A stretch of 64,000 nucleotides of DNA, from assembly GCF_024138715.1 (NCBI RefSeq), contig NZ_CP092074.1, forward strand, positions 744,001 to 808,000, given 5' to 3'. Source of the stretch: Emticicia sp. 21SJ11W-3 (GTDB lineage: Bacteria > Bacteroidota > Bacteroidia > Cytophagales > Spirosomataceae). A program made the position numbers and the translations under genes. This document shows positions 1 through 64,000 of this stretch, piece after piece. How positions within the stretch are numbered: position 1 is the stretch's first letter; each line of letters begins with the position of its first letter. The notes under the pieces are model-generated. The model ran no database searches and was not told where the DNA came from. It saw only the letters and a list, made by a program, of their open reading frames with translations.

Positions 1-1
1 A

Positions 2-535
2 ACTACAGAAGAGGGCAAAGGTATATTAACAACCCATTTGCATTCTGATGGCACTTATGCTGAAGAACTGGCACTGATAAGCCCGGGTAGCCATGGCGGG
101 TATCATCTGGGTAAAGAGAAGTTCGGTTTTCCTGATGCGCTGTATGGCGAAATTTTCGTGTACGAAAACCTGATTGAGAACAAAACCTATTACCCCAATA
201 TGAACGGTCAGCTGGTGTTTAAAACAGCAGTTACCAAGTTTCCGGAGGTAATCATGGAGGCCCTCAACAAAGTAGGTCTTAAACCAACCGATATTGATAT
301 GCTGGTGCCGCATCAGGCCAATTTACGTATCGCACAGTTTGTTCAGAAAACCCTGCAACTGCCTGACGAAAAAGTATTTAATAATATCATGAAATACGGT
401 AACACCACAGCGGCTTCTATTCCGATTGCCCTTTGTGAGGCCTGGGAAGCAGGCAAAGTAAAAGACGGAGACCTGGTTTGTCTGGCTGCCTTTGGCAGTG
501 GATTTACATGGGGGTCTGCTCTGATTCGCTGGTAA
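2..535 (+). CDS. fabH: 3-oxoacyl-ACP synthase III (KAS III), 3' part
   Basis: Partial gene; the 5' end lies outside the window and the reading frame is open from base 2. The product condenses acetyl-CoA with malonyl-ACP to start fatty acid synthesis in the cytosol. The visible C-terminal half carries two members of the family's Cys-His-Asn triad: His in VPHQANLRIA and Asn in KYGNTTAAS. It ends with the usual glycine-rich AFGSGFTWGSAL strand. The catalytic Cys would be upstream of the window. A related beta-ketoacyl synthase III paralogue cannot be excluded without the N-terminus. It is followed by a perfect 16-bp hairpin terminator shared with the convergent gene. Confidence 0.93.
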   Translation, partial: TTEEGKGILTTHLHSDGTYAEELALISPGSHGGYHLGKEKFGFPDALYGEIFVYENLIENKTYYPNMNGQLVFKTAVTKFPEVIMEALNKVGLKPTDIDMLVPHQANLRIAQFVQKTLQLPDEKVFNNIMKYGNTTAASIPIALCEAWEAGKVKDGDLVCLAAFGSGFTWGSALIRW

Positions 536-554
536 AAGTTTCTGAGATGCTTAT

Positions 555-596
555 AAAACAAAAGACCCCGGGCAGAAATTCGGGGTCTTTTGTTTT
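555..596. terminator. Bidirectional rho-independent terminator between fabH and the OmpA gene
   Basis: Perfect 16-bp inverted repeat (555-570 and 581-596) with a 10-nt loop. The stem has an A-rich left arm and a T-rich right arm, so it can end transcription from both convergent genes. Confidence 0.9.
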
Positions 597-610
597 ATCT
601 GGTATAAATA

Positions 611-2617
611 CTATTCAATTTCAATAATCTTAAACTCGGTTCGGCGGTTGGTCTGGTGCTCGTCTTCGGTTTTGGCGTTTCTGATAAGCAGTTCGCTTTC
701 TCCATAACCTTTGGCTGTAATACGCGCCCTGTCTATACCTTTGGAAACGATATAATTAACCGCAGACTCGGCACGTCTTTGCGACAGGCGCAGGTTATAT
801 ATCTCGGTAGCACGAGCATCGGTATGAGAACCTAGCTCTATCTTAATGGTAGGGTTGTCTACCAGTATCTGCACAAGTTTATTCAGTTCAAGTGCCGCAT
901 CCGGTCTGATATCCCATTTATCAAGGTCGTAGTAAATATTCTCAACCCTGAACGTCTTGTCTAAAGTAATTTCTTCCAGATTGAGCGAGGCAAAGAAAGT
1001 AGTATCAGTAATGGCTTTTGTTAATAACGATTGCGGTATGGTGCGGCCATACATTGAGAAGTCTTCTCTTTTGGCCAGGTAGTTTTTCTTGCTACCCAAT
1101 ATTACGTAGTCGTTGTCTTCCTGCACTGCTATGGGGCCAAACTTGCCGTCTTTCTGCGTAATGATTTCTTTTAATGGCTCATCCTGTCCGGTAGCAAGAA
1201 TCTTTACCGTTGCCGAGTCAAGCGGTACATTTTGATTGTTGGCATTTTTGGTATAAATAGTACCTGCCAGGAAGTACCTCACGGTTTTTATTTCCAGAGG
1301 TTTCGACAAGCTATCTGGTGTTGACCTCGGAATCAATGGCGTTGCATCTGCCAGTTCGGTTTGTTTGGGGGCCTCATAGTAGTAAATATCGTCATCGCCT
1401 TTGCCTCCGGCCCGGTTTGAGCTAAAGAATACATCGCCGTTTTTCCGCATTACCAGCCCGAAATCATCCATATTTGAGTTATAAGGGAGCCCCATGTTTT
1501 CAACAGTAATTTTACCGCCTGAGCGAATAGCCACAAAAAGGTCTAATTTGCCAAGGCCTGGGTGTCCGTCAGATGCAAAGTACAGTTTTCCGTCTTCAGA
1601 TACGTAAGGAAACATTTCGTCGCCTGCGGTATTGATTTCCTTGCCCATATTCACCGGATTCCCAAAACGGCCAGAGGCATCCATATTAACTCTGTAAAGG
1701 TCAATACCCCCAAATCCACCGGGGCGGTTAGAGGCAAAGTAAATAGTTTTGCCGTCGCGCGAGAAAGCCGGAGAACCATCCCAACTGGCCGAGTCAGAAG
1801 CGCTCACATAACTGGGTTCTGTCCATCCGCTGCCATTTACATAGCGCGATATGTATAAATCCATGTCTGGAGAAAAGTCTTTTCTTTTGCCGGTATTGCC
1901 CCGGGCGTAAATCATGGTTTTACCGTCAGGCGAAAAGGCCGGGGTGCCTTCGTTGCGTTCTTCGTCAAAAATGGCATTGCTGAATTTCTCAGGTTTGCTC
2001 ATTTCTTCCATGGTTCGGGCAAATCTTGATTTGTATAAACCTACATAAGGCAGGCCGTTAGAATACGTTTTGCTTTTGCGCGACGCAGTAAAAATCAGTT
2101 CATCGCCCAGCACAACCGGAGAAAACTCAGCCCCGGCAGTGTTAATTGCAGATAAATTGCTGAAAGTTATATCTGTCTGTTTTTGTTTCAGTTCGCCTAT
2201 CAGCCTGAGCGAGTTTACCTCTCTGTAGGCTTTTTCGTTATAGGCTTTTATGGTGCTTTTGGCATCTATAAATTGTTGCAGCTCTTTTAGGGCCTGTTCA
2301 TATTTTCCGGCTGCTTTCAGGGCAAATGCATAATGAAAGTGAGCTTCGGGTATCATCAGTTTGGCTTCAAAGGCCTTTTCGTAATACGGAATGGCCTCTA
2401 CCCAGCGGTTCGATAAACGATAAGCCTCTGCAATTTTGTAGTTCAGGTTGGCTTTTTCACTTTCAGCAATATTGGTTACCTTTGACAGGTCTTTGATGGC
2501 TAGGTCGTACTGGCCTTTATCAAAACTTGCCAGGCCTTTTTTATAAGTCTGAAGTTGCGCAAAAACACCGTTCGAAAGGAGCAGAAAGGTAATGATATAG
2601 CGTATTTTTTTCATCAT
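611..2617 (-). CDS. OmpA-family TPR/beta-propeller/CRD protein, PorE-like
   Basis: 668 aa with a Sec signal peptide ending VFAQ. Domain order: TPR-like helices (about 22-130), PD40/WD40-type propeller blades (about 155-430; GTPAFSPDGKTMIY, GSPAFSRDGKTIYFASN, MFPYVSEDGKLYF, NGDVFFSSNRAGG), a carboxypeptidase-regulatory-like beta domain (about 445-545), and an OmpA peptidoglycan-binding domain (about 560-668). The OmpA domain has the Asp/Arg peptidoglycan-contact residues in SHTDARATEIYNLRLSQRRA. This is the layout described for PorE of the type IX secretion system. P. gingivalis PorE is a lipoprotein, whereas no lipobox Cys is seen here. Bacteroidota genomes carry several OmpA proteins with this layout, so the T9SS role is inferred. 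No other T9SS gene is nearby. A second Met follows the first, so the start could be 2614. Confidence 0.9.
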   Translation of the reverse strand: MMKKIRYIITFLLLSNGVFAQLQTYKKGLASFDKGQYDLAIKDLSKVTNIAESEKANLNYKIAEAYRLSNRWVEAIPYYEKAFEAKLMIPEAHFHYAFALKAAGKYEQALKELQQFIDAKSTIKAYNEKAYREVNSLRLIGELKQKQTDITFSNLSAINTAGAEFSPVVLGDELIFTASRKSKTYSNGLPYVGLYKSRFARTMEEMSKPEKFSNAIFDEERNEGTPAFSPDGKTMIYARGNTGKRKDFSPDMDLYISRYVNGSGWTEPSYVSASDSASWDGSPAFSRDGKTIYFASNRPGGFGGIDLYRVNMDASGRFGNPVNMGKEINTAGDEMFPYVSEDGKLYFASDGHPGLGKLDLFVAIRSGGKITVENMGLPYNSNMDDFGLVMRKNGDVFFSSNRAGGKGDDDIYYYEAPKQTELADATPLIPRSTPDSLSKPLEIKTVRYFLAGTIYTKNANNQNVPLDSATVKILATGQDEPLKEIITQKDGKFGPIAVQEDNDYVILGSKKNYLAKREDFSMYGRTIPQSLLTKAITDTTFFASLNLEEITLDKTFRVENIYYDLDKWDIRPDAALELNKLVQILVDNPTIKIELGSHTDARATEIYNLRLSQRRAESAVNYIVSKGIDRARITAKGYGESELLIRNAKTEDEHQTNRRTEFKIIEIE

Positions 2618-2805
2618 TTAAATGGTTGGGCTAACATACTTGCCCACAATTTTATAGATTGTAGCTCTAAGTTTGTTTTGTAAGTCAATCTTGTCAAAAT
2701 TACGGGGCTTTAATGCCGTAAATTTTTCTTCAATTTAGATGTTTGACCTAATAACACAAACGTTTTTGAACCCGAAATGTTGTGTCAGTAAAAATATAAG
2801 TAAAG

Positions 2806-3612
2806 ATGGCAAAAATATTAACCGAAATAAACATTTACCCTATTAAATCACTGGGGGGTATTTCACTTCAGGAAGCTCAGGTCGAAGACCGCGGCCTGCA
2901 GTATGACCGCCGATGGGTGTTGGCTGACGGTGATAATTTGTTCAGAACTCAACGTGAAAACGAACAAATGGCATTGATTGATGTGGCCATTGAGGCCGAC
3001 GGCCTGCGGGTAAGCCATCGGAAGTTAGCAATTGCTCCATTAAAAGTGCCTTTTACCCCGCAGACTGACGATACCCGTATGATAACCATCTGGGATGATA
3101 CCGTAAAAGCCGTAAGGGTAAGCAATGAAGCCGATGCCTGGTTTACAGCAGTGCTGGGTAAGGAAACATATCTGTATTATCAGCCTGATGATTCCATACG
3201 CCCTACAGACCCTAAATACTCAATTACGCATGAAGAACACACCAGCTTTGCCGACGCCTACCCGCTATTGTTAATAGGGCAGGCAAGTTTAGATTTACTG
3301 AACGGAAAGCTGGACGAGCCTATAGGAATGAAACGCTTTCGTCCTAATCTGGTTTTCAGTGGCGGAGAGCCGCACGAAGAAGATAACCTCAGGTTTTTCT
3401 CTTTAGGAAACGCCAGGCTGGCAGGTGTAAAACCATGCGCCCGTTGCGTATTAACCACAATTAACCCTGAAACGGCAGAAAAAGGCAAGGAACCTTTAAA
3501 AACGCTGAACCAATACCGGCGCAATGGCAACAAGATTCTCTTCGGGCAGAATATACTGGTAATTGAAAAAGGAAAGATTCGCATTGGCGATGAAATATTA
3601 CCCGAAGCATAG
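2806..3612 (+). CDS. MOSC domain protein, YcbX/mARC-like
   Basis: 268 aa with no signal peptide. An N-terminal MOSC beta-barrel domain (IYPIKSLGGISLQEAQV, then GLQYDRRWVLAD) is followed by the MOSC core. The Mo-cofactor-liganding cysteine is expected in GVKPCARCVLTTI (about residue 208), followed by the family-typical KEPLKTLNQYR. Relatives are molybdenum enzymes that reduce N-hydroxylated bases such as 6-hydroxylaminopurine. The C-terminal ferredoxin domain of E. coli YcbX is absent, so an outside electron donor is needed. The substrate is not shown by the sequence. Monocistronic, with its own terminator. Confidence 0.9.
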   Translation: MAKILTEINIYPIKSLGGISLQEAQVEDRGLQYDRRWVLADGDNLFRTQRENEQMALIDVAIEADGLRVSHRKLAIAPLKVPFTPQTDDTRMITIWDDTVKAVRVSNEADAWFTAVLGKETYLYYQPDDSIRPTDPKYSITHEEHTSFADAYPLLLIGQASLDLLNGKLDEPIGMKRFRPNLVFSGGEPHEEDNLRFFSLGNARLAGVKPCARCVLTTINPETAEKGKEPLKTLNQYRRNGNKILFGQNILVIEKGKIRIGDEILPEA

Positions 3613-3619
3613 CACAAAG

Positions 3620-3648
3620 GCAGGTGACCCCCACCTGCTTATTTTTTT
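3620..3648 (+). terminator. Terminator after the MOSC gene
   Basis: A 7-bp stem (3620-3626 with 3632-3638) and a 5-nt loop are followed by a T-rich run. It overlaps the stop codon of the convergent small membrane protein gene. Confidence 0.75.
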
Positions 3649-3884
3649 CTTAAGCGTTTTTCAATACTCTTTGGCTTGTCGTCTTTCTTTTTAGACTCTG
3701 CTTCCTGTTTTTCTTTTATTTTTCTGAGGCCTCTCTGGTAGGTGTAGTACAAAAAACCGGCTACCGAAAACATCAGAAAAAAGTAACTGTCTTTAAGCGC
3801 TACTTTTTTATAAAGTGCCTGGTCTACAAACATGACCAAAAAAGCAAGACTCGCAAAAAGTATAATTGATTCTATGAGTTTCAT
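3639..3884 (-). CDS. Small two-helix membrane protein, function unknown
   Basis: 81 aa. Two hydrophobic segments (about residues 6-22 and 33-49) are followed by a highly charged Lys/Arg/Glu tail from about residue 52. This would be an inner-membrane hairpin with a cytosolic basic tail. No catalytic motif or known family is recognised. It lies downstream of the cytochrome b5-like gene on the same strand, with a 64-nt gap that holds degenerate GTGAATGA repeats. The stop codon overlaps the MOSC terminator. Confidence 0.65.
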   Translation of the reverse strand: MKLIESIILFASLAFLVMFVDQALYKKVALKDSYFFLMFSVAGFLYYTYQRGLRKIKEKQEAESKKKDDKPKSIEKRLRKK

Positions 3885-3896
3885 ATTAAACTAATG

Positions 3897-3945
3897 AGTG
3901 AATTAGTGAATGAGCGAATGCGTGATTTTGAATGGAATTACCGCG
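3897..3945. repeat. Degenerate GTGAATGA-type tandem octamers
   Basis: Consecutive variants GTGAATTA, GTGAATGA, GCGAATGC, GTGATTTT sit in the gap between two minus-strand genes. The same repeat family recurs at 31267-31296 and 55887-56100. Confidence 0.6.
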
Positions 3946-3948
3946 TAA

Positions 3949-4179
3949 TTACTGAATGAGCTTGCCAATGGCTTTAAACTTCATAAAAACGGCTTCGGTA
4001 TGCGGCGCGTCTTTTAGCTCGTCGGTCAGGTCCTGGCCAGCCCAATGTTCATAGTGCTTCCCGTTCCGCCATAGTCTTGATTCCGTCACATCATAAATAA
4101 CCGACTGGTAAGCTACCCATATTTCTTCTTTATCCTGCCCGTTGCGAAGCGCCAGCTGGCCTCTGGTGTATTCTTTCAA
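3949..4179 (-). CDS. Small soluble cytochrome b5-like heme/steroid-binding domain protein
   Basis: 76 aa, a single cytochrome b5-like domain with no signal peptide or membrane anchor. The family signature is visible: WRNGKHYEHWAGQDLTDEL and DAPHTEAV. The candidate axial heme ligands are His42/His45 and His60. Similar short stand-alone domains occur in many bacteria and their partner is usually unknown. It would bind heme b in the cytosol. The nearby MOSC protein is a relative of eukaryotic mARC, which does use a cytochrome b5 donor. The two genes here are convergent, so that link is only a hint. Confidence 0.8.
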   Translation of the reverse strand: MKEYTRGQLALRNGQDKEEIWVAYQSVIYDVTESRLWRNGKHYEHWAGQDLTDELKDAPHTEAVFMKFKAIGKLIQ

Positions 4180-4410
4180 GATTAATACAATTTTTTTTAC
4201 AAAGTTCGTAAAGATTTATGAATGCAGGCAACTTAAAACAGATTAATTCATATCAGTTAAAATTTATCTACAACCAATAGCTTAAAAATTACGTCTATTT
4301 TATTAACAAGAATTTTTTTTGGTTTATATTTAAGCCATATTTGCTGTTGCTCTCAGGGCAAAATGATGTTGATTAAAAAAGGTTGAAAAACAAATTCAAA
4401 AATTTACTCT

Positions 4411-4848
4411 ATGAAAAAAATTGCCATTCTTTTATTTGCTTGTAGTTTCTTTATTTTTTCTTGTGGTGGAGACAAAGTTGTACCGGTAAGTGAGAAAATC
4501 AAGAAAAACTGGTCTGCCAGTACAGTAAAGGAAGGAAGCGCCATTGTGTATAGCAAGGGTGCTGCCAGTAACACAAGACCCGGCTACTCGGGCTTTCAGT
4601 TAAGGTTATTGTCTTCTCCAACGGTTACTTATATTGAGTTCGACGGAAACGCTTTTTCGGGTCAGTATGAAGTAGTGGGCGACACCAAGCTGGTTTTGAA
4701 AAACCTGAACCCTGCTCCGACAGGTACAAGCGGAACAATTGAGTTTACAATTGACTCAATTACCGATACCCAATTGATATTGACGCGCACATCGGCCAGT
4801 GCAAAGACCGGTGGCACCATAAATACATATACCCTTGTAACGCAATAA
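4411..4848 (+). CDS. Hypothetical lipoprotein, lipocalin-like
   Basis: 145 aa. A lipoprotein signal peptide has its lipobox Cys in FIFSCGG (Cys18). The rest is beta-rich with alternating polar and hydrophobic strands (WSASTVKEGSAIVYS, YIEFDGNAFSGQYEV, DTQLILTRTS), which resembles the lipocalin-like/META-type lipoproteins common in Bacteroidota. No ligand or enzymatic motif is recognised. Monocistronic; a terminator follows directly. Confidence 0.75.
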   Translation: MKKIAILLFACSFFIFSCGGDKVVPVSEKIKKNWSASTVKEGSAIVYSKGAASNTRPGYSGFQLRLLSSPTVTYIEFDGNAFSGQYEVVGDTKLVLKNLNPAPTGTSGTIEFTIDSITDTQLILTRTSASAKTGGTINTYTLVTQ

Positions 4849-4868
4849 AAGGGATTGATTTTTGAAGG

Positions 4869-4897
4869 AAGGTGGGCTGCGAAGTCCACCTTTTTTT
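4869..4897 (+). terminator. Terminator after the lipoprotein gene
   Basis: An 8-bp stem with one G-T pair (4869-4876 with 4885-4892) and an 8-nt loop, then a run of T. Confidence 0.8.
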
Positions 4898-4904
4898 ATC
4901 TTTG
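4897..4904 (+). promoter_or_regulatory. Bacteroidetes -7 box upstream of thiL
   Basis: TATCTTTG is a full match to the TAnnTTTG -7 element, 41 bases before the thiL start. It overlaps the T-run of the preceding terminator. No good -33 TTG lies at normal spacing, so the call is tentative. Confidence 0.4.
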
Positions 4905-4945
4905 TAAAAAAATAGTGAAAAGGTTTTGCCAAAACAGCAAATAGC

Positions 4946-5968
4946 ATGGAAAGAACAGAGTTGAATACATTAGGAGAGTTTGGTTTGATTGACCGCATAA
5001 AAACAAAATTCAGTTTGCAAAACCCTGAGTCTGTATTAGGGATTGGTGATGACGCAGCGGTGATTGACACGGGCGATAGATACATGCTTGTTTCGACAGA
5101 TATGTTGCTGGAAGGGGTGCATTTTGACCTGGCCTATGTTCCGCTTCGCCATTTAGGGTATAAATCAGTAGCAGTGAATGTGTCTGACATTGCCGCCATG
5201 AATGGCATTGCCAAACAAATAACTGTAAGTGTAGGGTTGAGCAATCGTATGTCGGTAGAGGCAGTTGATGAAATTTATGAAGGCATTAAATTTGCCTGTG
5301 AGGACTATCAGGTTGATTTAATAGGAGGCGATACCACCTCGTCACGCTCGGGCCTTGTTATTTCTGTTACCGTAACCGGTTTTGTAGATAAAGACAAGGT
5401 AGCTTACAGAAGCGGAGCAAAACCGAATGATATTTTGTGCGTAACCGGCGATTTAGGCGCTGCTTACTTTGGGTTGCAGATTCTGGAAAGAGAAAAACAG
5501 GTTTTTCTGGCTAACCCGGGTATGCAGCCAGACCTGGAAGAGAAATCGTATCTGGTTGGTAAACAACTGAAACCCGAAGCCAGAACAGACATTGTGCATG
5601 AGCTGGCCGAAGCAGGTGTGGTACCTACTTCTATGATTGATATATCAGACGGGTTGGCCTCTGAAATTATCCACCTAAGCACACAATCGGGCGTTGGGGT
5701 GCTTATTTTTGAAGAGAAACTACCCATTGAAGATATTACCATGCTAACGGCAACCGAGTTTAAGCTGAGCCCGGTTACGGCGGCCTTAAACGGAGGAGAA
5801 GACTACCAGCTGCTGTTTACCATCAAGCAGTCTGACTTTGATAAAATCAAGAATGTAACTGATATAACGCCTATTGGCTACATGACAGAAAGCAAGGCCG
5901 TAGAACTGGTACTGAACAGCGGCTCAAAAGTGGGTATCACAGCCCAGGGGTGGAATCACTTACAATAG
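4946..5968 (+). CDS. thiL: Thiamine-monophosphate kinase
   Basis: 340 aa, cytosolic. It phosphorylates thiamine monophosphate to the active cofactor thiamine diphosphate using ATP, the last step of thiamine synthesis. It has the AIRS/PurM-like fold: the Mg-ATP loop GIGDDAAVID (about residues 31-40), STDMLLEGVHFD, and a second acidic loop LIGGDTTSS. The C-terminal part has DISDGLASE and NGGEDYQLLF. Length is normal for ThiL. The next gene starts 9 bases after the stop, so they are probably cotranscribed. No thi operon neighbours or TPP riboswitch are seen. Confidence 0.95.
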   Translation: MERTELNTLGEFGLIDRIKTKFSLQNPESVLGIGDDAAVIDTGDRYMLVSTDMLLEGVHFDLAYVPLRHLGYKSVAVNVSDIAAMNGIAKQITVSVGLSNRMSVEAVDEIYEGIKFACEDYQVDLIGGDTTSSRSGLVISVTVTGFVDKDKVAYRSGAKPNDILCVTGDLGAAYFGLQILEREKQVFLANPGMQPDLEEKSYLVGKQLKPEARTDIVHELAEAGVVPTSMIDISDGLASEIIHLSTQSGVGVLIFEEKLPIEDITMLTATEFKLSPVTAALNGGEDYQLLFTIKQSDFDKIKNVTDITPIGYMTESKAVELVLNSGSKVGITAQGWNHLQ

Positions 5969-5977
5969 TAATAGAAC

Positions 5978-7159
5978 ATGTATTGCAACCTGAAAACTTT
6001 TCGCAAACTTACATTAGTACTTATTTTTTTAGCGACGGGCTTCAATCTTATGGCGCAGGTAGCGCAAGCCCCCCTTGCGCACCCAACAGTACCGGCTATA
6101 ATTGAGCAGGTAAAGAAAAAATATGCCCCTGATAAACGCGTAGCTGTTTTTCAGGTTGAGCTGGATAGCAACAAACTGAGAGGCAAGACCAATTTGCCCC
6201 TTGCCAAAAAAGAATTGCTGGGCAGGTTGAAAAATAATGGCTTCGAGCTGATTGACGAAGTAAAGCTTTTGCCTGATGTAAAAGAACTGGAAGATAAAAT
6301 ATATGCGATAGTAAATGTATCGGTGGCTAATATCCGCACGCAACCCAAGGAAGCAGCCGAGCTGGCAACACAGGCCCTGCTGGGTACTACACTTAAAGTG
6401 CTTGATAAAGACCGTTACTGGTATCTGGTACAAACGCCCGATAACTACATTGGCTGGGTAGAAGGTACTACCATTAAGCGATTCGTTAAAACAGATATAG
6501 AAGTATATAGCAGTAAACCAAAACTGATGTTTGCCAAGCCATTCGGCTTTGCGTTCACCGAGGCAGATGAAAACACTCAAACGGTTTCTGACCTTACCTG
6601 GGGCAACCTGCTAACCGTAAAAGACACCCTGGCCAATTATTTTGAGGTGGCGTATCCGGATGCACGCAAAGGATTTGTGCTGAAACACGAGGTAGTCTCT
6701 TATCAGGAATGGAAGAAAATAACTTCACCAAGCCCTGAGTCATTAACAAAAACTGCTTACCGCATGATGGGCCTGCCGTATCTGTGGGGTGGTACCTCAT
6801 GGAAAGGTGTAGATTGCAGCGGTTATATGCGCATGGTTTTTCAGACCAGCGGCATTCTGCTGCCCAGAGATGCTTCTCAGCAGGCCTTTGTAGGCGAAGA
6901 AGTAGCCTATGAAAACCTGCAGGTAGGCGACCTGCTGTTTTTTGGTGAAAAATCTACTGCCGATAAACCCGAAAGAGTAGTACACGTAGGTATGTGGATA
7001 GGCAACAATGAGTTTATACATTCTTCGGGTATGGTGCGCATCAGTAGTTTTGATAAAGAAAGTACCCGCTATGATGCCGGTAATGCAGCACGTTATCTGC
7101 GTGCCAGGCGTATCCTGGGTCTGGGAACTGACAAAGGTATCGTTTCTCTCAAAAATTAG
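5978..7159 (+). CDS. Secreted NlpC/P60 cysteine peptidase with SH3-type domains
   Basis: 393 aa with an N-terminal signal peptide (cleavage near NLMAQ). The middle part (about 100-240) has bacterial SH3-like repeats (VSVANIRTQPKEAAELATQ, DRYWYLVQTPDNYIGWV). The C-terminal NlpC/P60 domain carries the catalytic Cys in WKGVDCSGYMRMV, His in VVHVGMWIG and a third polar residue in FIHSSG. This matches YkfC/dipeptidyl-peptidase VI-like gamma-D-glutamyl-diamino-acid endopeptidases, which trim peptidoglycan peptides in the periplasm. It is coupled to thiL by a 9-base gap. No clear functional link between the two is known. Confidence 0.9.
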   Translation: MYCNLKTFRKLTLVLIFLATGFNLMAQVAQAPLAHPTVPAIIEQVKKKYAPDKRVAVFQVELDSNKLRGKTNLPLAKKELLGRLKNNGFELIDEVKLLPDVKELEDKIYAIVNVSVANIRTQPKEAAELATQALLGTTLKVLDKDRYWYLVQTPDNYIGWVEGTTIKRFVKTDIEVYSSKPKLMFAKPFGFAFTEADENTQTVSDLTWGNLLTVKDTLANYFEVAYPDARKGFVLKHEVVSYQEWKKITSPSPESLTKTAYRMMGLPYLWGGTSWKGVDCSGYMRMVFQTSGILLPRDASQQAFVGEEVAYENLQVGDLLFFGEKSTADKPERVVHVGMWIGNNEFIHSSGMVRISSFDKESTRYDAGNAARYLRARRILGLGTDKGIVSLKN

Positions 7160-7174
7160 TCCTCGTACATTTTA

Positions 7175-7206
7175 TTTGTCAGATTGACACCAATTCCGTA
7201 CTTTTA
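7175..7206 (+). promoter_or_regulatory. Bacteroidetes-type promoter for the large dehydrogenase
   Basis: TTTG (7175-7178), 20 bases, then TACTTTTA (7199-7206; 5 of the 6 fixed -7 bases). The predicted transcript start is about 20-30 bases before the gene. Confidence 0.5.
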
Positions 7207-7246
7207 AAGTATCTATTCAAAGCCTTTAACAATGTATTTACCTGCA

Positions 7247-10200
7247 ATGAAAAAATCAATCATTTTTTCTATCACTGTTCTATTGTTATCAGTTGCCTTT
7301 AGGCAAGACTCAGGGAAACTCTCAGACGAAGAATATGCCAAACTGACAGAAGAAGATAAACGGAAAGTGCAATATGCACTGGATGGCGTAAAACTGGCCG
7401 ACCCTGAACTGGAGGTAACACTTTTTGCCTCTGAGCCAATGATGATGAACCCCACCAACATGGATATTGACGCCAAAGGCAGGGTATGGATTTGCGAAGG
7501 CTACAATTACCGCAATCAGCTAAATCCAAAGAATCCATATAACAAAAAGGGCGACAGAATTTTGATTCTGGAAGATACAGATAAAGATGGAAAAGCCGAT
7601 AAAACCACTGTGTTTTATCAGGGTGAAGAGATTAACTCGGCTTTAGGCGTATCGGTGCTGGGCAATAAAGTAATTGTGTCTTGTAGCCCTAATGTGTTTT
7701 TGTTCACCGATGAAAACGGAGACGACAAGGCAGATAAAAAGGAAGTGATTTTTACCAACCTGAAAGGGGTACAGCACGACCACGCCATTCATGCCTTTAC
7801 ATTTGGGCCTGATGGTAAGTTGTACTTTAATGGGGGTAATGAGATAGAAACCCTGAGTGATAAAAACGGAGTAGAGCTGAAAGACGACCTGGGCAGACCT
7901 TTTTCAAGCTACAAGCAGGGGAAGATTTTCAGATGTGATGTGGATGGCTCGAACGTGGAGATTCTTGCACACAATTTCAGAAATAATTATGAAGTAGCCA
8001 TTGATTCTTACGGCAGAATGTGGCAATCTGATAACGATGATGACGGCAACAAGGGCGTGCGTATCAACTACGTAATAGATCATGGCAACTATGGCTATAA
8101 AGATGAAATGACCGGGGCAAGCTGGCAGGAACGGCGCACGAACTGGGAAAACGAAATACCTTTGCGCCACTGGCACCTGAATGACCCCGGCGTAGTGCCT
8201 AATCTGCTACAGACAGGGGCAGGTTCACCAACCGGCATGATTATCTACGAGGGCGATTTGCTACCGCAAAAGTACCGCAATCAGATGATTCATTGCGATG
8301 CCGGGCCAAACATTGTGCGCTCTTACGCAGTAGAAAAAAGTGGCGCTGGATTCAAGGCCACCATCAACAATATTCTGGATGGCTCAACCCGAGACAAGTG
8401 GTTCCGCCCGTCTGATGTAACAACAGCGCCCGACGGCTCTATTTTTATTGCCGACTGGTACGACCCGGGCGTGGGCGGCCATGCCATGGGAGACAGCCTT
8501 CGCGGGCGAATTTATCGTGTAGCACCCAAAGGAAGCAAATTCTCGGTACCGGTCTTTGATTTTGAAACGCCTGAAGGCTGCGTAAAAGCCCTGCAGAATC
8601 CGAATCTGGCTGTGCGTTATTTGGCCTGGACAAAACTAAACCAATGGCAGGAAAAAGCTGAACCTGCATTGCAGACCATGTGGACTTCTGAAAACCCGCG
8701 TATACGCGCCAGAGCCTTATGGTTGCTGGCTAACATAAAAGGCGAAGAGAAGAAATATATTAATGCCGCTCTGACAGACAAAAACGAAGATGTACGCATG
8801 GTTGGTCTGCGTTTGGCGCAGGAGCTTAAAATGACAGATTTTGCAGTACTGACCAAATTGGCGCAAGACCCTTCGCCGCAAATCAGAAGGGAAGTGGCAT
8901 TGGCTATTCGTCATAGTAAAAATCCGGAGGCTGCCAATATCTGGGTATCACTGGCTAACCAATACGATGGCACCGACCGATGGTATCTGGAGGCGCTGGG
9001 TATTGCTGCCGATAACCAATGGGATAGCTTTTTTGCCAAATACATAGAAAACATAGGCGAAAGCTGGAAATCTGATGCCAAAGCCAAAGATATGGTGTGG
9101 AGAAGCCGCTCGACCGACAATATTTACCGGCTCGCTGAATTAGCCAAAACTTCAGAAGGCGAGGCCAGACTAAGATATTTCCGTGCTTTTGATTTTCAGT
9201 CGAATCCGGAAAAAACCACAGTGCTGCTGGGTATGCTGGATGGTGGCAAGGCACCTGCCGATGTAATGACCTTGGTTTTTAAGCATCTTGATGTTGAAAG
9301 TGCTAAAAAAGATGCGCGCTATGCTGCGCTTTTGCCTAAAGTGCTGGCGGGTATTCAATCGCCCTCCGATTACCTGGATATTGTAAAACGTTATCAGTTG
9401 AAAGACCAGTCAACTCGTTTGGTGAATATGGTAATGGACGACAAAACATTTGGTGGTGAGGCAGCCAGACTACAGATTAGATTAAATGGGCTGGATGCAT
9501 TTAAGAAACTGACCACCAGCAAGGATGAAAAAACAGTGCTGAAAGCGATAGATATGTTTGGCGGCGTTGACGAAAAGCCAGTTACCGATTATCTGATAAC
9601 CTTATACAACAATAAAGCGAAGAGCATGGCAGTACGCGAAAGAGCCATGTGGGCCATGACTGGCTGGAACAGTGAAGAGATTCTGTGGAATCTGGTGAAA
9701 GCCAATAAGGTGCCCGAAGATGTAATGCCGATTGCACAGAAAATACTATTGAAAACCTGGCATGGCGACATCCGTTCAGAGGCCATGAAAATGTTCGGAG
9801 CAAGTGTTGATAAGTCGGTTGGTAATATCAATGACCTCGTGAAACTGACCGGTAATGCATCAAAAGGACAGGAAGCATTTAAGATGTATTGTACTTCATG
9901 CCACGTGGGTAAGGGCGAAGGCGTTAATTTTGGCCCTGCCTTGACCGAGATTGGTAGTAAATTATCTAAAGATGCTTTGTATTCTGCAATTCTGAACCCA
10001 AGTCAGGGTATCAGTTTCGGTTTTGAGGGCTTTACGGTAAAATTTAAAAACGGCACTGAAGTAGACGGAATGATATTGACCAGAACCGAAAACGACGTTA
10101 CAATGAAAACGCTTGGCAGCGCTAACCCTTCCTCATACAAGCGTTCTGAGATTGTATCTATCAAAGAACACAAAGAGTCGCTGATGCCACAGTTTCCGTT

Positions 10201-10255
10201 GCAAAAACAAGAACTTGTTGACCTGGTAGAATACCTGTCGACCTTGAAAAAATAA
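7247..10255 (+). CDS. Large PQQ-like beta-propeller/HEAT/cytochrome c dehydrogenase
   Basis: About 1002 aa with a signal peptide. An in-frame ATG at 7232 would add five residues; the Lys-Lys start at 7247 fits a signal peptide better. Three parts: an N-terminal propeller resembling soluble glucose/sorbosone dehydrogenases (about 45-420; GYNYRNQLNPKNPYNKKGDR, DHAIHAFTFGPDGKLYFNGG), HEAT-like repeats (about 440-850), and a C-terminal heme domain with the CxxCH motif in YCTSCHVGKGEGVNFGPAL (about residue 880). This is the planctomycete-type membrane-bound dehydrogenase plus heme-binding layout (TIGR02604/TIGR02603). It probably oxidises a sugar or alcohol in the periplasm and passes electrons to its heme. 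Substrate unknown. Confidence 0.9.
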   Translation: MKKSIIFSITVLLLSVAFRQDSGKLSDEEYAKLTEEDKRKVQYALDGVKLADPELEVTLFASEPMMMNPTNMDIDAKGRVWICEGYNYRNQLNPKNPYNKKGDRILILEDTDKDGKADKTTVFYQGEEINSALGVSVLGNKVIVSCSPNVFLFTDENGDDKADKKEVIFTNLKGVQHDHAIHAFTFGPDGKLYFNGGNEIETLSDKNGVELKDDLGRPFSSYKQGKIFRCDVDGSNVEILAHNFRNNYEVAIDSYGRMWQSDNDDDGNKGVRINYVIDHGNYGYKDEMTGASWQERRTNWENEIPLRHWHLNDPGVVPNLLQTGAGSPTGMIIYEGDLLPQKYRNQMIHCDAGPNIVRSYAVEKSGAGFKATINNILDGSTRDKWFRPSDVTTAPDGSIFIADWYDPGVGGHAMGDSLRGRIYRVAPKGSKFSVPVFDFETPEGCVKALQNPNLAVRYLAWTKLNQWQEKAEPALQTMWTSENPRIRARALWLLANIKGEEKKYINAALTDKNEDVRMVGLRLAQELKMTDFAVLTKLAQDPSPQIRREVALAIRHSKNPEAANIWVSLANQYDGTDRWYLEALGIAADNQWDSFFAKYIENIGESWKSDAKAKDMVWRSRSTDNIYRLAELAKTSEGEARLRYFRAFDFQSNPEKTTVLLGMLDGGKAPADVMTLVFKHLDVESAKKDARYAALLPKVLAGIQSPSDYLDIVKRYQLKDQSTRLVNMVMDDKTFGGEAARLQIRLNGLDAFKKLTTSKDEKTVLKAIDMFGGVDEKPVTDYLITLYNNKAKSMAVRERAMWAMTGWNSEEILWNLVKANKVPEDVMPIAQKILLKTWHGDIRSEAMKMFGASVDKSVGNINDLVKLTGNASKGQEAFKMYCTSCHVGKGEGVNFGPALTEIGSKLSKDALYSAILNPSQGISFGFEGFTVKFKNGTEVDGMILTRTENDVTMKTLGSANPSSYKRSEIVSIKEHKESLMPQFPLQKQELVDLVEYLSTLKK

Positions 10256-10263
10256 TCACTGCC

Positions 10264-10286
10264 ACGGTTTGCCTTCAAACCGCGGC
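10264..10286. repeat. Imperfect hairpin between the dehydrogenase and Rdx genes
   Basis: CCACGGTTT pairs with AAACCGCGG with one mismatch. There is no T-run, so it may be an mRNA stabiliser or a weak terminator. Confidence 0.4.
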
Positions 10287-10305
10287 AAGGTTGAATTTAG
10301 TAATT

Positions 10306-10584
10306 ATGAAGCCCAAAATTACACTGGAATATTGTCCGAAATGCCATTGGCTGTTGCGTTCGGCATGGTTGGCACAAGAGTTACTCACTACCTTTGAAGA
10401 GGAGCTGGGCGAAGTAAGCCTACGCCCAAGCGAGGTGCCCGGTAGTTTCAAGGTTTTATTGAATGAAGAGGTAATCTTTGACCGTAAAAGAGAAGGACAC
10501 TTTCCGGAAATAAAGGAGCTAAAGCAACTGGTAAGAGACCTGATTGCACCGGCGAAATCGCTAGGGCATAGCGACAGGAAGTAG
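10306..10584 (+). CDS. SelT/SelW/SelH (Rdx) family thioredoxin-like protein
   Basis: 92 aa from the ATG at 10306; an upstream in-frame TTG at 10291 is less likely. The family motif EYCPKCHWLLRSAWLAQELL places a CxxC at residues 10 and 13 right after the first strand. In selenoprotein W-type proteins the second Cys is the selenocysteine position; here it is Cys. VPGSFKVLLNEEVIFDRK and the GHFPEIKELKQLVRD helix are typical. Probable cytosolic thiol redox protein with no assigned partner. It may be read with the dehydrogenase upstream (50-base gap) or alone. Confidence 0.88.
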   Translation: MKPKITLEYCPKCHWLLRSAWLAQELLTTFEEELGEVSLRPSEVPGSFKVLLNEEVIFDRKREGHFPEIKELKQLVRDLIAPAKSLGHSDRK

Positions 10585-10622
10585 CGCCAAGGTAGCCGAA
10601 ATTCAAATGGCAGTAAAAATTT

Positions 10623-10669
10623 AAAAACAAACGGAGCAGGTAGTATTACCAGGCTCCGTTTTTGTTTTC
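10623..10669 (+). terminator. Terminator after the Rdx gene
   Basis: ACGGAGC (10631-10637) pairs with GCTCCGT, with an inner GGTA/TACC stem, and is followed by a TTTTTGTTTT run. It lies between convergent genes. Confidence 0.8.
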
Positions 10670-10757
10670 AACTTTATCAGGTACAGCAAACTAATTTCTT
10701 TCTAAAACAACTTTGCGAACAAATGTTTATATAATGGATGAAAGCCAGGCATAAGGC

Positions 10758-11828
10758 TCAGGACTTCTTCATTTGTTTAATCCACTCTTTTATCAGCTCA
10801 ATGCCCTCTTTGTGATTGGTTTTACGGCCTACCTCGGGCATCATTTCACCCGGGTCGGTTGATTCAATCCTATACAGCAGGATAGACTCTTCGGGTTTTC
10901 CAGGTACAATATCAAACTTCCTGTTTCCGGAACCTCTCCCGGCAGCTACCGGGGTTTTCATGATACCATAGGCAAGCTGGTCGGTCTCATGTATACTCAG
11001 ATTAAGGCCTGAGGTTTGCGCAGGGCCCCCTAATCGGTGGCAGTGGGCACAATTGATGTCAAGCCATATTCTGGCTCTTTCGTCCAGGGTCCCGGTTTCA
11101 GGTTTATTCCAAACCGGCGCTTTGGGTACCAGTTCAAGAGCAGGCAAATGCTGCAGTTCTCCTGTTTTTTGCCAGGCAATAAGCTGGTTTTCAGTTTCTT
11201 CCTTTGTTCCCCATGCTTTGTAGCTTCCATTAAGTTGCCGGGCAGAAGGCCCAATGGGCGACATCACCTCGTTTCGGTTATGGCAACCTTTGCACTGGTT
11301 CAGGTTGGGTACGCTATACTCGTGCTTTTTCTTTTTACCGTTCAGGTCAATGTAGCTTACTTCTTTGGTGTCACCCGCCACCTCCAGATAAGCCTCTGTT
11401 TGCTCGTCGTTCCATACATAAGCCAGTGCTTTCCAGCCATCGGGTTCATGTATCAGCAGGCGGGTTTCCATAATTCTTCTGCCTTTATCAGTATTTCTGA
11501 AATCGTTGGGGTAATAAAACGTTTTTATAAGGGTTGAACCAACCGGGAAATCTAACACTTCTGTGGCATTATAAGGCACTTTTGCACCTTCGGGTAGTTT
11601 TAAGAATCTCAATTTCTCGGCGTAATCACTAAACAAGGGCGTATTTAAAGAGTAGGGTACTACACCTGCCGCAGGTTTCTGAGCAGCCATGTTACCCTCA
11701 AAAAAATGATAATCTGATAGTTTCTCCCTGGGCATGCTTGCCTTTACCTCTTTTGTTGCAGTTTCCTGCTTCAAAGAAGTAAAAGCAAAAATGCCAAGTG
11801 CCAGGAGTAAAAAAACAATTTTGTGCAT
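10758..11828 (-). CDS. Secreted diheme c-type cytochrome, SO2930/HNE_0200-like family
   Basis: About 356 aa from the Met at 11828; a start at 11846 would add six residues. A Sec signal peptide or N-terminal anchor is present. Two heme c sites are seen: CKGCH (about 185-189 counting from 11846) and CAHCH (about 266-270). The N-terminal part (LSDYHFFEGNM, YSLNTPLFSDYAEKLRF, FPVGSTLIKTFYYPNDF) is typical of the family I know as TIGR03806. Periplasmic or outer-membrane redox protein. As I recall, members are regularly encoded beside a beta-helix protein (TIGR03805), and exactly that gene lies 41 bases upstream. Function of the pair unknown. Confidence 0.88.
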   Translation of the reverse strand: MHKIVFLLLALGIFAFTSLKQETATKEVKASMPREKLSDYHFFEGNMAAQKPAAGVVPYSLNTPLFSDYAEKLRFLKLPEGAKVPYNATEVLDFPVGSTLIKTFYYPNDFRNTDKGRRIMETRLLIHEPDGWKALAYVWNDEQTEAYLEVAGDTKEVSYIDLNGKKKKHEYSVPNLNQCKGCHNRNEVMSPIGPSARQLNGSYKAWGTKEETENQLIAWQKTGELQHLPALELVPKAPVWNKPETGTLDERARIWLDINCAHCHRLGGPAQTSGLNLSIHETDQLAYGIMKTPVAAGRGSGNRKFDIVPGKPEESILLYRIESTDPGEMMPEVGRKTNHKEGIELIKEWIKQMKKS

Positions 11829-11869
11829 TAAAGAAAGAGAGGTCAAACGCTTAGGTCGGAAAAAAATAA

Positions 11870-13054
11870 TTAATCAATTGAGGCCACTTTCAGACTTTCC
11901 AGCGAACAGTTATGAACTGAGGCATCGCGTGAAACATTCTTGAAATTATGTTCCACATCAAGATTGGCAAAAGAGGTATTTTTATTGTTTTTAATACACA
12001 AAACTTTCTGATTATTTTTGGCGTCAACAATGCCATCCCACTGGATATGCGGCACATTTTTGCCGAATCGTAGTTTAAAACGATACATCTGTCCGAAACG
12101 CCCTTTACTGGTAGCCTTTACATGCTGGCGCTCAAAAACATTGTCATGAATATTGATGGCCACCGGATACGGATAATAAGTTGGGTCTTTTATGGGGTTT
12201 TCGGTAGTAAAATAACTGATAATGCCAGTACTTACCGATTTGTTATTTATAATCTGATTATTGAATATTTCCACATTATTGGCAGCCAGAATCAGCACTC
12301 CTGTGCCATCAGGTACCTTACCCACAATATTACCTTTCGGGGCAAAATTGCGCAGATTGTTATGGTGAATATTGTTGTTGAACACACGGGTATAACCACC
12401 TTTTTTAAGAATCAGGTCTGGCAGGTCAAATACCAGAATACCGCCTGTGTTTTCAGTGGCTTCGTTTTCATACACATCTGCATTGAGCGAGTTTTCAATT
12501 TCTATGCCTGCCACATTACGAAAAGCACGCGATTTACGGACAATAATATCTTTCGATTGCCCTACATAAATACCTGCATCAGAAGCGCCAATGGCTTCGC
12601 AGCCTTCAATGAGCACTTTTTCGCATTGTACCGGATATAGGCCATACGAACCATTTTCTTTTTTGGGGCCACCCGTCCATTCGGTTTTTACGTTTCTGAA
12701 AGTAATGCCTTTTACGTTCATGGTTTTTACGGCATCTCCTTTACTGTCCTGCACGGTCAGATCCTGTATAATAATATTTTCTGCATTTGACACACGAATA
12801 CCCTCTGCACCTTCGGTCTGCCCTTTAAAAGACAAAATGGTTTTATCTTTCCCTTTTCCCTTGATTATGATGTTTTTCTTACCTTCCATAGAAAGGCTGG
12901 CCGTGAAAGTGAAAGAACCCTCGTCCAGCTCAATAGTAGAGCCGTTTTCAGCCATAATAAACTGTGTCTGGTAGCGTTTCTGAATATCTTTTTGCGCATA
13001 GACAACAGCCGAACAAGCCATTAGGGTAGTTATAAAAAAGGCAGTCTTCTTCAT
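11870..13054 (-). CDS. Secreted parallel beta-helix protein, TIGR03805-like partner of the diheme cytochrome
   Basis: 394 aa from the Met at 13054, which gives a clean signal peptide ending VVYAQ; the frame stays open upstream to 13126. Right-handed beta-helix repeats run through most of the protein (IRVSNAENIIIQDLTVQDSK, GIEIENSLNADVYENEATEN, GVLILAANNVEIFNNQIINN), as in pectate-lyase/NosD-like folds. No lyase catalytic set is obvious. It is cotranscribed with the diheme cytochrome downstream. It may bind a polysaccharide or copper, as NosD-type proteins do, but that is a guess. Confidence 0.88.
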   Translation of the reverse strand: MKKTAFFITTLMACSAVVYAQKDIQKRYQTQFIMAENGSTIELDEGSFTFTASLSMEGKKNIIIKGKGKDKTILSFKGQTEGAEGIRVSNAENIIIQDLTVQDSKGDAVKTMNVKGITFRNVKTEWTGGPKKENGSYGLYPVQCEKVLIEGCEAIGASDAGIYVGQSKDIIVRKSRAFRNVAGIEIENSLNADVYENEATENTGGILVFDLPDLILKKGGYTRVFNNNIHHNNLRNFAPKGNIVGKVPDGTGVLILAANNVEIFNNQIINNKSVSTGIISYFTTENPIKDPTYYPYPVAINIHDNVFERQHVKATSKGRFGQMYRFKLRFGKNVPHIQWDGIVDAKNNQKVLCIKNNKNTSFANLDVEHNFKNVSRDASVHNCSLESLKVASID

Positions 13055-13162
13055 TTTGTTTAGGATTGAATGAACAGATTCCAAATCTTGCATTTTTTCG
13101 GGATATAATTGTTTGATAAATGTCAAATAATTAAAGGCTGCTCAAATAAAGAAGTTGTGCTG

Positions 13163-13744
13163 TTAATCTTTCTGCCCTCTTACCCGGCTGAGGGTTTCCA
13201 GCTTGATGCCTAAAAATGAAGCCAGATACTTAAGCGGTATGCGTTGCACAAATTCGGGTTTGTGTTGCAGCAGGTACTGGTAACGTTGCCTGGCTGTAAG
13301 CGTTTGCAGAATAATCTTCATCTCTTCTATTTGCACCAGATATTGCTCGGTTATTATACGGCCCAATCGCTCTATTTCATGAAACCTGCCATATAGTTGT
13401 TGAATATCATCATACTTCAAAACAATTGTTCTGGTGTCTTCCAGCGCCTGAATGTGCGTGAGGCTGGGTTTTTGAGAGAAAAAACTATGGGTTGAAATGG
13501 CGATTGCGTTTTCGAAGCCAAACCAGGTGTTTATTTCATTGGCATTGGCGTCTTCAAAATACTCTCTTACAGAACCTGAAATGATAAAATGAAGCTCATC
13601 AGATACATTGCCCTGCAAAACAAGAAAGTCTTTCCGGCTGAAGGTTCTCTGATGTAAGAAAGGAACAAGCGCATTGATGCTTTCCTGCGATAAGGGAGAT
13701 AGTTTTAGAATAAACTGAAGGTAGTTTTCGTATTCGGGAAGCAT
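13163..13744 (-). CDS. Crp/Fnr-family transcriptional regulator
   Basis: 193 aa. An N-terminal cyclic-nucleotide-binding-type beta roll (FLVLQGNVSDELHFIISGSV, about 35-115) is followed by a dimer helix and a short C-terminal helix-turn-helix (IPLKYLASFLGIKLETLSRV). This compact form is abundant in Bacteroidota. The Fnr Fe-S cysteines are absent and the canonical cAMP-binding RxSxxA motif is not evident, so the signal is unknown. It lies upstream of, and on the same strand as, the beta-helix/diheme pair (about 110-base gap), and divergent from the esterase at 13852. Either could be its target. Confidence 0.88.
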   Translation of the reverse strand: MLPEYENYLQFILKLSPLSQESINALVPFLHQRTFSRKDFLVLQGNVSDELHFIISGSVREYFEDANANEINTWFGFENAIAISTHSFFSQKPSLTHIQALEDTRTIVLKYDDIQQLYGRFHEIERLGRIITEQYLVQIEEMKIILQTLTARQRYQYLLQHKPEFVQRIPLKYLASFLGIKLETLSRVRGQKD

Positions 13745-13851
13745 AGTGAAAGAAATAGCTCTACAATATTAGTAGAAAAGTATCAGAAACAATATTTTTT
13801 TCCAACTTTGTAAATTATCCGTCTGTTAAACAACCAATTAAAAATTGCTCA

Positions 13852-14766
13852 ATGAAAAAATTGTTTTTAATGCTATTTACCTCGGCTGTTATGTCTAATC
13901 TTTATGCCCAGAACGAAACTATTTTACTGTATTCTGATGCAGTACCCGGCTTAAAAAAGCAAGTACCGGAGGACTCTAAAACCACCGACGGCATCACGCG
14001 TGTAAAAGATATTACCCAGCCCGCTCTGATTGTTTATCCTGCCAAAAAGAAAACCACCGATGCAACCGTAATTATATGCCCGGGTGGTGGTTATGGTATT
14101 CTTGCCATAGACCACGAAGGCTACGATATTGCCAAATGGTTTAATGCCAGAGGCATGACAGCCTTTGTGTTGAAATATAGATTGCCGCAGGAAGAGTTGT
14201 TTGATAACGACGAGATCAGACCTTTACAGGATGCCCAGCAGGCCATTAGAATTGTACGTAAAAATGCCGCTAAGTATGGAGTGGCCGCCGATAAAATAGG
14301 TATTATGGGCTTTTCGGCAGGGGGGCACCTGGCCTCTACGGCGTCTACGCATTTTACAAGCCAGGTAGGAGAGCTTACCGACCCATCGGTAAGTGTGCGT
14401 CCGGATTTTTCTCTGCTCATTTACCCTGTTATATCATTTGGCGACAGGTTTACGCACATGGGCTCAAGAGACAACCTGATTGGAAAGAACCCGCCGGTAG
14501 ATAAAATTGAACTATATTCAAACGACAAACAGGTAACCAAAGATACCCCTCCCACATTTTTAATCAGCACTACCGATGACGGCGTACAGCCTGAAAACAG
14601 TATTGCGTATTTTCTGGCCTGCAAAAAAAATAAAGTGCCTGTTGAAATGCACATTTATGAAAAAGGCGGCCATGGCTATGGATTAAAGAAAAAAGGAAGA
14701 GGCCCAGTAGAAACATGGGCCAACCGCATGGAAGACTGGCTGAAAGACAGAAAACTGATGAAGTAA
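13852..14766 (+). CDS. Secreted alpha/beta hydrolase, acetyl-xylan-esterase/BD-FAE-like
   Basis: 304 aa with a signal peptide ending NLYAQ. The esterase fold is clear: oxyanion region IICPGGGYGILAIDHEGYDI, nucleophile elbow GFSAGGHLAS, acid in STTDDGVQPENS and His in KGGHGYGLKKKG. This set is typical of the BD-FAE/Axe-like esterases that remove acetyl or feruloyl groups from plant glycans in the periplasm. Monocistronic, with a strong terminator. Confidence 0.88.
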   Translation: MKKLFLMLFTSAVMSNLYAQNETILLYSDAVPGLKKQVPEDSKTTDGITRVKDITQPALIVYPAKKKTTDATVIICPGGGYGILAIDHEGYDIAKWFNARGMTAFVLKYRLPQEELFDNDEIRPLQDAQQAIRIVRKNAAKYGVAADKIGIMGFSAGGHLASTASTHFTSQVGELTDPSVSVRPDFSLLIYPVISFGDRFTHMGSRDNLIGKNPPVDKIELYSNDKQVTKDTPPTFLISTTDDGVQPENSIAYFLACKKNKVPVEMHIYEKGGHGYGLKKKGRGPVETWANRMEDWLKDRKLMK

Positions 14767-14771
14767 TCAAC

Positions 14772-14802
14772 AAGGGGTGGAATAAAATTCCATCCTTTTT
14801 CT
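14772..14802 (+). terminator. Terminator after the esterase gene
   Basis: A 12-bp stem with two G-T pairs (14772-14783 with 14787-14798), a 3-nt loop and a T-run. Confidence 0.8.
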
Positions 14803-14803
14803 T

Positions 14804-15367
14804 TTACGCCAACCTCCGCATAATCAAACCCTTTATTAAATCATAAAACTGGTGGGGCTTTAGAGTCCGCCAGTTACCGACCTGTAGTGTTCCTCCGAAA
14901 TTGATGTAAGAGTCCAGATGGTAACGTCTGAACTCGTCAAGAATAAAATCCCTGAAGTTAACGGCGGCTATCCAGCCATCTTCTACGTCTTCAAACCATT
15001 CTTCGTAGTAGTCTTCCTCTCCACCATGAAATTGTAACAGGTTTTCACCAATCAATATATATTGATTAATACCTTTCTTAGTAAGATGGTCTACTACGGT
15101 TCTTTTCAGAAACATGACATCATTATGAAGTGTGTCGTTCCATTCGCCGAATACTTCAATAATGGCATAATGATGTTCATAATCTGCCATCAGAATTTTA
15201 CAATACAGTGTTTCTGAGCCAATAGAGTCCCAGTTAGGGTCAATATAATAACCATATATGGTATCCTCGTATTCAATACCATACGTGCGGCCATAAAAGG
15301 GTGAATTTTCGTCTTCTTCCGACAGGTAATATCTTTGCCAGTTATAAAAGGGTTCAATTTCGTGCAT
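14804..15367 (-). CDS. Hypothetical acidic protein
   Basis: 187 aa, no signal peptide and no membrane segment. Very rich in Tyr, Trp and acidic residues (EEDYYEEWFEDVEDGW). Alternating strands such as TLYCKILMADYEHHYAIIEV and a His/Asp/Glu-rich surface suggest a soluble alpha/beta protein. It resembles conserved cytosolic hypotheticals of Cytophagales with no known function. It sits alone between convergent and divergent neighbours. Confidence 0.75.
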   Translation of the reverse strand: MHEIEPFYNWQRYYLSEEDENSPFYGRTYGIEYEDTIYGYYIDPNWDSIGSETLYCKILMADYEHHYAIIEVFGEWNDTLHNDVMFLKRTVVDHLTKKGINQYILIGENLLQFHGGEEDYYEEWFEDVEDGWIAAVNFRDFILDEFRRYHLDSYINFGGTLQVGNWRTLKPHQFYDLIKGLIMRRLA

Positions 15368-15659
15368 GCGGACTTGGGATTGATTTAATCAGAATAAGAT
15401 TACCGGTTTTATGATTATTTTCTCTGAGTTTTGTGGCTGATGATAGTCATCTCAAACTTCAGAATAAATAAAAATAATGCAATTAAAGGCCAAATTTAAA
15501 ACAGGAAGTTAAGCTGCCAAACAACTACAATTTATTAAAGATATCATCACAACATATTTTTCAAAAGAGTGTTTAAATTCTTTATCTTGGCGGGGCAGTT
15601 GCAAAACCTTTCTGGTAAACAAAACTAACTCTTAATACAATTTTAAACTTTAATGTAAA

Positions 15660-16217
15660 ATGAAAAGGACTCTGATTATTGTGTTTTTGATGTGCCTATG
15701 CGCATCAGTATTTGCTCAGACTAAAGAAGAACCTAAAGTTAAGGCTGACCCTATGGATATATCAAGGCAATTGGAGATGATAGAAAAGTATGGTGTGCCT
15801 ACCATTGCTAGTGTAGATGCAATGAAAAAGAAAGCAGATGCCTTATATGAGGCACAATCGTGGAAGGAAGCAGTCACTGCTTATGAGGCTTACTCTAAAA
15901 ATGTAAATTGGCTTGCAAATTTGCTATCACAATGTGTTGAGCCGTACTATTCTGCCAGTTATGATGAAAAAAATAGATTTTCGATTTTTAAAATAAAGTC
16001 TATCGTACAATTTGAAAGAAAAGCTAATGAGTGCAAGGCTAATAGAAACATAGCTTACGTGAAAATAGGGTTGTGTTATAAAAATTTAGGAGACACAAAA
16101 AATGCTGTGGTTTACCTGCACAAAGGGCTTGATTTGATAGGTATAGATGAAACTGAGTATTGGACATTGGCAAGAAATGCAATGGCTGAAATAATCCAGT
16201 TTACACCCGAAAAATAG
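15660..16217 (+). CDS. Secreted hypothetical protein with TPR-like helices
   Basis: 185 aa with a signal peptide ending SVFAQ. The mature part is helical, with TPR-like pairs (KKADALYEAQSWKEAVTAYE and CKANRNIAYVKIGLCYKNLG, then DTKNAVVYLHKGL). Probable periplasmic scaffold or binding protein. No enzymatic motif. It is more AT-rich than its neighbours, and the following 545 bases hold no intact gene, so this stretch may be recently acquired or decaying. Confidence 0.75.
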   Translation: MKRTLIIVFLMCLCASVFAQTKEEPKVKADPMDISRQLEMIEKYGVPTIASVDAMKKKADALYEAQSWKEAVTAYEAYSKNVNWLANLLSQCVEPYYSASYDEKNRFSIFKIKSIVQFERKANECKANRNIAYVKIGLCYKNLGDTKNAVVYLHKGLDLIGIDETEYWTLARNAMAEIIQFTPEK

Positions 16218-16762
16218 GTTATTAATTTAGCAGAGGGCCATTTATAGTGCTTCTGAATTTATTTTTTCAACCCGTAGTACATCAGAAATTCCAATATAAC
16301 GTTCTGTGTTTGCTATCTGGAAGAACAATTTCTTTTATGTGCCAATAACCCTTTTCATTGCTTTTGTTGGTGAAAATCGGGATAAATGAAGCATGTCTCT
16401 ACAAATGTACTACGGGTAATTTTATACTTGACTTTAAAGATACTATTGGCATTAGTAACAAAAATATAAGGTTGTACCCTGAAAACGCGAAGCGGATTTA
16501 AGAAAGGCTAATCAACTGATAAGAAAAGAAATACGGTAATTTACAGCTGATAAATTTTAATAATACCAACGCGCGTGGGTAGGAGAACAACACCTGCAAT
16601 AGTGCTCAAAAGGGCAATCTATGTTGTGTACTTTATCTTTTTTTGTAATTTCGCCCCTGAAAAAATTGCACAGGAACTTCTGATTAAAACGAAATCGATT
16701 TACAATGAGTGCAATTTAGTTTAATCCACTCACATTCATCAACAATAGAATTCTACTCAATT
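16218..16762. other. Gene-poor AT-rich gap with gene remnants and an inverted repeat
   Basis: There is no intact gene. A 13-bp perfect inverted repeat (16270-16282 with 16405-16417) flanks about 120 bases. On the plus strand two protein-like fragments in different frames abut near 16380: one hydrophobic (FFYVPITLFIAFVGENRDK) and one ending at a stop near 16500 (CTTGNFILDFKDTIGISNKN). This would fit a frameshifted relic gene. Confidence 0.35.
16624..16653 (+). promoter_or_regulatory. Bacteroidetes-type promoter upstream of the DUF4932-like gene
   Basis: TTG (16624-16626), 19 bases, then TAATTTCG (16646-16653; 5 of 6 fixed bases). It lies about 110 bases before the start codon at 16763. Confidence 0.5.
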
Positions 16763-17881
16763 ATGAGAAAAAATCTTTTTTCAATCTTAATGATTGTCAT
16801 TTCGTTCACTTCATTTGCGCAGGATAAAGTAAATTTTTCAGAGAAATTCAAAAAAGAAAATCAGGGGAAATATAAAATTGAAATCAACGAAGTAAAAGAG
16901 TTGATTAATATCATGGTTGCCATTACCAATACCGGCAAAGAAAACGATGATATGGTTCAGCAGAAAGGGCAGTATTATCAGGACCTACGTACTTATTTTA
17001 AGCCATACGAAAATGAAAAAATTATCAAGACTTTTGATTCATTAATGGTCTCCTCTATCTTCAATTATATTTTTCTTACAGGAAACGCAATTTCATATAA
17101 TTTCAAAGGGAATAAACTTGTAAAAAGTGACGTTTTCATTTTTCCGGCTACCGGCGTGGCCAATATGAAAATTGATGAAAATCCGATTACCAGGTATAGA
17201 AAGGATATAGAAGATTTTGCAAAAAAATCTAAATTCAGAAAATTCTATTCTAATCATCAGCCATTTTATGCAGGAATTATTTCTGACTATGAAAAAAATG
17301 CTAATCTCGGAAGACAATGGAAATGGTTAGAAAATAATTTTGAAACAAAAAAAGACAGTTACATTATATTGTGCTCTCCGTTAATAAACGGATTGAATTA
17401 TACGGGACAATTTGACAACAATAATTTTTCGTTGATTCACATGAATCTACCACCTGTTGATAATTATCCGAATCTTACACCTCTTGAAAACGAGTTGCTG
17501 AACACCAGGGTCATGTTTACTGAAATTGACCATAATTACGTTCATGCCCCGACAGAGGCTAACAAAGACCTTATCAATAAAATTTTTGCAGACCGAAAAA
17601 CCTGGGTAGATGAAAAAGTGGAAGGAATATTTGCTTATCCTAAGCCTGTTAGTGTTTTTAATGAATATATGACTTATGGTGTTTATGTGCTTTATTGCAA
17701 AGACCAGTATGACCAAGCCACCTTTGAAAAGGTTAACAAAGATATTATTTCAATAATGACTGAAAGGGGTTTTACAAAAATGAAATTATTCTCGGAAAAT
17801 CTTCTTAAAATCCGTCAGGCGTATCCGAAAGAAAAGATTGATAAGTGGTATCCCGAATTTATAAAGCTGTTTGCTGAGTAA
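16763..17881 (+). CDS. Secreted DUF4932-like protein, possible metalloprotease
   Basis: 372 aa from the ATG at 16763, chosen because it begins a standard signal peptide ending TSFAQ; the frame is open upstream to 16709. It resembles DUF4932 proteins of Bacteroidota. A motif FTEIDHNYVHAPTEA (about 255-270) has the ExxH spacing seen in inverted-zincin-like sites, and a downstream FNEYMTYGVY could supply a further Glu. A metalloprotease role is inference only. Low GC and Lys/Asn-rich like the preceding region. Confidence 0.78.
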   Translation: MRKNLFSILMIVISFTSFAQDKVNFSEKFKKENQGKYKIEINEVKELINIMVAITNTGKENDDMVQQKGQYYQDLRTYFKPYENEKIIKTFDSLMVSSIFNYIFLTGNAISYNFKGNKLVKSDVFIFPATGVANMKIDENPITRYRKDIEDFAKKSKFRKFYSNHQPFYAGIISDYEKNANLGRQWKWLENNFETKKDSYIILCSPLINGLNYTGQFDNNNFSLIHMNLPPVDNYPNLTPLENELLNTRVMFTEIDHNYVHAPTEANKDLINKIFADRKTWVDEKVEGIFAYPKPVSVFNEYMTYGVYVLYCKDQYDQATFEKVNKDIISIMTERGFTKMKLFSENLLKIRQAYPKEKIDKWYPEFIKLFAE

Positions 17882-17907
17882 ATTACAAGGCACTGTTTTT
17901 AACAAAA

Positions 17908-17960
17908 GAAGATAGTTTTCTTGTAAGCCACATAGTGTTTGGCTAGAGAAAACTATCTTC
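17908..17960. terminator. Large hairpin between the DUF4932-like gene and the patB operon
   Basis: A perfect 14-bp inverted repeat (17908-17921 with 17947-17960) with an inner 5-bp stem (AGCCA/TGGCT). It lies between convergent genes and probably serves both. A second small hairpin (CTGCCTG/CAGGCAG, 17977-18006) follows on the side of the minus-strand operon. Confidence 0.65.
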
Positions 17961-18013
17961 AACAGCAGTTTAATAGCTGCCTGCCTTACCAGTTCAATTG
18001 TCAGGCAGATTGC

Positions 18014-19159
18014 CTATTTTCTTTCCAGAACTCGCTTCATTCGTTCTACAGCCTCTACCAGCCGGCTCATTTGTGTGCCGAAATTAAGACGGATGAAACC
18101 TTTGCCGTCAAAAAAGAATTCACCTTCCGAAATACCAACCCCGGCATCTTCCAGTTTTTGAGCCAGATTTTCAATCCCGCTCTCGCGTACATCTATCCAG
18201 GCCAGGTAAGTGGCCTCTAAAGGCAGCATTTTAAAGCCCTTGAAGGCATTCATTTCTTTCAGAATATACGCATAGTTTTTGCGCAGATAAGCCAGCAATT
18301 GCTGGTGCCAGTCGGCGCTGTCGCGGTATGCTGCCAGTGCAGCTTCATAGCCGTAGGCAGACACCATAGGTTCAAGAATATATCTTAAATCAGCATATCT
18401 GGCTCGTAATTTATCGTCAGGAATAACCGCAAAAGAGCAGCCTAGACCTGCAATATTGAAGGTTTTGCTGGGAGCCAGTAAGGTAACTGTGTTCTTTGCA
18501 ATTTCCGGACTAAGCGTGGCAATTGAAATATGCCTTTTGGTTTCGTCCAGTATCAGATCGCAATGAATTTCATCTGCGCAAATCACTATATTGTTCGCTA
18601 CGCAAATATCTGCCAGTGTTTGCAGTTCTTCTTTAGAAAAAACCGTACCGCCCGGGTTATAAGGATTACACAACATAAATATCCGGGTGCGCGGAGTAAT
18701 GGCTGCCTTTATGGCTTCAAAATCAAACGTCCATCGGTTATTTTCTTCTTTCAAGGGTACTTTTACCAGTTTTTTACGGGCAGCAACGGGCGCTTTCATG
18801 AATGGCCCGTAAACGGGTACAGTGGTTATAACCTCGTCGTCGTCATTACCTACGCTCATACAGGTCAGTGTCAGGCCGGGTACCATTCCGGGCAGCCATA
18901 CCAGCCATTCTTTAGGCACTTTCCAGTTATGCCGTTCTTCCAGTCGTTTCAGAGTTACCTCCACCAGCTCGTCTGGTATCTGCCAATAGCCAATTACTCC
19001 TTCTCTGGTTACTTTATCAAGCGCTTGTAATATGGCCGGCGACGCCTTGAAGTCCATATCTGCCACCCATAGAGGTATAATGTCTTTTCCCGCATATTTT
19101 TTCCACTTGGCGCTGTCTGTTTGTGTGCGGTCAATTAGTTCGTCGAAATCGTAGGTCAT
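18014..19159 (-). CDS. MalY/PatB-family pyridoxal-phosphate C-S lyase
   Basis: 381 aa, fold-type I aminotransferase family. The N-terminal IIPLWVADMDFKASPAIL is the hallmark of MalY/PatB cystathionine beta-lyases. The PLP-binding Lys is in LLAPSKTFNIAGLG, with NPYNPGG and CADEIHCDL around the cofactor. It would cleave cystathionine or cysteine conjugates to homocysteine/thiol, pyruvate and ammonia in the cytosol. It is the last gene of a three-gene operon after the MTA/SAH nucleosidase (8-base gap), which suggests sulfur salvage downstream of S-adenosylmethionine by-products. Confidence 0.92.
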   Translation of the reverse strand: MTYDFDELIDRTQTDSAKWKKYAGKDIIPLWVADMDFKASPAILQALDKVTREGVIGYWQIPDELVEVTLKRLEERHNWKVPKEWLVWLPGMVPGLTLTCMSVGNDDDEVITTVPVYGPFMKAPVAARKKLVKVPLKEENNRWTFDFEAIKAAITPRTRIFMLCNPYNPGGTVFSKEELQTLADICVANNIVICADEIHCDLILDETKRHISIATLSPEIAKNTVTLLAPSKTFNIAGLGCSFAVIPDDKLRARYADLRYILEPMVSAYGYEAALAAYRDSADWHQQLLAYLRKNYAYILKEMNAFKGFKMLPLEATYLAWIDVRESGIENLAQKLEDAGVGISEGEFFFDGKGFIRLNFGTQMSRLVEAVERMKRVLERK

Positions 19160-19166
19160 GTAATAT

Positions 19167-19979
19167 TTATAATTTTTTTAATATCTCCTTTACCAGGGTT
19201 GCCGAATTGTCGGAGGCAATTTTTTTAAAGGTCTGAAAGTCTACCGATGCTTTTTCATTGGCTTTATCACTGATGCTTCTGATAATCAGAAACGGGATAT
19301 TCTGCTGATAACAAACCTGTGCTACTGCAGCACCTTCCATTTCGGTGGCATCGGCCTGTAAGGTTTTCTTAAAAAGGCTTACTGCCGTGCTTGAAGTAAC
19401 AAAGGTGTCTCCTGTTACAATAGTTCCCACCGATACCGTTGGTTGTGGGCTATCTGTTGAGATTTTAAGTAAGCGGATATCTCCTGATGCCTGTATGGCT
19501 TTAGAAACCAATAACGAGTCAGAGGAAAAATAGACCGGGTTCAACTGCTTGGTTATCGGGTTGCGTGTGGCATTGGTGCTTAAGCCTTCATTGGTTAACC
19601 GGCCGTAATCATGGTAAGTCAGACGATTACCAATGACAATGTCGCCCTGATTAAGGTTTTCGCTAATTCCCCCGGCAATACCCGTAAAAATAATCGATTG
19701 CGGACGAAACTCTCTGATTATCAAAGTAGTAACAACGGCTGCATTTACTTTTCCGATGCCTGTTTCGGTAAGAATTACCTTTTTGCCGTTTAGTTTTCCG
19801 GTTTTAAACTGAAAGCCGAGTATATTCTTTGTACGAACCCGCGTCAATTGCGATTCCAGCAATTGAATCTCCTCAGGCATGGCGCCCAGAATGGCAATTT
19901 TTTGCGCTACCGCCAACTGAGGGGCACAAATGCTGAGAAAAGCAGTAAGCAATAGTAAATAAACAGAACTCTTTTTCAT
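19167..19979 (-). CDS. 5'-methylthioadenosine/S-adenosylhomocysteine nucleosidase with signal peptide
   Basis: 270 aa from the Met at 19979. The first 26 residues form a Sec signal peptide (KKSSVYLLLLTAFLSICAP, cleavage near AVAQ). The enzyme body is complete: AILGAMPEEIQLLE, TGIGKVNAAVVTTLI, TGIAGG, catalytic TEMEGAAVAQV, and the acid in SISDKAN. The reaction hydrolyses MTA or SAH to adenine and a thio-ribose. Most MTANs are cytosolic, so this copy appears to work in the periplasm. The purine permease gene lies 12 bases upstream in the same operon and could import the adenine released. Confidence 0.92.
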   Translation of the reverse strand: MKKSSVYLLLLTAFLSICAPQLAVAQKIAILGAMPEEIQLLESQLTRVRTKNILGFQFKTGKLNGKKVILTETGIGKVNAAVVTTLIIREFRPQSIIFTGIAGGISENLNQGDIVIGNRLTYHDYGRLTNEGLSTNATRNPITKQLNPVYFSSDSLLVSKAIQASGDIRLLKISTDSPQPTVSVGTIVTGDTFVTSSTAVSLFKKTLQADATEMEGAAVAQVCYQQNIPFLIIRSISDKANEKASVDFQTFKKIASDNSATLVKEILKKL

Positions 19980-19990
19980 TTTATGCGGTA

Positions 19991-21298
19991 TTAATGACCC
20001 AGATACAAGGCCCAAAGTGCGAAAATATCTATTATTATTAATGTATACGAAACTTCCTTCGACTTTCCGGTAATCAGCTTAATGATGGTCCATGACAGAA
20101 ACCCCCAGATGATTCCCTGCGTAATAGAGTATGTGAAAGGAATCAGTACCATAGCCAGAAAGGCAGGAATAGCATCATCAAGTTTATCCCAGTTTATTTT
20201 AATAATGGGTTTTATCATTAAAACACCGACTATTATCAGCGCAGGAGCCGTAGCAATGGCCGGAATGATGCTAAGCAGAGGAGACAAAAACATGAAGGGC
20301 AAAAACAGTATGCCGGCAGTTATGGCGGTTATACCCGTGCGCCCTCCCTGGCTGATACCCACGGCAGATTCAATATAAGCCGTACCCGGGCTTGTGCCTA
20401 GTAGCCCACCCAGTGTGGTAGCCACTGCATCTGTTAATAATGATTGTTTAATATTGCGGGGTTCTCCATCTGCGTCGTATAAATCAGCAGCTTCGGCTAC
20501 TCCTACAAAGGTAGAGAGGCTATCGAACAAATCGGTGAAAACAAAAGCAAATATGACCGGTATGAGGCTTATTTTCAGTGAATTAATTATGTCTAGCTGA
20601 AATAATAAACTGAAATCAGGCGCAGCAAATACTCCCTGCCAGGTTACCAGTGTCGCCTGCCCGAAATTAATGGCTGAGGCATCGCCCCACCAACGGCCTA
20701 CAGGTATGGCCAGCAGGGTGGTAGCAAGAATACCCATAATAATGCCGCCCTGCACACGCTTTACCAGTAAAACCATGGTAATGGCAAGGCCTGTCAGAAA
20801 AGTGATAATGATAGGGTTGTGCAGGTTAGTGATGCCAATGATGGTGGCTGGATTGGGTACAATAAATTTGGCATTGGCAAAGCCAATAAGTGTAATGAAC
20901 AGCCCTATACCTGCCGAAATGGCATAGCGCAAAGGTTTGGGAATAGCCTTAACAATTTGAGACCTGATATTGAAAACTGATAAAAACAAAAACAGTACAC
21001 CTGCCCAGAAAACCGCCCCCAGTGCCACCTGATACGAAATACCCATGCCTTTTACGGCTGTAAAGGTAAAAAAGGCATTCATGCCCATTCCGGGCGCTAC
21101 CACAATGGGGTTTCGGGCATAGATACCCATCATCAGGCTACAGAAAAACGAGAGCAGAACCGTGGCAGTAAGCACACCGTTAAACGGCATACCGGCCTGG
21201 CTCAGAATAGCCGGGTTTACCACAATGATATACATAGTTGCCAGAAAAGTAGAAACACCGGCGAGGATTTCGGTTTTGAGCTGAGGTTTCGTAGGCAT
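19991..21298 (-). CDS. AzgA-type NCS2 purine (adenine/guanine/hypoxanthine) permease
   Basis: 435 aa, about 12-14 membrane helices. Family markers: FLATMYIIVVNPAILSQAGM, VVAPGMGMNAFFTFTAV and LGTSPGTAYIESAVGISQGG. This places it in the AzgA/GhxP branch of proton symporters for adenine, guanine or hypoxanthine in the inner membrane. It is the first gene of the operon with the exported MTA/SAH nucleosidase and PatB lyase, so adenine is the likely substrate. The start is divergent from the oxidoreductase at 21384, 82 bases away. Confidence 0.93.
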   Translation of the reverse strand: MPTKPQLKTEILAGVSTFLATMYIIVVNPAILSQAGMPFNGVLTATVLLSFFCSLMMGIYARNPIVVAPGMGMNAFFTFTAVKGMGISYQVALGAVFWAGVLFLFLSVFNIRSQIVKAIPKPLRYAISAGIGLFITLIGFANAKFIVPNPATIIGITNLHNPIIITFLTGLAITMVLLVKRVQGGIIMGILATTLLAIPVGRWWGDASAINFGQATLVTWQGVFAAPDFSLLFQLDIINSLKISLIPVIFAFVFTDLFDSLSTFVGVAEAADLYDADGEPRNIKQSLLTDAVATTLGGLLGTSPGTAYIESAVGISQGGRTGITAITAGILFLPFMFLSPLLSIIPAIATAPALIIVGVLMIKPIIKINWDKLDDAIPAFLAMVLIPFTYSITQGIIWGFLSWTIIKLITGKSKEVSYTLIIIDIFALWALYLGH

Positions 21299-21320
21299 TG
21301 TGCAATCTTTTATAAATTGT

Positions 21321-21352
21321 TTTGCAAGATAAAGCGATAAAACTTAATTTTC
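21321..21352 (+). promoter_or_regulatory. Bacteroidetes-type promoter for the Gfo/Idh/MocA gene
   Basis: TTG (21322-21324), 20 bases, then TAATTTTC (21345-21352; 5 of 6 fixed bases), ending 31 bases before the start codon. Confidence 0.5.
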
Positions 21353-21383
21353 TGAAATTCTATTCAAAACACTTAATTAAATG

Positions 21384-22676
21384 ATGAATCGTAAAGAATT
21401 TATTCGCACTTCTGCATTGGCAACGGGGGCGCTTGTCTCCCGTCCGCTTATAACTTATGCCTCACAGGCCAGATATAAAACGGCTTTGATTGGCTCAGGA
21501 TGGTGGGGAACCAACATCGTTAGAGAGGCTATCAAATCAGGCGAATGCCAGATTGTAGCCATTTGTGACGTAGACGACAAACAAATTAAGCAATGCCTGG
21601 GTGAAATAGGGAAACTGACCAACGACCAACCTAAGATTTACAAAAACTATCAGGAACTTTTGCAAAAAGAGAAACCTGAAATTGTAATAAATGCCACACC
21701 CGACCACTGGCATGCGCTGATAGCCATTGATGCCATGAAAGCCGGTGCGCACGTGTATCTGGAAAAACCTATCGGGCATACCATCAATGAGGGTAAGGCC
21801 ATTGTAAAAACTGCCCGCGATACACAGAGAATCTGCATTACAGGGTTTCACCGTCGGTATTCGCCACATAACGTGAGCGGGCAAGAGTTTCTGAAGTCGG
21901 GTAAGGTAGGTAAAATAAAAGAAGTGCGTGCTTTTGTAACCTATGGCTTTGGCCAGGGTAAAATGATACCTGACGAGCCAACCCCAGCCGGTATTGACTG
22001 GAACATGTGGTGTGGCCCGGCACCTCTGGTGCCGTATAATCCGGCCATACATCCGCGCAGTTGGCGAAACCACGTTGAGTTTGCCAACGGCACCGTAGGC
22101 GACTGGGGCCCACACTGGTTTGACCAGATATTGTGGTGGACAGACGAAATTGGCCCGAAGAAAGTGTTTTCAATAGCCACAGATAAGTTCAATACAAACA
22201 ATAACAATGCCCCTGAAAGCCAGATAGTAGTGTATGATTTTGAGGACTTTACCTGCACCTGGGAGCACAGCACTTTGAACGGTAGACCGACCTCAAAAAG
22301 TGAAAATGTGGGTGTGTATTTTCATGGAACCGAAGGTACCTTTCACATGGGATGGATGAGCGGCTGGACGTTTTATCCGCGTGATACCCGAAAAGAGGTG
22401 ATTCATCAGAATCCGGTGCTGAATATGCCTGACCAACAGAACATAGACCTGGTTTTTGCCGATTTGCTAAAGTCAATTAAAAGTAAAGAACTGCCATTTG
22501 CTGATATTCTGAAAGGCCACAGAGCTACCAACATGAGCTTATTGGGAATGGCGGCTTTGAAGGCAGGTAAAAGCCTTGAATGGGATGCCCGCAAAGAGGT
22601 ATTCACTAACGACACGGCTGCCAACAAGTATCTGAGCCGCCAGTATAGAAATGGCTGGGTGTATCCGAAAGCCTGA
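21384..22676 (+). CDS. Gfo/Idh/MocA-family oxidoreductase with export signal
   Basis: 430 aa; two adjacent ATGs (21381, 21384) are equivalent. The N-terminus NRKEFIRTSALATGALVS is a Tat-like signal with Arg-Lys in place of Arg-Arg. The Rossmann domain follows (TALIGSGWWGTNIVREA) with EKPIGHTINEGKAIV as the family's catalytic EKP motif. Relatives oxidise or reduce sugars with NAD(P), often bound tightly and exported by Tat. A role in periplasmic keto-sugar chemistry is plausible and would fit the GMC and TIM-barrel enzymes at 53-58 kb. Monocistronic with a terminator. Confidence 0.9.
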   Translation: MNRKEFIRTSALATGALVSRPLITYASQARYKTALIGSGWWGTNIVREAIKSGECQIVAICDVDDKQIKQCLGEIGKLTNDQPKIYKNYQELLQKEKPEIVINATPDHWHALIAIDAMKAGAHVYLEKPIGHTINEGKAIVKTARDTQRICITGFHRRYSPHNVSGQEFLKSGKVGKIKEVRAFVTYGFGQGKMIPDEPTPAGIDWNMWCGPAPLVPYNPAIHPRSWRNHVEFANGTVGDWGPHWFDQILWWTDEIGPKKVFSIATDKFNTNNNNAPESQIVVYDFEDFTCTWEHSTLNGRPTSKSENVGVYFHGTEGTFHMGWMSGWTFYPRDTRKEVIHQNPVLNMPDQQNIDLVFADLLKSIKSKELPFADILKGHRATNMSLLGMAALKAGKSLEWDARKEVFTNDTAANKYLSRQYRNGWVYPKA

Positions 22677-22703
22677 TAATAGCGATTCTAAAAATTTTTA
22701 TTA

Positions 22704-22746
22704 ACAAGAGGCAAGTCTGTTATCAGGCATGCCTCTTGTGTTTTTA
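22704..22746 (+). terminator. Terminator after the Gfo/Idh/MocA gene
   Basis: A 10-bp stem (22704-22713 with 22730-22739) with a 16-nt loop, then GTTTTT. Confidence 0.8.
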
Positions 22747-22815
22747 ATACCTCTTTTTCTATCAGGTAAATTCAGGACCTGTTCCTGCTTTTCGTGCTGC
22801 TCATCATTTATTCTA

Positions 22816-22847
22816 TTGTTTTAAACTAAATTATAGGCGTAATTTAG
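22816..22847 (+). promoter_or_regulatory. Bacteroidetes-type promoter for the PH-AAA+ gene
   Basis: TTG (22816-22818), 21 bases, then TAATTTAG (22840-22847; 5 of 6 fixed bases), 23 bases before the start codon. Confidence 0.5.
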
Positions 22848-22869
22848 ACCAACAAATTATCTGAATGAA

Positions 22870-24273
22870 ATGCCGACCTACGGACAAATCAAGCGACAAA
22901 TAGATTTAAACCCTTTTGCTATTCTCATGCTCCGCAATGAATTAAAGGCGCTGCCTGAGATTATTATGGAAGACGAATACATTGATGCCTCTGTACATGG
23001 CTACTGGAATAACCGCCATGCCCTGTTACTGGCTACCACGCAAAGAATTTTGCTGGTTGACAGCGACACACAAGGTGATGTGGAAGTTATAGAATTTCCT
23101 TACGATAACACTGTTACCGTGCGTTGCCCCACACCCGACTCGGTGGTGTTTGGAACCGAAACCAGAAAAATAAGGATTGATAACACCATTGAAGAATATA
23201 TAGCAGCTTTTTATAAGGTGGTGAATGACAGGTTGGATGGCAAAGAACCACAGATTTACCGTGAGCGTGATATTTACTCAAAGGTTAGCAAAGAGCAGCA
23301 GGATTATCCGGAGCAACCACAACAGGAGCAAGGCAGTAATCCTTTCCATGTGCTTTTAAAAGGGCTGGATGGTATCACTAAAATGATTAATCCGGATGTG
23401 CGGGTGAGTCAGTCTGATAAAACGGCTGAGAAGCCTACTGCCCACAGCCAGCCTGCCGAACCCGAAAAAACTCTGGACGAATTGCTGGCAGAACTGAATG
23501 CACTGATTGGCTTGCAGGATGTAAAAGATGAAGTTAGCAGCCTTGTGAATGTGCTGAAGGTTGAAAAAATAAGAAAAGAACAGGGTATAAAAGTGCCTGA
23601 GCGCTCGTTACACATGGTTTTTCATGGCAACCCCGGCACGGGTAAAACCACCATTGCCCGTTTACTGGCCAGAATTTTCAAGGCTTTGGGCGTTTTAAGC
23701 AAAGGGCATTTGTATGAAACCGACCGTAGCGGATTAGTGGCTGGATATACAGGGCAGACGTCGCTGAAAACAATGGAGGTTTGCCAGAAATCGAAAGGTG
23801 GTATTTTGTTTATTGATGAGGCTTACGCTTTGAATACCGACGATACCTATGGCCCCGAGGCGGTAAACACCATTGTGAAGTTTATGGAAGATCACCGCCA
23901 CGATTTTGTGGTAATTGTAGCCGGATATGAAGAGAAAATGACCGAATTTATTAATTCAAATCCCGGGCTGCATTCCAGATTCAATAAGTACATCGGCTTT
24001 AAAGACTACACGCCAGAAGAGATTTTAGAAATATTTCTGATACAGGCACAGAAAGTGCAGTTGACCGTTGAAGAGGCCGCCAGAAAAAAAGCTTACAAGC
24101 TTTTCAAGAAGCTGTATGAAGGCCGCGATGCCTCGTTTGGAAATGGCCGCCTGGCCCGGAATGTCTTTGAAAAAACCTATGAAAAGCAAGCCAACAGGCT
24201 TGTAAAAGAGGGTGTTGAAATTGCCGACATAAGCCTGATAAAAGAGGCAGATATACCCGTGATAGAAGATTAA
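22870..24273 (+). CDS. CbxX/CfxQ-type AAA+ ATPase with N-terminal PH-like domain
   Basis: 467 aa, cytosolic. Residues 1-125 form a beta-rich domain (GYWNNRHALLLATTQRILLV, VIEFPYDNTVTV) that looks like the bacterial PH/YokE-like fold. A low-complexity linker follows (about 130-195). The AAA+ module has Walker A GNPGTGKTT (about 252), Walker B GGILFIDEAYAL (about 312), sensor and Arg-finger regions (VIVAGYEEKMTEF, NPGLHSRFN) and a helical lid. CbxX/CfxQ/SpoVK-type ATPases remodel partner proteins such as inhibited Rubisco. No Rubisco is present here. The next gene, 107 bases downstream, may be its partner. Confidence 0.88.
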   Translation: MPTYGQIKRQIDLNPFAILMLRNELKALPEIIMEDEYIDASVHGYWNNRHALLLATTQRILLVDSDTQGDVEVIEFPYDNTVTVRCPTPDSVVFGTETRKIRIDNTIEEYIAAFYKVVNDRLDGKEPQIYRERDIYSKVSKEQQDYPEQPQQEQGSNPFHVLLKGLDGITKMINPDVRVSQSDKTAEKPTAHSQPAEPEKTLDELLAELNALIGLQDVKDEVSSLVNVLKVEKIRKEQGIKVPERSLHMVFHGNPGTGKTTIARLLARIFKALGVLSKGHLYETDRSGLVAGYTGQTSLKTMEVCQKSKGGILFIDEAYALNTDDTYGPEAVNTIVKFMEDHRHDFVVIVAGYEEKMTEFINSNPGLHSRFNKYIGFKDYTPEEILEIFLIQAQKVQLTVEEAARKKAYKLFKKLYEGRDASFGNGRLARNVFEKTYEKQANRLVKEGVEIADISLIKEADIPVIED

Positions 24274-24380
24274 CCACATCCTTCAAAAAGACCTGTTATC
24301 CATAGGGTAGTCCGTCTTTATAAATTTAATAGATTTTGTCAGGTTAAAGTATATTTTTACCTTATAAATACAGAGATAAG

Positions 24381-24866
24381 ATGAGAAACACGTTCAACTA
24401 CATAAAAAAGGCACTGGATAATAAAATTGGAATTCTTGAAAGAGAAACAGAGGTAGGCTTTGTACAATTTGGCAATTTCAAGACAGATGTGGCCGGGGTT
24501 TTTAAAGATAAGAAATACCTCTTCAAAAAGAAGAGCTTCTGGAGCTCAAACTACGTTATTTACCGCGACGATAACCAGCAATTGATTGGTGAGGTGATTT
24601 TTTCGAACTGGAAGCGCAAAGCTGAAATTAGCCTGGCTAATGGTGAAAAGTTTGTGATGCAGTCTAAAAATTTCTGGAGTACTCAATGGAGCCTTGATGA
24701 TACCAACCGAGAGGTGGTAGATTTTGTGCAGACCAGAAACTTCTGGACAAATGAAGGAACTATAACAGCAGACGTGAAAGACAACGAAAAAATGGGGCTG
24801 CTGGTGCTGTTGAGCACTTTTGTGAACTTCGTTTATAAAAGAAGAGCTGCAGAAGCTGCGAGTTAA
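24381..24866 (+). CDS. Small beta-rich protein with three FW motifs, tubby/LURP-like appearance
   Basis: 161 aa, no signal peptide. Three spaced copies of a K-x-FW-S/T motif (Phe-Trp at 53-54, 98-99, 121-122: KKSFWSSNY, SKNFWSTQW, TRNFWTNEG) alternate with beta strands (YVIYRDDNQQLIGEVIFS, VDFVQ). This recalls the repeating barrel strands of tubby C-terminal/LURP-one/scramblase-like domains. The last 25 residues include a hydrophobic segment (GLLVLLSTFVNFVYKRR) that could sit in the inner membrane. Function unknown. It follows the PH-AAA+ gene on the same strand and may belong with it. Confidence 0.78.
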   Translation: MRNTFNYIKKALDNKIGILERETEVGFVQFGNFKTDVAGVFKDKKYLFKKKSFWSSNYVIYRDDNQQLIGEVIFSNWKRKAEISLANGEKFVMQSKNFWSTQWSLDDTNREVVDFVQTRNFWTNEGTITADVKDNEKMGLLVLLSTFVNFVYKRRAAEAAS

Positions 24867-24890
24867 GTTAGAATCCGGACGAGCATTCTG

Positions 24891-25754
24891 CTATGCCTCT
24901 ACGCCCATCAGGTATTTTTTCTTGAAATTAGAAGGGCTTTCGCCCGTCTTTTGTAAGAACTGACGGCTGAAATAGGCGGGGTCTTCATAACCCAACTGAT
25001 AGGCAATTTCTTTGGCGGTCAAAGAGGTATGAATCAGTAATCGCTTGGCTTCCAGCATAATACGGTCTTTGATAACCTCATTAGGCTGAGGCAGGTTAAG
25101 GCGCTTAAATTTATTGGTGATGGTCTTGGCAGCCATGCTCAGCAAGTCGGCGTAGTCGGCAACGCTGTGTTTTTCTTTATAGTAGGCATCAACCAACACA
25201 CTAAAACGACGGAAAAAATCAAGCTCGTTGTTACTTTGCAATAGTTCCTGCCCCAGGTGTTGTTTCTTCCATATCCGGGTCGATTTAATGAGCAATTGTT
25301 TCAGATAGGTACGAATCATTTCTTCCTGCGATGTATCGTTCAGACCGAATTCTTCATCAATACAATTAAAAAGAGGGTCAATAGCCATAATTTCTTCATC
25401 TGCCACCCGTACCATCGGCATTTTGTTGATGTTGTTGAACAGCAGCCCGTCGCAAGCTACTTCGGCATCATGAATTTGAATACAATAAAAATCTCGGTTA
25501 TAAAAAATCATGTACCCTTCTTCCTGTCCTACAGTTTCAATATGCAAAAACTGATTAGGCCCAACAAAGAAAAGGCTATTTTGCGTGGTAGTGTAAACGT
25601 TAAAGTCTACCGTTAGCTGGTAACCTGTCGGAAGGTACAGAATCTTGATATAGGCTTTGTAAGCGCCATTATTGATAACTTTACTGCTCTCGTTGTTGAC
25701 GTTTAAAAGACCCAGTTTTTTAAGACTTGCTTCAAACAGACTTTGCTTTAACAT
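24891..25754 (-). CDS. AraC-family transcriptional regulator
   Basis: 287 aa. A cupin-like N-terminal sensor (about 1-170) is followed by two C-terminal helix-turn-helix motifs (about 185-283; LSMAAKTITNKFKRL and TAKEIAYQLGYEDPAYFSRQ, ending GESPSNFKKKY). Typical activator layout. It is downstream of, and on the same strand as, the OsmC and alpha/beta hydrolase genes but separated by a 13-bp hairpin terminator, so it is probably transcribed on its own and could control that pair. Confidence 0.92.
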   Translation of the reverse strand: MLKQSLFEASLKKLGLLNVNNESSKVINNGAYKAYIKILYLPTGYQLTVDFNVYTTTQNSLFFVGPNQFLHIETVGQEEGYMIFYNRDFYCIQIHDAEVACDGLLFNNINKMPMVRVADEEIMAIDPLFNCIDEEFGLNDTSQEEMIRTYLKQLLIKSTRIWKKQHLGQELLQSNNELDFFRRFSVLVDAYYKEKHSVADYADLLSMAAKTITNKFKRLNLPQPNEVIKDRIMLEAKRLLIHTSLTAKEIAYQLGYEDPAYFSRQFLQKTGESPSNFKKKYLMGVEA

Positions 25755-25842
25755 ATATGCTCTGATTTAAAAAAGAAACCGGTTAAGTTGATGCTCTACT
25801 GCATACGAACTATTACTAAATGAAACTTTAAATGTAGTAATT

Positions 25843-25877
25843 AAATAAGCAGAGGCCATGTAAACCTCTGCTTATTT
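25843..25877. terminator. Terminator after the alpha/beta hydrolase gene
   Basis: Perfect 13-bp inverted repeat (25843-25855 with 25865-25877), 9-nt loop. Confidence 0.75.
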
Positions 25878-25887
25878 GATAGCAGTG

Positions 25888-26796
25888 TTATTGTCTGGCA
25901 AATTTTTCCAGTTCGGTGTTGAATTTGTCCAGCTCCTCAATGAAAAGGGCATGGCCGCTGTTTTCAAATCTGACAATGTAAGCGTTCTTTATTCCTTTAC
26001 GAGTTTGTTCTGCCAGCGAAAAATCATTCAGTTTGTCTTTTACACCGTGAAAAATAGCTACAGGTATGGTTATTTTAGCCAATTGTGGGCGAAGGTCGGT
26101 ATCACGCAGGGCAATTATCGATTGGGTTGCGGCATACGGCGAAGCCTCCAGATTGATGCCGCCAAGCCAGTTGGCCAGACCTTTCGAGATGCCGTCTTCA
26201 GTGGCAGCAAACCCTTTACCGAAGTTTTCTAGCAATTGCGGGCGGTTAGTTCTGCTCAAATGTATCAACGCCGCTGCGGCTTCATCCGAAACGCCATACG
26301 GATAATCGGCTCGTTGTTTCCATGAAGGAGATGCTGTTCCGAACAATGCCAGTTTAGAAACATGAGCCGCATTGTACTTAGCCACATAATGTGTTACTAC
26401 GGTTCCGCCTAAAGAAAAGCCACCTAAAACTGCATTATTTATTTTCAGTTTTTCAAGCACCACCTTAATGTCATCAGAGAAAACATCGAAATCATATCTG
26501 CCATAAGGTTTGTCTGATTTCCCGAAGCCCCTCAGGGTGATACCAATAACTCTGAAACCTTTTTGAACCAGATATTGATACTGGTATTCATACATGGCGT
26601 CGCTTAAAGGCCAGCCGTGTATCAGCACAATGGGCTGACCGTCTCCGAGGTCGGTAACATGCAGTTTTACGTTTTTTTCAACCTCAATGTATTCTTGTCT
26701 GCCGGCTGATGCAGGCTTGCGGGTAACCTGAGCGTTGACAGAACTTCTAAATGCCAGACCGGCTAAAAGTGCAATGATTAAAGATGTGGTTTTCAT
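25888..26796 (-). CDS. Secreted alpha/beta hydrolase, non-heme chloroperoxidase/arylesterase-like
   Basis: 302 aa from the Met at 26796 (signal peptide ending SVNAQ); the upstream in-frame ATG at 26832 would bury the signal. The fold markers are complete: oxyanion LIHGWPLSD, nucleophile GGFSLGGTVV, acid in FHGVKDKL, and His in ENSGHALFIEE. Close to cofactor-free haloperoxidase/arylesterase hydrolases, but exported here. Probably cotranscribed with the OsmC gene 52 bases upstream, which suggests a part in handling organic peroxides or esters. Confidence 0.9.
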   Translation of the reverse strand: MKTTSLIIALLAGLAFRSSVNAQVTRKPASAGRQEYIEVEKNVKLHVTDLGDGQPIVLIHGWPLSDAMYEYQYQYLVQKGFRVIGITLRGFGKSDKPYGRYDFDVFSDDIKVVLEKLKINNAVLGGFSLGGTVVTHYVAKYNAAHVSKLALFGTASPSWKQRADYPYGVSDEAAAALIHLSRTNRPQLLENFGKGFAATEDGISKGLANWLGGINLEASPYAATQSIIALRDTDLRPQLAKITIPVAIFHGVKDKLNDFSLAEQTRKGIKNAYIVRFENSGHALFIEELDKFNTELEKFARQ

Positions 26797-26848
26797 TTTC
26801 TTACTTGTGTTAATATAGTTTCTGATTGTCATAAAAGTTTAATACTGA

Positions 26849-27259
26849 TTAATTGAGATAGGCTTCAAGCGTAATCTCCAGATTATAAGCCTTGCTCACA
26901 GGGCAGGTTTCTTTTGATGCAAAGGCAATTTCAATAAATTGTTCCTGCGTAATACCCGGCACAATGGCATGAACCGTAAGGGCTGAACGGGTGATAACAC
27001 CATTATTTAAAGAAACCACGGCTTCGGTGCTTAGCTCTTGAGGTGTAAAGCCTGCGGTTGTGAGGTCGGCACTTAATTTCATGGTAAAGCATCCGGCATG
27101 AGCGGCGGCCATTAGTTCTTCAGGATTAGTGCCTGGCTGGTTCTCGAACCTCGATACAAAAGAGTAAGGAGTTTTATTCAATGTCTGACTTTGTGAGGTT
27201 AGTGTACCTTTGCCTTCTTTGATTGTGCCATTCCAGATGGCTTTTGCTGAACGATTCAT
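26849..27259 (-). CDS. OsmC-family peroxiredoxin
   Basis: 136 aa, cytosolic. The two conserved redox cysteines are present: Cys57 in AAAHAGCFTMKLS and Cys119 in ETCPVSKAYNL. It reduces organic hydroperoxides and is typically induced by osmotic or oxidative stress. Length and N-terminus (AKAIWNGTIKEGKGTLTSQS) match the OsmC subfamily rather than Ohr. First gene of a likely two-gene unit with the exported hydrolase. Confidence 0.93.
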   Translation of the reverse strand: MNRSAKAIWNGTIKEGKGTLTSQSQTLNKTPYSFVSRFENQPGTNPEELMAAAHAGCFTMKLSADLTTAGFTPQELSTEAVVSLNNGVITRSALTVHAIVPGITQEQFIEIAFASKETCPVSKAYNLEITLEAYLN

Positions 27260-27302
27260 TTTGTTTTTATTTTAGATGATTTACTGTTTTAATTTGATAG
27301 CA

Positions 27303-27333
27303 CAAAGTTCGGCTGAATTTGCAGGCCAGCCAA
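27303..27333 (-). promoter_or_regulatory. Bacteroidetes-type promoter for the osmC-like gene
   Basis: On the minus strand: TTG, 20 bases, then GAACTTTG (5 of 6 fixed bases), about 45 bases before the start codon. The remaining 200 bases up to 27541 hold nothing else I recognise. Confidence 0.4.
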
Positions 27334-27540
27334 TGCACAGATTTCTATAGATATTGTACTTTTTTCCTTTTGAGGGAATAATTTAAAAATAGAACTAGAA
27401 TTTTATTGATTATTGGTGATTGGAGGGAGTTGGTAGAAATAAGTCCGGATTGAGTTTAGGAAGCTTATATCACTCCTCCTAAAATGGTTAGAACCCAAAG
27501 AATGAAATTAAACCCGTAGATTTAAGGAATACTAAGAGAT

Positions 27541-28074
27541 ATGACTCATTTAAAACGAAACCTTAAAAGTAGTTTTTGGATTGCAATCGTGTTTTACATA
27601 AGTTCCTGTAATCGAAGTACAGAAGAAAAGGCTTATCTTGTAAGTGCTGATATGCAGAGCACGCTGGACAAGACAATTACTTCTGTTTTGGCAAGTGTAC
27701 CCTATCCCGATTACGTGACCGTATATTTCACAGAATCGGAAGCAAAAAAGTACATTTTTGTAACGCCTCATCGAGCTATAGAGAACATTAGAAGCAAGTA
27801 TTATTTTAAGAAAGACGATAAGTTGATAATTGTAGCCTATAAAAGCGAGATATTAGAAAAGACGTTTGCGAACTTAGAATCTTCAAAGCCTGAAAGAGTT
27901 TTCAATTTCACTAATAACAAAGCAGAAATATATGATGGCAGACGAGTTGTTTTCGAGATTTTAAACAACAACAGTATTCAGGAGATAAACCCTACCGAAG
28001 AAATTCTATTATTAAATAATTATGGCGGTGTAATGTTTATTCCACCTAATAAGAAAGATGCTGACCCAAAGTAA
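27541..28074 (+). CDS. Hypothetical lipoprotein
   Basis: 177 aa with a lipoprotein signal (Cys in YISSCNRSTEEK, about residue 23). The mature part is beta-rich (YVTVYFTESEAKKYIFVTP, DKLIIVAYKSEILEK, NKAEIYDGRRVVFEIL) with no recognised motif. Low GC and isolated between convergent and divergent units, with a very AT-rich upstream region. Function unknown. Confidence 0.7.
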   Translation: MTHLKRNLKSSFWIAIVFYISSCNRSTEEKAYLVSADMQSTLDKTITSVLASVPYPDYVTVYFTESEAKKYIFVTPHRAIENIRSKYYFKKDDKLIIVAYKSEILEKTFANLESSKPERVFNFTNNKAEIYDGRRVVFEILNNNSIQEINPTEEILLLNNYGGVMFIPPNKKDADPK

Positions 28075-28080
28075 TTTGTT

Positions 28081-28248
28081 ATGGTAATTGGAAAATTAAA
28101 TTTTCAGAGCGCAAATGTTCCGGATACTTCTATTATACTTGCGTTAAAGCCTGAAGTTGAAAAACTTAATGAAAATCATTTAACGGCAAATCATCTACAA
28201 CATCCCATCCGGGTTAGGTACAAAATTAAGGAAGGAGTCAGAATGTGA
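28081..28248 (+). CDS. Short reading frame after the lipoprotein, doubtful
   Basis: 55 codons starting 6 bases after the lipoprotein stop (MVIGKLNFQSANVPDTSI...). The last third overlaps the 3' end of the convergent NUDIX gene. It may be a remnant of a longer gene cut by the junction near 28195, or chance. Confidence 0.2.
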   Translation: MVIGKLNFQSANVPDTSIILALKPEVEKLNENHLTANHLQHPIRVRYKIKEGVRM

Positions 28249-28941
28249 CCGGTACTTTTCTGTATCGAGTTTGTAAAGAAATGCGCCTTTTTTAGAGAAA
28301 CCTTTCTGTTTTTCTTTCAGTTTGATTAGTAAACCTGTTGAGAGTATTTTTCTGCTGAAATTACGTTTATCGAAATTACTGCCATAAATGGCTTCGTAAA
28401 GATTCTGTATCTGAGGTATGGTAAAGGTCTCAGGCATTAGCTCAAAACCAATCGGGTGAAACGCCGCCTTGTATCGCAGGCGCTCAATGGCCATTTTTAT
28501 CATGGTCGAGTGGTCAAACAACAATTCGGGCAGGTCATGCATCGAAAACCACTGCGCTTGGTAGGTGTCTGAAATTTTCGTTTCATAATCCATCACATTC
28601 ACTAAGGCATAATAAGCCACGGCCACGGTTCTTTCCACAGGGTCACGGTTTGGATCACCGAAAGCACCCAGTTGCTCCAGAAATACACCAGTTAGTCCTG
28701 TCAGTTCAAACAAAATACGGTTAGCGGCCTGGTCGAGGCTTTCAGAAGGATTAAGCCACCCACCCATCAGCGACCACGTGTCTTTATCGGTCTGCACCCC
28801 ACGTTTTACCAATAATAATTTTAATTCTTCGCCATCAAAGCCAAAAATAATTGAATCGAGGGCTACCAGACATTTCGTTTGCTGCTTGTAAAGTTCTAAC
28901 ATCTCAACGGTTGAGCTTGCGGTATTTTTTAGGTGGTTCAT
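28195..28941 (-). CDS. NrtR-type NUDIX-domain transcriptional regulator
   Basis: 248 aa. An N-terminal NUDIX domain (about 20-150) is followed by a winged helix (about 160-235; FTIPQIQNLYEAIYGSNFD, RNFSRKILSTGLL). The NUDIX box reads GGWLNPSESLDQAANRILFE, then LTGL: the catalytic Glu after Arg is Ile, and the second of the EE pair is Leu. The domain is therefore probably a ligand sensor and not a hydrolase, as in NrtR and Bacteroides AraR. Ligands in this family are ADP-ribose or sugar phosphates. The divergent gene at 29024, an orphan ABC ATPase, is the closest candidate target. Confidence 0.88.
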   Translation of the reverse strand: MNHLKNTASSTVEMLELYKQQTKCLVALDSIIFGFDGEELKLLLVKRGVQTDKDTWSLMGGWLNPSESLDQAANRILFELTGLTGVFLEQLGAFGDPNRDPVERTVAVAYYALVNVMDYETKISDTYQAQWFSMHDLPELLFDHSTMIKMAIERLRYKAAFHPIGFELMPETFTIPQIQNLYEAIYGSNFDKRNFSRKILSTGLLIKLKEKQKGFSKKGAFLYKLDTEKYRSHSDSFLNFVPNPDGML

Positions 28942-28951
28942 AATTTATCAA

Positions 28952-28982
28952 CAATATTAGGAAAGTGAATGCCGTTGCACAA
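28952..28982 (-). promoter_or_regulatory. Bacteroidetes-type promoter for the NrtR-like gene
   Basis: On the minus strand: TTG, 20 bases, then TAATATTG (5 of 6 fixed bases). The predicted start of the transcript is only a few bases before the ATG at 28941. Confidence 0.45.
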
Positions 28983-29002
28983 CAAAAAACAGAAAAAAGA
29001 CA

Positions 29003-29010
29003 TAGTTTTG
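29003..29010 (+). promoter_or_regulatory. Bacteroidetes -7 box for the ABC ATPase gene
   Basis: TAGTTTTG is a full match to TAnnTTTG, only 13 bases before the start codon, so the mRNA would be almost leaderless. The nearest TTG (28975-28977) is 25 bases upstream, a little far. Confidence 0.45.
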
Positions 29011-29023
29011 TAATAAAAAACCC

Positions 29024-29971
29024 ATGCCCCTGCTTAAAATACAGAATTTGTCCAGATCTTTTGACGACAAGAAGGCAATTAACAACATTTCCTTTGCATT
29101 AAGGAAAGGAGAGATTCTGGCGATTCTGGGCGAGAGCGGCTCAGGTAAAACAACCCTGCTACACCTGATTGGCGCATTACAGGAACCCGACGAAGGAGAA
29201 CTGCTTCTGGAGGGTAACCGTATCACGCCTCCATCGCGCAAACTAATTGCCGGGCACCCTGATATTAAACTGGTACGGCAGGACTACGGCCTTTTTCCTA
29301 ATATTTCAATTAGAGAAAACATTGCGTATGAACTACGCTACTATGAAGAAAACTACAGGAATAAACGAGTAGATAAATTACTAAAACTAAGCGGGCTTGA
29401 TAAAGTGCAGACTCATTTGCCGCGCGAAGTATCCGGCGGTGAGCAGCAAAGAGCCGTAATTGCCAAAGCCATTGCAGAGCAGCCAAAGTTGCTGCTGCTT
29501 GATGAACCTTTCAGCCACCTGGATGCCGTTAATAAACGCAGACTGAAAACCGAGATTCTGCGGCTGATAAAGGCTGAGGAAGTGAGCTGTATTTTTGTTA
29601 CACATGACGTGAGCGATGCTTACGGTATGGCCGACCGACTGGCAATTATGCGCAAGGGGAAAATTCTGCAACTGGATAACCCCCAAACGGTATACCAGCA
29701 CCCGGCAAACAGATATGTAGCTGAAATAACCGGAGAAGTAAACATAGTTAATGAAGATTGGGTGGCAAAGGCGGGTATCAAACATCAGTTTGTACGTCCT
29801 GAACAAATCAGATTAGCCCTATTGTCTCCGCTTAAAGCCACTGTTTTATCGGTTAAGTTTTTAGGCAGTTATTATGAAATTTCGCTCAAATGCCTTGAGC
29901 AGGAATTAAAGATGTTCAGCTTTGAGGCTTTGGTTGTAGGGGCAGAGATTGGTATAGAGATAAAGAACTAA
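29024..29971 (+). CDS. ABC transporter ATP-binding protein, PotA/CysA-like, orphan
   Basis: 315 aa. Walker [10 protein letters not shown] (about 36-44), Q-loop VRQDYGLF, signature VSGGEQQR, Walker [13 protein letters not shown] and switch His in [11 protein letters not shown] are all intact. The C-terminal 70 residues ([20 protein letters not shown]) look like a TOBE domain, as in importers for polyamines, sulfate, molybdate or iron. No permease or binding protein is encoded nearby, so the transporter partners or a regulatory role are unknown. hisB starts 86 bases downstream. Confidence 0.92.
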
Positions 29972-30057
29972 ACACAATATGTAGTTTCCCGATTAAGACG
30001 CTATACAATTCGAAAAACCTGCCTAAATTGCGCAAAATTTTACGTTATCTTAAAAGC

Positions 30058-31173
30058 ATGCAGAAAATTCTTTTCATAGACCGCGACGGTACCATTATTG
30101 ATGAACCCAAGACAGATTTTCAGATAGATTCTCTTGAAAAATTATTCTTCCTTCCCAAGACTCTTTCCAACCTTAGAAAAATAGCTGAAGAAACCGATTA
30201 CAAATTAGTGATGGTTACCAATCAGGATGGATTGGGAACAGCCTCTTTTCCTGAGGATACGTTCTGGCCGGCGCATAATAAAATGATGCAGGCCCTTGAA
30301 AATGAAAACGTGTATTTTGAAGCTGTTCATATAGACCGTAGTTTCCCTGAAGACAACCTGCCTACGCGCAAACCAGGTACAGGCCTGCTTACCGAATATA
30401 TGAACGGTGATTATGACCTGGCCAACTCTTATGTAATAGGCGACAGGCTGACAGATGTGCAACTGGCGGTTAACCTGGGAGCCAAAGCTATTTTTATTGG
30501 AGAAAATCCTACATTAACACCAGAACAGGAAAGGGCCACAGCACTTGTTACCACCGATTGGGATGCCATCTATGAGTTTCTGAAATTACCACCCCGCAAG
30601 GCCTCAATTGAGCGCAATACCAAAGAGACAAAGATTAAAATTGAACTGAATCTGGATGGTAATGGGAAATCTGATATACATACCGGGCTTGGTTTTTATG
30701 ATCACATGCTCGACCAACTGGCCAAGCATTCAGGCGCCGACTTATCTGTTTTTGTAGAGGGTGATTTACACATAGACGAACACCATACCATTGAAGATAC
30801 GGCATTGGCTTTGGGAGAGGCGTATCTGAAAGCGCTTGGCGATAAAAAGGGGATTTCTCGCTACGGATTCCTTTTACCAATGGATGATGCTTTAGCACAG
30901 GTAGCCATTGATTTTTCAGGCAGACCATGGATAGTATGGGAGGCAGAGTTTAAACGCGAAAAAGTAGGAGAGATGCCTACCGAAATGTTCTACCATTTCT
31001 TCAAGTCGTTTTCTGATACCTCAAAATGTAATCTGAATATAAAATGCGAAGGGCAAAACGAACACCATAAAATAGAGGCCATATTCAAGGCATTTGCCAA
31101 AGCTATTAAAATGGCTGTTAAACGAGACCTGAAAGACCTCGACAGCCTGCCTAGTACCAAAGGGGTACTATAA
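30058..31173 (+). CDS. hisB: Bifunctional histidinol-phosphatase / imidazoleglycerol-phosphate dehydratase
   Basis: 371 aa from the ATG at 30058, which starts right at the phosphatase motif ([13 protein letters not shown]). An upstream in-frame TTG at 30028 is unlikely. The N-terminal HAD phosphatase (about 1-165; nucleophile Asp in [15 protein letters not shown]) is fused to the dehydratase (about 175-371; [28 protein letters not shown]), which carries the His/Glu metal ligands. It catalyses steps 7 and 9 of histidine synthesis. No other his gene is in the window. A strong hairpin terminator follows. Confidence 0.97.
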
Positions 31174-31178
31174 AGACA

Positions 31179-31213
31179 AAGGGTTTGCAGCATCTGCAAA
31201 CCCTTCGCTTTTT
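31179..31213 (+). terminator. Terminator after hisB
   Basis: Perfect 12-bp stem (31179-31190 with 31194-31205) with a 3-nt loop, then CGCTTTTT. Confidence 0.88.
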
Positions 31214-31266
31214 ATAGAAACTATTTATTAATAATTTACTGAGATACTTAGGTGTGATTAAAAAAA

Positions 31267-31296
31267 CATTCGCTAATTCACGATTAACTCATTTAA
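31267..31296. repeat. GTGAATGA-type repeat copy
   Basis: On the minus strand it reads GTTAATCGTGAATTAGCGAA, the same octamer family as at 3897 and 55887. It lies just after the hisB terminator and runs into the 3' end of ruvC (31289). Confidence 0.45.
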
Positions 31297-31849
31297 CCCT
31301 ATCCGGATTCTCACTGGCAAAGGCTGCCCAGCCTTTCTTTTTTGATGAGTTACCCGTCAGCGCTTTGGTTTTGGCGTGCATGTAATGGCAAATGGCCACA
31401 CCAATAGCATCGGTGGCATCATAAAATTCGGTTTCCAGTTTCATTTTCAGTGTTTGCTCAAGCATGTAAGCTACCTGCTCTTTGCTGGCGTTACCATTGC
31501 CGGTAACAGATTGCTTCACTTTTTTTGGCAGGTACTCAACAATAGGTACATCGCGGTTCAGTGCTGCAGCTATGGCTACCCCCTGCGCTCTCCCCAATTT
31601 CAACATCGATTGCACATTTACTCCGTAGAAAGGCGCTTCAATGGCCATTTCATCGGGCAGAAATTCTTCAATCAGTTGCGTCATTCTTTCATAAATCTTC
31701 TTTAACTTCAGTTCATGTGTACTATATTTGTCGAGTTTTAAAACACCATATTGCAGCAGGGTAATGGCGCTACCTTGTACGGCAATAATTCCATAGCCCA
31801 TAATTCTGGTTCCGGGGTCTACGCCTAATATTATTTTCTCTTTATTCAT
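31289..31849 (-). CDS. ruvC: Holliday junction resolvase RuvC
   Basis: 186 aa from the Met at 31849 (NKEKIILGVDPGTRIMGYG); the frame stays open to 31867. The RNase H-like acidic residues are in place: Asp in LGVDPG, Glu in MAIEAPFYG, and the C-terminal pair in YDATDAIGVAICH. It cleaves Holliday junctions together with RuvAB during recombinational repair. Its start codon is 2 bases from the divergent start at 31852, so its promoter must lie inside the neighbouring gene. Confidence 0.96.
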   Translation of the reverse strand: MNKEKIILGVDPGTRIMGYGIIAVQGSAITLLQYGVLKLDKYSTHELKLKKIYERMTQLIEEFLPDEMAIEAPFYGVNVQSMLKLGRAQGVAIAAALNRDVPIVEYLPKKVKQSVTGNGNASKEQVAYMLEQTLKMKLETEFYDATDAIGVAICHYMHAKTKALTGNSSKKKGWAAFASENPDRVK

Positions 31850-31851
31850 AC

Positions 31852-32853
31852 ATGCAAAATAACTCAAAAATCTTAGACTTTAAGCCTGGTTTCTGGTTAT
31901 GGATGTTAAAAAATGTCCTGTTTGCAGTAGTGTTGTGTTTGGTTTATCTGCTATTAAAAGAGAAAGGAGGCAATATCAACCAAATGCTGCAATACCTCAG
32001 CCAACTTCCGGTAAATACATCAATGGTAGCTATTGTAGCTTTGATACCTGTCAACTGGGCCTTTGAGGCCTGGAAATGGCAGCGGCTGGCCGCAAAGGTA
32101 GAAAAAATCAGCTTTGGGGATGCGTACCGGGGTGTGCTGGCTGGTCTGGCATTAGGTAACTTTACCCCCTTAATGATTGGTGACTACGCCGGAAAAATAG
32201 CCATGTTGAAAACAAAGAAGCGCAGCGCAGGTGTTGGCGCCATATTACTCGGTAATGGTTTACAGTTGTATGTCTCTCTGTTATTTGGGTTTATCAGTTA
32301 TCTTTATTTTGTGTTGGTGGCCAATCCTGAGCCTTTTCCATTGCATATAAGTGTGCTAGTCTTTTTGGGTATTTTGTTAATAATAGGTATATGGATAGCC
32401 TTCAATTTGCAGAGGCTTGATTTTTCAGCATCTAAAATGGTTTTCAGTAAGTATGTATCCAGATACCTGATAATAGTAAAGGAATATGGTATGACCGAAA
32501 TAAGAGATGTTTTTCTGATAGCTATCGGGCGATACATCATTTTTGCCTTACAGTTTCTGCTACTATTTCAGTTGTTTCAAATCAAATTGGCGGTTCCGGT
32601 GTTGCTGGCAGGTATCGGGGTAATCTTCCTGACAAAAACATTGGGCGCTGCTTTCAATTTTCTGGGCGATCTGAGCGTTCGGGCAGTTACATCAATGTAT
32701 TATTTCGGGTACTTCGGTGTACAAATATCATTAATAACCACAGCCACCTTTACTATCTGGTTTATTAATGTTTTGGTGCCGGTTATTGTCGGTAGTCTGT
32801 TTATATTGTCCTTGAGGTTATCAACCAAACCCACAGCGGAGTCTGTCAGTTGA
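31852..32853 (+). CDS. UPF0104/LPG-synthase-TM-like integral membrane protein
   Basis: 333 aa with about 8 membrane helices. It resembles the flippase-like transmembrane domain of lysylphosphatidylglycerol synthase (MprF/YbhN family): GLALGNFTPLMIGDYAGKIA and FLTKTLGAAFNFLGDLSVRA are family-like. The soluble aminoacyl-transferase domain is absent. Probable lipid or polyprenyl-linked glycan translocator, or an accessory to glycosyltransferase action. The GT2 gene follows 24 bases later on the same strand, which supports an envelope glycolipid role. If the first ATG is correct, it and ruvC are almost back to back. Confidence 0.85.
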   Translation: MQNNSKILDFKPGFWLWMLKNVLFAVVLCLVYLLLKEKGGNINQMLQYLSQLPVNTSMVAIVALIPVNWAFEAWKWQRLAAKVEKISFGDAYRGVLAGLALGNFTPLMIGDYAGKIAMLKTKKRSAGVGAILLGNGLQLYVSLLFGFISYLYFVLVANPEPFPLHISVLVFLGILLIIGIWIAFNLQRLDFSASKMVFSKYVSRYLIIVKEYGMTEIRDVFLIAIGRYIIFALQFLLLFQLFQIKLAVPVLLAGIGVIFLTKTLGAAFNFLGDLSVRAVTSMYYFGYFGVQISLITTATFTIWFINVLVPVIVGSLFILSLRLSTKPTAESVS

Positions 32854-32877
32854 GTTTATCTTTAATTTCTTTAATCT

Positions 32878-34029
32878 GTGTTAGCCACTAGTCTCATTAT
32901 TGTTACCTCTGTCTACTTCCTGATGAATATCGGGCTTATTTTGATATGGTTATCAGGCAAGCCTTACAAAATACAGGCTGGCGGTAAAGAGCCTTTGGCT
33001 ATATCTGTCATTATCCCGGTGCGTAATGAAGCCGCTAACATAATCCGTTTGTTGCAGGATCTGGAAATTCAGAGTTATCCATTTGATAAGTTTGAAGTTA
33101 TAGTAGCAGATGACGACTCAACAGATGGTACCCTTACGCTTGTTAAAGATTTTCAGAGACAAACCTACATGAGGCTGTTGATAAATCAGTTACCTGCCAA
33201 AACCAACAATACATCGCCCAAGAAAAGAGCCATTGATGCATCTATCCAGTTGGCAAAAGGCGAATTAATAGTAACCACAGACGGCGATTGCCGTGTAGGT
33301 AAAAACTGGCTGGCGGTAATTGCCAGTTTTCAGGCCGAGACCGGGGCATATCTGGTAAGCTCGCCTGTTACATTTATAAATGATTCCAATAGCTTTTTGG
33401 CAAAACTCTGGCAGCAGATGCAAACCATTGAGTTCAGTAGTCTTATTGGTTCCGGAGCCTGCGCCATGCTGATTGGCAAACCCAATATGTGCAATGGAGC
33501 AAATCTGGCCTATCTCAAATCGGTTTTTGGTGAAGTTGGCGGGTTTTCGGGTAATGAAAATCTGGCATCGGGTGATGACGAGTTTCTGATGCATAAGGTA
33601 GCAGCCGCGTATCCCGGCAAGGTCAGGTTTCTAAAACATCAGGAGGCCATTGTAGAGACGCAGGCACATCAGTCTCTGCAATCATTTTATTATCAGCGCA
33701 AGCGATGGGCAAGCAAATGGAGGCATTACAACAATCCGGTAAATACTGCCTTGGCGGTTTTTGTTTTCCTGTCCAACCTTACTGTAATACTTACTGCGGC
33801 GCTTTACTTTTTACAGGTAATTTCGGCAGAAAAGGCCGTTATCATCCTTTTTACTAAATTTTCGACAGAGCTGCTATTTTTAATATTGATTCTTAGCTTT
33901 TTGAACAAAAAAAGACTAATTTGGCTCATCCCGGTTGTCCAGCTCATTTACCCGTTCTATGTTAGTTTTTTCGGATTGATTGCCCAGGGTAAAAATGAAT
34001 ATATCTGGAAAGGGAGAAAACTTCAATAA
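32878..34029 (+). CDS. Membrane-bound family 2 glycosyltransferase
   Basis: 383 aa starting at a GTG codon; no ATG fits the N-terminal membrane segment. GT-A fold: SVIIPVRNEAANIIRLLQDL, VIVADDDSTDGT, the DxD metal site in TTDGDCRVG, the acceptor region GANLAYLK, the acid in ASGDDEF, and the processivity-type QxxRW as YQRKRWASKW. One N-terminal and two or three C-terminal membrane helices anchor it. It resembles polymerising or glycolipid GT2 enzymes. It lies between the UPF0104 protein and the dipeptidase, probably one operon. Confidence 0.9.
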   Translation: MLATSLIIVTSVYFLMNIGLILIWLSGKPYKIQAGGKEPLAISVIIPVRNEAANIIRLLQDLEIQSYPFDKFEVIVADDDSTDGTLTLVKDFQRQTYMRLLINQLPAKTNNTSPKKRAIDASIQLAKGELIVTTDGDCRVGKNWLAVIASFQAETGAYLVSSPVTFINDSNSFLAKLWQQMQTIEFSSLIGSGACAMLIGKPNMCNGANLAYLKSVFGEVGGFSGNENLASGDDEFLMHKVAAAYPGKVRFLKHQEAIVETQAHQSLQSFYYQRKRWASKWRHYNNPVNTALAVFVFLSNLTVILTAALYFLQVISAEKAVIILFTKFSTELLFLILILSFLNKKRLIWLIPVVQLIYPFYVSFFGLIAQGKNEYIWKGRKLQ

Positions 34030-34054
34030 GCTAACCGCTCACCTAACGTATCAG

Positions 34055-35275
34055 ATGAAACACCTGTTCCTGCTGCTTTTACTGCCAATGGCTCTTTTTG
34101 CGCAAAGTAAAAAAGAACAACGCCTGTTGAAAAAGGCCGATAAAATCCATGCACGCGCTTATACAGTAGATACCCATGCCGATGTGCCCATTAACATGTT
34201 GGAGATAGAGGGATTTGATATTGGCATAAAGCATGATTATAGAAAAGACGGTACACAGATTGATTTTCCGCGTATGAAAGAGGGCGGCATGGATGCCATG
34301 TTTTTTGCTGTCTATATGGCGCAGGGCAAACGTACTACTGAAGGAAACGCAGAAGCCAAAGAAAAGGCATTGAAGATATTCAAGGCCATTCATGAGGCCG
34401 TTAAAAAATACCCCGACATGGCCGAACTGGTAACTACCGCCAGAGAAGGATACGCCGTGCATAAAAAAGGGAAACTGGGTGTTTTTATTGGTATGGAAAA
34501 TGGTTGGCCGATAGGGCAGGAGTTATCAAACCTTCAGCTGTATTATGACTTAGGCCTGAGATACATTACCCTTGCTCACTCGTTTAATAATGATATCAGT
34601 GATTCATCAGGTGACCCCGAAGGGGCTGAGCATAACGGCATAAGTAAGTTTGGAGAAGCCTGCATTGCCGAAATGAACAGGCTGGGTATTATAGTTGATG
34701 TATCGCATCTTTCCGATTCAGCCTTTTATGATGTTATGCGTTTAAGTAAGGCACCAGTATTTGCTTCACACTCTTCTTGCCGGGCATTAAGTGATGTTAA
34801 AAGAAACATGACCGACGACATGATTAAACTGATGGCTTCTAAAGGAGGTGTTATTCAGATTAATTTTGTAGCCGATTTCCTGAAGAAGCCTTCGGAGGAA
34901 GTAGCGGTTTCTATCCGTACACTCAGAATGCAGGCCATGCGAGCCGATGCTACGCCGGAAGACAAAAAAAGAATCAATAACGAACTCCGCCAGTTAAAAT
35001 ATAAGTATCCCGGCGATGTACCCAATGTAAAAACCGTTGTTGACCATATTGACCACGTAGTTAAGATTGCTGGTATTGACCATGTAGGTATTGGGATGGA
35101 TATGGACGGAGGCAGCGATGTAATGGGCTGTGAAGACGTAAGCAAAATTAAAAACGTTACAATTGAGTTGTTAAAACGTGGATATACGGCCCGGCAAATA
35201 CGTAAAATTTGGGGTGGTAATACCATGCGAGTATTGGAGGCTGTTGAGAAAACGGCAATCAGATTAAACAAATGA
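34055..35275 (+). CDS. Secreted membrane dipeptidase, peptidase family M19
   Basis: 406 aa from the ATG at 34055 (signal peptide ending LFAQ); the frame is open upstream to 33980 inside the GT2 gene. Renal-dipeptidase family: zinc ligands in VDTHADVPINML, Glu in GMENGWPIG, His in FASHSSCRAL and the GIGMDMDGG segment. It cleaves a dipeptide with a broad C-terminal residue, often D-amino acids from wall or diet. The start is 25 bases after the GT2 stop. It ends 25 bases before a run of nine G. Confidence 0.92.
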   Translation: MKHLFLLLLLPMALFAQSKKEQRLLKKADKIHARAYTVDTHADVPINMLEIEGFDIGIKHDYRKDGTQIDFPRMKEGGMDAMFFAVYMAQGKRTTEGNAEAKEKALKIFKAIHEAVKKYPDMAELVTTAREGYAVHKKGKLGVFIGMENGWPIGQELSNLQLYYDLGLRYITLAHSFNNDISDSSGDPEGAEHNGISKFGEACIAEMNRLGIIVDVSHLSDSAFYDVMRLSKAPVFASHSSCRALSDVKRNMTDDMIKLMASKGGVIQINFVADFLKKPSEEVAVSIRTLRMQAMRADATPEDKKRINNELRQLKYKYPGDVPNVKTVVDHIDHVVKIAGIDHVGIGMDMDGGSDVMGCEDVSKIKNVTIELLKRGYTARQIRKIWGGNTMRVLEAVEKTAIRLNK

Positions 35276-35398
35276 ATCTAAATAGCCATGCCTATTGATT
35301 GGGGGGGGGCTGTTAGATGAAATGTTGCTCTATAAATTGTAAGATTTTTTTTCTGCCCGGTACAATCTGATATTTTTATGCCAAAAAAAAATGATAAA

Positions 35399-35430
35399 TT
35401 GACATATACCGGGTATTATTGTTATCTTTG
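35399..35430 (+). promoter_or_regulatory. Bacteroidetes-type promoter upstream of the first susC
   Basis: TTG (35399-35401, within TTGACA), 21 bases, then TATCTTTG (35423-35430), a full match to the -7 element. It implies a leader of about 620 nt before susC. Confidence 0.6.
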
Positions 35431-35465
35431 TTGAACTATAACAATACTAATATTTTATATAACAA

Positions 35466-35543
35466 ATGTGGCTCTGGATAGGGTATTATATAAAATTACT
35501 TAGAAAAATTTGGAAGCCTTATTCAAACTTTTTAATATTGTAA
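35466..35543 (+). CDS. Possible 25-aa leader peptide
   Basis: Starts about 30 bases after the predicted transcript start and ends in TAA. The peptide (MWLWIGYYIKLLRKIWKPYS...) is Trp/Tyr/Lys-rich and amphipathic. It contains the 12-mer AAAAATTTGGAA found in both susC leaders. It could be translated or chance. Confidence 0.25.
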   Translation: MWLWIGYYIKLLRKIWKPYSNFLIL

Positions 35544-36061
35544 CCAAATGATACAATAATACTTTAATAAAAAACGTAAATATTTACATGGATTATATTA
35601 TACATTAACTATCTGTGATTAATCTGGTTCTCATTTATTTTCTATCAAAACTTCATCGTTTAAGGTTCAAAATGTTAAAATCCGCAATTGTAAAACTAAA
35701 AAGTAAGCATTGATTCATTGCGGTAGTGTTTTTTAAAAATTAAGCAAAATTTAGATGAACCCCGACCTCGGCATCCTTTTTTTGCTCCTCTAATTTCCAC
35801 AGCTTCATAACTCAGTAGTAGATTTATCAAAAAAACAGTTTAAGACGTCTGCAAATTTATTTGTTCCGGATGTTTCATAGTATTTTTATGCTTTTTTTAA
35901 TTTATAAAAAAAACATGAAAAATTTGGAAAATTTAAAGCATGCTTCTATAATTGTGCAAAATACACTTATCAGGATAATTCAATACTTTCCTTTTTAAGT
36001 GAAAAACAAAAATCTTTAATTACAATTTATTTTTTACTTTTTTTTTAACTAAAACAAAACT

Positions 36062-39000
36062 ATGAAACAAAACTACTTTGTGCCCATAAGGGGTGCTCTG
36101 ATTTGTGGACTACTCTGGATGATGTCCATAGTAGCATTTGCACAAAAATCTGTCAGTGGTAAAGTAAGTGATGCGAGAGGGGAAGCCATTCCAGGCGCCA
36201 GTATCTCTGTAAAAGGAACAACAACCGGTACAATTTCAGATGCAGAAGGTAACTTTAAAATTAATGTGCCAACTGCAGGTGGTACTTTGGTAATCAGCTC
36301 AATTGGTTACAAAACTGTTCAGGTTGCTCTAGCTAATCAGAGTACATTGAACATTACTCTTGAAGATGATGCATCAGGTCTTGATGAAGTAGTTGTAACC
36401 GGATACACGGTTGATAAAAGACGTGAGTCTACCGGTGCCATCTCTACTGTAAAAACGAAAGACCTTACTACGGTTCCAAGTTCAAGTGTTGAACAACAGT
36501 TACAAGGTAGAGTAGCGGGTTTAACAGTTGTAACCACCAGCCAGCCTGGTTCTGGCAGCCAGATTCGCGTACGCGGTTTTGGTGCATTTGGTGGTAACGA
36601 GCCTTTGACAATTATAGATGGTTTGCCAAGTACCGATGCAAGTTATCTGAACCCTGAAGATATCGAAACAACAACAGTTTTGAAAGACGCCTCGACAGCT
36701 TCTTTCTACGGTGCCAGAGCTGCTAACGGTGTAATTATTTACACCACTAAGAAAGGTAAGAAAAATGCGAAAAAACTAAACGTAACTTATGATGGTGTGT
36801 TTGGTTTTACAGACCCGGGCAAAGGTCAGCAAATGATGAATCCACAGGATCAGGCAACCTGGACCTGGACGGCATTAAAAAACTCTGGAGCCCCATTGTC
36901 TCACCCTCAATATGGTTCTGGAGCAACTCCAATTATTCCTGATTACCTGAAAGTTGGTGACAGAAGCGGTGTTGTGGGTACTATCGATTTAGCTGCTGAA
37001 AAACTGAAATACAACATAACCGGGCCAACAATCGGTGATTTCTATCAGGTTATTAAAGCAAACAAACAAGGTACTGACTGGTATAAAGAGCTAACCCAAA
37101 CCGGAACAATTCAAAGACACTCACTTGGCTTTGAAGGTGGTGGAGATGCTTCTCGTTTTTTTGTTGGGTTATCACTACTAGACCAACAAGGTATATTGCC
37201 AAGCCAGAGAGCCAAACGTATTGCCATGCGTGTAAACTCTGAGTTTGATCTTTTCAAAAACGTAAGAATCGGTGAAAACATCCAGCTTACGTATCTTCAA
37301 ATCCTTGGCCGTCAGGGTGGTAACAACGGTTTGCAATCATCTCAGGATGAAAACGACATCCTGGCTGCTTTCAGAGCCCCAACAATCCTTCCGGTTCGCG
37401 ATGAGTTCGGTGGTTGGGCTGGTACGACTGCACTTGGATTTGGTCAGGGCTCAAACCCAGTAGCTAACCAACAGGCAGGTAAGTTAAACAAAAACTTTAA
37501 TGGAATTGTTGCGGGTAACTTCTACGTTGAAGTAGATGTTATCAAAGATTTAACATTACGTTCTTCTATTGGTGGAACTTACAACAACTCTTATGGTTGG
37601 GGGTATGGTCGTCCGATTTATGAAACCCTTGAAAACAAAAGTGTGGTATGGTCTTATAACGAGAACGCCCGCTTTAATTTAGCATGGACTTTCACCAATA
37701 CCATTGCGTACAAAAAGAAATTTGGTATACATAATCTAGAGGTTCTGGCTGGTCAGGAAGCACTTAATACCGGATTCGGTAAGAATATTTCTGCTGACGG
37801 TCGTGCGCCTTTCTCTGGTGACCCTAACTATATTACCATTTCTACGCTTGATATCAGAAACCCTGCAAACAGTGGTAAAGAGAATGGCGTTAATTTTAAC
37901 GCGTACTTTGGCAGAGCAGTTTATTCCCTAAAAGATAAATACATTCTTACCGGGATTATCAGACGCGACGGTTCTTCGCGCTTTGGTTCCAATAACAGAT
38001 ATGGTGTGTTCCCTGCAGTATCTGCTGCCTGGAGACTTTCAGACGAACCATTCATGAAGAGCTTGTCTTGGGTAAATGACCTGAAAATCAGAGGGGGTTA
38101 TGGTACAATGGGTAACTCAAACAACGTATCTCCGGTTAACCAGTTCAATCTTTACGAACAAAACGTTGGTACATCAGGTTATGACATTAACGGTACGAAC
38201 GCTGGTATAGTAGGCGGTTTCAGACAGTCACGCATTGGTAACCCAAATGCTAAATGGGAAACCAGTATCACTAAAAACATTGGTTTTGATGGTTCATTCC
38301 TGAAAGGTAAATTGGATGTTATCTTAGATTTGTGGCAAAAAGACACCAAGGACCTACTATATACCTTGCCAATTACACAAACAGTAGGCGGAGCTACCGC
38401 ACCTTCAGTTAACGTGGGTACAATGGTAAACAAAGGTATTGATATTCAGGTTATTACAAGAGGCAAATGGGGTACAGACTTAGGTTATTCATTTGACGTA
38501 ACCGGTAGTTTCCTTAATAACGAAATTACAGAAATTGGTGGAGGTCTTAAATACCTTCAGGATGTGAACCCTGGTTTCAGAGGTGTAAACCCTATACGTA
38601 ACCAATTGGGTTATTCGTTATCTTCTTTCTATGGTTACAAAGTTGTTGGCTTGTTTCAGACGCAAGACCAGGTTAACCAGGCTTTGTTAGAAAAAGCAAC
38701 ACCTGGCGCTGCAATACCAACGCAAGTAGGTGCTGGTCTTGGTCGTTTCCGTTATGCTGACCTGAACGGTGACGGCAAAATTGATGCTGACGACCGTACC
38801 TATTTAGGTAGCCCGGTTCCTAAATTTACAGGTGGGTTAAACTTCAGCCTTTCTTATAAGAATTTTGAGATGCTTGCCTACTTCTATACTTCAATCGGTA
38901 ACAAAATCTTTAATATGTCTAAAAGATTTACAGATTTCTATCCGTTGTTTGCTGGTGCTGCTATCTCTGAGCGTGTTAAAAACTCTTGGAGCCCTGAAAA

Positions 39001-39322
39001 TCCAAATACAGATATCCCACGTTTTGAACAAAATGACGGTTTCAGTACTGGTTCTCAATCAAGCAGTTTCTATGTTGAAGATGGTTCTTATTTAAGATTC
39101 CAAAACCTTTCAATTGCTTACAATGTGCCTAGTGCAATTGCAAGAAAAATGAAATTAGGAAGAATTCGCGTGAATGCCGCAGTTAATAACTTATTCACAG
39201 TTACTAAGTATAGCGGTCTTGACCCTCAAGTGGCAGGTGCTGCTGATACTAACTTTGGGGTAGATTTGGGTAACTTCCCAATGACTCGTCAGGTAACGTT
39301 TGGTTTAAATGTTGGATTCTAA
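36062..39322 (+). CDS. SusC/RagA-family TonB-linked outer membrane protein (first)
   Basis: 1086 aa. Signal peptide (MSIVAFAQ), carboxypeptidase-regulatory-like domain (about 30-110; VSGKVSDARGEAIPGASISV), the region DEVVVTGYTVDKRR, plug domain (LQGRVAGLTVVTT, IRVRGFGAFGGNEPLTIIDG), then a 22-strand barrel ending in an aromatic residue (FGLNVGF). It imports large oligomers together with its SusD lid, powered by TonB. The substrate is not readable from sequence. The first 80 residues are nearly identical to those of the second SusC at 42216, at DNA level too. susD follows after 24 bases. Confidence 0.96.
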   Translation: MKQNYFVPIRGALICGLLWMMSIVAFAQKSVSGKVSDARGEAIPGASISVKGTTTGTISDAEGNFKINVPTAGGTLVISSIGYKTVQVALANQSTLNITLEDDASGLDEVVVTGYTVDKRRESTGAISTVKTKDLTTVPSSSVEQQLQGRVAGLTVVTTSQPGSGSQIRVRGFGAFGGNEPLTIIDGLPSTDASYLNPEDIETTTVLKDASTASFYGARAANGVIIYTTKKGKKNAKKLNVTYDGVFGFTDPGKGQQMMNPQDQATWTWTALKNSGAPLSHPQYGSGATPIIPDYLKVGDRSGVVGTIDLAAEKLKYNITGPTIGDFYQVIKANKQGTDWYKELTQTGTIQRHSLGFEGGGDASRFFVGLSLLDQQGILPSQRAKRIAMRVNSEFDLFKNVRIGENIQLTYLQILGRQGGNNGLQSSQDENDILAAFRAPTILPVRDEFGGWAGTTALGFGQGSNPVANQQAGKLNKNFNGIVAGNFYVEVDVIKDLTLRSSIGGTYNNSYGWGYGRPIYETLENKSVVWSYNENARFNLAWTFTNTIAYKKKFGIHNLEVLAGQEALNTGFGKNISADGRAPFSGDPNYITISTLDIRNPANSGKENGVNFNAYFGRAVYSLKDKYILTGIIRRDGSSRFGSNNRYGVFPAVSAAWRLSDEPFMKSLSWVNDLKIRGGYGTMGNSNNVSPVNQFNLYEQNVGTSGYDINGTNAGIVGGFRQSRIGNPNAKWETSITKNIGFDGSFLKGKLDVILDLWQKDTKDLLYTLPITQTVGGATAPSVNVGTMVNKGIDIQVITRGKWGTDLGYSFDVTGSFLNNEITEIGGGLKYLQDVNPGFRGVNPIRNQLGYSLSSFYGYKVVGLFQTQDQVNQALLEKATPGAAIPTQVGAGLGRFRYADLNGDGKIDADDRTYLGSPVPKFTGGLNFSLSYKNFEMLAYFYTSIGNKIFNMSKRFTDFYPLFAGAAISERVKNSWSPENPNTDIPRFEQNDGFSTGSQSSSFYVEDGSYLRFQNLSIAYNVPSAIARKMKLGRIRVNAAVNNLFTVTKYSGLDPQVAGAADTNFGVDLGNFPMTRQVTFGLNVGF

Positions 39323-39346
39323 CCTAAGTCAAATTAAATTAAAACA

Positions 39347-41068
39347 ATGAAAAAAGTTAAAATATTAATTTCCAGCTTCGTCCTGTTTGCAGGGATGTAC
39401 GCTTGTAAAGATAGCTTCCTGGATGTGCCTGCTACAGGTACACTCTCTAAGGACCAATTGACCGGTACTGCTGGTCTTGAGGGTTCATTAATTGCAGCTT
39501 ATGCACAGCTGAGTGCGCTTAGCCAAACTCACTCTGGTCCGTCAAACTGGCTTATCGGAAGTATCAGAGGCGGTGATGCCAACAAAGGAACTGACCCGGG
39601 TGATGGTACCGAAATGATTCCGGTTCAAAGATATGAGTATGTATCTACTGATCAGGTGGCTGGTAACGTTTACCAAAGTCATTTTGATGGTGTAGCCAGA
39701 GCAAATGCAGTATTAAGTCTGTTGAAAGATGCATTGCCAAGTGTGAAAGAGGCTGACAAAGCAAGAATTGCAGCTGAAGCGCGTTTTATCAGAGGCCATT
39801 TTTACTTCCAGTTGAAGAGAAACTTCAATATGGTTCCTTATGTAGATGAAAACATTGGCGTAGCGAACGGAATTGAGAAAGTTAAAAATGATACAGACCT
39901 TTGGCCAAAAATCGAGGCTGACTTTAAAGCAGCTTATGATGCTTTGCCAGAGACATCTTCTTCGGTAGGTCGTGCTAATAAATGGGCTGCCGCAACTTAC
40001 CTGGCAAAAACGTATTTGTATCAAAAGAAATATGCAGAAGCAAAAGCACTTTTTGATTTGATTATTGCTAACGGTAAAACAACCGGTGGTAAAAAGTATG
40101 CGCTGTTACCAAAGTATTCTGACCTGTACAGAGTTGCCAACGATAATAACGCAGAGTCAGTTTTTGCGGTTCAGGCAACTGTAAAATCAGGTAGCGGTAA
40201 TAATGCTAACGGCGACTTGCAGCTTAACTTCATTCAAGGTGTTGACCCTGGTACCTGTTGCGGTTTCTTCCAGCCGTCGTTCGAGTTTGTAAACTCATTC
40301 CGTACTGATGCCAATGGTTTACCATTGTTGGATAACTCTTACAATCTTGACGCAAATGCAGTTAAAAATGATATGGGTATTAAATCTGATGAGCCTTTTA
40401 CATTAGATGCTGGTCCGTTAGACCCAAGATTAGACCATTCAGTAGGCCGCAGAGGTATTCCGTTCCTTGATTGGGGTCCTCACACTGGTTTCAGCATGAT
40501 TCGTAACCAACCTAACGGTGGCCCTTACTCTCCTAAAAAGTACATCTTTACTAAGGCAGAGAAAGCAGCAGGTTTGACAGAAACAGGAGGTTGGGGACAC
40601 CAGACCTACAATGCCTACAACGTTACTATTATCAGATTTGCAGACGTTCTGTTAATGGCTGCAGAAGCAGAAATTGAAGTGGGTACTTTGGCCAAAGCTT
40701 TGGAATATACTAATATGGTAAGAGGTCGCGCTACTAATGCATCTGATTTTGTTTCAATCAACGGCCAACCAGCCGCTAATTACAAAATTGGTTTGTATAG
40801 CTCGTTCCCAACTAAAGAATATGCAAGAGCCGCTGTTCGTTTTGAAAGAAGATTAGAGTTGGGTATGGAAGGTTATCGTTTCTATGACCTTGTTCGTTGG
40901 AACGAAGACGTAGAAGCTATCAACCGCTATCTGAAATATGACCAGAAGTTTTTACCAGGTGCATTAGGTGGAGCGGTTTACACAGCTAATAAAGCTTTGT
41001 TCCCGATACCACAATCTCAGATTGACCTTGTAGGTTCTAGTGTATTAAAACAAAATCCTGGATATTAA
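39347..41068 (+). CDS. SusD/RagB-family substrate-binding lipoprotein (first)
   Basis: 573 aa. Lipobox Cys in FAGMYACKDSFLDVP, so surface-anchored. The TPR-like helical SusD fold is evident (VARANAVLSLL, AEARFIRGHFYFQLKR, GRANKWAAATYLAKTYLYQK), with a C-terminal RFERRLELGMEGYRFYDLVR and YPIPQ-type ending (LFPIPQSQIDLVGSSVLKQN). It binds substrate on the surface and closes the paired SusC. Cotranscribed with susC; a strong terminator follows. Confidence 0.96.
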   Translation: MKKVKILISSFVLFAGMYACKDSFLDVPATGTLSKDQLTGTAGLEGSLIAAYAQLSALSQTHSGPSNWLIGSIRGGDANKGTDPGDGTEMIPVQRYEYVSTDQVAGNVYQSHFDGVARANAVLSLLKDALPSVKEADKARIAAEARFIRGHFYFQLKRNFNMVPYVDENIGVANGIEKVKNDTDLWPKIEADFKAAYDALPETSSSVGRANKWAAATYLAKTYLYQKKYAEAKALFDLIIANGKTTGGKKYALLPKYSDLYRVANDNNAESVFAVQATVKSGSGNNANGDLQLNFIQGVDPGTCCGFFQPSFEFVNSFRTDANGLPLLDNSYNLDANAVKNDMGIKSDEPFTLDAGPLDPRLDHSVGRRGIPFLDWGPHTGFSMIRNQPNGGPYSPKKYIFTKAEKAAGLTETGGWGHQTYNAYNVTIIRFADVLLMAAEAEIEVGTLAKALEYTNMVRGRATNASDFVSINGQPAANYKIGLYSSFPTKEYARAAVRFERRLELGMEGYRFYDLVRWNEDVEAINRYLKYDQKFLPGALGGAVYTANKALFPIPQSQIDLVGSSVLKQNPGY

Positions 41069-41096
41069 TATCTAAGATATAATAGGATTACTTCAT

Positions 41097-41133
41097 ATAG
41101 GAGATGGCTGACCGCCATCTCCTATTGTTTTTT
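41097..41133 (+). terminator. Terminator after the first susCD pair
   Basis: Perfect 12-bp stem (41097-41108 with 41114-41125), 5-nt loop, then TGTTTTTT. Confidence 0.9.
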
Positions 41134-41756
41134 AACCACCTCAAAAATTGATAATGGAAAATTTGTTGATTTTTTTGCCTTTTGATGTTGTTTTCTTGCA
41201 AAAAGGAGCAGAATATATTGGGAGAACTAACTGGTGATAAGTTAAAGAACGTTTACTTTAAAAACAATACTTAACGCTCGCGGAACCAGTGGCATTATAG
41301 TGATTAGGTTAATTAGATTGAAAGCAGACTAGTTTACAATTGTCAGGCGTTTGGGTAAAGTACAGGTTATAGAGATATAATAATACAAATCAGGTAAGAT
41401 AATCAGGCTGAGGGAAAAGTAAGTTTCTTCGTTTATTGTAACCGTTGAGAAGTTTACAGATTCCCTTTTGATTGAGAGTAGAAAGATAAAAACAAAGATA
41501 GTAGTAAGATAAGCCTTGTTCGGCTGCTTTTATGCCTTGCTTTAAGCCTGGTTTTTAATTTTTTTTAATAAATGAGTTGCTTTTTTTAAAAAACACAAGC
41601 CCTAGATTAAAATTTATAAAATAAATGGAAAAATTTGGAAAAATTAAAGAATTGACATAATTTGCTCCCGTAATGGAAGAGAACGCGATAAACGCATAAT
41701 TTTTTAACCAAAAACATACTTAACCTATAAAATATTCTGCATTAAGGCATTTTTAT

Positions 41757-41790
41757 TTTGTCTGAAGCCTGATTTGTAATAATATATTTG
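41757..41790 (+). promoter_or_regulatory. Bacteroidetes-type promoter for the second susC
   Basis: TTTG (41757-41760), 22 bases, then TATATTTG (41783-41790), a full -7 match. It implies a leader of about 420 nt before the start codon. Confidence 0.6.
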
Positions 41791-41927
41791 ACCTAATTTT
41801 AACTAATACTGATATAAGCCTATGATAAATTTCCCTTGCATCTACTCGTAAAGCATTTGGAATTCTCGGAGCTAACACTTTTGTATTTCAGGTATTAATA
41901 CTGCCTGAGTTTAGATTATAATTTATA

Positions 41928-42225
41928 AGCGTATGAAAGATAATTTCTTTTCGTTCACTGCACGATAAATCCGGATTATCTTAATAAAAATAAAATTTTT
42001 AAGCATGGTAAAACAGGGGCTGAATGTATTTTTCTTCGCCTGTATGTTGCTGTGTCTAATGATTTTCCACAACTAGTTTTAAAACCCTGTTTTTTGTCTG
42101 ATTTTTTAAGCGTATGAAAGATTAAGTTCTTTCCCCGGTTATGTTCTGTCATTAACGGCAGGATATACTGTTTTTTACAATTAATTTTTAATTTTTAACC
42201 AAACAAAACAAGCGTATGAAAGAAA
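41928..42225 (+). repeat. Three copies of the susC start context AAGCGTATGAAAGA
   Basis: Copies at about 41928, 42109 and 42211. The first opens an 11-codon frame (MKDNFFSFTAR), the second a 3-codon frame (MKD), and the third is the real susC start (MKENYF). A weaker fourth copy (AAGCCTATGATAAA) is at about 41817. Confidence 0.7.
42005..42076 (+). CDS. Possible 23-aa hydrophobic leader peptide
   Basis: MVKQGLNVFFFACMLLCLMI and three more residues: one Lys, then a hydrophobic stretch, like a detached signal peptide. It sits between two decoy susC starts. It may be a relic of a susC 5' end. Confidence 0.25.
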   Translation: MVKQGLNVFFFACMLLCLMIFHN

Positions 42226-45200
42226 ACTACTTTGTACCCATTAGGGGTGCTCTGATTTGTGGCGTACTTTGGCTAATGTCCATTGTAGCTTTTGCCCAAA
42301 AATCTGTTAGTGGTAAGATAAGTGATCCAAAAGGTGAGGCGATCCCTGGTGCCAGTATTTCATTAAAAGGAACTACTACCGGAACCATTTCGGATGCTTC
42401 AGGAAATTACAAAATTAATGTTCCAACCTCTGGTGGGGTGCTTGTGGTGAGTTCGATTGGCTACAGAAATCAGGAAATTGCAGTCGGCAATCAGACAACC
42501 CTGAACATCGTATTAGAATCAGACGAAGCGGCTCTTGATGAGGTGGTTGTAACCGGTTATGGTACTCAGTCAAAAAGAGATATTACAGGCGCTGTAACAA
42601 CAGTAAATGCAAAAGACCTTCAGTCGGTTCCTGCTACAACCTTTGCACAACAATTACAAGGGCGTGCATCTGGTTTGAGTATCGTTAACGACGCAACTCC
42701 CGGGGGTAATGCAACAGTACGTATACGTGGGTTTGGTACCATCGGTAATAATGACCCTCTGTTCATTATTGACGGTGTACCTACTGAAAATCAGGGTAAC
42801 TTAAACCCCAATGACATTGAGACTATCCAGATTCTGAAAGATGCCTCTGCTTCTTCAATTTATGGTTCTCGTGCAGCTAACGGGGTAGTTATCATTACAA
42901 CAAGAAAAGGTAAAATTGGTCCGGCTAAAATTAACTTCTCTGCTTATTATGGTTCACAGAAAGTTTCAGAAAATGTTGAGTCTCTGAATGCCAAGGAACT
43001 CGGACAATACCTTTATCTGGCTGATAAATATGCAGGCAAAACGCCTTCACACGGCCAGTACACTTATGGCCCTAATGGAGAAGTTACCATTCCTGATTAC
43101 GTGTTTCCAAGTGCAGGTAAAGAAGGCGCTGCCAACACCAACCCTGCCTTGTATTCATTAACACCAGACAACATCTACGCCATTACTAAATCGGCAGATA
43201 CCTACTGGTGGGGAGAACTTACCCGCACTGCGCCTATTCAAAACTATCAGTTATCGGCAAGTGGTGGTTCAGAAAACAGCCGCTATGCTTTGTCGGTAGG
43301 TTATTTCTCTCAGGACGGTGTGGTTAAATTTATCGGCTATGACCGTTACACTCTACGCTCAAATACTGAGTTCTCAGCCATTAATAAAAAACTGAGAGTA
43401 GGCGAAAACTTTACCGTAGCGCTTGATAACCGTAAAGGTGGTTTTAGCAACAACGAAGAGCAAAATGCGGTTTCTGGTTCATACAAACACCATCCGTTGC
43501 TTCCGATTTATGACATCAATGGTTTCTTTGCGGGTTCTCGTGGTGCCAACCTGGGTAACAACTCTAACCCTTATGCAACTTTGGCGCGTCAGGCTGATAA
43601 CAGAAGATACAGACTGAGAGGGTTCGGTAATATTTACGGTGAATACGATATCCTTCCGTTCCTTACTTTCAAAACCAGCTTAGGTATTGATATTGTTGGT
43701 GAAAACGGTAAATATATCAGCCGTGCTAACCCTGAGTACATTGAAGGTAGCTTCAACAACGGTTCAGAATCTAACACCAGCTACGACTACCAATGGGTAT
43801 GGCAAAATACCTTATCGTTCAGCAAAGTGTTTGATAACGTACACAAAGTGGATGCTTACATAGGTACTGAGGCCATCAAACAATTTGGCGAATACTTTGG
43901 TGCAACCCGTAATGGCTATGCTTTTGAAACCTTACCGATTATCAGCTACCTTGATCTTGGAGATCCAACCAGAGTTGGTAACTATGGCCGTGTTGGTAAC
44001 GACTACACCCTGTCATCGCAGTTCGGTAAATTCAACTATGCTTACAATGATAAATACCTTGTTCAGGCGATTATCAGAAATGACGCCTCTTCACGTTTCT
44101 TGTCAGCATCACGTAACGCGCTTTTCCCTGCGTTCAGTTTAGGATGGCGTTTGTCTGAAGAGAAATTCATTTCAGGTAACCTGCCTTTTGTTTCAGACTT
44201 GAAACTTCGTTTCGGTTGGGGTAAAACCGGTAACCAGAAAATTGGTAACTACAACGCCTATACTACTTATCGTTCTGATATTTACCATGCAGGGTATCCT
44301 ATTGATGGTAGCCAAACTACTCCGACAATCGGTTACGATACACAAGCATTTGGTAACCCTAAAGCAAAATGGGAAGCTACAACCTCAACTAACATTGGTT
44401 TAGATGCGTCGTTCTTCAAAGGTAAATTGAACTTTGAAATCGATTTGTGGAAACGTGTAACGTCTGATATGTTATTCACTACTCCATTAACTTTCACAGT
44501 GGGTGATGCTAACGCTCCGGCTTTCAACGTAGGGCAGATGACAAACAAAGGTCTTGATATTGGTATTAACTATAAAAACAGCATCAATAACTTCCGTTAT
44601 AGCATTTCTGGTAACTTGTCAACTTACAGAAACAACGTAGACCAACTAGATGCAAGCCCTAACACTCGTTATTTCGGATATGGTTCTCGCGTACCAGCTG
44701 TTACTTTAACTCAGGCTGGCTTACCAATCTCATCATTCTACGGTTACAAAATTCTGGGTATCTTCCAGACACAAGCAGAAGCAGATGCTTGGCCTAAATA
44801 TGAAGACTACAACAAACCTGGTAAATTTAAAGTGGCTGACATTAACGGAGACGGAAAAATCACGGATGCTGACCGTACCATTATCGGTAACCCTCACCCT
44901 GATTTCGTTTACGGTTTGAACCTGAACCTTGGTTACAAAGCGTTTGACCTGACTATTTTTGCCAACGGCACACAAGGTAACGATGTCTTTAACTATACCC
45001 GTTATTTCTCTGATTTCAATACTTTCCAGGGTAACCGTTCTAAACGCGCATTGTACGATGCATGGCAACCAAACCATACTTCAGGTACTGTACCTATTAT
45101 GGATGCCAACGACCAGGTTAGTAGCCGTCCTTCAAGCTATTTCATTGAAGATGGATCGTATTTCCGTATCAAAAATGTACAGTTAACATATAATCTGCCT

Positions 45201-45392
45201 TCAAAAGTTGCTAAGAAAACAGCTTTAGACAATGCACAGATTTACCTTCAGGTTCAGAACTTAGCTACATTTACCAAGTATACCGGTCTTAACCCTGAGA
45301 TTCAGACAGGATCCGATAATACGCTAGGTTTTGATGGTGGATACATGCCTGTATCAAGAACATTTATTGTAGGTGTTAACTTTGGTTTCTAA
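42216..45392 (+). CDS. SusC/RagA-family TonB-linked outer membrane protein (second)
   Basis: 1058 aa with the same layout as the first SusC: signal peptide, regulatory-like domain (VSGKISDPKGEAIPGASISL), DEVVVTGYGTQSKRDITGAV, plug (LQGRASGLSIVND, IRGFGTIGNNDPLFIIDG) and barrel ending VGVNFGF. The barrel diverges strongly from the first copy, so the two pairs probably take up different ligands, or different sizes of one ligand. The N-terminal 80 residues are nearly the same in both. Long leader with repeated start contexts upstream. susD follows after 64 bases. Confidence 0.96.
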   Translation: MKENYFVPIRGALICGVLWLMSIVAFAQKSVSGKISDPKGEAIPGASISLKGTTTGTISDASGNYKINVPTSGGVLVVSSIGYRNQEIAVGNQTTLNIVLESDEAALDEVVVTGYGTQSKRDITGAVTTVNAKDLQSVPATTFAQQLQGRASGLSIVNDATPGGNATVRIRGFGTIGNNDPLFIIDGVPTENQGNLNPNDIETIQILKDASASSIYGSRAANGVVIITTRKGKIGPAKINFSAYYGSQKVSENVESLNAKELGQYLYLADKYAGKTPSHGQYTYGPNGEVTIPDYVFPSAGKEGAANTNPALYSLTPDNIYAITKSADTYWWGELTRTAPIQNYQLSASGGSENSRYALSVGYFSQDGVVKFIGYDRYTLRSNTEFSAINKKLRVGENFTVALDNRKGGFSNNEEQNAVSGSYKHHPLLPIYDINGFFAGSRGANLGNNSNPYATLARQADNRRYRLRGFGNIYGEYDILPFLTFKTSLGIDIVGENGKYISRANPEYIEGSFNNGSESNTSYDYQWVWQNTLSFSKVFDNVHKVDAYIGTEAIKQFGEYFGATRNGYAFETLPIISYLDLGDPTRVGNYGRVGNDYTLSSQFGKFNYAYNDKYLVQAIIRNDASSRFLSASRNALFPAFSLGWRLSEEKFISGNLPFVSDLKLRFGWGKTGNQKIGNYNAYTTYRSDIYHAGYPIDGSQTTPTIGYDTQAFGNPKAKWEATTSTNIGLDASFFKGKLNFEIDLWKRVTSDMLFTTPLTFTVGDANAPAFNVGQMTNKGLDIGINYKNSINNFRYSISGNLSTYRNNVDQLDASPNTRYFGYGSRVPAVTLTQAGLPISSFYGYKILGIFQTQAEADAWPKYEDYNKPGKFKVADINGDGKITDADRTIIGNPHPDFVYGLNLNLGYKAFDLTIFANGTQGNDVFNYTRYFSDFNTFQGNRSKRALYDAWQPNHTSGTVPIMDANDQVSSRPSSYFIEDGSYFRIKNVQLTYNLPSKVAKKTALDNAQIYLQVQNLATFTKYTGLNPEIQTGSDNTLGFDGGYMPVSRTFIVGVNFGF

Positions 45393-45456
45393 TTAGAGTA
45401 GCAGTAAAAATTAAAAGCCAACACATTTATTACATTTAAACAAATACAATTCAAAT

Positions 45457-47253
45457 ATGAAAAGTAACAATATTGTTAAAATATTTCTGGCAACAGGACT
45501 AACGGTAGGACTCGCAGTTGGATGTAGCGATGAATTCCTTACCCGCGAGCCACAAGCCCAATACAGCCCTACCTCGCTGAAAACAGCTAAAGGTGTTGAA
45601 GGCGTATTATTGGGAGCCTATGCAATGATTGACGGAACAGGGCTTGACGGTCAGGACGCCTGGAATAATGATATCCATAACTGGGTTTTTGGTGGTATCC
45701 CATCAGATGATGCCTACAAAGGTACTGACGCCGGTGACCAACCTGAGCAATCGTTCCTTGAAAAATGGGACTTCCAACCTACCAATAACCACATCAAAAA
45801 CAAATGGAGAGGTTTATTTAAAGGTGTGGCACGTGCCAATGACGTAATTAATACCCTTGCTGATGTGAAGGATATTACTGACGCCAGAAAAGCACAGATT
45901 CTGGCTGAAGCGAAGTTCCTTAGAGCTTTGTTCCATTTTGAGGCTAAGAAAATGTGGAAGAATATTCCGTACATTGACGAGAAAATCTTCAATCTTAACG
46001 ACCTTGAAAGTACCAAAGTACCTGTAGATGCAAACGCATGGGCAAAAATTGAGAAAGATTTTGCTGACGCCGCATCGGTTCTTCCTGCAACACAGGCCCA
46101 GGTAGGCCGCCCTACCAAATGGGCTGCCAAGGCTTTTCAGGCTAAGGCTTTGATGTTCCAGGGCTTTGATATCAGCACTGGCGCGGCTAATACAGCTAAA
46201 CTTACAGCGGCCAAAGCACTTTTGGAAGAAATTGTAAACAGCGGTAAATTCAGATTGGTTGATGTGTACAGAGATAACTTTGATGCAAGCACGCGTAACA
46301 ACGCTGAGTCAATCTTCGAAGTACAGTTTGCTTCTTCAAGCGCTACCGGCGACGCCGCCAACCAAGGTGTAGGTCTGGCTCACCCTTATGCGTCTCCTTG
46401 GGGATGTTGCGGGTTCTACCAACCATCACAAAACCTGGTGAATGCATTCAAGACAAGTTCAGACGGATTACCATTAATTGATAATTTCAATGATTCTGAC
46501 GTTAAAAACGACCAGGGCTTAAAATTGGAAGATCCATTCACTCCTTATGATGGTGCGCTTGACCCTCGCTTAGACCAGACAGTTGGTCGTCGTGGTATCT
46601 TGTTTATCGACTACAAAATTCATAATGTAGACTTTATCCGTGACCAAACTTATGCGGGTCCGTACTCGCCTAAAAAACACATTCCTTCTAAGGCATTTAC
46701 GGGCGTAAACGGTTGGGGTAACTTAACCAGCAACAACTACCGTATTATGCGTTATGATATGATTTTGCTTTGGTTGGCAGAGTGTGAAGTGGAAGTAGGT
46801 AGCCTTGAAAAAGCAAGAGAGTTGGTTAACATGATCAGAACCCGTGCAGCTAACCCTGCCGGATTTGTTCAGAAAGCTACTCAGGGTGCAACACGTGACG
46901 CTTACACGCTTGTTTATGATTCACAAGGCAATCCTGTACCTGCTGCTAATTATGTAATTAAAAACTATACCTCCCCCTGGACCAGCAAAGATGTTGCCCG
47001 TAAAGCGGTTCGTTTTGAAAACCGTCTGGAGTTTGGTATGGAAGGACACCGTTTCTTTGACCTCGTAAGATGGGGTATTGCTGCCGATGTATTGAACAAA
47101 TACAATGAGGTAGAAGCTAACAAACGTGTTTATAAGAAAGGTGCCAGATTTGTTAAAGGTAAAAACGAGTTTTATCCAATTCCGCAAGAGGCTATCGACC
47201 GTTCAGAAAAAGACGGCAAGCCAACTTTGGAGCAGGATCCGGCTTACAAATAA
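45457..47253 (+). CDS. SusD/RagB-family substrate-binding lipoprotein (second)
   Basis: 598 aa with lipobox Cys in VGLAVGCSDEFLTREPQ. SusD fold markers: VARANDVINTLADV, ILAEAKFLRALFHFEAKKMW, GRPTKWAAKAFQAKALMF, and RFENRLEFGMEGHRFFDLVR near the C-terminus, ending FYPIPQEAIDRS. Both SusD proteins share a GWCCGFxQPS-like segment (PGTCCGFFQPS and PWGCCGFYQPS) and LDPRLDxxVGRRGI, so they belong to one subfamily. Surface ligand binding with the upstream SusC. Confidence 0.96.
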   Translation: MKSNNIVKIFLATGLTVGLAVGCSDEFLTREPQAQYSPTSLKTAKGVEGVLLGAYAMIDGTGLDGQDAWNNDIHNWVFGGIPSDDAYKGTDAGDQPEQSFLEKWDFQPTNNHIKNKWRGLFKGVARANDVINTLADVKDITDARKAQILAEAKFLRALFHFEAKKMWKNIPYIDEKIFNLNDLESTKVPVDANAWAKIEKDFADAASVLPATQAQVGRPTKWAAKAFQAKALMFQGFDISTGAANTAKLTAAKALLEEIVNSGKFRLVDVYRDNFDASTRNNAESIFEVQFASSSATGDAANQGVGLAHPYASPWGCCGFYQPSQNLVNAFKTSSDGLPLIDNFNDSDVKNDQGLKLEDPFTPYDGALDPRLDQTVGRRGILFIDYKIHNVDFIRDQTYAGPYSPKKHIPSKAFTGVNGWGNLTSNNYRIMRYDMILLWLAECEVEVGSLEKARELVNMIRTRAANPAGFVQKATQGATRDAYTLVYDSQGNPVPAANYVIKNYTSPWTSKDVARKAVRFENRLEFGMEGHRFFDLVRWGIAADVLNKYNEVEANKRVYKKGARFVKGKNEFYPIPQEAIDRSEKDGKPTLEQDPAYK

Positions 47254-47291
47254 TTTTAATGTGATTGTTTTAGAAAAAAAAGTTTATTTTT

Positions 47292-47327
47292 ACAGAGATG
47301 GTAGCTTTGCCATCTCTGTTTTTTTTA
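47292..47327 (+). terminator. Terminator after the second susCD pair
   Basis: A 10-bp stem (47292-47301 with 47310-47319) with an 8-nt loop and a run of T. It sits 18 bases before the next start codon, so some read-through into the FG-GAP gene is possible. Confidence 0.85.
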
Positions 47328-47345
47328 ATACTACCTGATTTTGTA

Positions 47346-50300
47346 ATGAAACTACATTCTATTAGCCCACTTTTTGTAAAATCCTTGCTTTTGCTTTTAG
47401 TACCCTTTGCTTTTTCGTGCAGTAAGAAAACAGATACTGTTTTTAGTAAACTACCAGCCGACGAAACGGGTATTCAGTTCTCAAACCGTATTACTGAAAA
47501 TGATACGATGAACATTGTATCGTTTGAGTATATCTACAACGGTGGTGGAGTAGCCATTGGCGACTTCAACGCTGATGGTAAACCAGACGTCTATTTTACA
47601 GGTAATCAGGTTCCGAATAAATTGTACCTGAACGAAGGTCTGGATGCCAAAAATAAACTTAAGTTTAAAGATGTAACTGCCGAGGCCAAAGTAAGTGGCG
47701 AAGGCCGCTGGTGTAATGGTGTTTCGGTGGTTGATATTAATAATGATGGCCTGCCTGATATTTATGTTTCTGCCTCAGTAAAGAAAGTGGCCAGCCAACG
47801 TGCCAATATGTTATATGTGAATCAGGGCGTAGGGCGGAACGGTGTTCCATCGTTCAAAGAAATGGCGGCTGATTACGGAATTGCAGATACTACACACACA
47901 ACCAATTCGGTGTTTTTTGATTATGATAACGATGGCGACCTCGATTTGTACATATTGGTAAATCAGATGGAAGACATCAATGTACCTAATATGTACCGCG
48001 AAGCACTGAAAGACGGAAGCTCTAAACGCACCCACCGGCTTTATAGAAACGATTGGGATGAAACCAGAAAGCACGCCTATTTTACCAATGTATCAAAAGA
48101 AGAAGGTATTCTCGTTGAAGGCTTTGGTCTGGGGGTTAATATTACAGACATCAATCAGGACGGCTGGAAGGATATTTATGTTACCAATGATTTCCTTACC
48201 AACGACCTGCTCTATATAAATCAGCACAAAGATGGCAGGCATACAGGTTTTACCGAGCAAGCGGCCAGTTACTTTAAGCATACCTCATATTCGGCTATGG
48301 GCAACGAAGTGGCCGACATCAATAATGACGGCCTGGTAGATATTATTGCGCTTGACATGATGCCCTTTACCAACAAGCGGAAGAAAATGATGACCATGGC
48401 CAATAACTACCAGACTTTTCAGAATAACGACCGCTTTCATTATGTTTATCAGTATCCGCGCAATACGCTTCAGGTAAATCAGGGTAAAGACCCTGTAACA
48501 GGCAAGCCAATTTTCAGTGAAGTAGGCCTGTTATCAGGTGTAGCACAAACCGACTGGAGCTGGACACCCATGGTAGTAGATTTTGATAACGATGGCCTCA
48601 GAGACATCATCATTACAAATGGTTTTCCGAAGGATATCACCGACCTCGATTTTATGGCTTACAGGCAATCAGTGTCTCATCTGGCTTCGGCTTCTTATCT
48701 GAGTGACTATATCCCTTCTGTAAAAATTCAGAACTTTGCCTATCATAACAAGGGGAATTTTCAGTTTGAAGACGTAACCAAAAAATGGGGAATGGCCGAG
48801 CCTTCATTTTCTAACGGAGCCGCCTATGCTGATTTGGATAATGACGGAGACCTGGATTATATTGTTAATAACATTGACGACTCCGCCTCAGTTTACCAGA
48901 ATAACTCAATTCAGCTAAAACCGCAGGAAAGCAATTACCTGAGGGTGAGCTTTAAAGGCAATACCCCGAATCTGATGGGTTTGGGTGCATGGGTTGAAAT
49001 TGAATATGATAACGGCAAAAAGCAGGTATATGAGCATACGCCTTATCGTGGATACCTGTCGTCGGTTGAACCGGTGGCTCATTTTGGACTGGGTAAAATT
49101 CAGAAAATTGACCAACTCAAAATTACCTGGCAGAGCGGTAAAATCCAGATTCTGAAAAATATTAAGACCAACCAGGTTTTAAACCTCAAAGAAAGTGACG
49201 CCTCGGTGCATCCGGCAGAGGCTAAAACAAGTCAGCCGGTTTTGTTTACTGACATCAGCACACAACTGCAGGTGCCTTATAAACATGAGGAAGAAGACTA
49301 CATAGATTTTAACGTACAGAAACTCTTGCCACACAAACTCTCGCAGTATGGCCCTGCCATTGCCGTTGGCGATGTAAATGGAGACGGATTGGAAGATATG
49401 TTTGTGGGCGGCTCTAAATTTCGTAAAGGTAGATTCCTGATTCAGAACAAGGATGGTAAATTTAATGTGCAGGACTGGCTACCCGGCGAAGAAGGCTTTA
49501 AAAAACCGCAGGAAGACGCCGGCGTTTTACTGTTTGATGCCGATAACGACAAAGACCTTGACCTGTACATTGTAAGTGGTAGTTATGAGTTTAAACCAGA
49601 TGCACCCGAACTGCAAGACAGGCTCTATATAAATGATGGGAAAGGGCATTTTACATTAAACACAGAGGCCTTGCCGGCGTTTCTGAAAAGCGGCTCTTGT
49701 ATAAAAGCGGCAGACTTTGACCATGACGGAGACCTTGATTTGTTTGTGGGCGGCAGAGTTGAGCCTAACGCTTATCCGAAACCTGTTTCAAGCTATGTTT
49801 TAAGAAACGACAGCCGTAACGGGCAACCTAAGTTTACGAACGTAACAGCCAGTTTAGCTGCGGGTTTACAGAATATAGGCCTGGTTTGTGATGCCGTTTG
49901 GAGCGATTATGACAACGATGGCTGGCCGGATTTGGTGCTGGTAGGAGAGTGGATGCCTGTAACCATTTTTAAAAACAATAAGGGCAAACTTGAGCCACTG
50001 GCTAAAAATGAGGGGCTGGCTGCCAAAATTGGCTGGTGGACAAGCATAACGTCAGGGGATTTTGATAATGATGGAGATATTGACTATATAGCCGGAAATT
50101 TAGGTCTGAATACCCTGATGCAGGCCAGTGATGCCCAACCGGTGGGTATTTATGCCAAAGATTTTAATAACGATGGTTTCTACGATGCCATTCCGACGGT
50201 GTATTTCCCTGATGATGAGGGCATACGGAAGGAATTCCCCTACAATACCCGCGATGACCTGGCCAAGCAGTTTATTCAGACACGCCAGCGTTTTCAGAAC

Positions 50301-50951
50301 TACCAGAAGTTTTCTGAGGCTACGATTGATAAAATTCTGAAACCGGAAGAAATGAAAGATGCTTTGGTGCTGAAAGCCAACTGGATGAAAAGCTCATACA
50401 TTGAAAATAAAGGCAATGGAAAATTTGAAGTAAGGGAATTGCCGATTCAGGCACAGTTTGCACCTTTAAATGGAATGGTTACCGGCGACTTTGACCAGGA
50501 TGGTAATCTGGATGTGTTGATAGCAGGTAATGACTATGGTACCGAGGTGCTGGTAGGAAGACATGATGCCTTGAACGGATTGATGCTGAAAGGAGATGGC
50601 AAAGGTAATTTTACAGCCGTGCTACCCGAAAAAAGCGGCTATTGTGTAACCGGAGACGCCAAAGGACTGGTACGCCTGAAGAACGCCAAAGGCGAATTGT
50701 TATTGGTTGCCTCTCAGAACCGCGACAATCTGAAGTTTTTTAGTTCTAAAAATCTGGTAAGAACCATAGATTTATTGCCATCAGAAACGGCAGCTCTACT
50801 TACCTTGAAAAACGGTAAAGTAAGAAAAGAAGAAGCCGCTTATGGCTCATCTTTTCTGTCGCAGTCGTCGCGCAGTGTCATCATTCCTTCTGATGTTTCA
50901 CAGGTAGAAATTCTTGATAACTCAGGAAAAAAACGGATAATAAAACCATAA
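47346..50951 (+). CDS. Giant FG-GAP/VCBS-repeat lipoprotein with ASPIC/UnbV domain
   Basis: 1201 aa. Start chosen at 47346 (lipoprotein signal, Cys in PFAFSCSKKTD); the frame is open back to 47298, but that stretch lies in a terminator. Two beta-propellers of FG-GAP repeats carry calcium-binding DxDxDG-type loops (DFNADGKPDVYF, DYDNDGDLDLYI, DFDHDGDLDLFV). Between them (about 530-610) is an ASPIC/UnbV domain (YLRVSFKGNTPNLMGLGAWV). Such CRTAC1-like lipoproteins often follow SusCD pairs in Cytophagales and are thought to be surface glycan-related proteins. No enzymatic residue set is recognised. Confidence 0.9.
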   Translation: MKLHSISPLFVKSLLLLLVPFAFSCSKKTDTVFSKLPADETGIQFSNRITENDTMNIVSFEYIYNGGGVAIGDFNADGKPDVYFTGNQVPNKLYLNEGLDAKNKLKFKDVTAEAKVSGEGRWCNGVSVVDINNDGLPDIYVSASVKKVASQRANMLYVNQGVGRNGVPSFKEMAADYGIADTTHTTNSVFFDYDNDGDLDLYILVNQMEDINVPNMYREALKDGSSKRTHRLYRNDWDETRKHAYFTNVSKEEGILVEGFGLGVNITDINQDGWKDIYVTNDFLTNDLLYINQHKDGRHTGFTEQAASYFKHTSYSAMGNEVADINNDGLVDIIALDMMPFTNKRKKMMTMANNYQTFQNNDRFHYVYQYPRNTLQVNQGKDPVTGKPIFSEVGLLSGVAQTDWSWTPMVVDFDNDGLRDIIITNGFPKDITDLDFMAYRQSVSHLASASYLSDYIPSVKIQNFAYHNKGNFQFEDVTKKWGMAEPSFSNGAAYADLDNDGDLDYIVNNIDDSASVYQNNSIQLKPQESNYLRVSFKGNTPNLMGLGAWVEIEYDNGKKQVYEHTPYRGYLSSVEPVAHFGLGKIQKIDQLKITWQSGKIQILKNIKTNQVLNLKESDASVHPAEAKTSQPVLFTDISTQLQVPYKHEEEDYIDFNVQKLLPHKLSQYGPAIAVGDVNGDGLEDMFVGGSKFRKGRFLIQNKDGKFNVQDWLPGEEGFKKPQEDAGVLLFDADNDKDLDLYIVSGSYEFKPDAPELQDRLYINDGKGHFTLNTEALPAFLKSGSCIKAADFDHDGDLDLFVGGRVEPNAYPKPVSSYVLRNDSRNGQPKFTNVTASLAAGLQNIGLVCDAVWSDYDNDGWPDLVLVGEWMPVTIFKNNKGKLEPLAKNEGLAAKIGWWTSITSGDFDNDGDIDYIAGNLGLNTLMQASDAQPVGIYAKDFNNDGFYDAIPTVYFPDDEGIRKEFPYNTRDDLAKQFIQTRQRFQNYQKFSEATIDKILKPEEMKDALVLKANWMKSSYIENKGNGKFEVRELPIQAQFAPLNGMVTGDFDQDGNLDVLIAGNDYGTEVLVGRHDALNGLMLKGDGKGNFTAVLPEKSGYCVTGDAKGLVRLKNAKGELLLVASQNRDNLKFFSSKNLVRTIDLLPSETAALLTLKNGKVRKEEAAYGSSFLSQSSRSVIIPSDVSQVEILDNSGKKRIIKP

Positions 50952-50970
50952 AACAAATCATTAACTGAGG

Positions 50971-51001
50971 GCCGGTAATGCTGCATTACCGGCTTTTTTT
51001 G
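50971..51001 (+). terminator. Terminator after the FG-GAP gene
   Basis: Perfect 10-bp stem (50971-50980 with 50984-50993), 3-nt loop, then a T-run. The following 245 bases to the next gene are AT-rich with no feature I can name. Confidence 0.9.
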
Positions 51002-51245
51002 TTTATATGCGTACATGTGTTATTGTTACATTATGAATCAATGGCTGTGATTGTTATAATGGCATATTAGAAAAATCATATATTGGGCTTTTTGGTATTA
51101 CATTATCGTCATAAAATCTTCTTTTATATGCTGATTCTTGGCATAAGTCGATTCTTCAACTGTATTCAATTAACTGGGTTGTAAATTGAAAAGTATTTCA
51201 GCCAAACCTGATATACCATCCATCATTCAACTGAAACAAAACTAT

Positions 51246-52916
51246 ATGAAATCTAACAGAAGAAACTTTATTCAGAAACTCGGGTTAGGTGCAGCCGGGG
51301 TAGGTACAATGGGTATGGGCAGTGCTATGCCCTTAACTGCCCATGCGCAAGCGTTCGGAATTAAAGAAAAAGACGATGAACAGATATTGTTTGTAGGTGA
51401 TAACATAGCTGTGGCCAACACAAGTTATGGCAAAATAAGAGGCTATATTTTAAGAGGTATTCATACTTTTCTGGGTATTCCTTATGGCGCAGATACAGGC
51501 GGCGAAAACCGTTTTATGCCTCCGCAAAAACCAAACCCCTGGGCCGGTATCAAGCCAACCGTTTGGTGGGGTAATACGGCTCCGCAAATAATGGAAAAAC
51601 GCTATGCCGATCAGTATGCCTCTTTTGTTGACCACTGGAATTATGATGATGTGAGCGAAGACTGCTTGCGCATAAATGTCTGGACACCGGCTCTGGACAC
51701 CAAAAAAAGACCTGTAATTGTATGGCTACATGGTGGCGGCTTTGTAAACGGAAATGGTATTGAGCAGGATGGATACAATGGCGAAAACATCAGCCGCCTG
51801 GGAGACGTGGTTTTTTGTTCGCTCAACCATCGCCTTGGGTCTCTGGGTTTTACCAATCTGGCTGGTGTAGCCGGTAGCAGGTTTGCTGCATCTGGCAATG
51901 TAGGTATGCTTGATATCGTAGCGGCATTAGAATGGGTTAAAGAAAATATTGCCAATTTTGGCGGAGACCCCGGCAATGTAACTATCATTGGGCAGTCGGG
52001 TGGTGGTGCTAAGGTATGCACCCTGATGGCCATGCCTTCTGCCAAAGGGTTGTTCCACAAGGCTGTGGCATTAAGCGGTACAACCCTGAGCGGTGTCAAT
52101 AAAGAATATGCCGAAAAACTAGGCGCAGTTGTGCTAAAAGAGGCAGGTCTGGGGCCAAACGAGGTAGGCAAACTACAGCAGATTCCGTGGAGACAATACA
52201 TTGATATAGCCAACCGTGCAGTGGCCTCTTTGGCTGACGAAGCCAAAAGACTTAACCTGCAAAGAGGCGGCTACGCTCCTGTGGCAGACGGGCAGTTCCT
52301 GAGCGATAAACCCTTCTTCTCAGACGCCGGACATTTTTCGGCTGATGTACCTCTTATCATTAGTACTACTTTCAACGAGTTTGCCCCAAGCAGAACGGAC
52401 GCTTCTCTGGAGAAAGTAACGCTGGCAGATGTACAAGAAAAGCTAAAACCCAGATTTGGTGATAAATCGGCTGATATTGTAGATGCCTATTCAAACGCAT
52501 TTAAAGATAAAAAACCCATTGAAATCTGGTCAATGATTATTAGCAACCGGAAAAACGCCATCGCAGCAGCCGATGCCAAGGCGTCTCAGAAGGCGCCGGT
52601 ATATGTTGCCTGGTTTGGCTGGCAGCCTCCGCTGTTTGATGGCCGCATGAGGGCGTTCCATTGTGACGACATCTGTTTCTGGTTCTATAATACAGACCTG
52701 ATGCTTACCCACACCGGTGGTGGGGCAAGGCCACGGCGGTTGTCAGAAAAAATGGCGAAATCTTTTCTGAATTTTGTTCGCACAGGTAACCCGAACGGTG
52801 GTGGCCTGCCTGCATGGGCACCTTACACTTCTGCCAAAGGCGAGACCATGATTCTGGATGACGTATGTATGCTTAAAAACGATCCGGATCGTGACGCCCG
52901 AAAGGCAATAGTTTAG
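51246..52916 (+). CDS. Tat-exported type B carboxylesterase
   Basis: 556 aa from the ATG at 51246; an upstream TTG frame to 51186 is unlikely. Twin-arginine signal NRRNFIQKLGLGAAGVGTMG. Carboxylesterase/para-nitrobenzyl esterase fold: oxyanion hole VWLHGGGFVNGNG, nucleophile elbow IIGQSGGGAKV (Ser about 250; GQSGG in place of the usual GESAG), acid in TTFNEFAPS and His in AFHCDDICFWF. Hydrolyses carboxylic esters in the periplasm, possibly acyl or aryl groups on a glycoside taken up by the SusCD systems. Confidence 0.92.
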   Translation: MKSNRRNFIQKLGLGAAGVGTMGMGSAMPLTAHAQAFGIKEKDDEQILFVGDNIAVANTSYGKIRGYILRGIHTFLGIPYGADTGGENRFMPPQKPNPWAGIKPTVWWGNTAPQIMEKRYADQYASFVDHWNYDDVSEDCLRINVWTPALDTKKRPVIVWLHGGGFVNGNGIEQDGYNGENISRLGDVVFCSLNHRLGSLGFTNLAGVAGSRFAASGNVGMLDIVAALEWVKENIANFGGDPGNVTIIGQSGGGAKVCTLMAMPSAKGLFHKAVALSGTTLSGVNKEYAEKLGAVVLKEAGLGPNEVGKLQQIPWRQYIDIANRAVASLADEAKRLNLQRGGYAPVADGQFLSDKPFFSDAGHFSADVPLIISTTFNEFAPSRTDASLEKVTLADVQEKLKPRFGDKSADIVDAYSNAFKDKKPIEIWSMIISNRKNAIAAADAKASQKAPVYVAWFGWQPPLFDGRMRAFHCDDICFWFYNTDLMLTHTGGGARPRRLSEKMAKSFLNFVRTGNPNGGGLPAWAPYTSAKGETMILDDVCMLKNDPDRDARKAIV

Positions 52917-52997
52917 ATATAGAAAACGGATGCAGCTTATTGAGCGGTTTTTATCTGTAAAACATTGGTAATGAATATAAAATAAACTTTTAGAGTA

Positions 52998-53927
52998 ATG
53001 TTAAACAGAAGAGATTTCCTTAGGAATTCAGGGGTATTAGCGCTCGGAGGCCTTGCATGGCAGGGTCAGGCAAAAGACCTGTTAAACTTCAAAACAAAAT
53101 TTGAACCGGGCGTTCAGTTGTTTACCACTTTGTCAGTAATTGATAAAGACGTAAGCGGTACGCTTAAGCAGATAGCAGCTATAGGCTATAAAAATATTGA
53201 GTCGGCATTTAGCATGAAAGGCGGCTACTACGGCATGAAACCCAAAGAATTTGCCACACTGGTAAAAGACCTGGGCATGACCTGGCAGTCGCACCATGTA
53301 ATGGGGGCTCCGTTCAGAATGCTTATGCCTGCACAAACCGACCCCAAAGCCCCTGCAAGACCAATGCCCAAACTGCCGCCAATAAAAGACCTGATGAACA
53401 ATATGCAGGAAGTAGTAGACGATGCAGCCGAAGGCGGAGTGAAGTACCTGGTATGTGCTACCACCCCGGTTAAAACGCTCGATGAAGTAAAACAGTCGCT
53501 TGAAGTGCTGCAAAAAACAGGTGAGGCCTGTAAAAAAGCCGGTATTACCTTTGCTTTTCATAACCACAGCGCTGAGTTTGAGCCAGTTGAAGGCCAGTTG
53601 CCGTTTGATATTTTTGCCTCTCAAACCAGTGCTGATATATTGAAGTTTGAGCTTGACATCGCCTGGGCTATCAAGGCAGGTATAGACCCTGTGGCTTTGT
53701 TTGCCAAACATAAGGGGCGGTTCCCGCTCTGGCATGTAAAAGACCTTAGCAAAGACAAACAGATGCCTGTTGAAATTGGCAAAGGATACATTGATTATAC
53801 ACCTGTGTTTGCTGCAGCCAAAACAGCCGGAATGAAATACTATTTTGTTGAGCAGGATGGCGCTCCGTCGCCGGTTGATAACCTCACTACCAGCTACAAT
53901 ACCCTGAAAAAGGTAGTAGGGGCATAA
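52998..53927 (+). CDS. Tat-exported TIM-barrel sugar isomerase/epimerase-like protein
   Basis: 309 aa. Twin-arginine signal LNRRDFLRNSGVLALGG, then a xylose-isomerase-like TIM barrel. The metal-binding acid and His residues are expected in FAFHNHSAEFEP, KFELDIAWAIKAG, PLWHVKDLS and YYFVEQDGA. Exported members of this family include enzymes acting on 3-keto-glycosides and keto-sugars. It lies 82 bases after the carboxylesterase and near a GMC oxidoreductase, which suits a periplasmic keto-glycoside route. The exact reaction cannot be read. Confidence 0.9.
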   Translation: MLNRRDFLRNSGVLALGGLAWQGQAKDLLNFKTKFEPGVQLFTTLSVIDKDVSGTLKQIAAIGYKNIESAFSMKGGYYGMKPKEFATLVKDLGMTWQSHHVMGAPFRMLMPAQTDPKAPARPMPKLPPIKDLMNNMQEVVDDAAEGGVKYLVCATTPVKTLDEVKQSLEVLQKTGEACKKAGITFAFHNHSAEFEPVEGQLPFDIFASQTSADILKFELDIAWAIKAGIDPVALFAKHKGRFPLWHVKDLSKDKQMPVEIGKGYIDYTPVFAAAKTAGMKYYFVEQDGAPSPVDNLTTSYNTLKKVVGA

Positions 53928-53960
53928 TTTCAAAACACTAATTACTCCCGACCCTGAACG

Positions 53961-54011
53961 AACGAACAGCCGTATTTGCTTGCAAAAGCAAAACGGCTGC
54001 ATTCGTTTTTT
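53961..54011 (+). terminator. Terminator after the TIM-barrel gene
   Basis: Stem CAGCCGT/ACGGCTG extended past a 2-nt bulge by CGAA/TTCG, with an inner small hairpin, then CGTTTTTTG. Confidence 0.8.
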
Positions 54012-54106
54012 GTATTAAACTGGTTTGAAATTGTTTTAAATTTGGATTGAAGCACAATCTCTTACTATATTTACTACGTATTCACCCTATAACCTTTACC
54101 TATGCA

Positions 54107-54982
54107 ATGAAGCACACTTTTATTGTGTTGTTTGTATTTTTGTCCCTAACTGCATTGGCACAGAAAGGTACCGTAAAAGAAAGCCTTACCATCCCGAGTA
54201 CCATTTTAGGCAAAGATGTAAAGTATAACATTTATCTGCCGGCAGACTACCAGGCGTCTAATCGTTCTTATCCTATACTCTATCTGTTACATGGTTTTGG
54301 TGATGATGAAACCGGCTGGGTTCAATTTGGTGAGGCCAACAGTATTGCCGACCGGATGATTGAAAACGGCGAAGCAGCACCTATGATAATTGCCATGCCT
54401 GATGGCGGAGTAACCGGATATGTGAACAGTTTTGATGGTAAAGTGCGCTACGAAGACTTTTTTATCAATGAGTTTATTCCATACATAGAGTCTCACTACA
54501 GAGTACGAAGTCAAAAACGGTATCGTGCCATTGCCGGGCTCTCAATGGGGGGCTATGGTACCCTGATTATGTCAACCAAACATCCTGATTTATTTGCGGC
54601 TGCGGCCCCTCTTAGTGCCGGAGTACGCACCGACGACGAAGTACTTGCCATGCCAGACGCCCAATGGGCCAGTTCTTATGCTCAGCGTTATGGCAGCAAT
54701 CTGGTTGGGGCAGCCCGTTTAAACGCGCATTATCAGAAGAATTCAATCCTTAAAATTGTTGAGACGGCTAATCCTGACGAAATCAAAAAAGTGCGTTATT
54801 ATATTGATTGCGGCGACGACGACTTCCTTATTAAAGGTAATATGGCCCTGCATGCACTGATGATTGATAAAAAAATACCACATGAGTTCCGGGTTCGTCA
54901 GGGTGGGCATACCTGGACCTACTGGCGCACCGCATTGCCGGAGGTTCTGAAATTTGTGAGTGAAAGTTTCCATCAAAAATAA
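54107..54982 (+). CDS. Secreted esterase, esterase D/feruloyl-esterase-like (copy 1)
   Basis: 291 aa from the ATG at 54107 (signal peptide ending ALAQ). Alpha/beta esterase of the tributyrin-esterase/XynZ type: LYLLHGFGDDETGWVQFG, nucleophile GLSMGGYGTLIM, acid in DCGDDDFLIKGN, His in QGGHTWTYWRTALPEV. Acts on acyl or feruloyl esters in the periplasm. A close paralogue starts 12 bases after its stop. Confidence 0.92.
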   Translation: MKHTFIVLFVFLSLTALAQKGTVKESLTIPSTILGKDVKYNIYLPADYQASNRSYPILYLLHGFGDDETGWVQFGEANSIADRMIENGEAAPMIIAMPDGGVTGYVNSFDGKVRYEDFFINEFIPYIESHYRVRSQKRYRAIAGLSMGGYGTLIMSTKHPDLFAAAAPLSAGVRTDDEVLAMPDAQWASSYAQRYGSNLVGAARLNAHYQKNSILKIVETANPDEIKKVRYYIDCGDDDFLIKGNMALHALMIDKKIPHEFRVRQGGHTWTYWRTALPEVLKFVSESFHQK

Positions 54983-54994
54983 TTGTTCAGTATC

Positions 54995-55873
54995 ATGAAA
55001 AAACTAAATCTGCTTCTGCTGTTATTCATTTCAAGCCTTTCTTTTGCCCAGCAAGGCATAGTTAAAGAAAGTTTGAAACTAAAGAGTAGTATCTTAGGTA
55101 AAGATGTAAAGTATAATATCTACCTGCCTGCCGACTACGAGAAGAATAATCGTATGTATCCGGTGCTGTATCTGTTGCACGGCTATACCGATGACGAAAC
55201 CGGCTGGACACAATTTGGCCAGACACCCGAAATTGCAGATAAAACCATTAATAGTGGCGATGCTCCACCCATGATTATTGTAATGCCAGATGCCGGGGTA
55301 AGCTGGTACATGAATTCGTTCGACGGAAAAACAAAATTTGAAGATTTTTTCATAAAAGAGTTTATTCCTTATATTGAAACCAGCTACCGGATACGTTCTA
55401 AAAGGGAGTTCAGAGCGGTAGCAGGTCTTTCGATGGGTGGTCTGGGAACGCTGCTCTATGCAACCAAGCACCCTGATATGTTTACGGCAGCAGCGCCATT
55501 AAGTGCAGCCGTTTGGACAGACGAAGAGGTGGTGTCGGGCAATCAGAATCAGGACCAATGGAATTATGTTTTCGGCGATTTATACGGTAAGAACCTGAAA
55601 GGCAAAGAACGCCTTACCGAGCATTATTACAAAAACGCTCCGATAAAGATTGTAGAAACGGCTAATGCCGAAGATCTTAAAAAAGTAAAGTTTTATATTG
55701 ATTGCGGCGATGACGACTTCCTGATTAAAGGTAACATGGCCTTGCATGCCATGATGATAGACAAGAAGATACCACATGAGTTCAGGGTGAGAGATGGCGG
55801 GCATACCTGGTCTTACTGGCGAACAGCTTTGCCCGAGGTGCTGAAATTTGTAGGAGACAGTTTTCATCGGTAA
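54995..55873 (+). CDS. Secreted esterase, tandem paralogue (copy 2)
   Basis: 292 aa from the ATG at 54995 (signal peptide ending LSFAQ). Same residues as copy 1: LYLLHGYTDDETGWTQFG, GLSMGGLGTLLYA, DCGDDDFLIKGN, DGGHTWSYWRTALPEV. Identity between the copies is high along the whole length, so this is a tandem duplication with some divergence in the lid region (about 195-225). It has a 12-base gap and is surely in one transcript with copy 1. Different acyl preferences are plausible. Confidence 0.92.
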   Translation: MKKLNLLLLLFISSLSFAQQGIVKESLKLKSSILGKDVKYNIYLPADYEKNNRMYPVLYLLHGYTDDETGWTQFGQTPEIADKTINSGDAPPMIIVMPDAGVSWYMNSFDGKTKFEDFFIKEFIPYIETSYRIRSKREFRAVAGLSMGGLGTLLYATKHPDMFTAAAPLSAAVWTDEEVVSGNQNQDQWNYVFGDLYGKNLKGKERLTEHYYKNAPIKIVETANAEDLKKVKFYIDCGDDDFLIKGNMALHAMMIDKKIPHEFRVRDGGHTWSYWRTALPEVLKFVGDSFHR

Positions 55874-55886
55874 GCATTTAAGCATT

Positions 55887-56100
55887 TAGTGAATGAGTGA
55901 TTTAGTGATTGAGTGAATTAGTGAATGACGAATGAGTGAATGAGTGAATTAGTGAATGGTGAATCAGCGGATTGATAAATGAGCAATAAATACAATGGGT
56001 AGCTTGCCACAATGTAAACTGAGTTACAACCCTTCACAATTAAAACAATCACTCATTCACTCAATCACTCATTCACTAAATCACCAATCACTCAATAAAT
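55887..56100. repeat. Large inverted repeat of GTGAATGA-type octamers
   Basis: Plus-strand units (GTGAATGA, GTGATTTA, GTGATTGA, GTGAATTA and variants) fill about 55887-55984. Reverse-complement units (TCACTCAT, TCACTCAA, TCACTAAA) fill about 56046-56100. The arms can form an imperfect stem around a central spacer of roughly 60 bases, in the 278-base gap before the dehydrogenase genes. Confidence 0.75.
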
Positions 56101-56151
56101 TTCCAGACGCGTTTTTTTTACATTATCCATATTATTTAATCTTAATCTATA

Positions 56152-56682
56152 ATGAATCGTAGAGAAGCTGTTCAGAGACTTACCCTCTTAGTAGGTGGGG
56201 TATTATCTCCGCCGGTAATAGCTGGCGTAATGGGACAAGTACTTAATACCGGCGAAAGCGTTGCTATTACCGCCGACCAGGAGGCATTGGTAGCAGAAGT
56301 GGCCGATGTCATCATCCCGACAACAGATACTCCGGGCGCAAAAGCAGCCGGAGCAGAGAAATTTATTGTCAGAGTAATGCGCGATTGCTATGTGAAAGAA
56401 GACCAGGATAAGTTTTACGCAGGTCTTGCCAGGTTGGATGCCGACAGCAAAACCAAATATGGTAAAAACTTTATGAGCCTGAGCGTTGCCGAAAAGAATG
56501 AAATGGTAAAACAAACCATGACAACCGACAAGGCTTTCTTCTTAAGAATGAAAGAACTAACCACCGTAGGTTATTTTACCTCTGAAATTGGCGCTACGCA
56601 GGCATTAGCCTATTTGCCGATACCGGGTAGATTCGATGGAAGTGCGCCTTATAAACCCGGCCAGAAAACCTGGGCCATTTAA
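56152..56682 (+). CDS. Tat-exported small subunit, gluconate 2-dehydrogenase subunit 3 family
   Basis: 176 aa. Twin-arginine signal (MNRREAVQRLTLLVGG), then the gluconate_2-dh3 helical domain (VAEVADVIIPTTDTPGAKAAG, FIVRVMRDCYV, VGYFTSEIGATQAL). In FAD-dependent glucose, gluconate and glucoside-3 dehydrogenases this subunit carries the signal peptide-less flavoprotein across the membrane by the Tat route and stabilises it. The GMC gene starts 39 bases downstream, as expected. Confidence 0.93.
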   Translation: MNRREAVQRLTLLVGGVLSPPVIAGVMGQVLNTGESVAITADQEALVAEVADVIIPTTDTPGAKAAGAEKFIVRVMRDCYVKEDQDKFYAGLARLDADSKTKYGKNFMSLSVAEKNEMVKQTMTTDKAFFLRMKELTTVGYFTSEIGATQALAYLPIPGRFDGSAPYKPGQKTWAI

Positions 56683-56721
56683 TTCTTAACCTATTCACAG
56701 TTAAACGTACCGACAAATCAA

Positions 56722-58440
56722 ATGAACTTAAATATAGATGCTATTAAAGCCCAGACCTACGACGCCATCGTGATTGGCTCGGGTGTTACCGGTGGTTGGG
56801 CAGCAAAAGAACTGACAGAAAAAGGCCTGCGTGTAATTATGCTTGAAAAAGGCAAACAGCTTGAGCACGTAACCGGTTATGAAAACGCCATGAAAGACCC
56901 ATGGCAGATGCAATATAACGGCCGCCTGACCATTGCGCAGAAGGAATCTCATCCGAAATTGTCGCGCGATTACCCTTATAATGAAATGACAGAAAAGTAC
57001 TGGATGAACGATTCAGACTCTATGTATAAAGAAGATAAAAGATTTGACTGGTTTCGTCCGGGTATTGTAGGTGGTAAATCTATTATGTGGGGGCGTCAGT
57101 CGTATCGTTGGAGTGACCTTGATTTTGAAGCCAACCTAAAAGACGGAATTGCCGTTGACTGGCCCATCCGTTATAAAGATGTGGCACCGTGGTACTCTTA
57201 TGTAGAAAAATTTGTGGGTATATCTGGCGAAAAACTGAATCTGCCTCAATTGCCTGATAGCGAGTTTCTGCCTCCGATGGAAATGTACTGGGTAGAAAAA
57301 GAAGTGCGTAAACGCATTGAGAAGAACTTCCCGGGCAGGCACATGACCATTGGCCGTGTGGCTAACCTTTCTGAGGCAGCCAAAGCACAATTGGGTATCG
57401 GCCGTACCTCATGCCAGTACCGTAACAAATGTTCTTTGGGGTGTCCGTATGGCGCCTATTTCAGTACGCAGTCTTGTACATTGCCTCCGGCAGCTAAAAC
57501 TGGTCGCCTTACCTTGCGTCCTGATTCGGTTGTAACCGAAATCATCTATGATGAGAACAAAAAACGTGCAACAGGCGTAAGAGTAACCGATGCCGTTACG
57601 CTTCAGCCAACCGAATATTATGCTAAAATAGTATTTGTTTGTGGTAGCGCTTTGGGTTCAACTTCTATTATGCTTAACTCAAAATCTAACCGTTTCCCTA
57701 ACGGGTTGGGTAATGACTCAGGCCAGTTGGGTCATAACCTCATGGACCACCACTTCCGCACAGGTGCATCGGGTATCTATGAGGGTGGCCTTGATAAATA
57801 CTCTTATGGCCGCCGTGCCAACGGTATTTATGTGCCTCGTTACCGCAATATTGGTACCGACAAACGTGAGTACCTGCGTGGTTTCGGTTATCAGGGTGGT
57901 GCCGGGTCTGGTCGTCAGGGATGGCAGCGCAACGTAGCCGAATTGAGCTTCGGTGCAGAATATAAAAACGAAGTTACCCAACCTGGCGCATGGACAATGG
58001 GCTTGAGTGGTTTTGGTGAAACCCTGCCCTATTATGAAAACAGAATGTATCTGCACCCTACCGAAAAAGACAAATGGGGTATGCCAATAGTGGTGTTTGA
58101 TGCAGAGTTGAAAGAAAACGAGAAAAAAATGCGCATTGATATGCTGAACGATGCCAAAGAAATGTTGGAAAGCGCAGGCGTTAAAAACGTAAGAGGCTAC
58201 GACAACGGCTCTTATCTGGGCATGGCCATTCATGAAATGGGTACCGCCCGTATGGGTAGAGACCCTAAAACTTCAGTAGTAAATGCCAATAATCAGATTC
58301 ATGATGTGAAAAACGTATTTGTAACCGACGGAGCCTGTATGACCTCGGCCTCATGCGTTAACCCATCGTTAACCTACATGGCGCTTACTGCCCGTGCAGC
58401 AGATTTTGCTGTGAAGGAGCTGAAGAAGAAAAACCTATAA
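56722..58440 (+). CDS. GMC-family FAD oxidoreductase, catalytic subunit with 3Fe-4S-type Cys motif
   Basis: 572 aa, no signal peptide. FAD-binding VIGSGVTGGWAAKELTEKG at the N-terminus. Cysteines C231-x5-C237-x3-C241 (CQYRNKCSLGC) have the spacing I recall for the 3Fe-4S ligands of Burkholderia FAD-glucose dehydrogenase. The catalytic His/Asn pair is in MAIHEMGTARMG and ASCVNPSLTYM. Likely a periplasmic sugar or glycoside dehydrogenase (C1 or C3 oxidation) exported with the 56152 subunit. An in-line cytochrome partner is probably the next gene. Confidence 0.92.
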   Translation: MNLNIDAIKAQTYDAIVIGSGVTGGWAAKELTEKGLRVIMLEKGKQLEHVTGYENAMKDPWQMQYNGRLTIAQKESHPKLSRDYPYNEMTEKYWMNDSDSMYKEDKRFDWFRPGIVGGKSIMWGRQSYRWSDLDFEANLKDGIAVDWPIRYKDVAPWYSYVEKFVGISGEKLNLPQLPDSEFLPPMEMYWVEKEVRKRIEKNFPGRHMTIGRVANLSEAAKAQLGIGRTSCQYRNKCSLGCPYGAYFSTQSCTLPPAAKTGRLTLRPDSVVTEIIYDENKKRATGVRVTDAVTLQPTEYYAKIVFVCGSALGSTSIMLNSKSNRFPNGLGNDSGQLGHNLMDHHFRTGASGIYEGGLDKYSYGRRANGIYVPRYRNIGTDKREYLRGFGYQGGAGSGRQGWQRNVAELSFGAEYKNEVTQPGAWTMGLSGFGETLPYYENRMYLHPTEKDKWGMPIVVFDAELKENEKKMRIDMLNDAKEMLESAGVKNVRGYDNGSYLGMAIHEMGTARMGRDPKTSVVNANNQIHDVKNVFVTDGACMTSASCVNPSLTYMALTARAADFAVKELKKKNL

Positions 58441-58463
58441 TTGCCTTGATAACAGGTGTTTTT

Positions 58464-58500
58464 TTAACCTCTCCGGCATGATGCAGGAGAGGTTAATTTA
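58464..58500 (+). terminator. Hairpin between the GMC gene and the cytochrome/FG-GAP gene
   Basis: Perfect 11-bp stem (58464-58474 with 58486-58496) with an 11-nt loop, followed by TTTATTAATA. Weak T-run, so probably an attenuating or processing hairpin. Confidence 0.6.
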
Positions 58501-58521
58501 TTAATAAATAAGATTGACACA

Positions 58522-60051
58522 ATGAACCTATTCAGGATAATAAGCTTTCTGTCTTTTTTTAGTTTATTATTTGCCATGAGCTGCAACAACCAGCAGGATG
58601 CCAGCCAGAGTACCGGTGAGCAACTGGCCAGAAAACATTGTGCATCATGCCATTTGTTTCCTGAACCTGAACTACTGGATAAGTCGGCCTGGCAGCAAGG
58701 TGTGTTGCCCGAGATGGCGCTGCAACTGGGCTTTCAGATGAACGGAGGTAAGATTTACCCCGATGTACAGCTGGAAACCAACGGAGACTCAAGCTATTTT
58801 GTCAGCAAATCGGCCATGAGTATTGAAGATTGGGAGTTGCTGGTAAAGTACTATGTTGATAACGCACCCGAAAAATTAAAGCCACAGAACCGCCCACCTA
58901 TCAAAGATATTACCGGGTTATTTGAGGTACGTGCGCATTATGCCAGAAAAGGCAGTTTCCCCTCAACAACCTATATCAGAATTGACGAGGGCAACCAGCA
59001 GATTTATGAAGCCAGCCTGGCTGATAGTTCGCTGAATGTATTGGATAAAAATCTGAAAGAAGTTTCGGCCAGAAAAATTGATGCCACAATTGTAGATATC
59101 GACTTTGATGGAGACCTGAAAAAGCCCGGTAAACGCAGTGGTTTTATGAGTAGTATCGGCATCTTGCATCCTAACGATTTACGGACAGGCAAATTACTTG
59201 ATCTTAACGCCACAGCCCAGACCCCGCCGTTGATTGACAACCTGCAAAGACCCGTACAAAGCCTTGCTGTTGATATGGATAACGACGGTTGGAAAGACCA
59301 GCTGATTTGTAGCTTTGGTAACACAAACGGGGTGCTGGCCTGGTATAAAAACCTGAACGGCAAGGGCTACGAAAAACGGGTAATAAGAGAGCTGCCCGGG
59401 GCCATTAAGGCCTATATTGCTGACGAAAACAAAGATGGCCTGCCGGATATTTGGGTTTTGTTTGCACAGGCACAGGAAGGTATATTTTTATTGTTGAATA
59501 AAGGTAATGGAAACTTTGAAACCAAAGAAATACTGCGGTTTCCGCCCGTTTATGGCTCTGCCTACTTTGAGTTAACCGATTTAAATAAAGACGGCCATAA
59601 AGATATTGTGTATGTAAGTGGAGATAACGCCGATTTCTCCAGAAACGTATTGAAGAATTATCACGGCATATACGGCTACCTGAACAACGGCAGATATGAA
59701 TTTAAACAGGCTTTTTTCTTTCCTGTAAATGGTTGTTTTAAGGCTATTCCGGCTGATTTTGATAAGGATGGCGATGTAGACCTGGCAGCGATATCGTATT
59801 TTCCGGATAGAAAAAATCAACCCACCGAAGGCTTTGTGTATCTTGAAAATCAGGGGAACTTCAATTTTAAACCTTATACGATTAAAGAGGTGAAATCTGG
59901 CAACTGGTTGCTATTGGATGCCGGAGACCTGGATGGCGATGGCGATAAAGACCTGGTAATTGGCAGCCTTGATTTGAACAAACAAAACCGGAATGGGTCT
60001 CGGAGAGATACCTCGTTTCTGTTATTAACAAACAAGCTGATAAAAAAATAA
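58522..60051 (+). CDS. Lipoprotein with N-terminal cytochrome c motif and FG-GAP repeats
   Basis: 509 aa. Lipobox Cys21 in LLFAMSCNNQ. A CxxCH heme site (HCASCHLF, Cys40/Cys43/His44) lies in a short cytochrome-like domain (about 30-130), followed by FG-GAP/VCBS-type propeller repeats with acidic loops (DMDNDGWKDQLICS, DKDGDVDLAAIS, DLDGDGDKDLVIGS). It lies directly after the GMC pair. In FAD-GDH complexes the third subunit is a cytochrome c. Here a cytochrome fused to a propeller may take that place, anchored in a membrane. Related domain pairs also occur in stand-alone Bacteroidota proteins. Confidence 0.88.
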   Translation: MNLFRIISFLSFFSLLFAMSCNNQQDASQSTGEQLARKHCASCHLFPEPELLDKSAWQQGVLPEMALQLGFQMNGGKIYPDVQLETNGDSSYFVSKSAMSIEDWELLVKYYVDNAPEKLKPQNRPPIKDITGLFEVRAHYARKGSFPSTTYIRIDEGNQQIYEASLADSSLNVLDKNLKEVSARKIDATIVDIDFDGDLKKPGKRSGFMSSIGILHPNDLRTGKLLDLNATAQTPPLIDNLQRPVQSLAVDMDNDGWKDQLICSFGNTNGVLAWYKNLNGKGYEKRVIRELPGAIKAYIADENKDGLPDIWVLFAQAQEGIFLLLNKGNGNFETKEILRFPPVYGSAYFELTDLNKDGHKDIVYVSGDNADFSRNVLKNYHGIYGYLNNGRYEFKQAFFFPVNGCFKAIPADFDKDGDVDLAAISYFPDRKNQPTEGFVYLENQGNFNFKPYTIKEVKSGNWLLLDAGDLDGDGDKDLVIGSLDLNKQNRNGSRRDTSFLLLTNKLIKK

Positions 60052-60053
60052 CC

Positions 60054-60084
60054 ATAAGGGCAGGTTTTTGTACGCTGCCCTTAT
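60054..60084. terminator. Terminator between convergent genes
   Basis: Perfect 10-bp stem (60054-60063 with 60075-60084) with an 11-nt loop between the FG-GAP/cytochrome gene and the convergent hypothetical gene. Confidence 0.75.
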
Positions 60085-60090
60085 AATTTA

Positions 60091-60798
60091 TTAATTGCAG
60101 CCTTTGGTGTAGGCGTGCAGGTGTTCGTCAAATTTTATCCAGCTATGGTTGCCTTTTAGTTTATCAACCAGTTGAGGGCAGTCTTTGTATAGCACGGCAT
60201 ACGCCTCTTCATAATCTTTCTTTTTCAGTTTTAAGGCTGCGGCATCACCTATCTTTACATAGTAAGATTTGTTAACTTCATCTTCAATGGCAAAACCATT
60301 TTTAAATTCCATAGTTCTGGTTGAAACCCCCAGCGGATTATGAAATACCTTGATTTTCTCGCTGAATGTCGGGTTTACCAATTGCAGCAGTAGTTGGTCT
60401 ATTTTTGCATGATTGGCAATACTGGTTTTTTCAAAATAAGCATAGCCCTGTTGTATCACCTCATTGTTTACGCCTTTTCCCCTCCATTTGCGTGGATCGA
60501 AAGTCAGGTTTATGGCATTATTTATCTTGTTGAATTGGCTGATGGGCAAATACATCGCTGTAATGCTTTCTGCTTTTACTTTGGTCTTTTTGCTTTCTCC
60601 GCTCGGCTTTAGCACAAGGCTCTGGATAAGTCCGTTTTTTTGATTGACCGAACTGACGGTTCCTTCCAGCGTGTTGCCGTCTGCCAGATAAATGTAGGCG
60701 GTCTCCTGGGTAGAAAACTGCTCATAAGCCGGTGTAAACAACTGGCCAAATGCGGTGGTGCAGCTTAGTAAACTTAAAAGCAATACTATCTTTTTCAT
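60091..60798 (-). CDS. Secreted hypothetical protein
   Basis: 235 aa with a signal peptide ending AFGQ. The N-terminal third is beta-rich (TAYIYLADGNTLEGTVSSVN), resembling a short SH3/Sm-like repeat. The rest is mixed with Lys-rich segments (LKLKKKDYEEAYAVLYKDCP). It is typical of uncharacterised Bacteroidota periplasmic proteins. No motif suggests a reaction. The 248 bases upstream hold no other gene I recognise. Confidence 0.78.
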   Translation of the reverse strand: MKKIVLLLSLLSCTTAFGQLFTPAYEQFSTQETAYIYLADGNTLEGTVSSVNQKNGLIQSLVLKPSGESKKTKVKAESITAMYLPISQFNKINNAINLTFDPRKWRGKGVNNEVIQQGYAYFEKTSIANHAKIDQLLLQLVNPTFSEKIKVFHNPLGVSTRTMEFKNGFAIEDEVNKSYYVKIGDAAALKLKKKDYEEAYAVLYKDCPQLVDKLKGNHSWIKFDEHLHAYTKGCN

Positions 60799-61046
60799 AA
60801 TTGTTTATAATTGTTGTTAATAAATAAAAGGTTTTGTTTCATCACTGCCTGATGCGGTGTTTAAGCAAGACAACCCTGATGCCCACTACCCCTATGTGGC
60901 GTTATGAAATTTTTTAAGATACAGAAAGCTAATGCCTGAGCATGGCTGAACACCACGGCTTTCCCATCAGGCTGTGCAAGATAGCCTGGCAGCGGTATGC
61001 AGGTAAATCAAACCTTTTTTAACGGCAGTATGGCCGTAGCGAGCGG

Positions 61047-62168
61047 TTATTTCAGCTTGTTGTATTTCCGGCTTAGTTCCAATACCTTGTCGGTAGGTAA
61101 AGCTTTGATGGTGCCGTTGGCGCCTTTGGTGGTTTGTGCGGCAAACATGGCATTAATGATGGCCTCTTCGGTGGCCTCAATGGCAGCCAGAAAGAGCGGA
61201 GATACGTCATCATTCCGCAGTTCAGTAGCTTCATAGAATCGGGTAGAAGCGTTATGAGCCACCCGTAATGGTTTGGCCGTTGAGAAAGCAATTACGTAGT
61301 CGCCACTTCCGTTAGAGGCAATGCCCCCGGTTTTGGCCAGCCCGAAGATGGCCCTTTTGGCCAGCCTTTCCAGATTACGCGCCGTAATGGGCGCATCGGT
61401 AGCCACTACTATCATACAAGACCCGTCGGCAGGGTCGTTCAGTTGGTCGTTCAAAAAATACTGGTTCAGTTCTTCACCCACAGGCACACCGTTTATTTGT
61501 AATACACCACCAAAATTGGTTTGCACAATTACGCCCACCGTATAGCCGCCAGATTTGGCAGGCAAAACCCTTGATGCCGTACCGATGCCGCCTTTCCAGC
61601 CGAAACAGACAGTGCCGGTGCCTGCACCCACGTTGCCTTCCTGCACTTTGCCGGTGGTGGCGGTTTCTATGGCTTTCAGTACGTGTGCTTTGGTAATGTG
61701 CCTGCCGGTTATGTCGTTCAGGTAGCTGTCGTTGGTTTCGCCGATAACCGGATTCACCGACCGCACCTTTTCGTTGCCTTTTTGTGCCAGGGTGTAGTCA
61801 ATCACGGCGTCGGCAGCGGTGGGTACCGAAAGCGTATTGGTAAGCACAATGGGCGTTTCAATATTGCCTAGTTCCTGCACCTGGCTAATGCCCGTTAGCT
61901 TGCCAAAACCGTTGGCTACAAAAATGGCGGCAGGTACTTTATCCTGAAAAAGATTGCCCTCGTGCGGAACAACGGCCGTTACGCCTGTATGAATCTTCTC
62001 TCCGTCTGCCAAGGTGGTATGCCCAATTTTTACGCCGGCCACATCTGTTATGGCATTGTTGATGCCGGGTTTCATAACCCCTGTTTTGATGCCCAGTTCT
62101 CGAGGGCGTTTTTGTTGAGCTTCAACCGCTATGCTTAACAAAGGCAGAAAAAAGAGAAGTAGTTTCAT
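61047..62168 (-). CDS. P1/S58 family N-terminal-nucleophile peptidase, DmpA-like, secreted
   Basis: 373 aa with a signal peptide ending VEAQ. It belongs to the DmpA/BapA aminopeptidase family. The self-cleavage site is Gly-Ser in ADGSCMIVVATDAPI; the new N-terminal Ser is at about residue 250. VGAGTGTVCFGWKGGIGTAS and NTLSVPTAADAV are family motifs. The chain is expected to split into alpha and beta parts. It hydrolyses N-terminal D- or L-amino acids or beta-peptides in the periplasm. It is 26 bases downstream of a membrane-anchored putative regulator, so probably in one operon. Confidence 0.92.
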   Translation of the reverse strand: MKLLLFFLPLLSIAVEAQQKRPRELGIKTGVMKPGINNAITDVAGVKIGHTTLADGEKIHTGVTAVVPHEGNLFQDKVPAAIFVANGFGKLTGISQVQELGNIETPIVLTNTLSVPTAADAVIDYTLAQKGNEKVRSVNPVIGETNDSYLNDITGRHITKAHVLKAIETATTGKVQEGNVGAGTGTVCFGWKGGIGTASRVLPAKSGGYTVGVIVQTNFGGVLQINGVPVGEELNQYFLNDQLNDPADGSCMIVVATDAPITARNLERLAKRAIFGLAKTGGIASNGSGDYVIAFSTAKPLRVAHNASTRFYEATELRNDDVSPLFLAAIEATEEAIINAMFAAQTTKGANGTIKALPTDKVLELSRKYNKLK

Positions 62169-62194
62169 ACATTTAATCTATTAATTGGAAAGGC

Positions 62195-63505
62195 CTAACG
62201 GCCAAAAGTGTCTTCATAAATAACCTGGCCGTTGCCTCTTGAAAGTTTAACAGCATCTACAAGCCCTGCACCCTGAAACTGATACGTAAGGCCAATAATT
62301 TTGCTACCTGCGCCTTTATGGGGGAAATCGAACGCCAGTTTATTGTCTACAAATATTTTTACATGGTTATTGACTGCCTCACACCGAACTGCTACAAAGT
62401 GGTTGAAGTCAACCCCAAAACCTGATAAGTCGTTGGTTTTACCAGGTATTTCTTTGTCGATATAGAACAGGGTGTTTTCTGAAATACAACCTTTGGCCGA
62501 CAGCCGGATGAGGATAGCCGAACCTTCGGTAAGCAGGCCTATTTCTGAATACTGGCAAACGGCTGCACCCTCTTTATAGGTGTTTTGTATGGTGGTTTCA
62601 TAAATGAAACTATCAGTGCTGATGTCGCCGAAATCCTTCAGGTTCATGTATTGCACCGATGGCGCGGTGGGTTGCAGGTTGATATGCCGTGCCTCTATTT
62701 TTTCAACTGTCAATCCCAGTTTTCCGTCTTGAATTGCCTCCTGCTGTTTGAAATATACCGGAACAGGCTCCTGGTTTATCAGCGGCAGCCAGCCGTTGGT
62801 TTTTATAAAAAGCTGATGCTCTTTGATAACCTGATGGCCTACTACCAGCTTGGCCTGAAAAAAGCCCGGGTAATAATAGATAGAGGTATGCTGATGCTGA
62901 TTGCGCGCAACACGGGTTCGTTTGGAGGAATCCCAGCTTTGTTGAATATACACCGAATCTTCAGGTGCTTTGGAGGCATCATAATCAAAAATAACTGAAT
63001 TAGGTACGCCCGATGCCACCACTTTTTTGCTGCTGAATTGGTAATCGGCAGGGTTCAGCTGCGCTGATGTGTTTACGTCTTTTTTTGCAAGCAACAACCA
63101 GCCTACAATGCCTGTTGCCAGTAAAATGGGCAGAATAAACGAGAAAAGATACGGGCGTTTGCGTACCTCGGGTTTGTTGGCAGGTATTTGAGCCGCTGTA
63201 ACGGCAGACGCCTGCTGTGGCATTTCGGCTGCCTGGTGCTGACGGAAATCCCGCCAGTTTTCAAAACCTGTGTACTGTGCCAGCGTGTTCAGGGTAGTGG
63301 CGGTAGGTGCAGACTCATACTTTACCTTGCCCCAGATGCGCTTCAACGTGGTGGGGCTGAGGGTTACAGAGGTAACATCAAATATCTGTTGTGATAACTC
63401 TTCAAAATCGCGGTTGCTCCATTGGGTGCTGTTTCCCCAGCCCAGTTTCTCTTCAATCAGGGTTTTGCATCGGGTTAGCAGTATGTCATCTGTATCGGTT
63501 TTCAA
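62195..63505 (-). CDS. Single-span membrane protein with N-terminal DNA-binding-like domain and large exported part
   Basis: 436 aa. The first ~90 residues (WSNRDFEELSQQIFDVTSVT, SPTTLKRIWGKVKY, TLNTLAQYTGFENWRDFRQH) form a helix-turn-helix-like domain. One membrane helix follows (about 118-140, FILPILLATGIVGWLLLA). The exported C-terminal 290 residues include a laminin-G/jelly-roll-like stretch near the end (NHVKIFVDNKLAFDFPHKGA). This looks like a Bacteroidota one-component sensor or anti-sigma-like regulator. The family name is not known to me. It is cotranscribed with the DmpA-like peptidase. Confidence 0.8.
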   Translation of the reverse strand: MKTDTDDILLTRCKTLIEEKLGWGNSTQWSNRDFEELSQQIFDVTSVTLSPTTLKRIWGKVKYESAPTATTLNTLAQYTGFENWRDFRQHQAAEMPQQASAVTAAQIPANKPEVRKRPYLFSFILPILLATGIVGWLLLAKKDVNTSAQLNPADYQFSSKKVVASGVPNSVIFDYDASKAPEDSVYIQQSWDSSKRTRVARNQHQHTSIYYYPGFFQAKLVVGHQVIKEHQLFIKTNGWLPLINQEPVPVYFKQQEAIQDGKLGLTVEKIEARHINLQPTAPSVQYMNLKDFGDISTDSFIYETTIQNTYKEGAAVCQYSEIGLLTEGSAILIRLSAKGCISENTLFYIDKEIPGKTNDLSGFGVDFNHFVAVRCEAVNNHVKIFVDNKLAFDFPHKGAGSKIIGLTYQFQGAGLVDAVKLSRGNGQVIYEDTFGR

Positions 63506-63645
63506 GCGTTTATGGGCTGTGGGGTGGTTTGAATAATCTTGAACAGACTTGAAAAGGCTATGAATAGAACCGTTGGCAGAGGCTTCATAAATTGTCAGGT
63601 CGATTCGGTGAATCAGTAATTAAATTCTAAAACACTAACAAAGCT

Positions 63646-64000
63646 ATGCAAAAGAACACAAAAACAGGGGTGCTGGCAGCAGTTTTTTTCGCCTTCTTAT
63701 TTCTTTCATTTGCTGCCTCTGCGCAGGACGACAAAGCCAAACGTCCGTCGCCGCCGGTTACGGCATCAGGCATTATCAATGGTAAAAGTGTAACTATTAA
63801 CTATGGCCAGCCCTCAGTAAAAGGCCGCGAGATTTGGGGTAACCTGGTGCCTTATGGTGAAGTATGGCGTGCAGGTGCCAATGAGGCCACAACCATTGCG
63901 TTTGCTAAAGATGTAACCATTGAGGGCAAGACGCTTCCGGCTGGCAAATATGGTTTCTTTACCATACCCGGTGCCAACGAATGGACCATCATATTTAATA
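63646..64000 (+). CDS. DUF2911 secreted protein, 5' part (runs past the window edge)
   Basis: At least 118 aa from the ATG at 63646, open to the end of the window. Signal peptide (FLSFAASAQ), then DUF2911 features: SPPVTASGIINGKSVTINYG, VKGREIWGNLVPYGEVWRAG, ANEATTIAFAKDVTIEGKTL and GKYGFFTIPG. DUF2911 proteins are common exported beta-sandwich proteins of Bacteroidota with unknown function, sometimes fused to TPRs. Divergent from the membrane regulator (140-base gap). Confidence 0.9.
   Translation, partial: MQKNTKTGVLAAVFFAFLFLSFAASAQDDKAKRPSPPVTASGIINGKSVTINYGQPSVKGREIWGNLVPYGEVWRAGANEATTIAFAKDVTIEGKTLPAGKYGFFTIPGANEWTIIFN

Follow-up and report, generated by a model that had tools for sequence, protein, structure and literature searches.

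The window analysed here is a 64 000 nt stretch of the genome of Emticicia sp. 21SJ11W-3 (NCBI RefSeq assembly GCF_024138715.1, contig NZ_CP092074.1, positions 744,001–808,000, forward strand). At the locus studied, genes for a carboxylesterase and an FG-GAP/UnbV_ASPIC protein accompany two susC/susD pairs. The features of the second pair and of its long leader are collected in Table 1, together with those of the paralogue susC1.

Exact copies of the 14-mer AAGCGTATGAAAGA were located in the window at 41927, 42108 and 42210, on the + strand only, and the third of these spans the susC2 ATG at 42216; three copies ending at the real susC start had been reported in the first-pass annotation of this DNA. 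When up to two mismatches were allowed, four sites were present in the window compared with 0.68 expected, and this number was reached by none of 100 shuffles. The short upstream frames noted at the same time were read from the sequence as MKDNFFSFTAR* (11 codons), MKD* (3 codons) and MVKQGLNVFFFACMLLCLMIFHN* (23 codons at 42005–42076), and the weaker copy placed near 41817 was identified as AAGCCTATGATAAA at 41816, with a homologue in each of three sister species. A still older unit, AACCTATRAAATAT (41722), is common to all four array-bearing species in the leader alignment. Judged from the sequence, the 23-codon frame is probably a decayed repeat unit (unit at about 42001). The spacing of the units is irregular, at 111, 181 and 102 nt in the window genome and 96–133 nt between neighbouring units in the sisters. 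The 12-mer AAGCGTATGAAA is found at six places in the window genome, namely the three copies, the complement in the candidate sRNA described below and two others, which by eye are not at an evident gene start.

The 'full-consensus promoter' annotated earlier at 41757–41790 is present in the sequence but is missing from the three sisters in the leader alignment. A promoter-like block further upstream (41634–41664) is conserved, and a similar block was recognized upstream of susC1 by similarity to that region; from its position the susC2 leader is probably longer than was first thought.

Table 1. Coordinates (window positions) of features at the susC1 and susC2 loci.
Feature	Position	Strand	Remarks
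susC1 leader stretch antisense to antiC1 elements (G000:C1:1652275, G000:C1:3293999)	36014–36056	+	
susC1, paralogue without repeats	36062–39322	+	
Conserved promoter-like block: TTTG (41634–41637), 20 nt spacer, TAATTTG (41658–41664)	41634–41664	+	Kept in three sisters
Oldest degenerate unit, AACCTATAAAATAT	41722–41735	+	ATG lost in G000; AACCTATGAAATAT with ATG in three sisters (leader alignment)
Promoter of the first-pass annotation, TTTG-N22-TATATTTG	41757–41790	+	Not kept in sisters
Degenerate unit, AAGCCTATGATAAA	41816–41829	+	Homologues AAGCCTATGAGAGA (G007), AAGCCGATGAGAGA (G001), AAGCCTATGGGATA (G006)
Repeat copy 1, AAGCGTATGAAAGA	41927–41940	+	uORF MKDNFFSFTAR*; predicted sRNA helix 41923–41941, 19 bp including G-U
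23-codon frame	42005–42076	+	Window genome alone; starts AAGCATGGTAAAA where G001 and G006 hold a full repeat copy
Repeat copy 2, AAGCGTATGAAAGA	42108–42121	+	uORF MKD*; predicted helix 42107–42123, 17 bp; then predicted hairpin GAAAGA/TCTTTC
Repeat copy 3, real susC2 translation start	42210–42223	+	Predicted helix 42208–42223, 16 bp
susC2, TonB-dependent receptor (Plug, CarbopepD_reg_2, barrel)	42216–45392	+	Predicted antiC2 target
susD2	45457–47253	+	Same apparent operon as susC2

Conservation of the array within the genus

A long susC2 leader with clustered copies was found in four of the 11 genomes of the genus, namely the window genome (G000) and three sisters (G001, G006 and G007). The alignment of sister species had been suggested in the first-pass annotation as a check on the repeats, and these proved to be present in all three sisters, with diverged flanks. 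The order of the array is the same in each of the four genomes, with the oldest unit AACCTATRAAATAT followed by a second unit beginning AAGCC and then by AAGCGTATGAAAG copies. Ahead of the real start, full and 13-of-14 copies together number two in G000, two in G007 (one full), three in G001 (two full) and three in G006 (all full), and these copies sit 102–357 nt from the real-start copy. Two copies that predate the four-species split are identical over 13 and 18 nt, with diverged flanks, and the invariant block of unit 2 is the 13 nt complementary to the core of the candidate sRNA. For the pair of upstream copies in G000, all 26 alignment columns are invariant across the four species, compared with 149 of the 324 ungapped columns elsewhere in the leader; this comparison somewhat favours the repeat copies because the leader alignment was anchored by motifs. 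The susC1 leaders of all four array genomes are without repeats, and in the susC1 gene tree these genomes make up one side of a 100/100 branch.

The repeat pattern was absent from the 1 kb upstream region in the seven loci read (L074–L077 and L079–L081) of 13 related susC loci. Two of the seven loci belong to susC2 genes, one in E. aquatilis (G004) and one in the MAG G010, and have a leader of some 390 nt, so that by reading the repeats were absent in two of the seven other Emticicia genomes; in G002, G003, G005, G008 and G009 no susC2 start was found at the fixed offsets used, and an exact 14-mer search returned at most one site in each of the seven. The susC2 leaders of E. aquatilis (L076:2577–3000) and the MAG (L081) have the hairpin GCTCGTAAAGTATTCCCACGAG in common and lack AAGCGTATG repeats. 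In L074 and L075 the susC gene is of the Flectobacillus type, and its long leader, which is conserved from one locus to the other, contains a single ATGAAAGTGAAGCTCC motif.

A complementary element elsewhere in the genome and its predicted pairing

A search of the 11 genus genomes for AAGCGTATGAAAGA gave 19 sites, of which 12 are copies in a leader or at a start. In every array genome (4/4) one site is instead the exact reverse complement, which lies inside GTTAGATTCTAC-TGAATCTTTCATACGCTTGTAGCAAAA and is followed by a hairpin and a T-run; the remaining three sites (G003, G007 and G010) look incidental by eye and are probably in coding DNA. The reversed control pattern had four sites in the same 11 genomes and single 14-mers therefore do occur by chance. 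The element that carries the complement is called antiC2 here, a name coined in this analysis for a candidate sRNA antisense to the susC2 start. In the window genome it is about 100 nt in length (G000:C1:3196009–3196110) and lies outside the window on the same contig, about 2.4 Mb from the start of susC2 (contig position 786216). It is laid out as a 5′ hairpin, a 40 nt core carrying UCUUUCAUACGCUU and an intrinsic terminator; the core has one variable position among the four genomes and the flanks of the element diverge.

Two-sided changes that keep pairing were found in five of the 23 pairs of antiC2 (four in the 5′ hairpin and one in the terminator); this count was matched by 13 of 500 shuffles and the covariation score by 2 of 500, and slid structures gave at most one such pair. 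The minimum free energy of the G000 copy corresponds to z = −5.26 (200 shuffles). A covariance model scored 118–123 bits in the four array genomes, from whose copies it had itself been built, compared with a best score of 38.9 bits among the other genomes of the 222 in the family, where stricter search filters were applied. Each array genome has one strong match to the model, rather than many paralogous copies. Many of the weaker matches resemble unrelated terminators and some are other antisense elements; L185, L188 and L192 are apparent 3′ ends of one gene with an CATACGTATAC-like stretch before the terminator, and this stretch varies among the three. The four genomes with the array are the four with antiC2, out of 11 in the genus; since they form one clade, this co-occurrence may represent a single event.

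In all four genomes antiC2 is divergent from an orthologous pair of genes for a His_kinase histidine kinase and a LytTR response regulator (69–77% identical, G000 versus sisters), and its terminator is therefore unlikely to belong to an upstream gene. This LytTR two-component pair is a candidate regulator of antiC2. A 60-residue probe from the kinase of this pair (L143:2880–4728) matched the same four of 11 genomes, a probe that a diverged kinase could escape. In G000, G006 and G007 antiC2 is overlapped by frames of 55, 58 and 93 codons, respectively, at differing places, and in G001 by none of at least 30 codons; as they are unshared among the genomes, antiC2 is not a shared small gene. A search of Rfam with the four antiC2 loci returned no family at its cut-off, and the leader region 41000–42700 gave two matches, both far under their cut-offs, with no known riboswitch, thermometer or attenuator family. 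By these sequence tests antiC2 has the marks of an sRNA: it is an intergenic terminator-ended unit with conserved secondary structure and conserved complementarity to the start of its target.

The longest helices predicted between the antiC2 core and the + strand of the window begin at 41923 (19 pairs), 42107 (17) and 42208 (16), which are the three repeat copies; the next has 13 pairs, and on the − strand no helix of at least 13 contiguous pairs was found. Shuffled cores gave longest window helices of 12–19 bp, reaching at least 16 in 15 of 100 cases, so that the case for pairing rests on all three top sites being repeats. Predicted duplex energies are −19.6 to −26.2 kcal mol−1 at the full or 13-of-14 copies and −6.3 to −16.9 kcal mol−1 at the degenerate units. 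By duplex energy alone the repeats are not the best sites, as 42-mers on the + strand near 9661 (−30.5) and 7901 (−26.9) and one on the − strand (−28.1) compare with −26.2 for the best copy; none of these low-energy 42-mers outside the repeats forms a helix of more than 13 contiguous pairs. Opening of the site is predicted to cost 3.1–5.8 kcal mol−1 at the upstream copies versus 1.5–3.0 kcal mol−1 at the real start. The resulting net energies of upstream and real-start sites are within about 1 kcal mol−1 of each other in G006 and G007; in G001 the upstream copies are equal or, for one of three, up to 3 kcal mol−1 worse, and in G000 the real start is favoured by about 3 kcal mol−1. In the predicted fold of antiC2 most of the seed is engaged in base pairs, the probability that its 14 nt are open being about 2e-6 to 8e-5; the seed sequence is identical in all four genomes, with no compensatory seed–target change. 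Whole-genome scans for antiC2 targets used exact patterns only. The repeat unit was also considered as a conserved RNA structure in its own right and rejected, the two predicted hairpins of the last upstream unit showing two-sided changes in none of 18 pairs.

Terminator-ended elements antisense to the susC1 leader (36014–36056), termed antiC1, were seen in all four array genomes. The two G000 copies align to this stretch with scores of 52 (29 at the next place in the window) and 50 (39 at the next place). Six antiC1 elements from the four genomes score 45–56 against shuffled maxima of 36–50; the second G000 copy only ties its best shuffle. These elements are L095 and L106 (G000), L096 and L193 (G001), L107 (G006) and L098 (G007), i.e. 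two copies each in G000 and G001. In the non-array clade the susC1 leader sequence differs, and in six of seven genomes it is matched by another terminator-ended element. The predicted duplex runs to 27 contiguous pairs and stops 2 nt short of the ATG in five of the six, and in G002 it consists of 17 pairs, a mismatch and eight pairs; no such element was found in G005, the seventh genome. This element has the form TTTTGATTAGGTTGAAAAATTAGAA plus a GGCTTGT/ACAAGCC hairpin (L224, L225, L226, L235, L236 and L237 in G002, G008, G009, G003, G010 and G004, respectively). Antisense pairing with these susC starts thus recurs in the genus, which makes a chance origin unlikely for antiC2. A third, conserved element ('anti3'; L197, L198, L182 and L180, diverged in G000) carries AAGTAGA(A)TTTTGTTTCATCATAGT before its terminator and is imperfectly antisense to the start-codon region of susC1. 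It was rejected as a perfect antisense of the start of another gene, since its 23-mer (up to two mismatches) was present only in the element itself, in two of 11 genomes.

Possible roles of the upstream copies

From the sequence comparisons the repeats are likely to be tandem target sites of antiC2, acting as a dedicated trans-encoded sRNA, with the upstream copies most likely serving as titrating decoys. If transcribed, antiC2 would form a duplex of 14–19 bp with AAGCGUAUGAAAGA at the true start of susC2 and block ribosome entry there, by analogy with the action of FopS on Bacteroides susC. Each upstream copy has an ATG of its own and would also be bound by antiC2, titrating it, so that susC2 would be shut off only above a threshold of the sRNA; each copy may in addition intercept ribosomes. 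Titration as the role of the upstream copies is given about an even chance, and given the modelled site-opening costs and net energies a decoy role is weakly supported. In the main, though rather unlikely, alternative of additive multi-hit repression every copy would be productive: several sRNAs per leader would destabilize the mRNA or compact the leader, and more copies would mean stronger repression. The same pairing evidence and the similar net energies of upstream and real sites in G006 and G007 are consistent with this, but the upstream copies, at the distances given above, are too far from the real one for a direct steric block of initiation.

The first-pass annotation had read the repeats either as truncated duplications left behind or as translated decoys that control susC. 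The second idea comes close to titration by decoy sites, except that the copies have in common that they are complementary to a conserved sRNA-like element, and not that they encode a conserved peptide. Upstream frames in a susC start context might trap ribosomes and, with no sRNA involved, govern susC expression through re-initiation or stalling, and the ATG does lie in an identical context in each full copy, with MKD* constant in all six last-type upstream units (one each in G000 and G007 and two each in G001 and G006). The frames of unit 2, however, read MKDNFFSFTAR*, MKGIFLLF*, MKVIFSSLLRTHTLL* and MKEIFLLSLLASPSL* and differ in length and peptide in each of the four species; the conserved block is the sRNA complement and includes a GCG upstream of the ATG that is missing at the susC1 start, and pairing alone would also keep the ATG in every full copy. 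Ribosome capture on its own seems improbable. The degenerate older units (at 41722 and at 41816) and the decayed one near 42001 point to birth and death of copies, as would be expected if the susC leader and start had been duplicated in tandem several times and had left non-functional relics; yet the two copies older than the four-species split have kept their 13 and 18 nt and the repeats persist in three of three sisters although the flanks have diverged, so that relics alone are disfavoured and seem very improbable. An equally small probability is attached to repeated DNA operators for a transcription factor, for example the LytTR regulator encoded next to antiC2. The copies are direct repeats with an inner dyad GAAAGA/TCTTTC, but the conserved promoter-like block is upstream of them, one of them covers the start codon, their spacing is irregular and the element that matches them elsewhere in the genome is structured and ends in a terminator.

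Comparison with known systems

No papers were found in a literature search on Emticicia small RNA and, among the matches listed for Emticicia and SusC, 'susc' stood by title for susceptibility or other words. Tandem start-codon target sites in the target's own leader had no literature match among the matches listed. Sponges and target decoys such as the chbBC trap for ChiX and SroC for GcvB are RNA sites that titrate an sRNA, and these are located in other transcripts. The extra susC2 sites differ from both in being tandem copies of the target's own start within its own leader. A cis array of own-start copies that titrates a dedicated sRNA, with copy number setting the threshold, may be compared with microRNA target-mimic arrays; that the Emticicia susC genes of this locus would each have lineage-specific antisense sRNAs, with sRNA and target co-evolving gene by gene, is put forward tentatively as part of the same picture.

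DonS-type antisense RNAs of Bacteroides PULs, in the available text of their description, act on susC homologues and are encoded divergently beside susC (PMC7366714). The predicted action of antiC2 as an antisense RNA on a susC homologue resembles that described in this text, while antiC2 is not beside susC2 but about 2.4 Mb from it.

The closest likeness is to the FopS sRNAs of B. thetaiotaomicron, which, according to the available text, pair near the start codons of susC-like mRNAs and block translation, are opposed by the RRM protein RbpB, and comprise 14 paralogues with several targets and one predicted site per target (PMC11697453). As far as that text goes, antiC2 is alike in its predicted trans action on a susC start. 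Hfq was found in none of the 11 Emticicia genomes, and two RRM genes are present in the window genome. antiC2 differs from the FopS system as described in having one strong model match per genome, in the clustering of its 14-mer only in the susC2 leader and in its several tandem sites. Kinship with FopS/GibS (R1 seed) was assessed through the Rfam search of the antiC2 loci, which gave no family at its cut-off.

Set against the matches listed, the sRNA block of susC starts is known from FopS, and what is new here is that start-codon target sites are arrayed in tandem within the leader of the target itself. The number of sites differs among the four species, which offers a natural series for testing site number against sRNA response, and start-like motifs that recur in a leader can be the trace of an sRNA not yet seen. 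Taken with the available accounts of the gut Bacteroides systems, the findings suggest that sRNA control of SusC transporters extends to Emticicia in another form, which would consist of dedicated sRNA–transporter pairs, including one in which the leader carries a multi-site target array.
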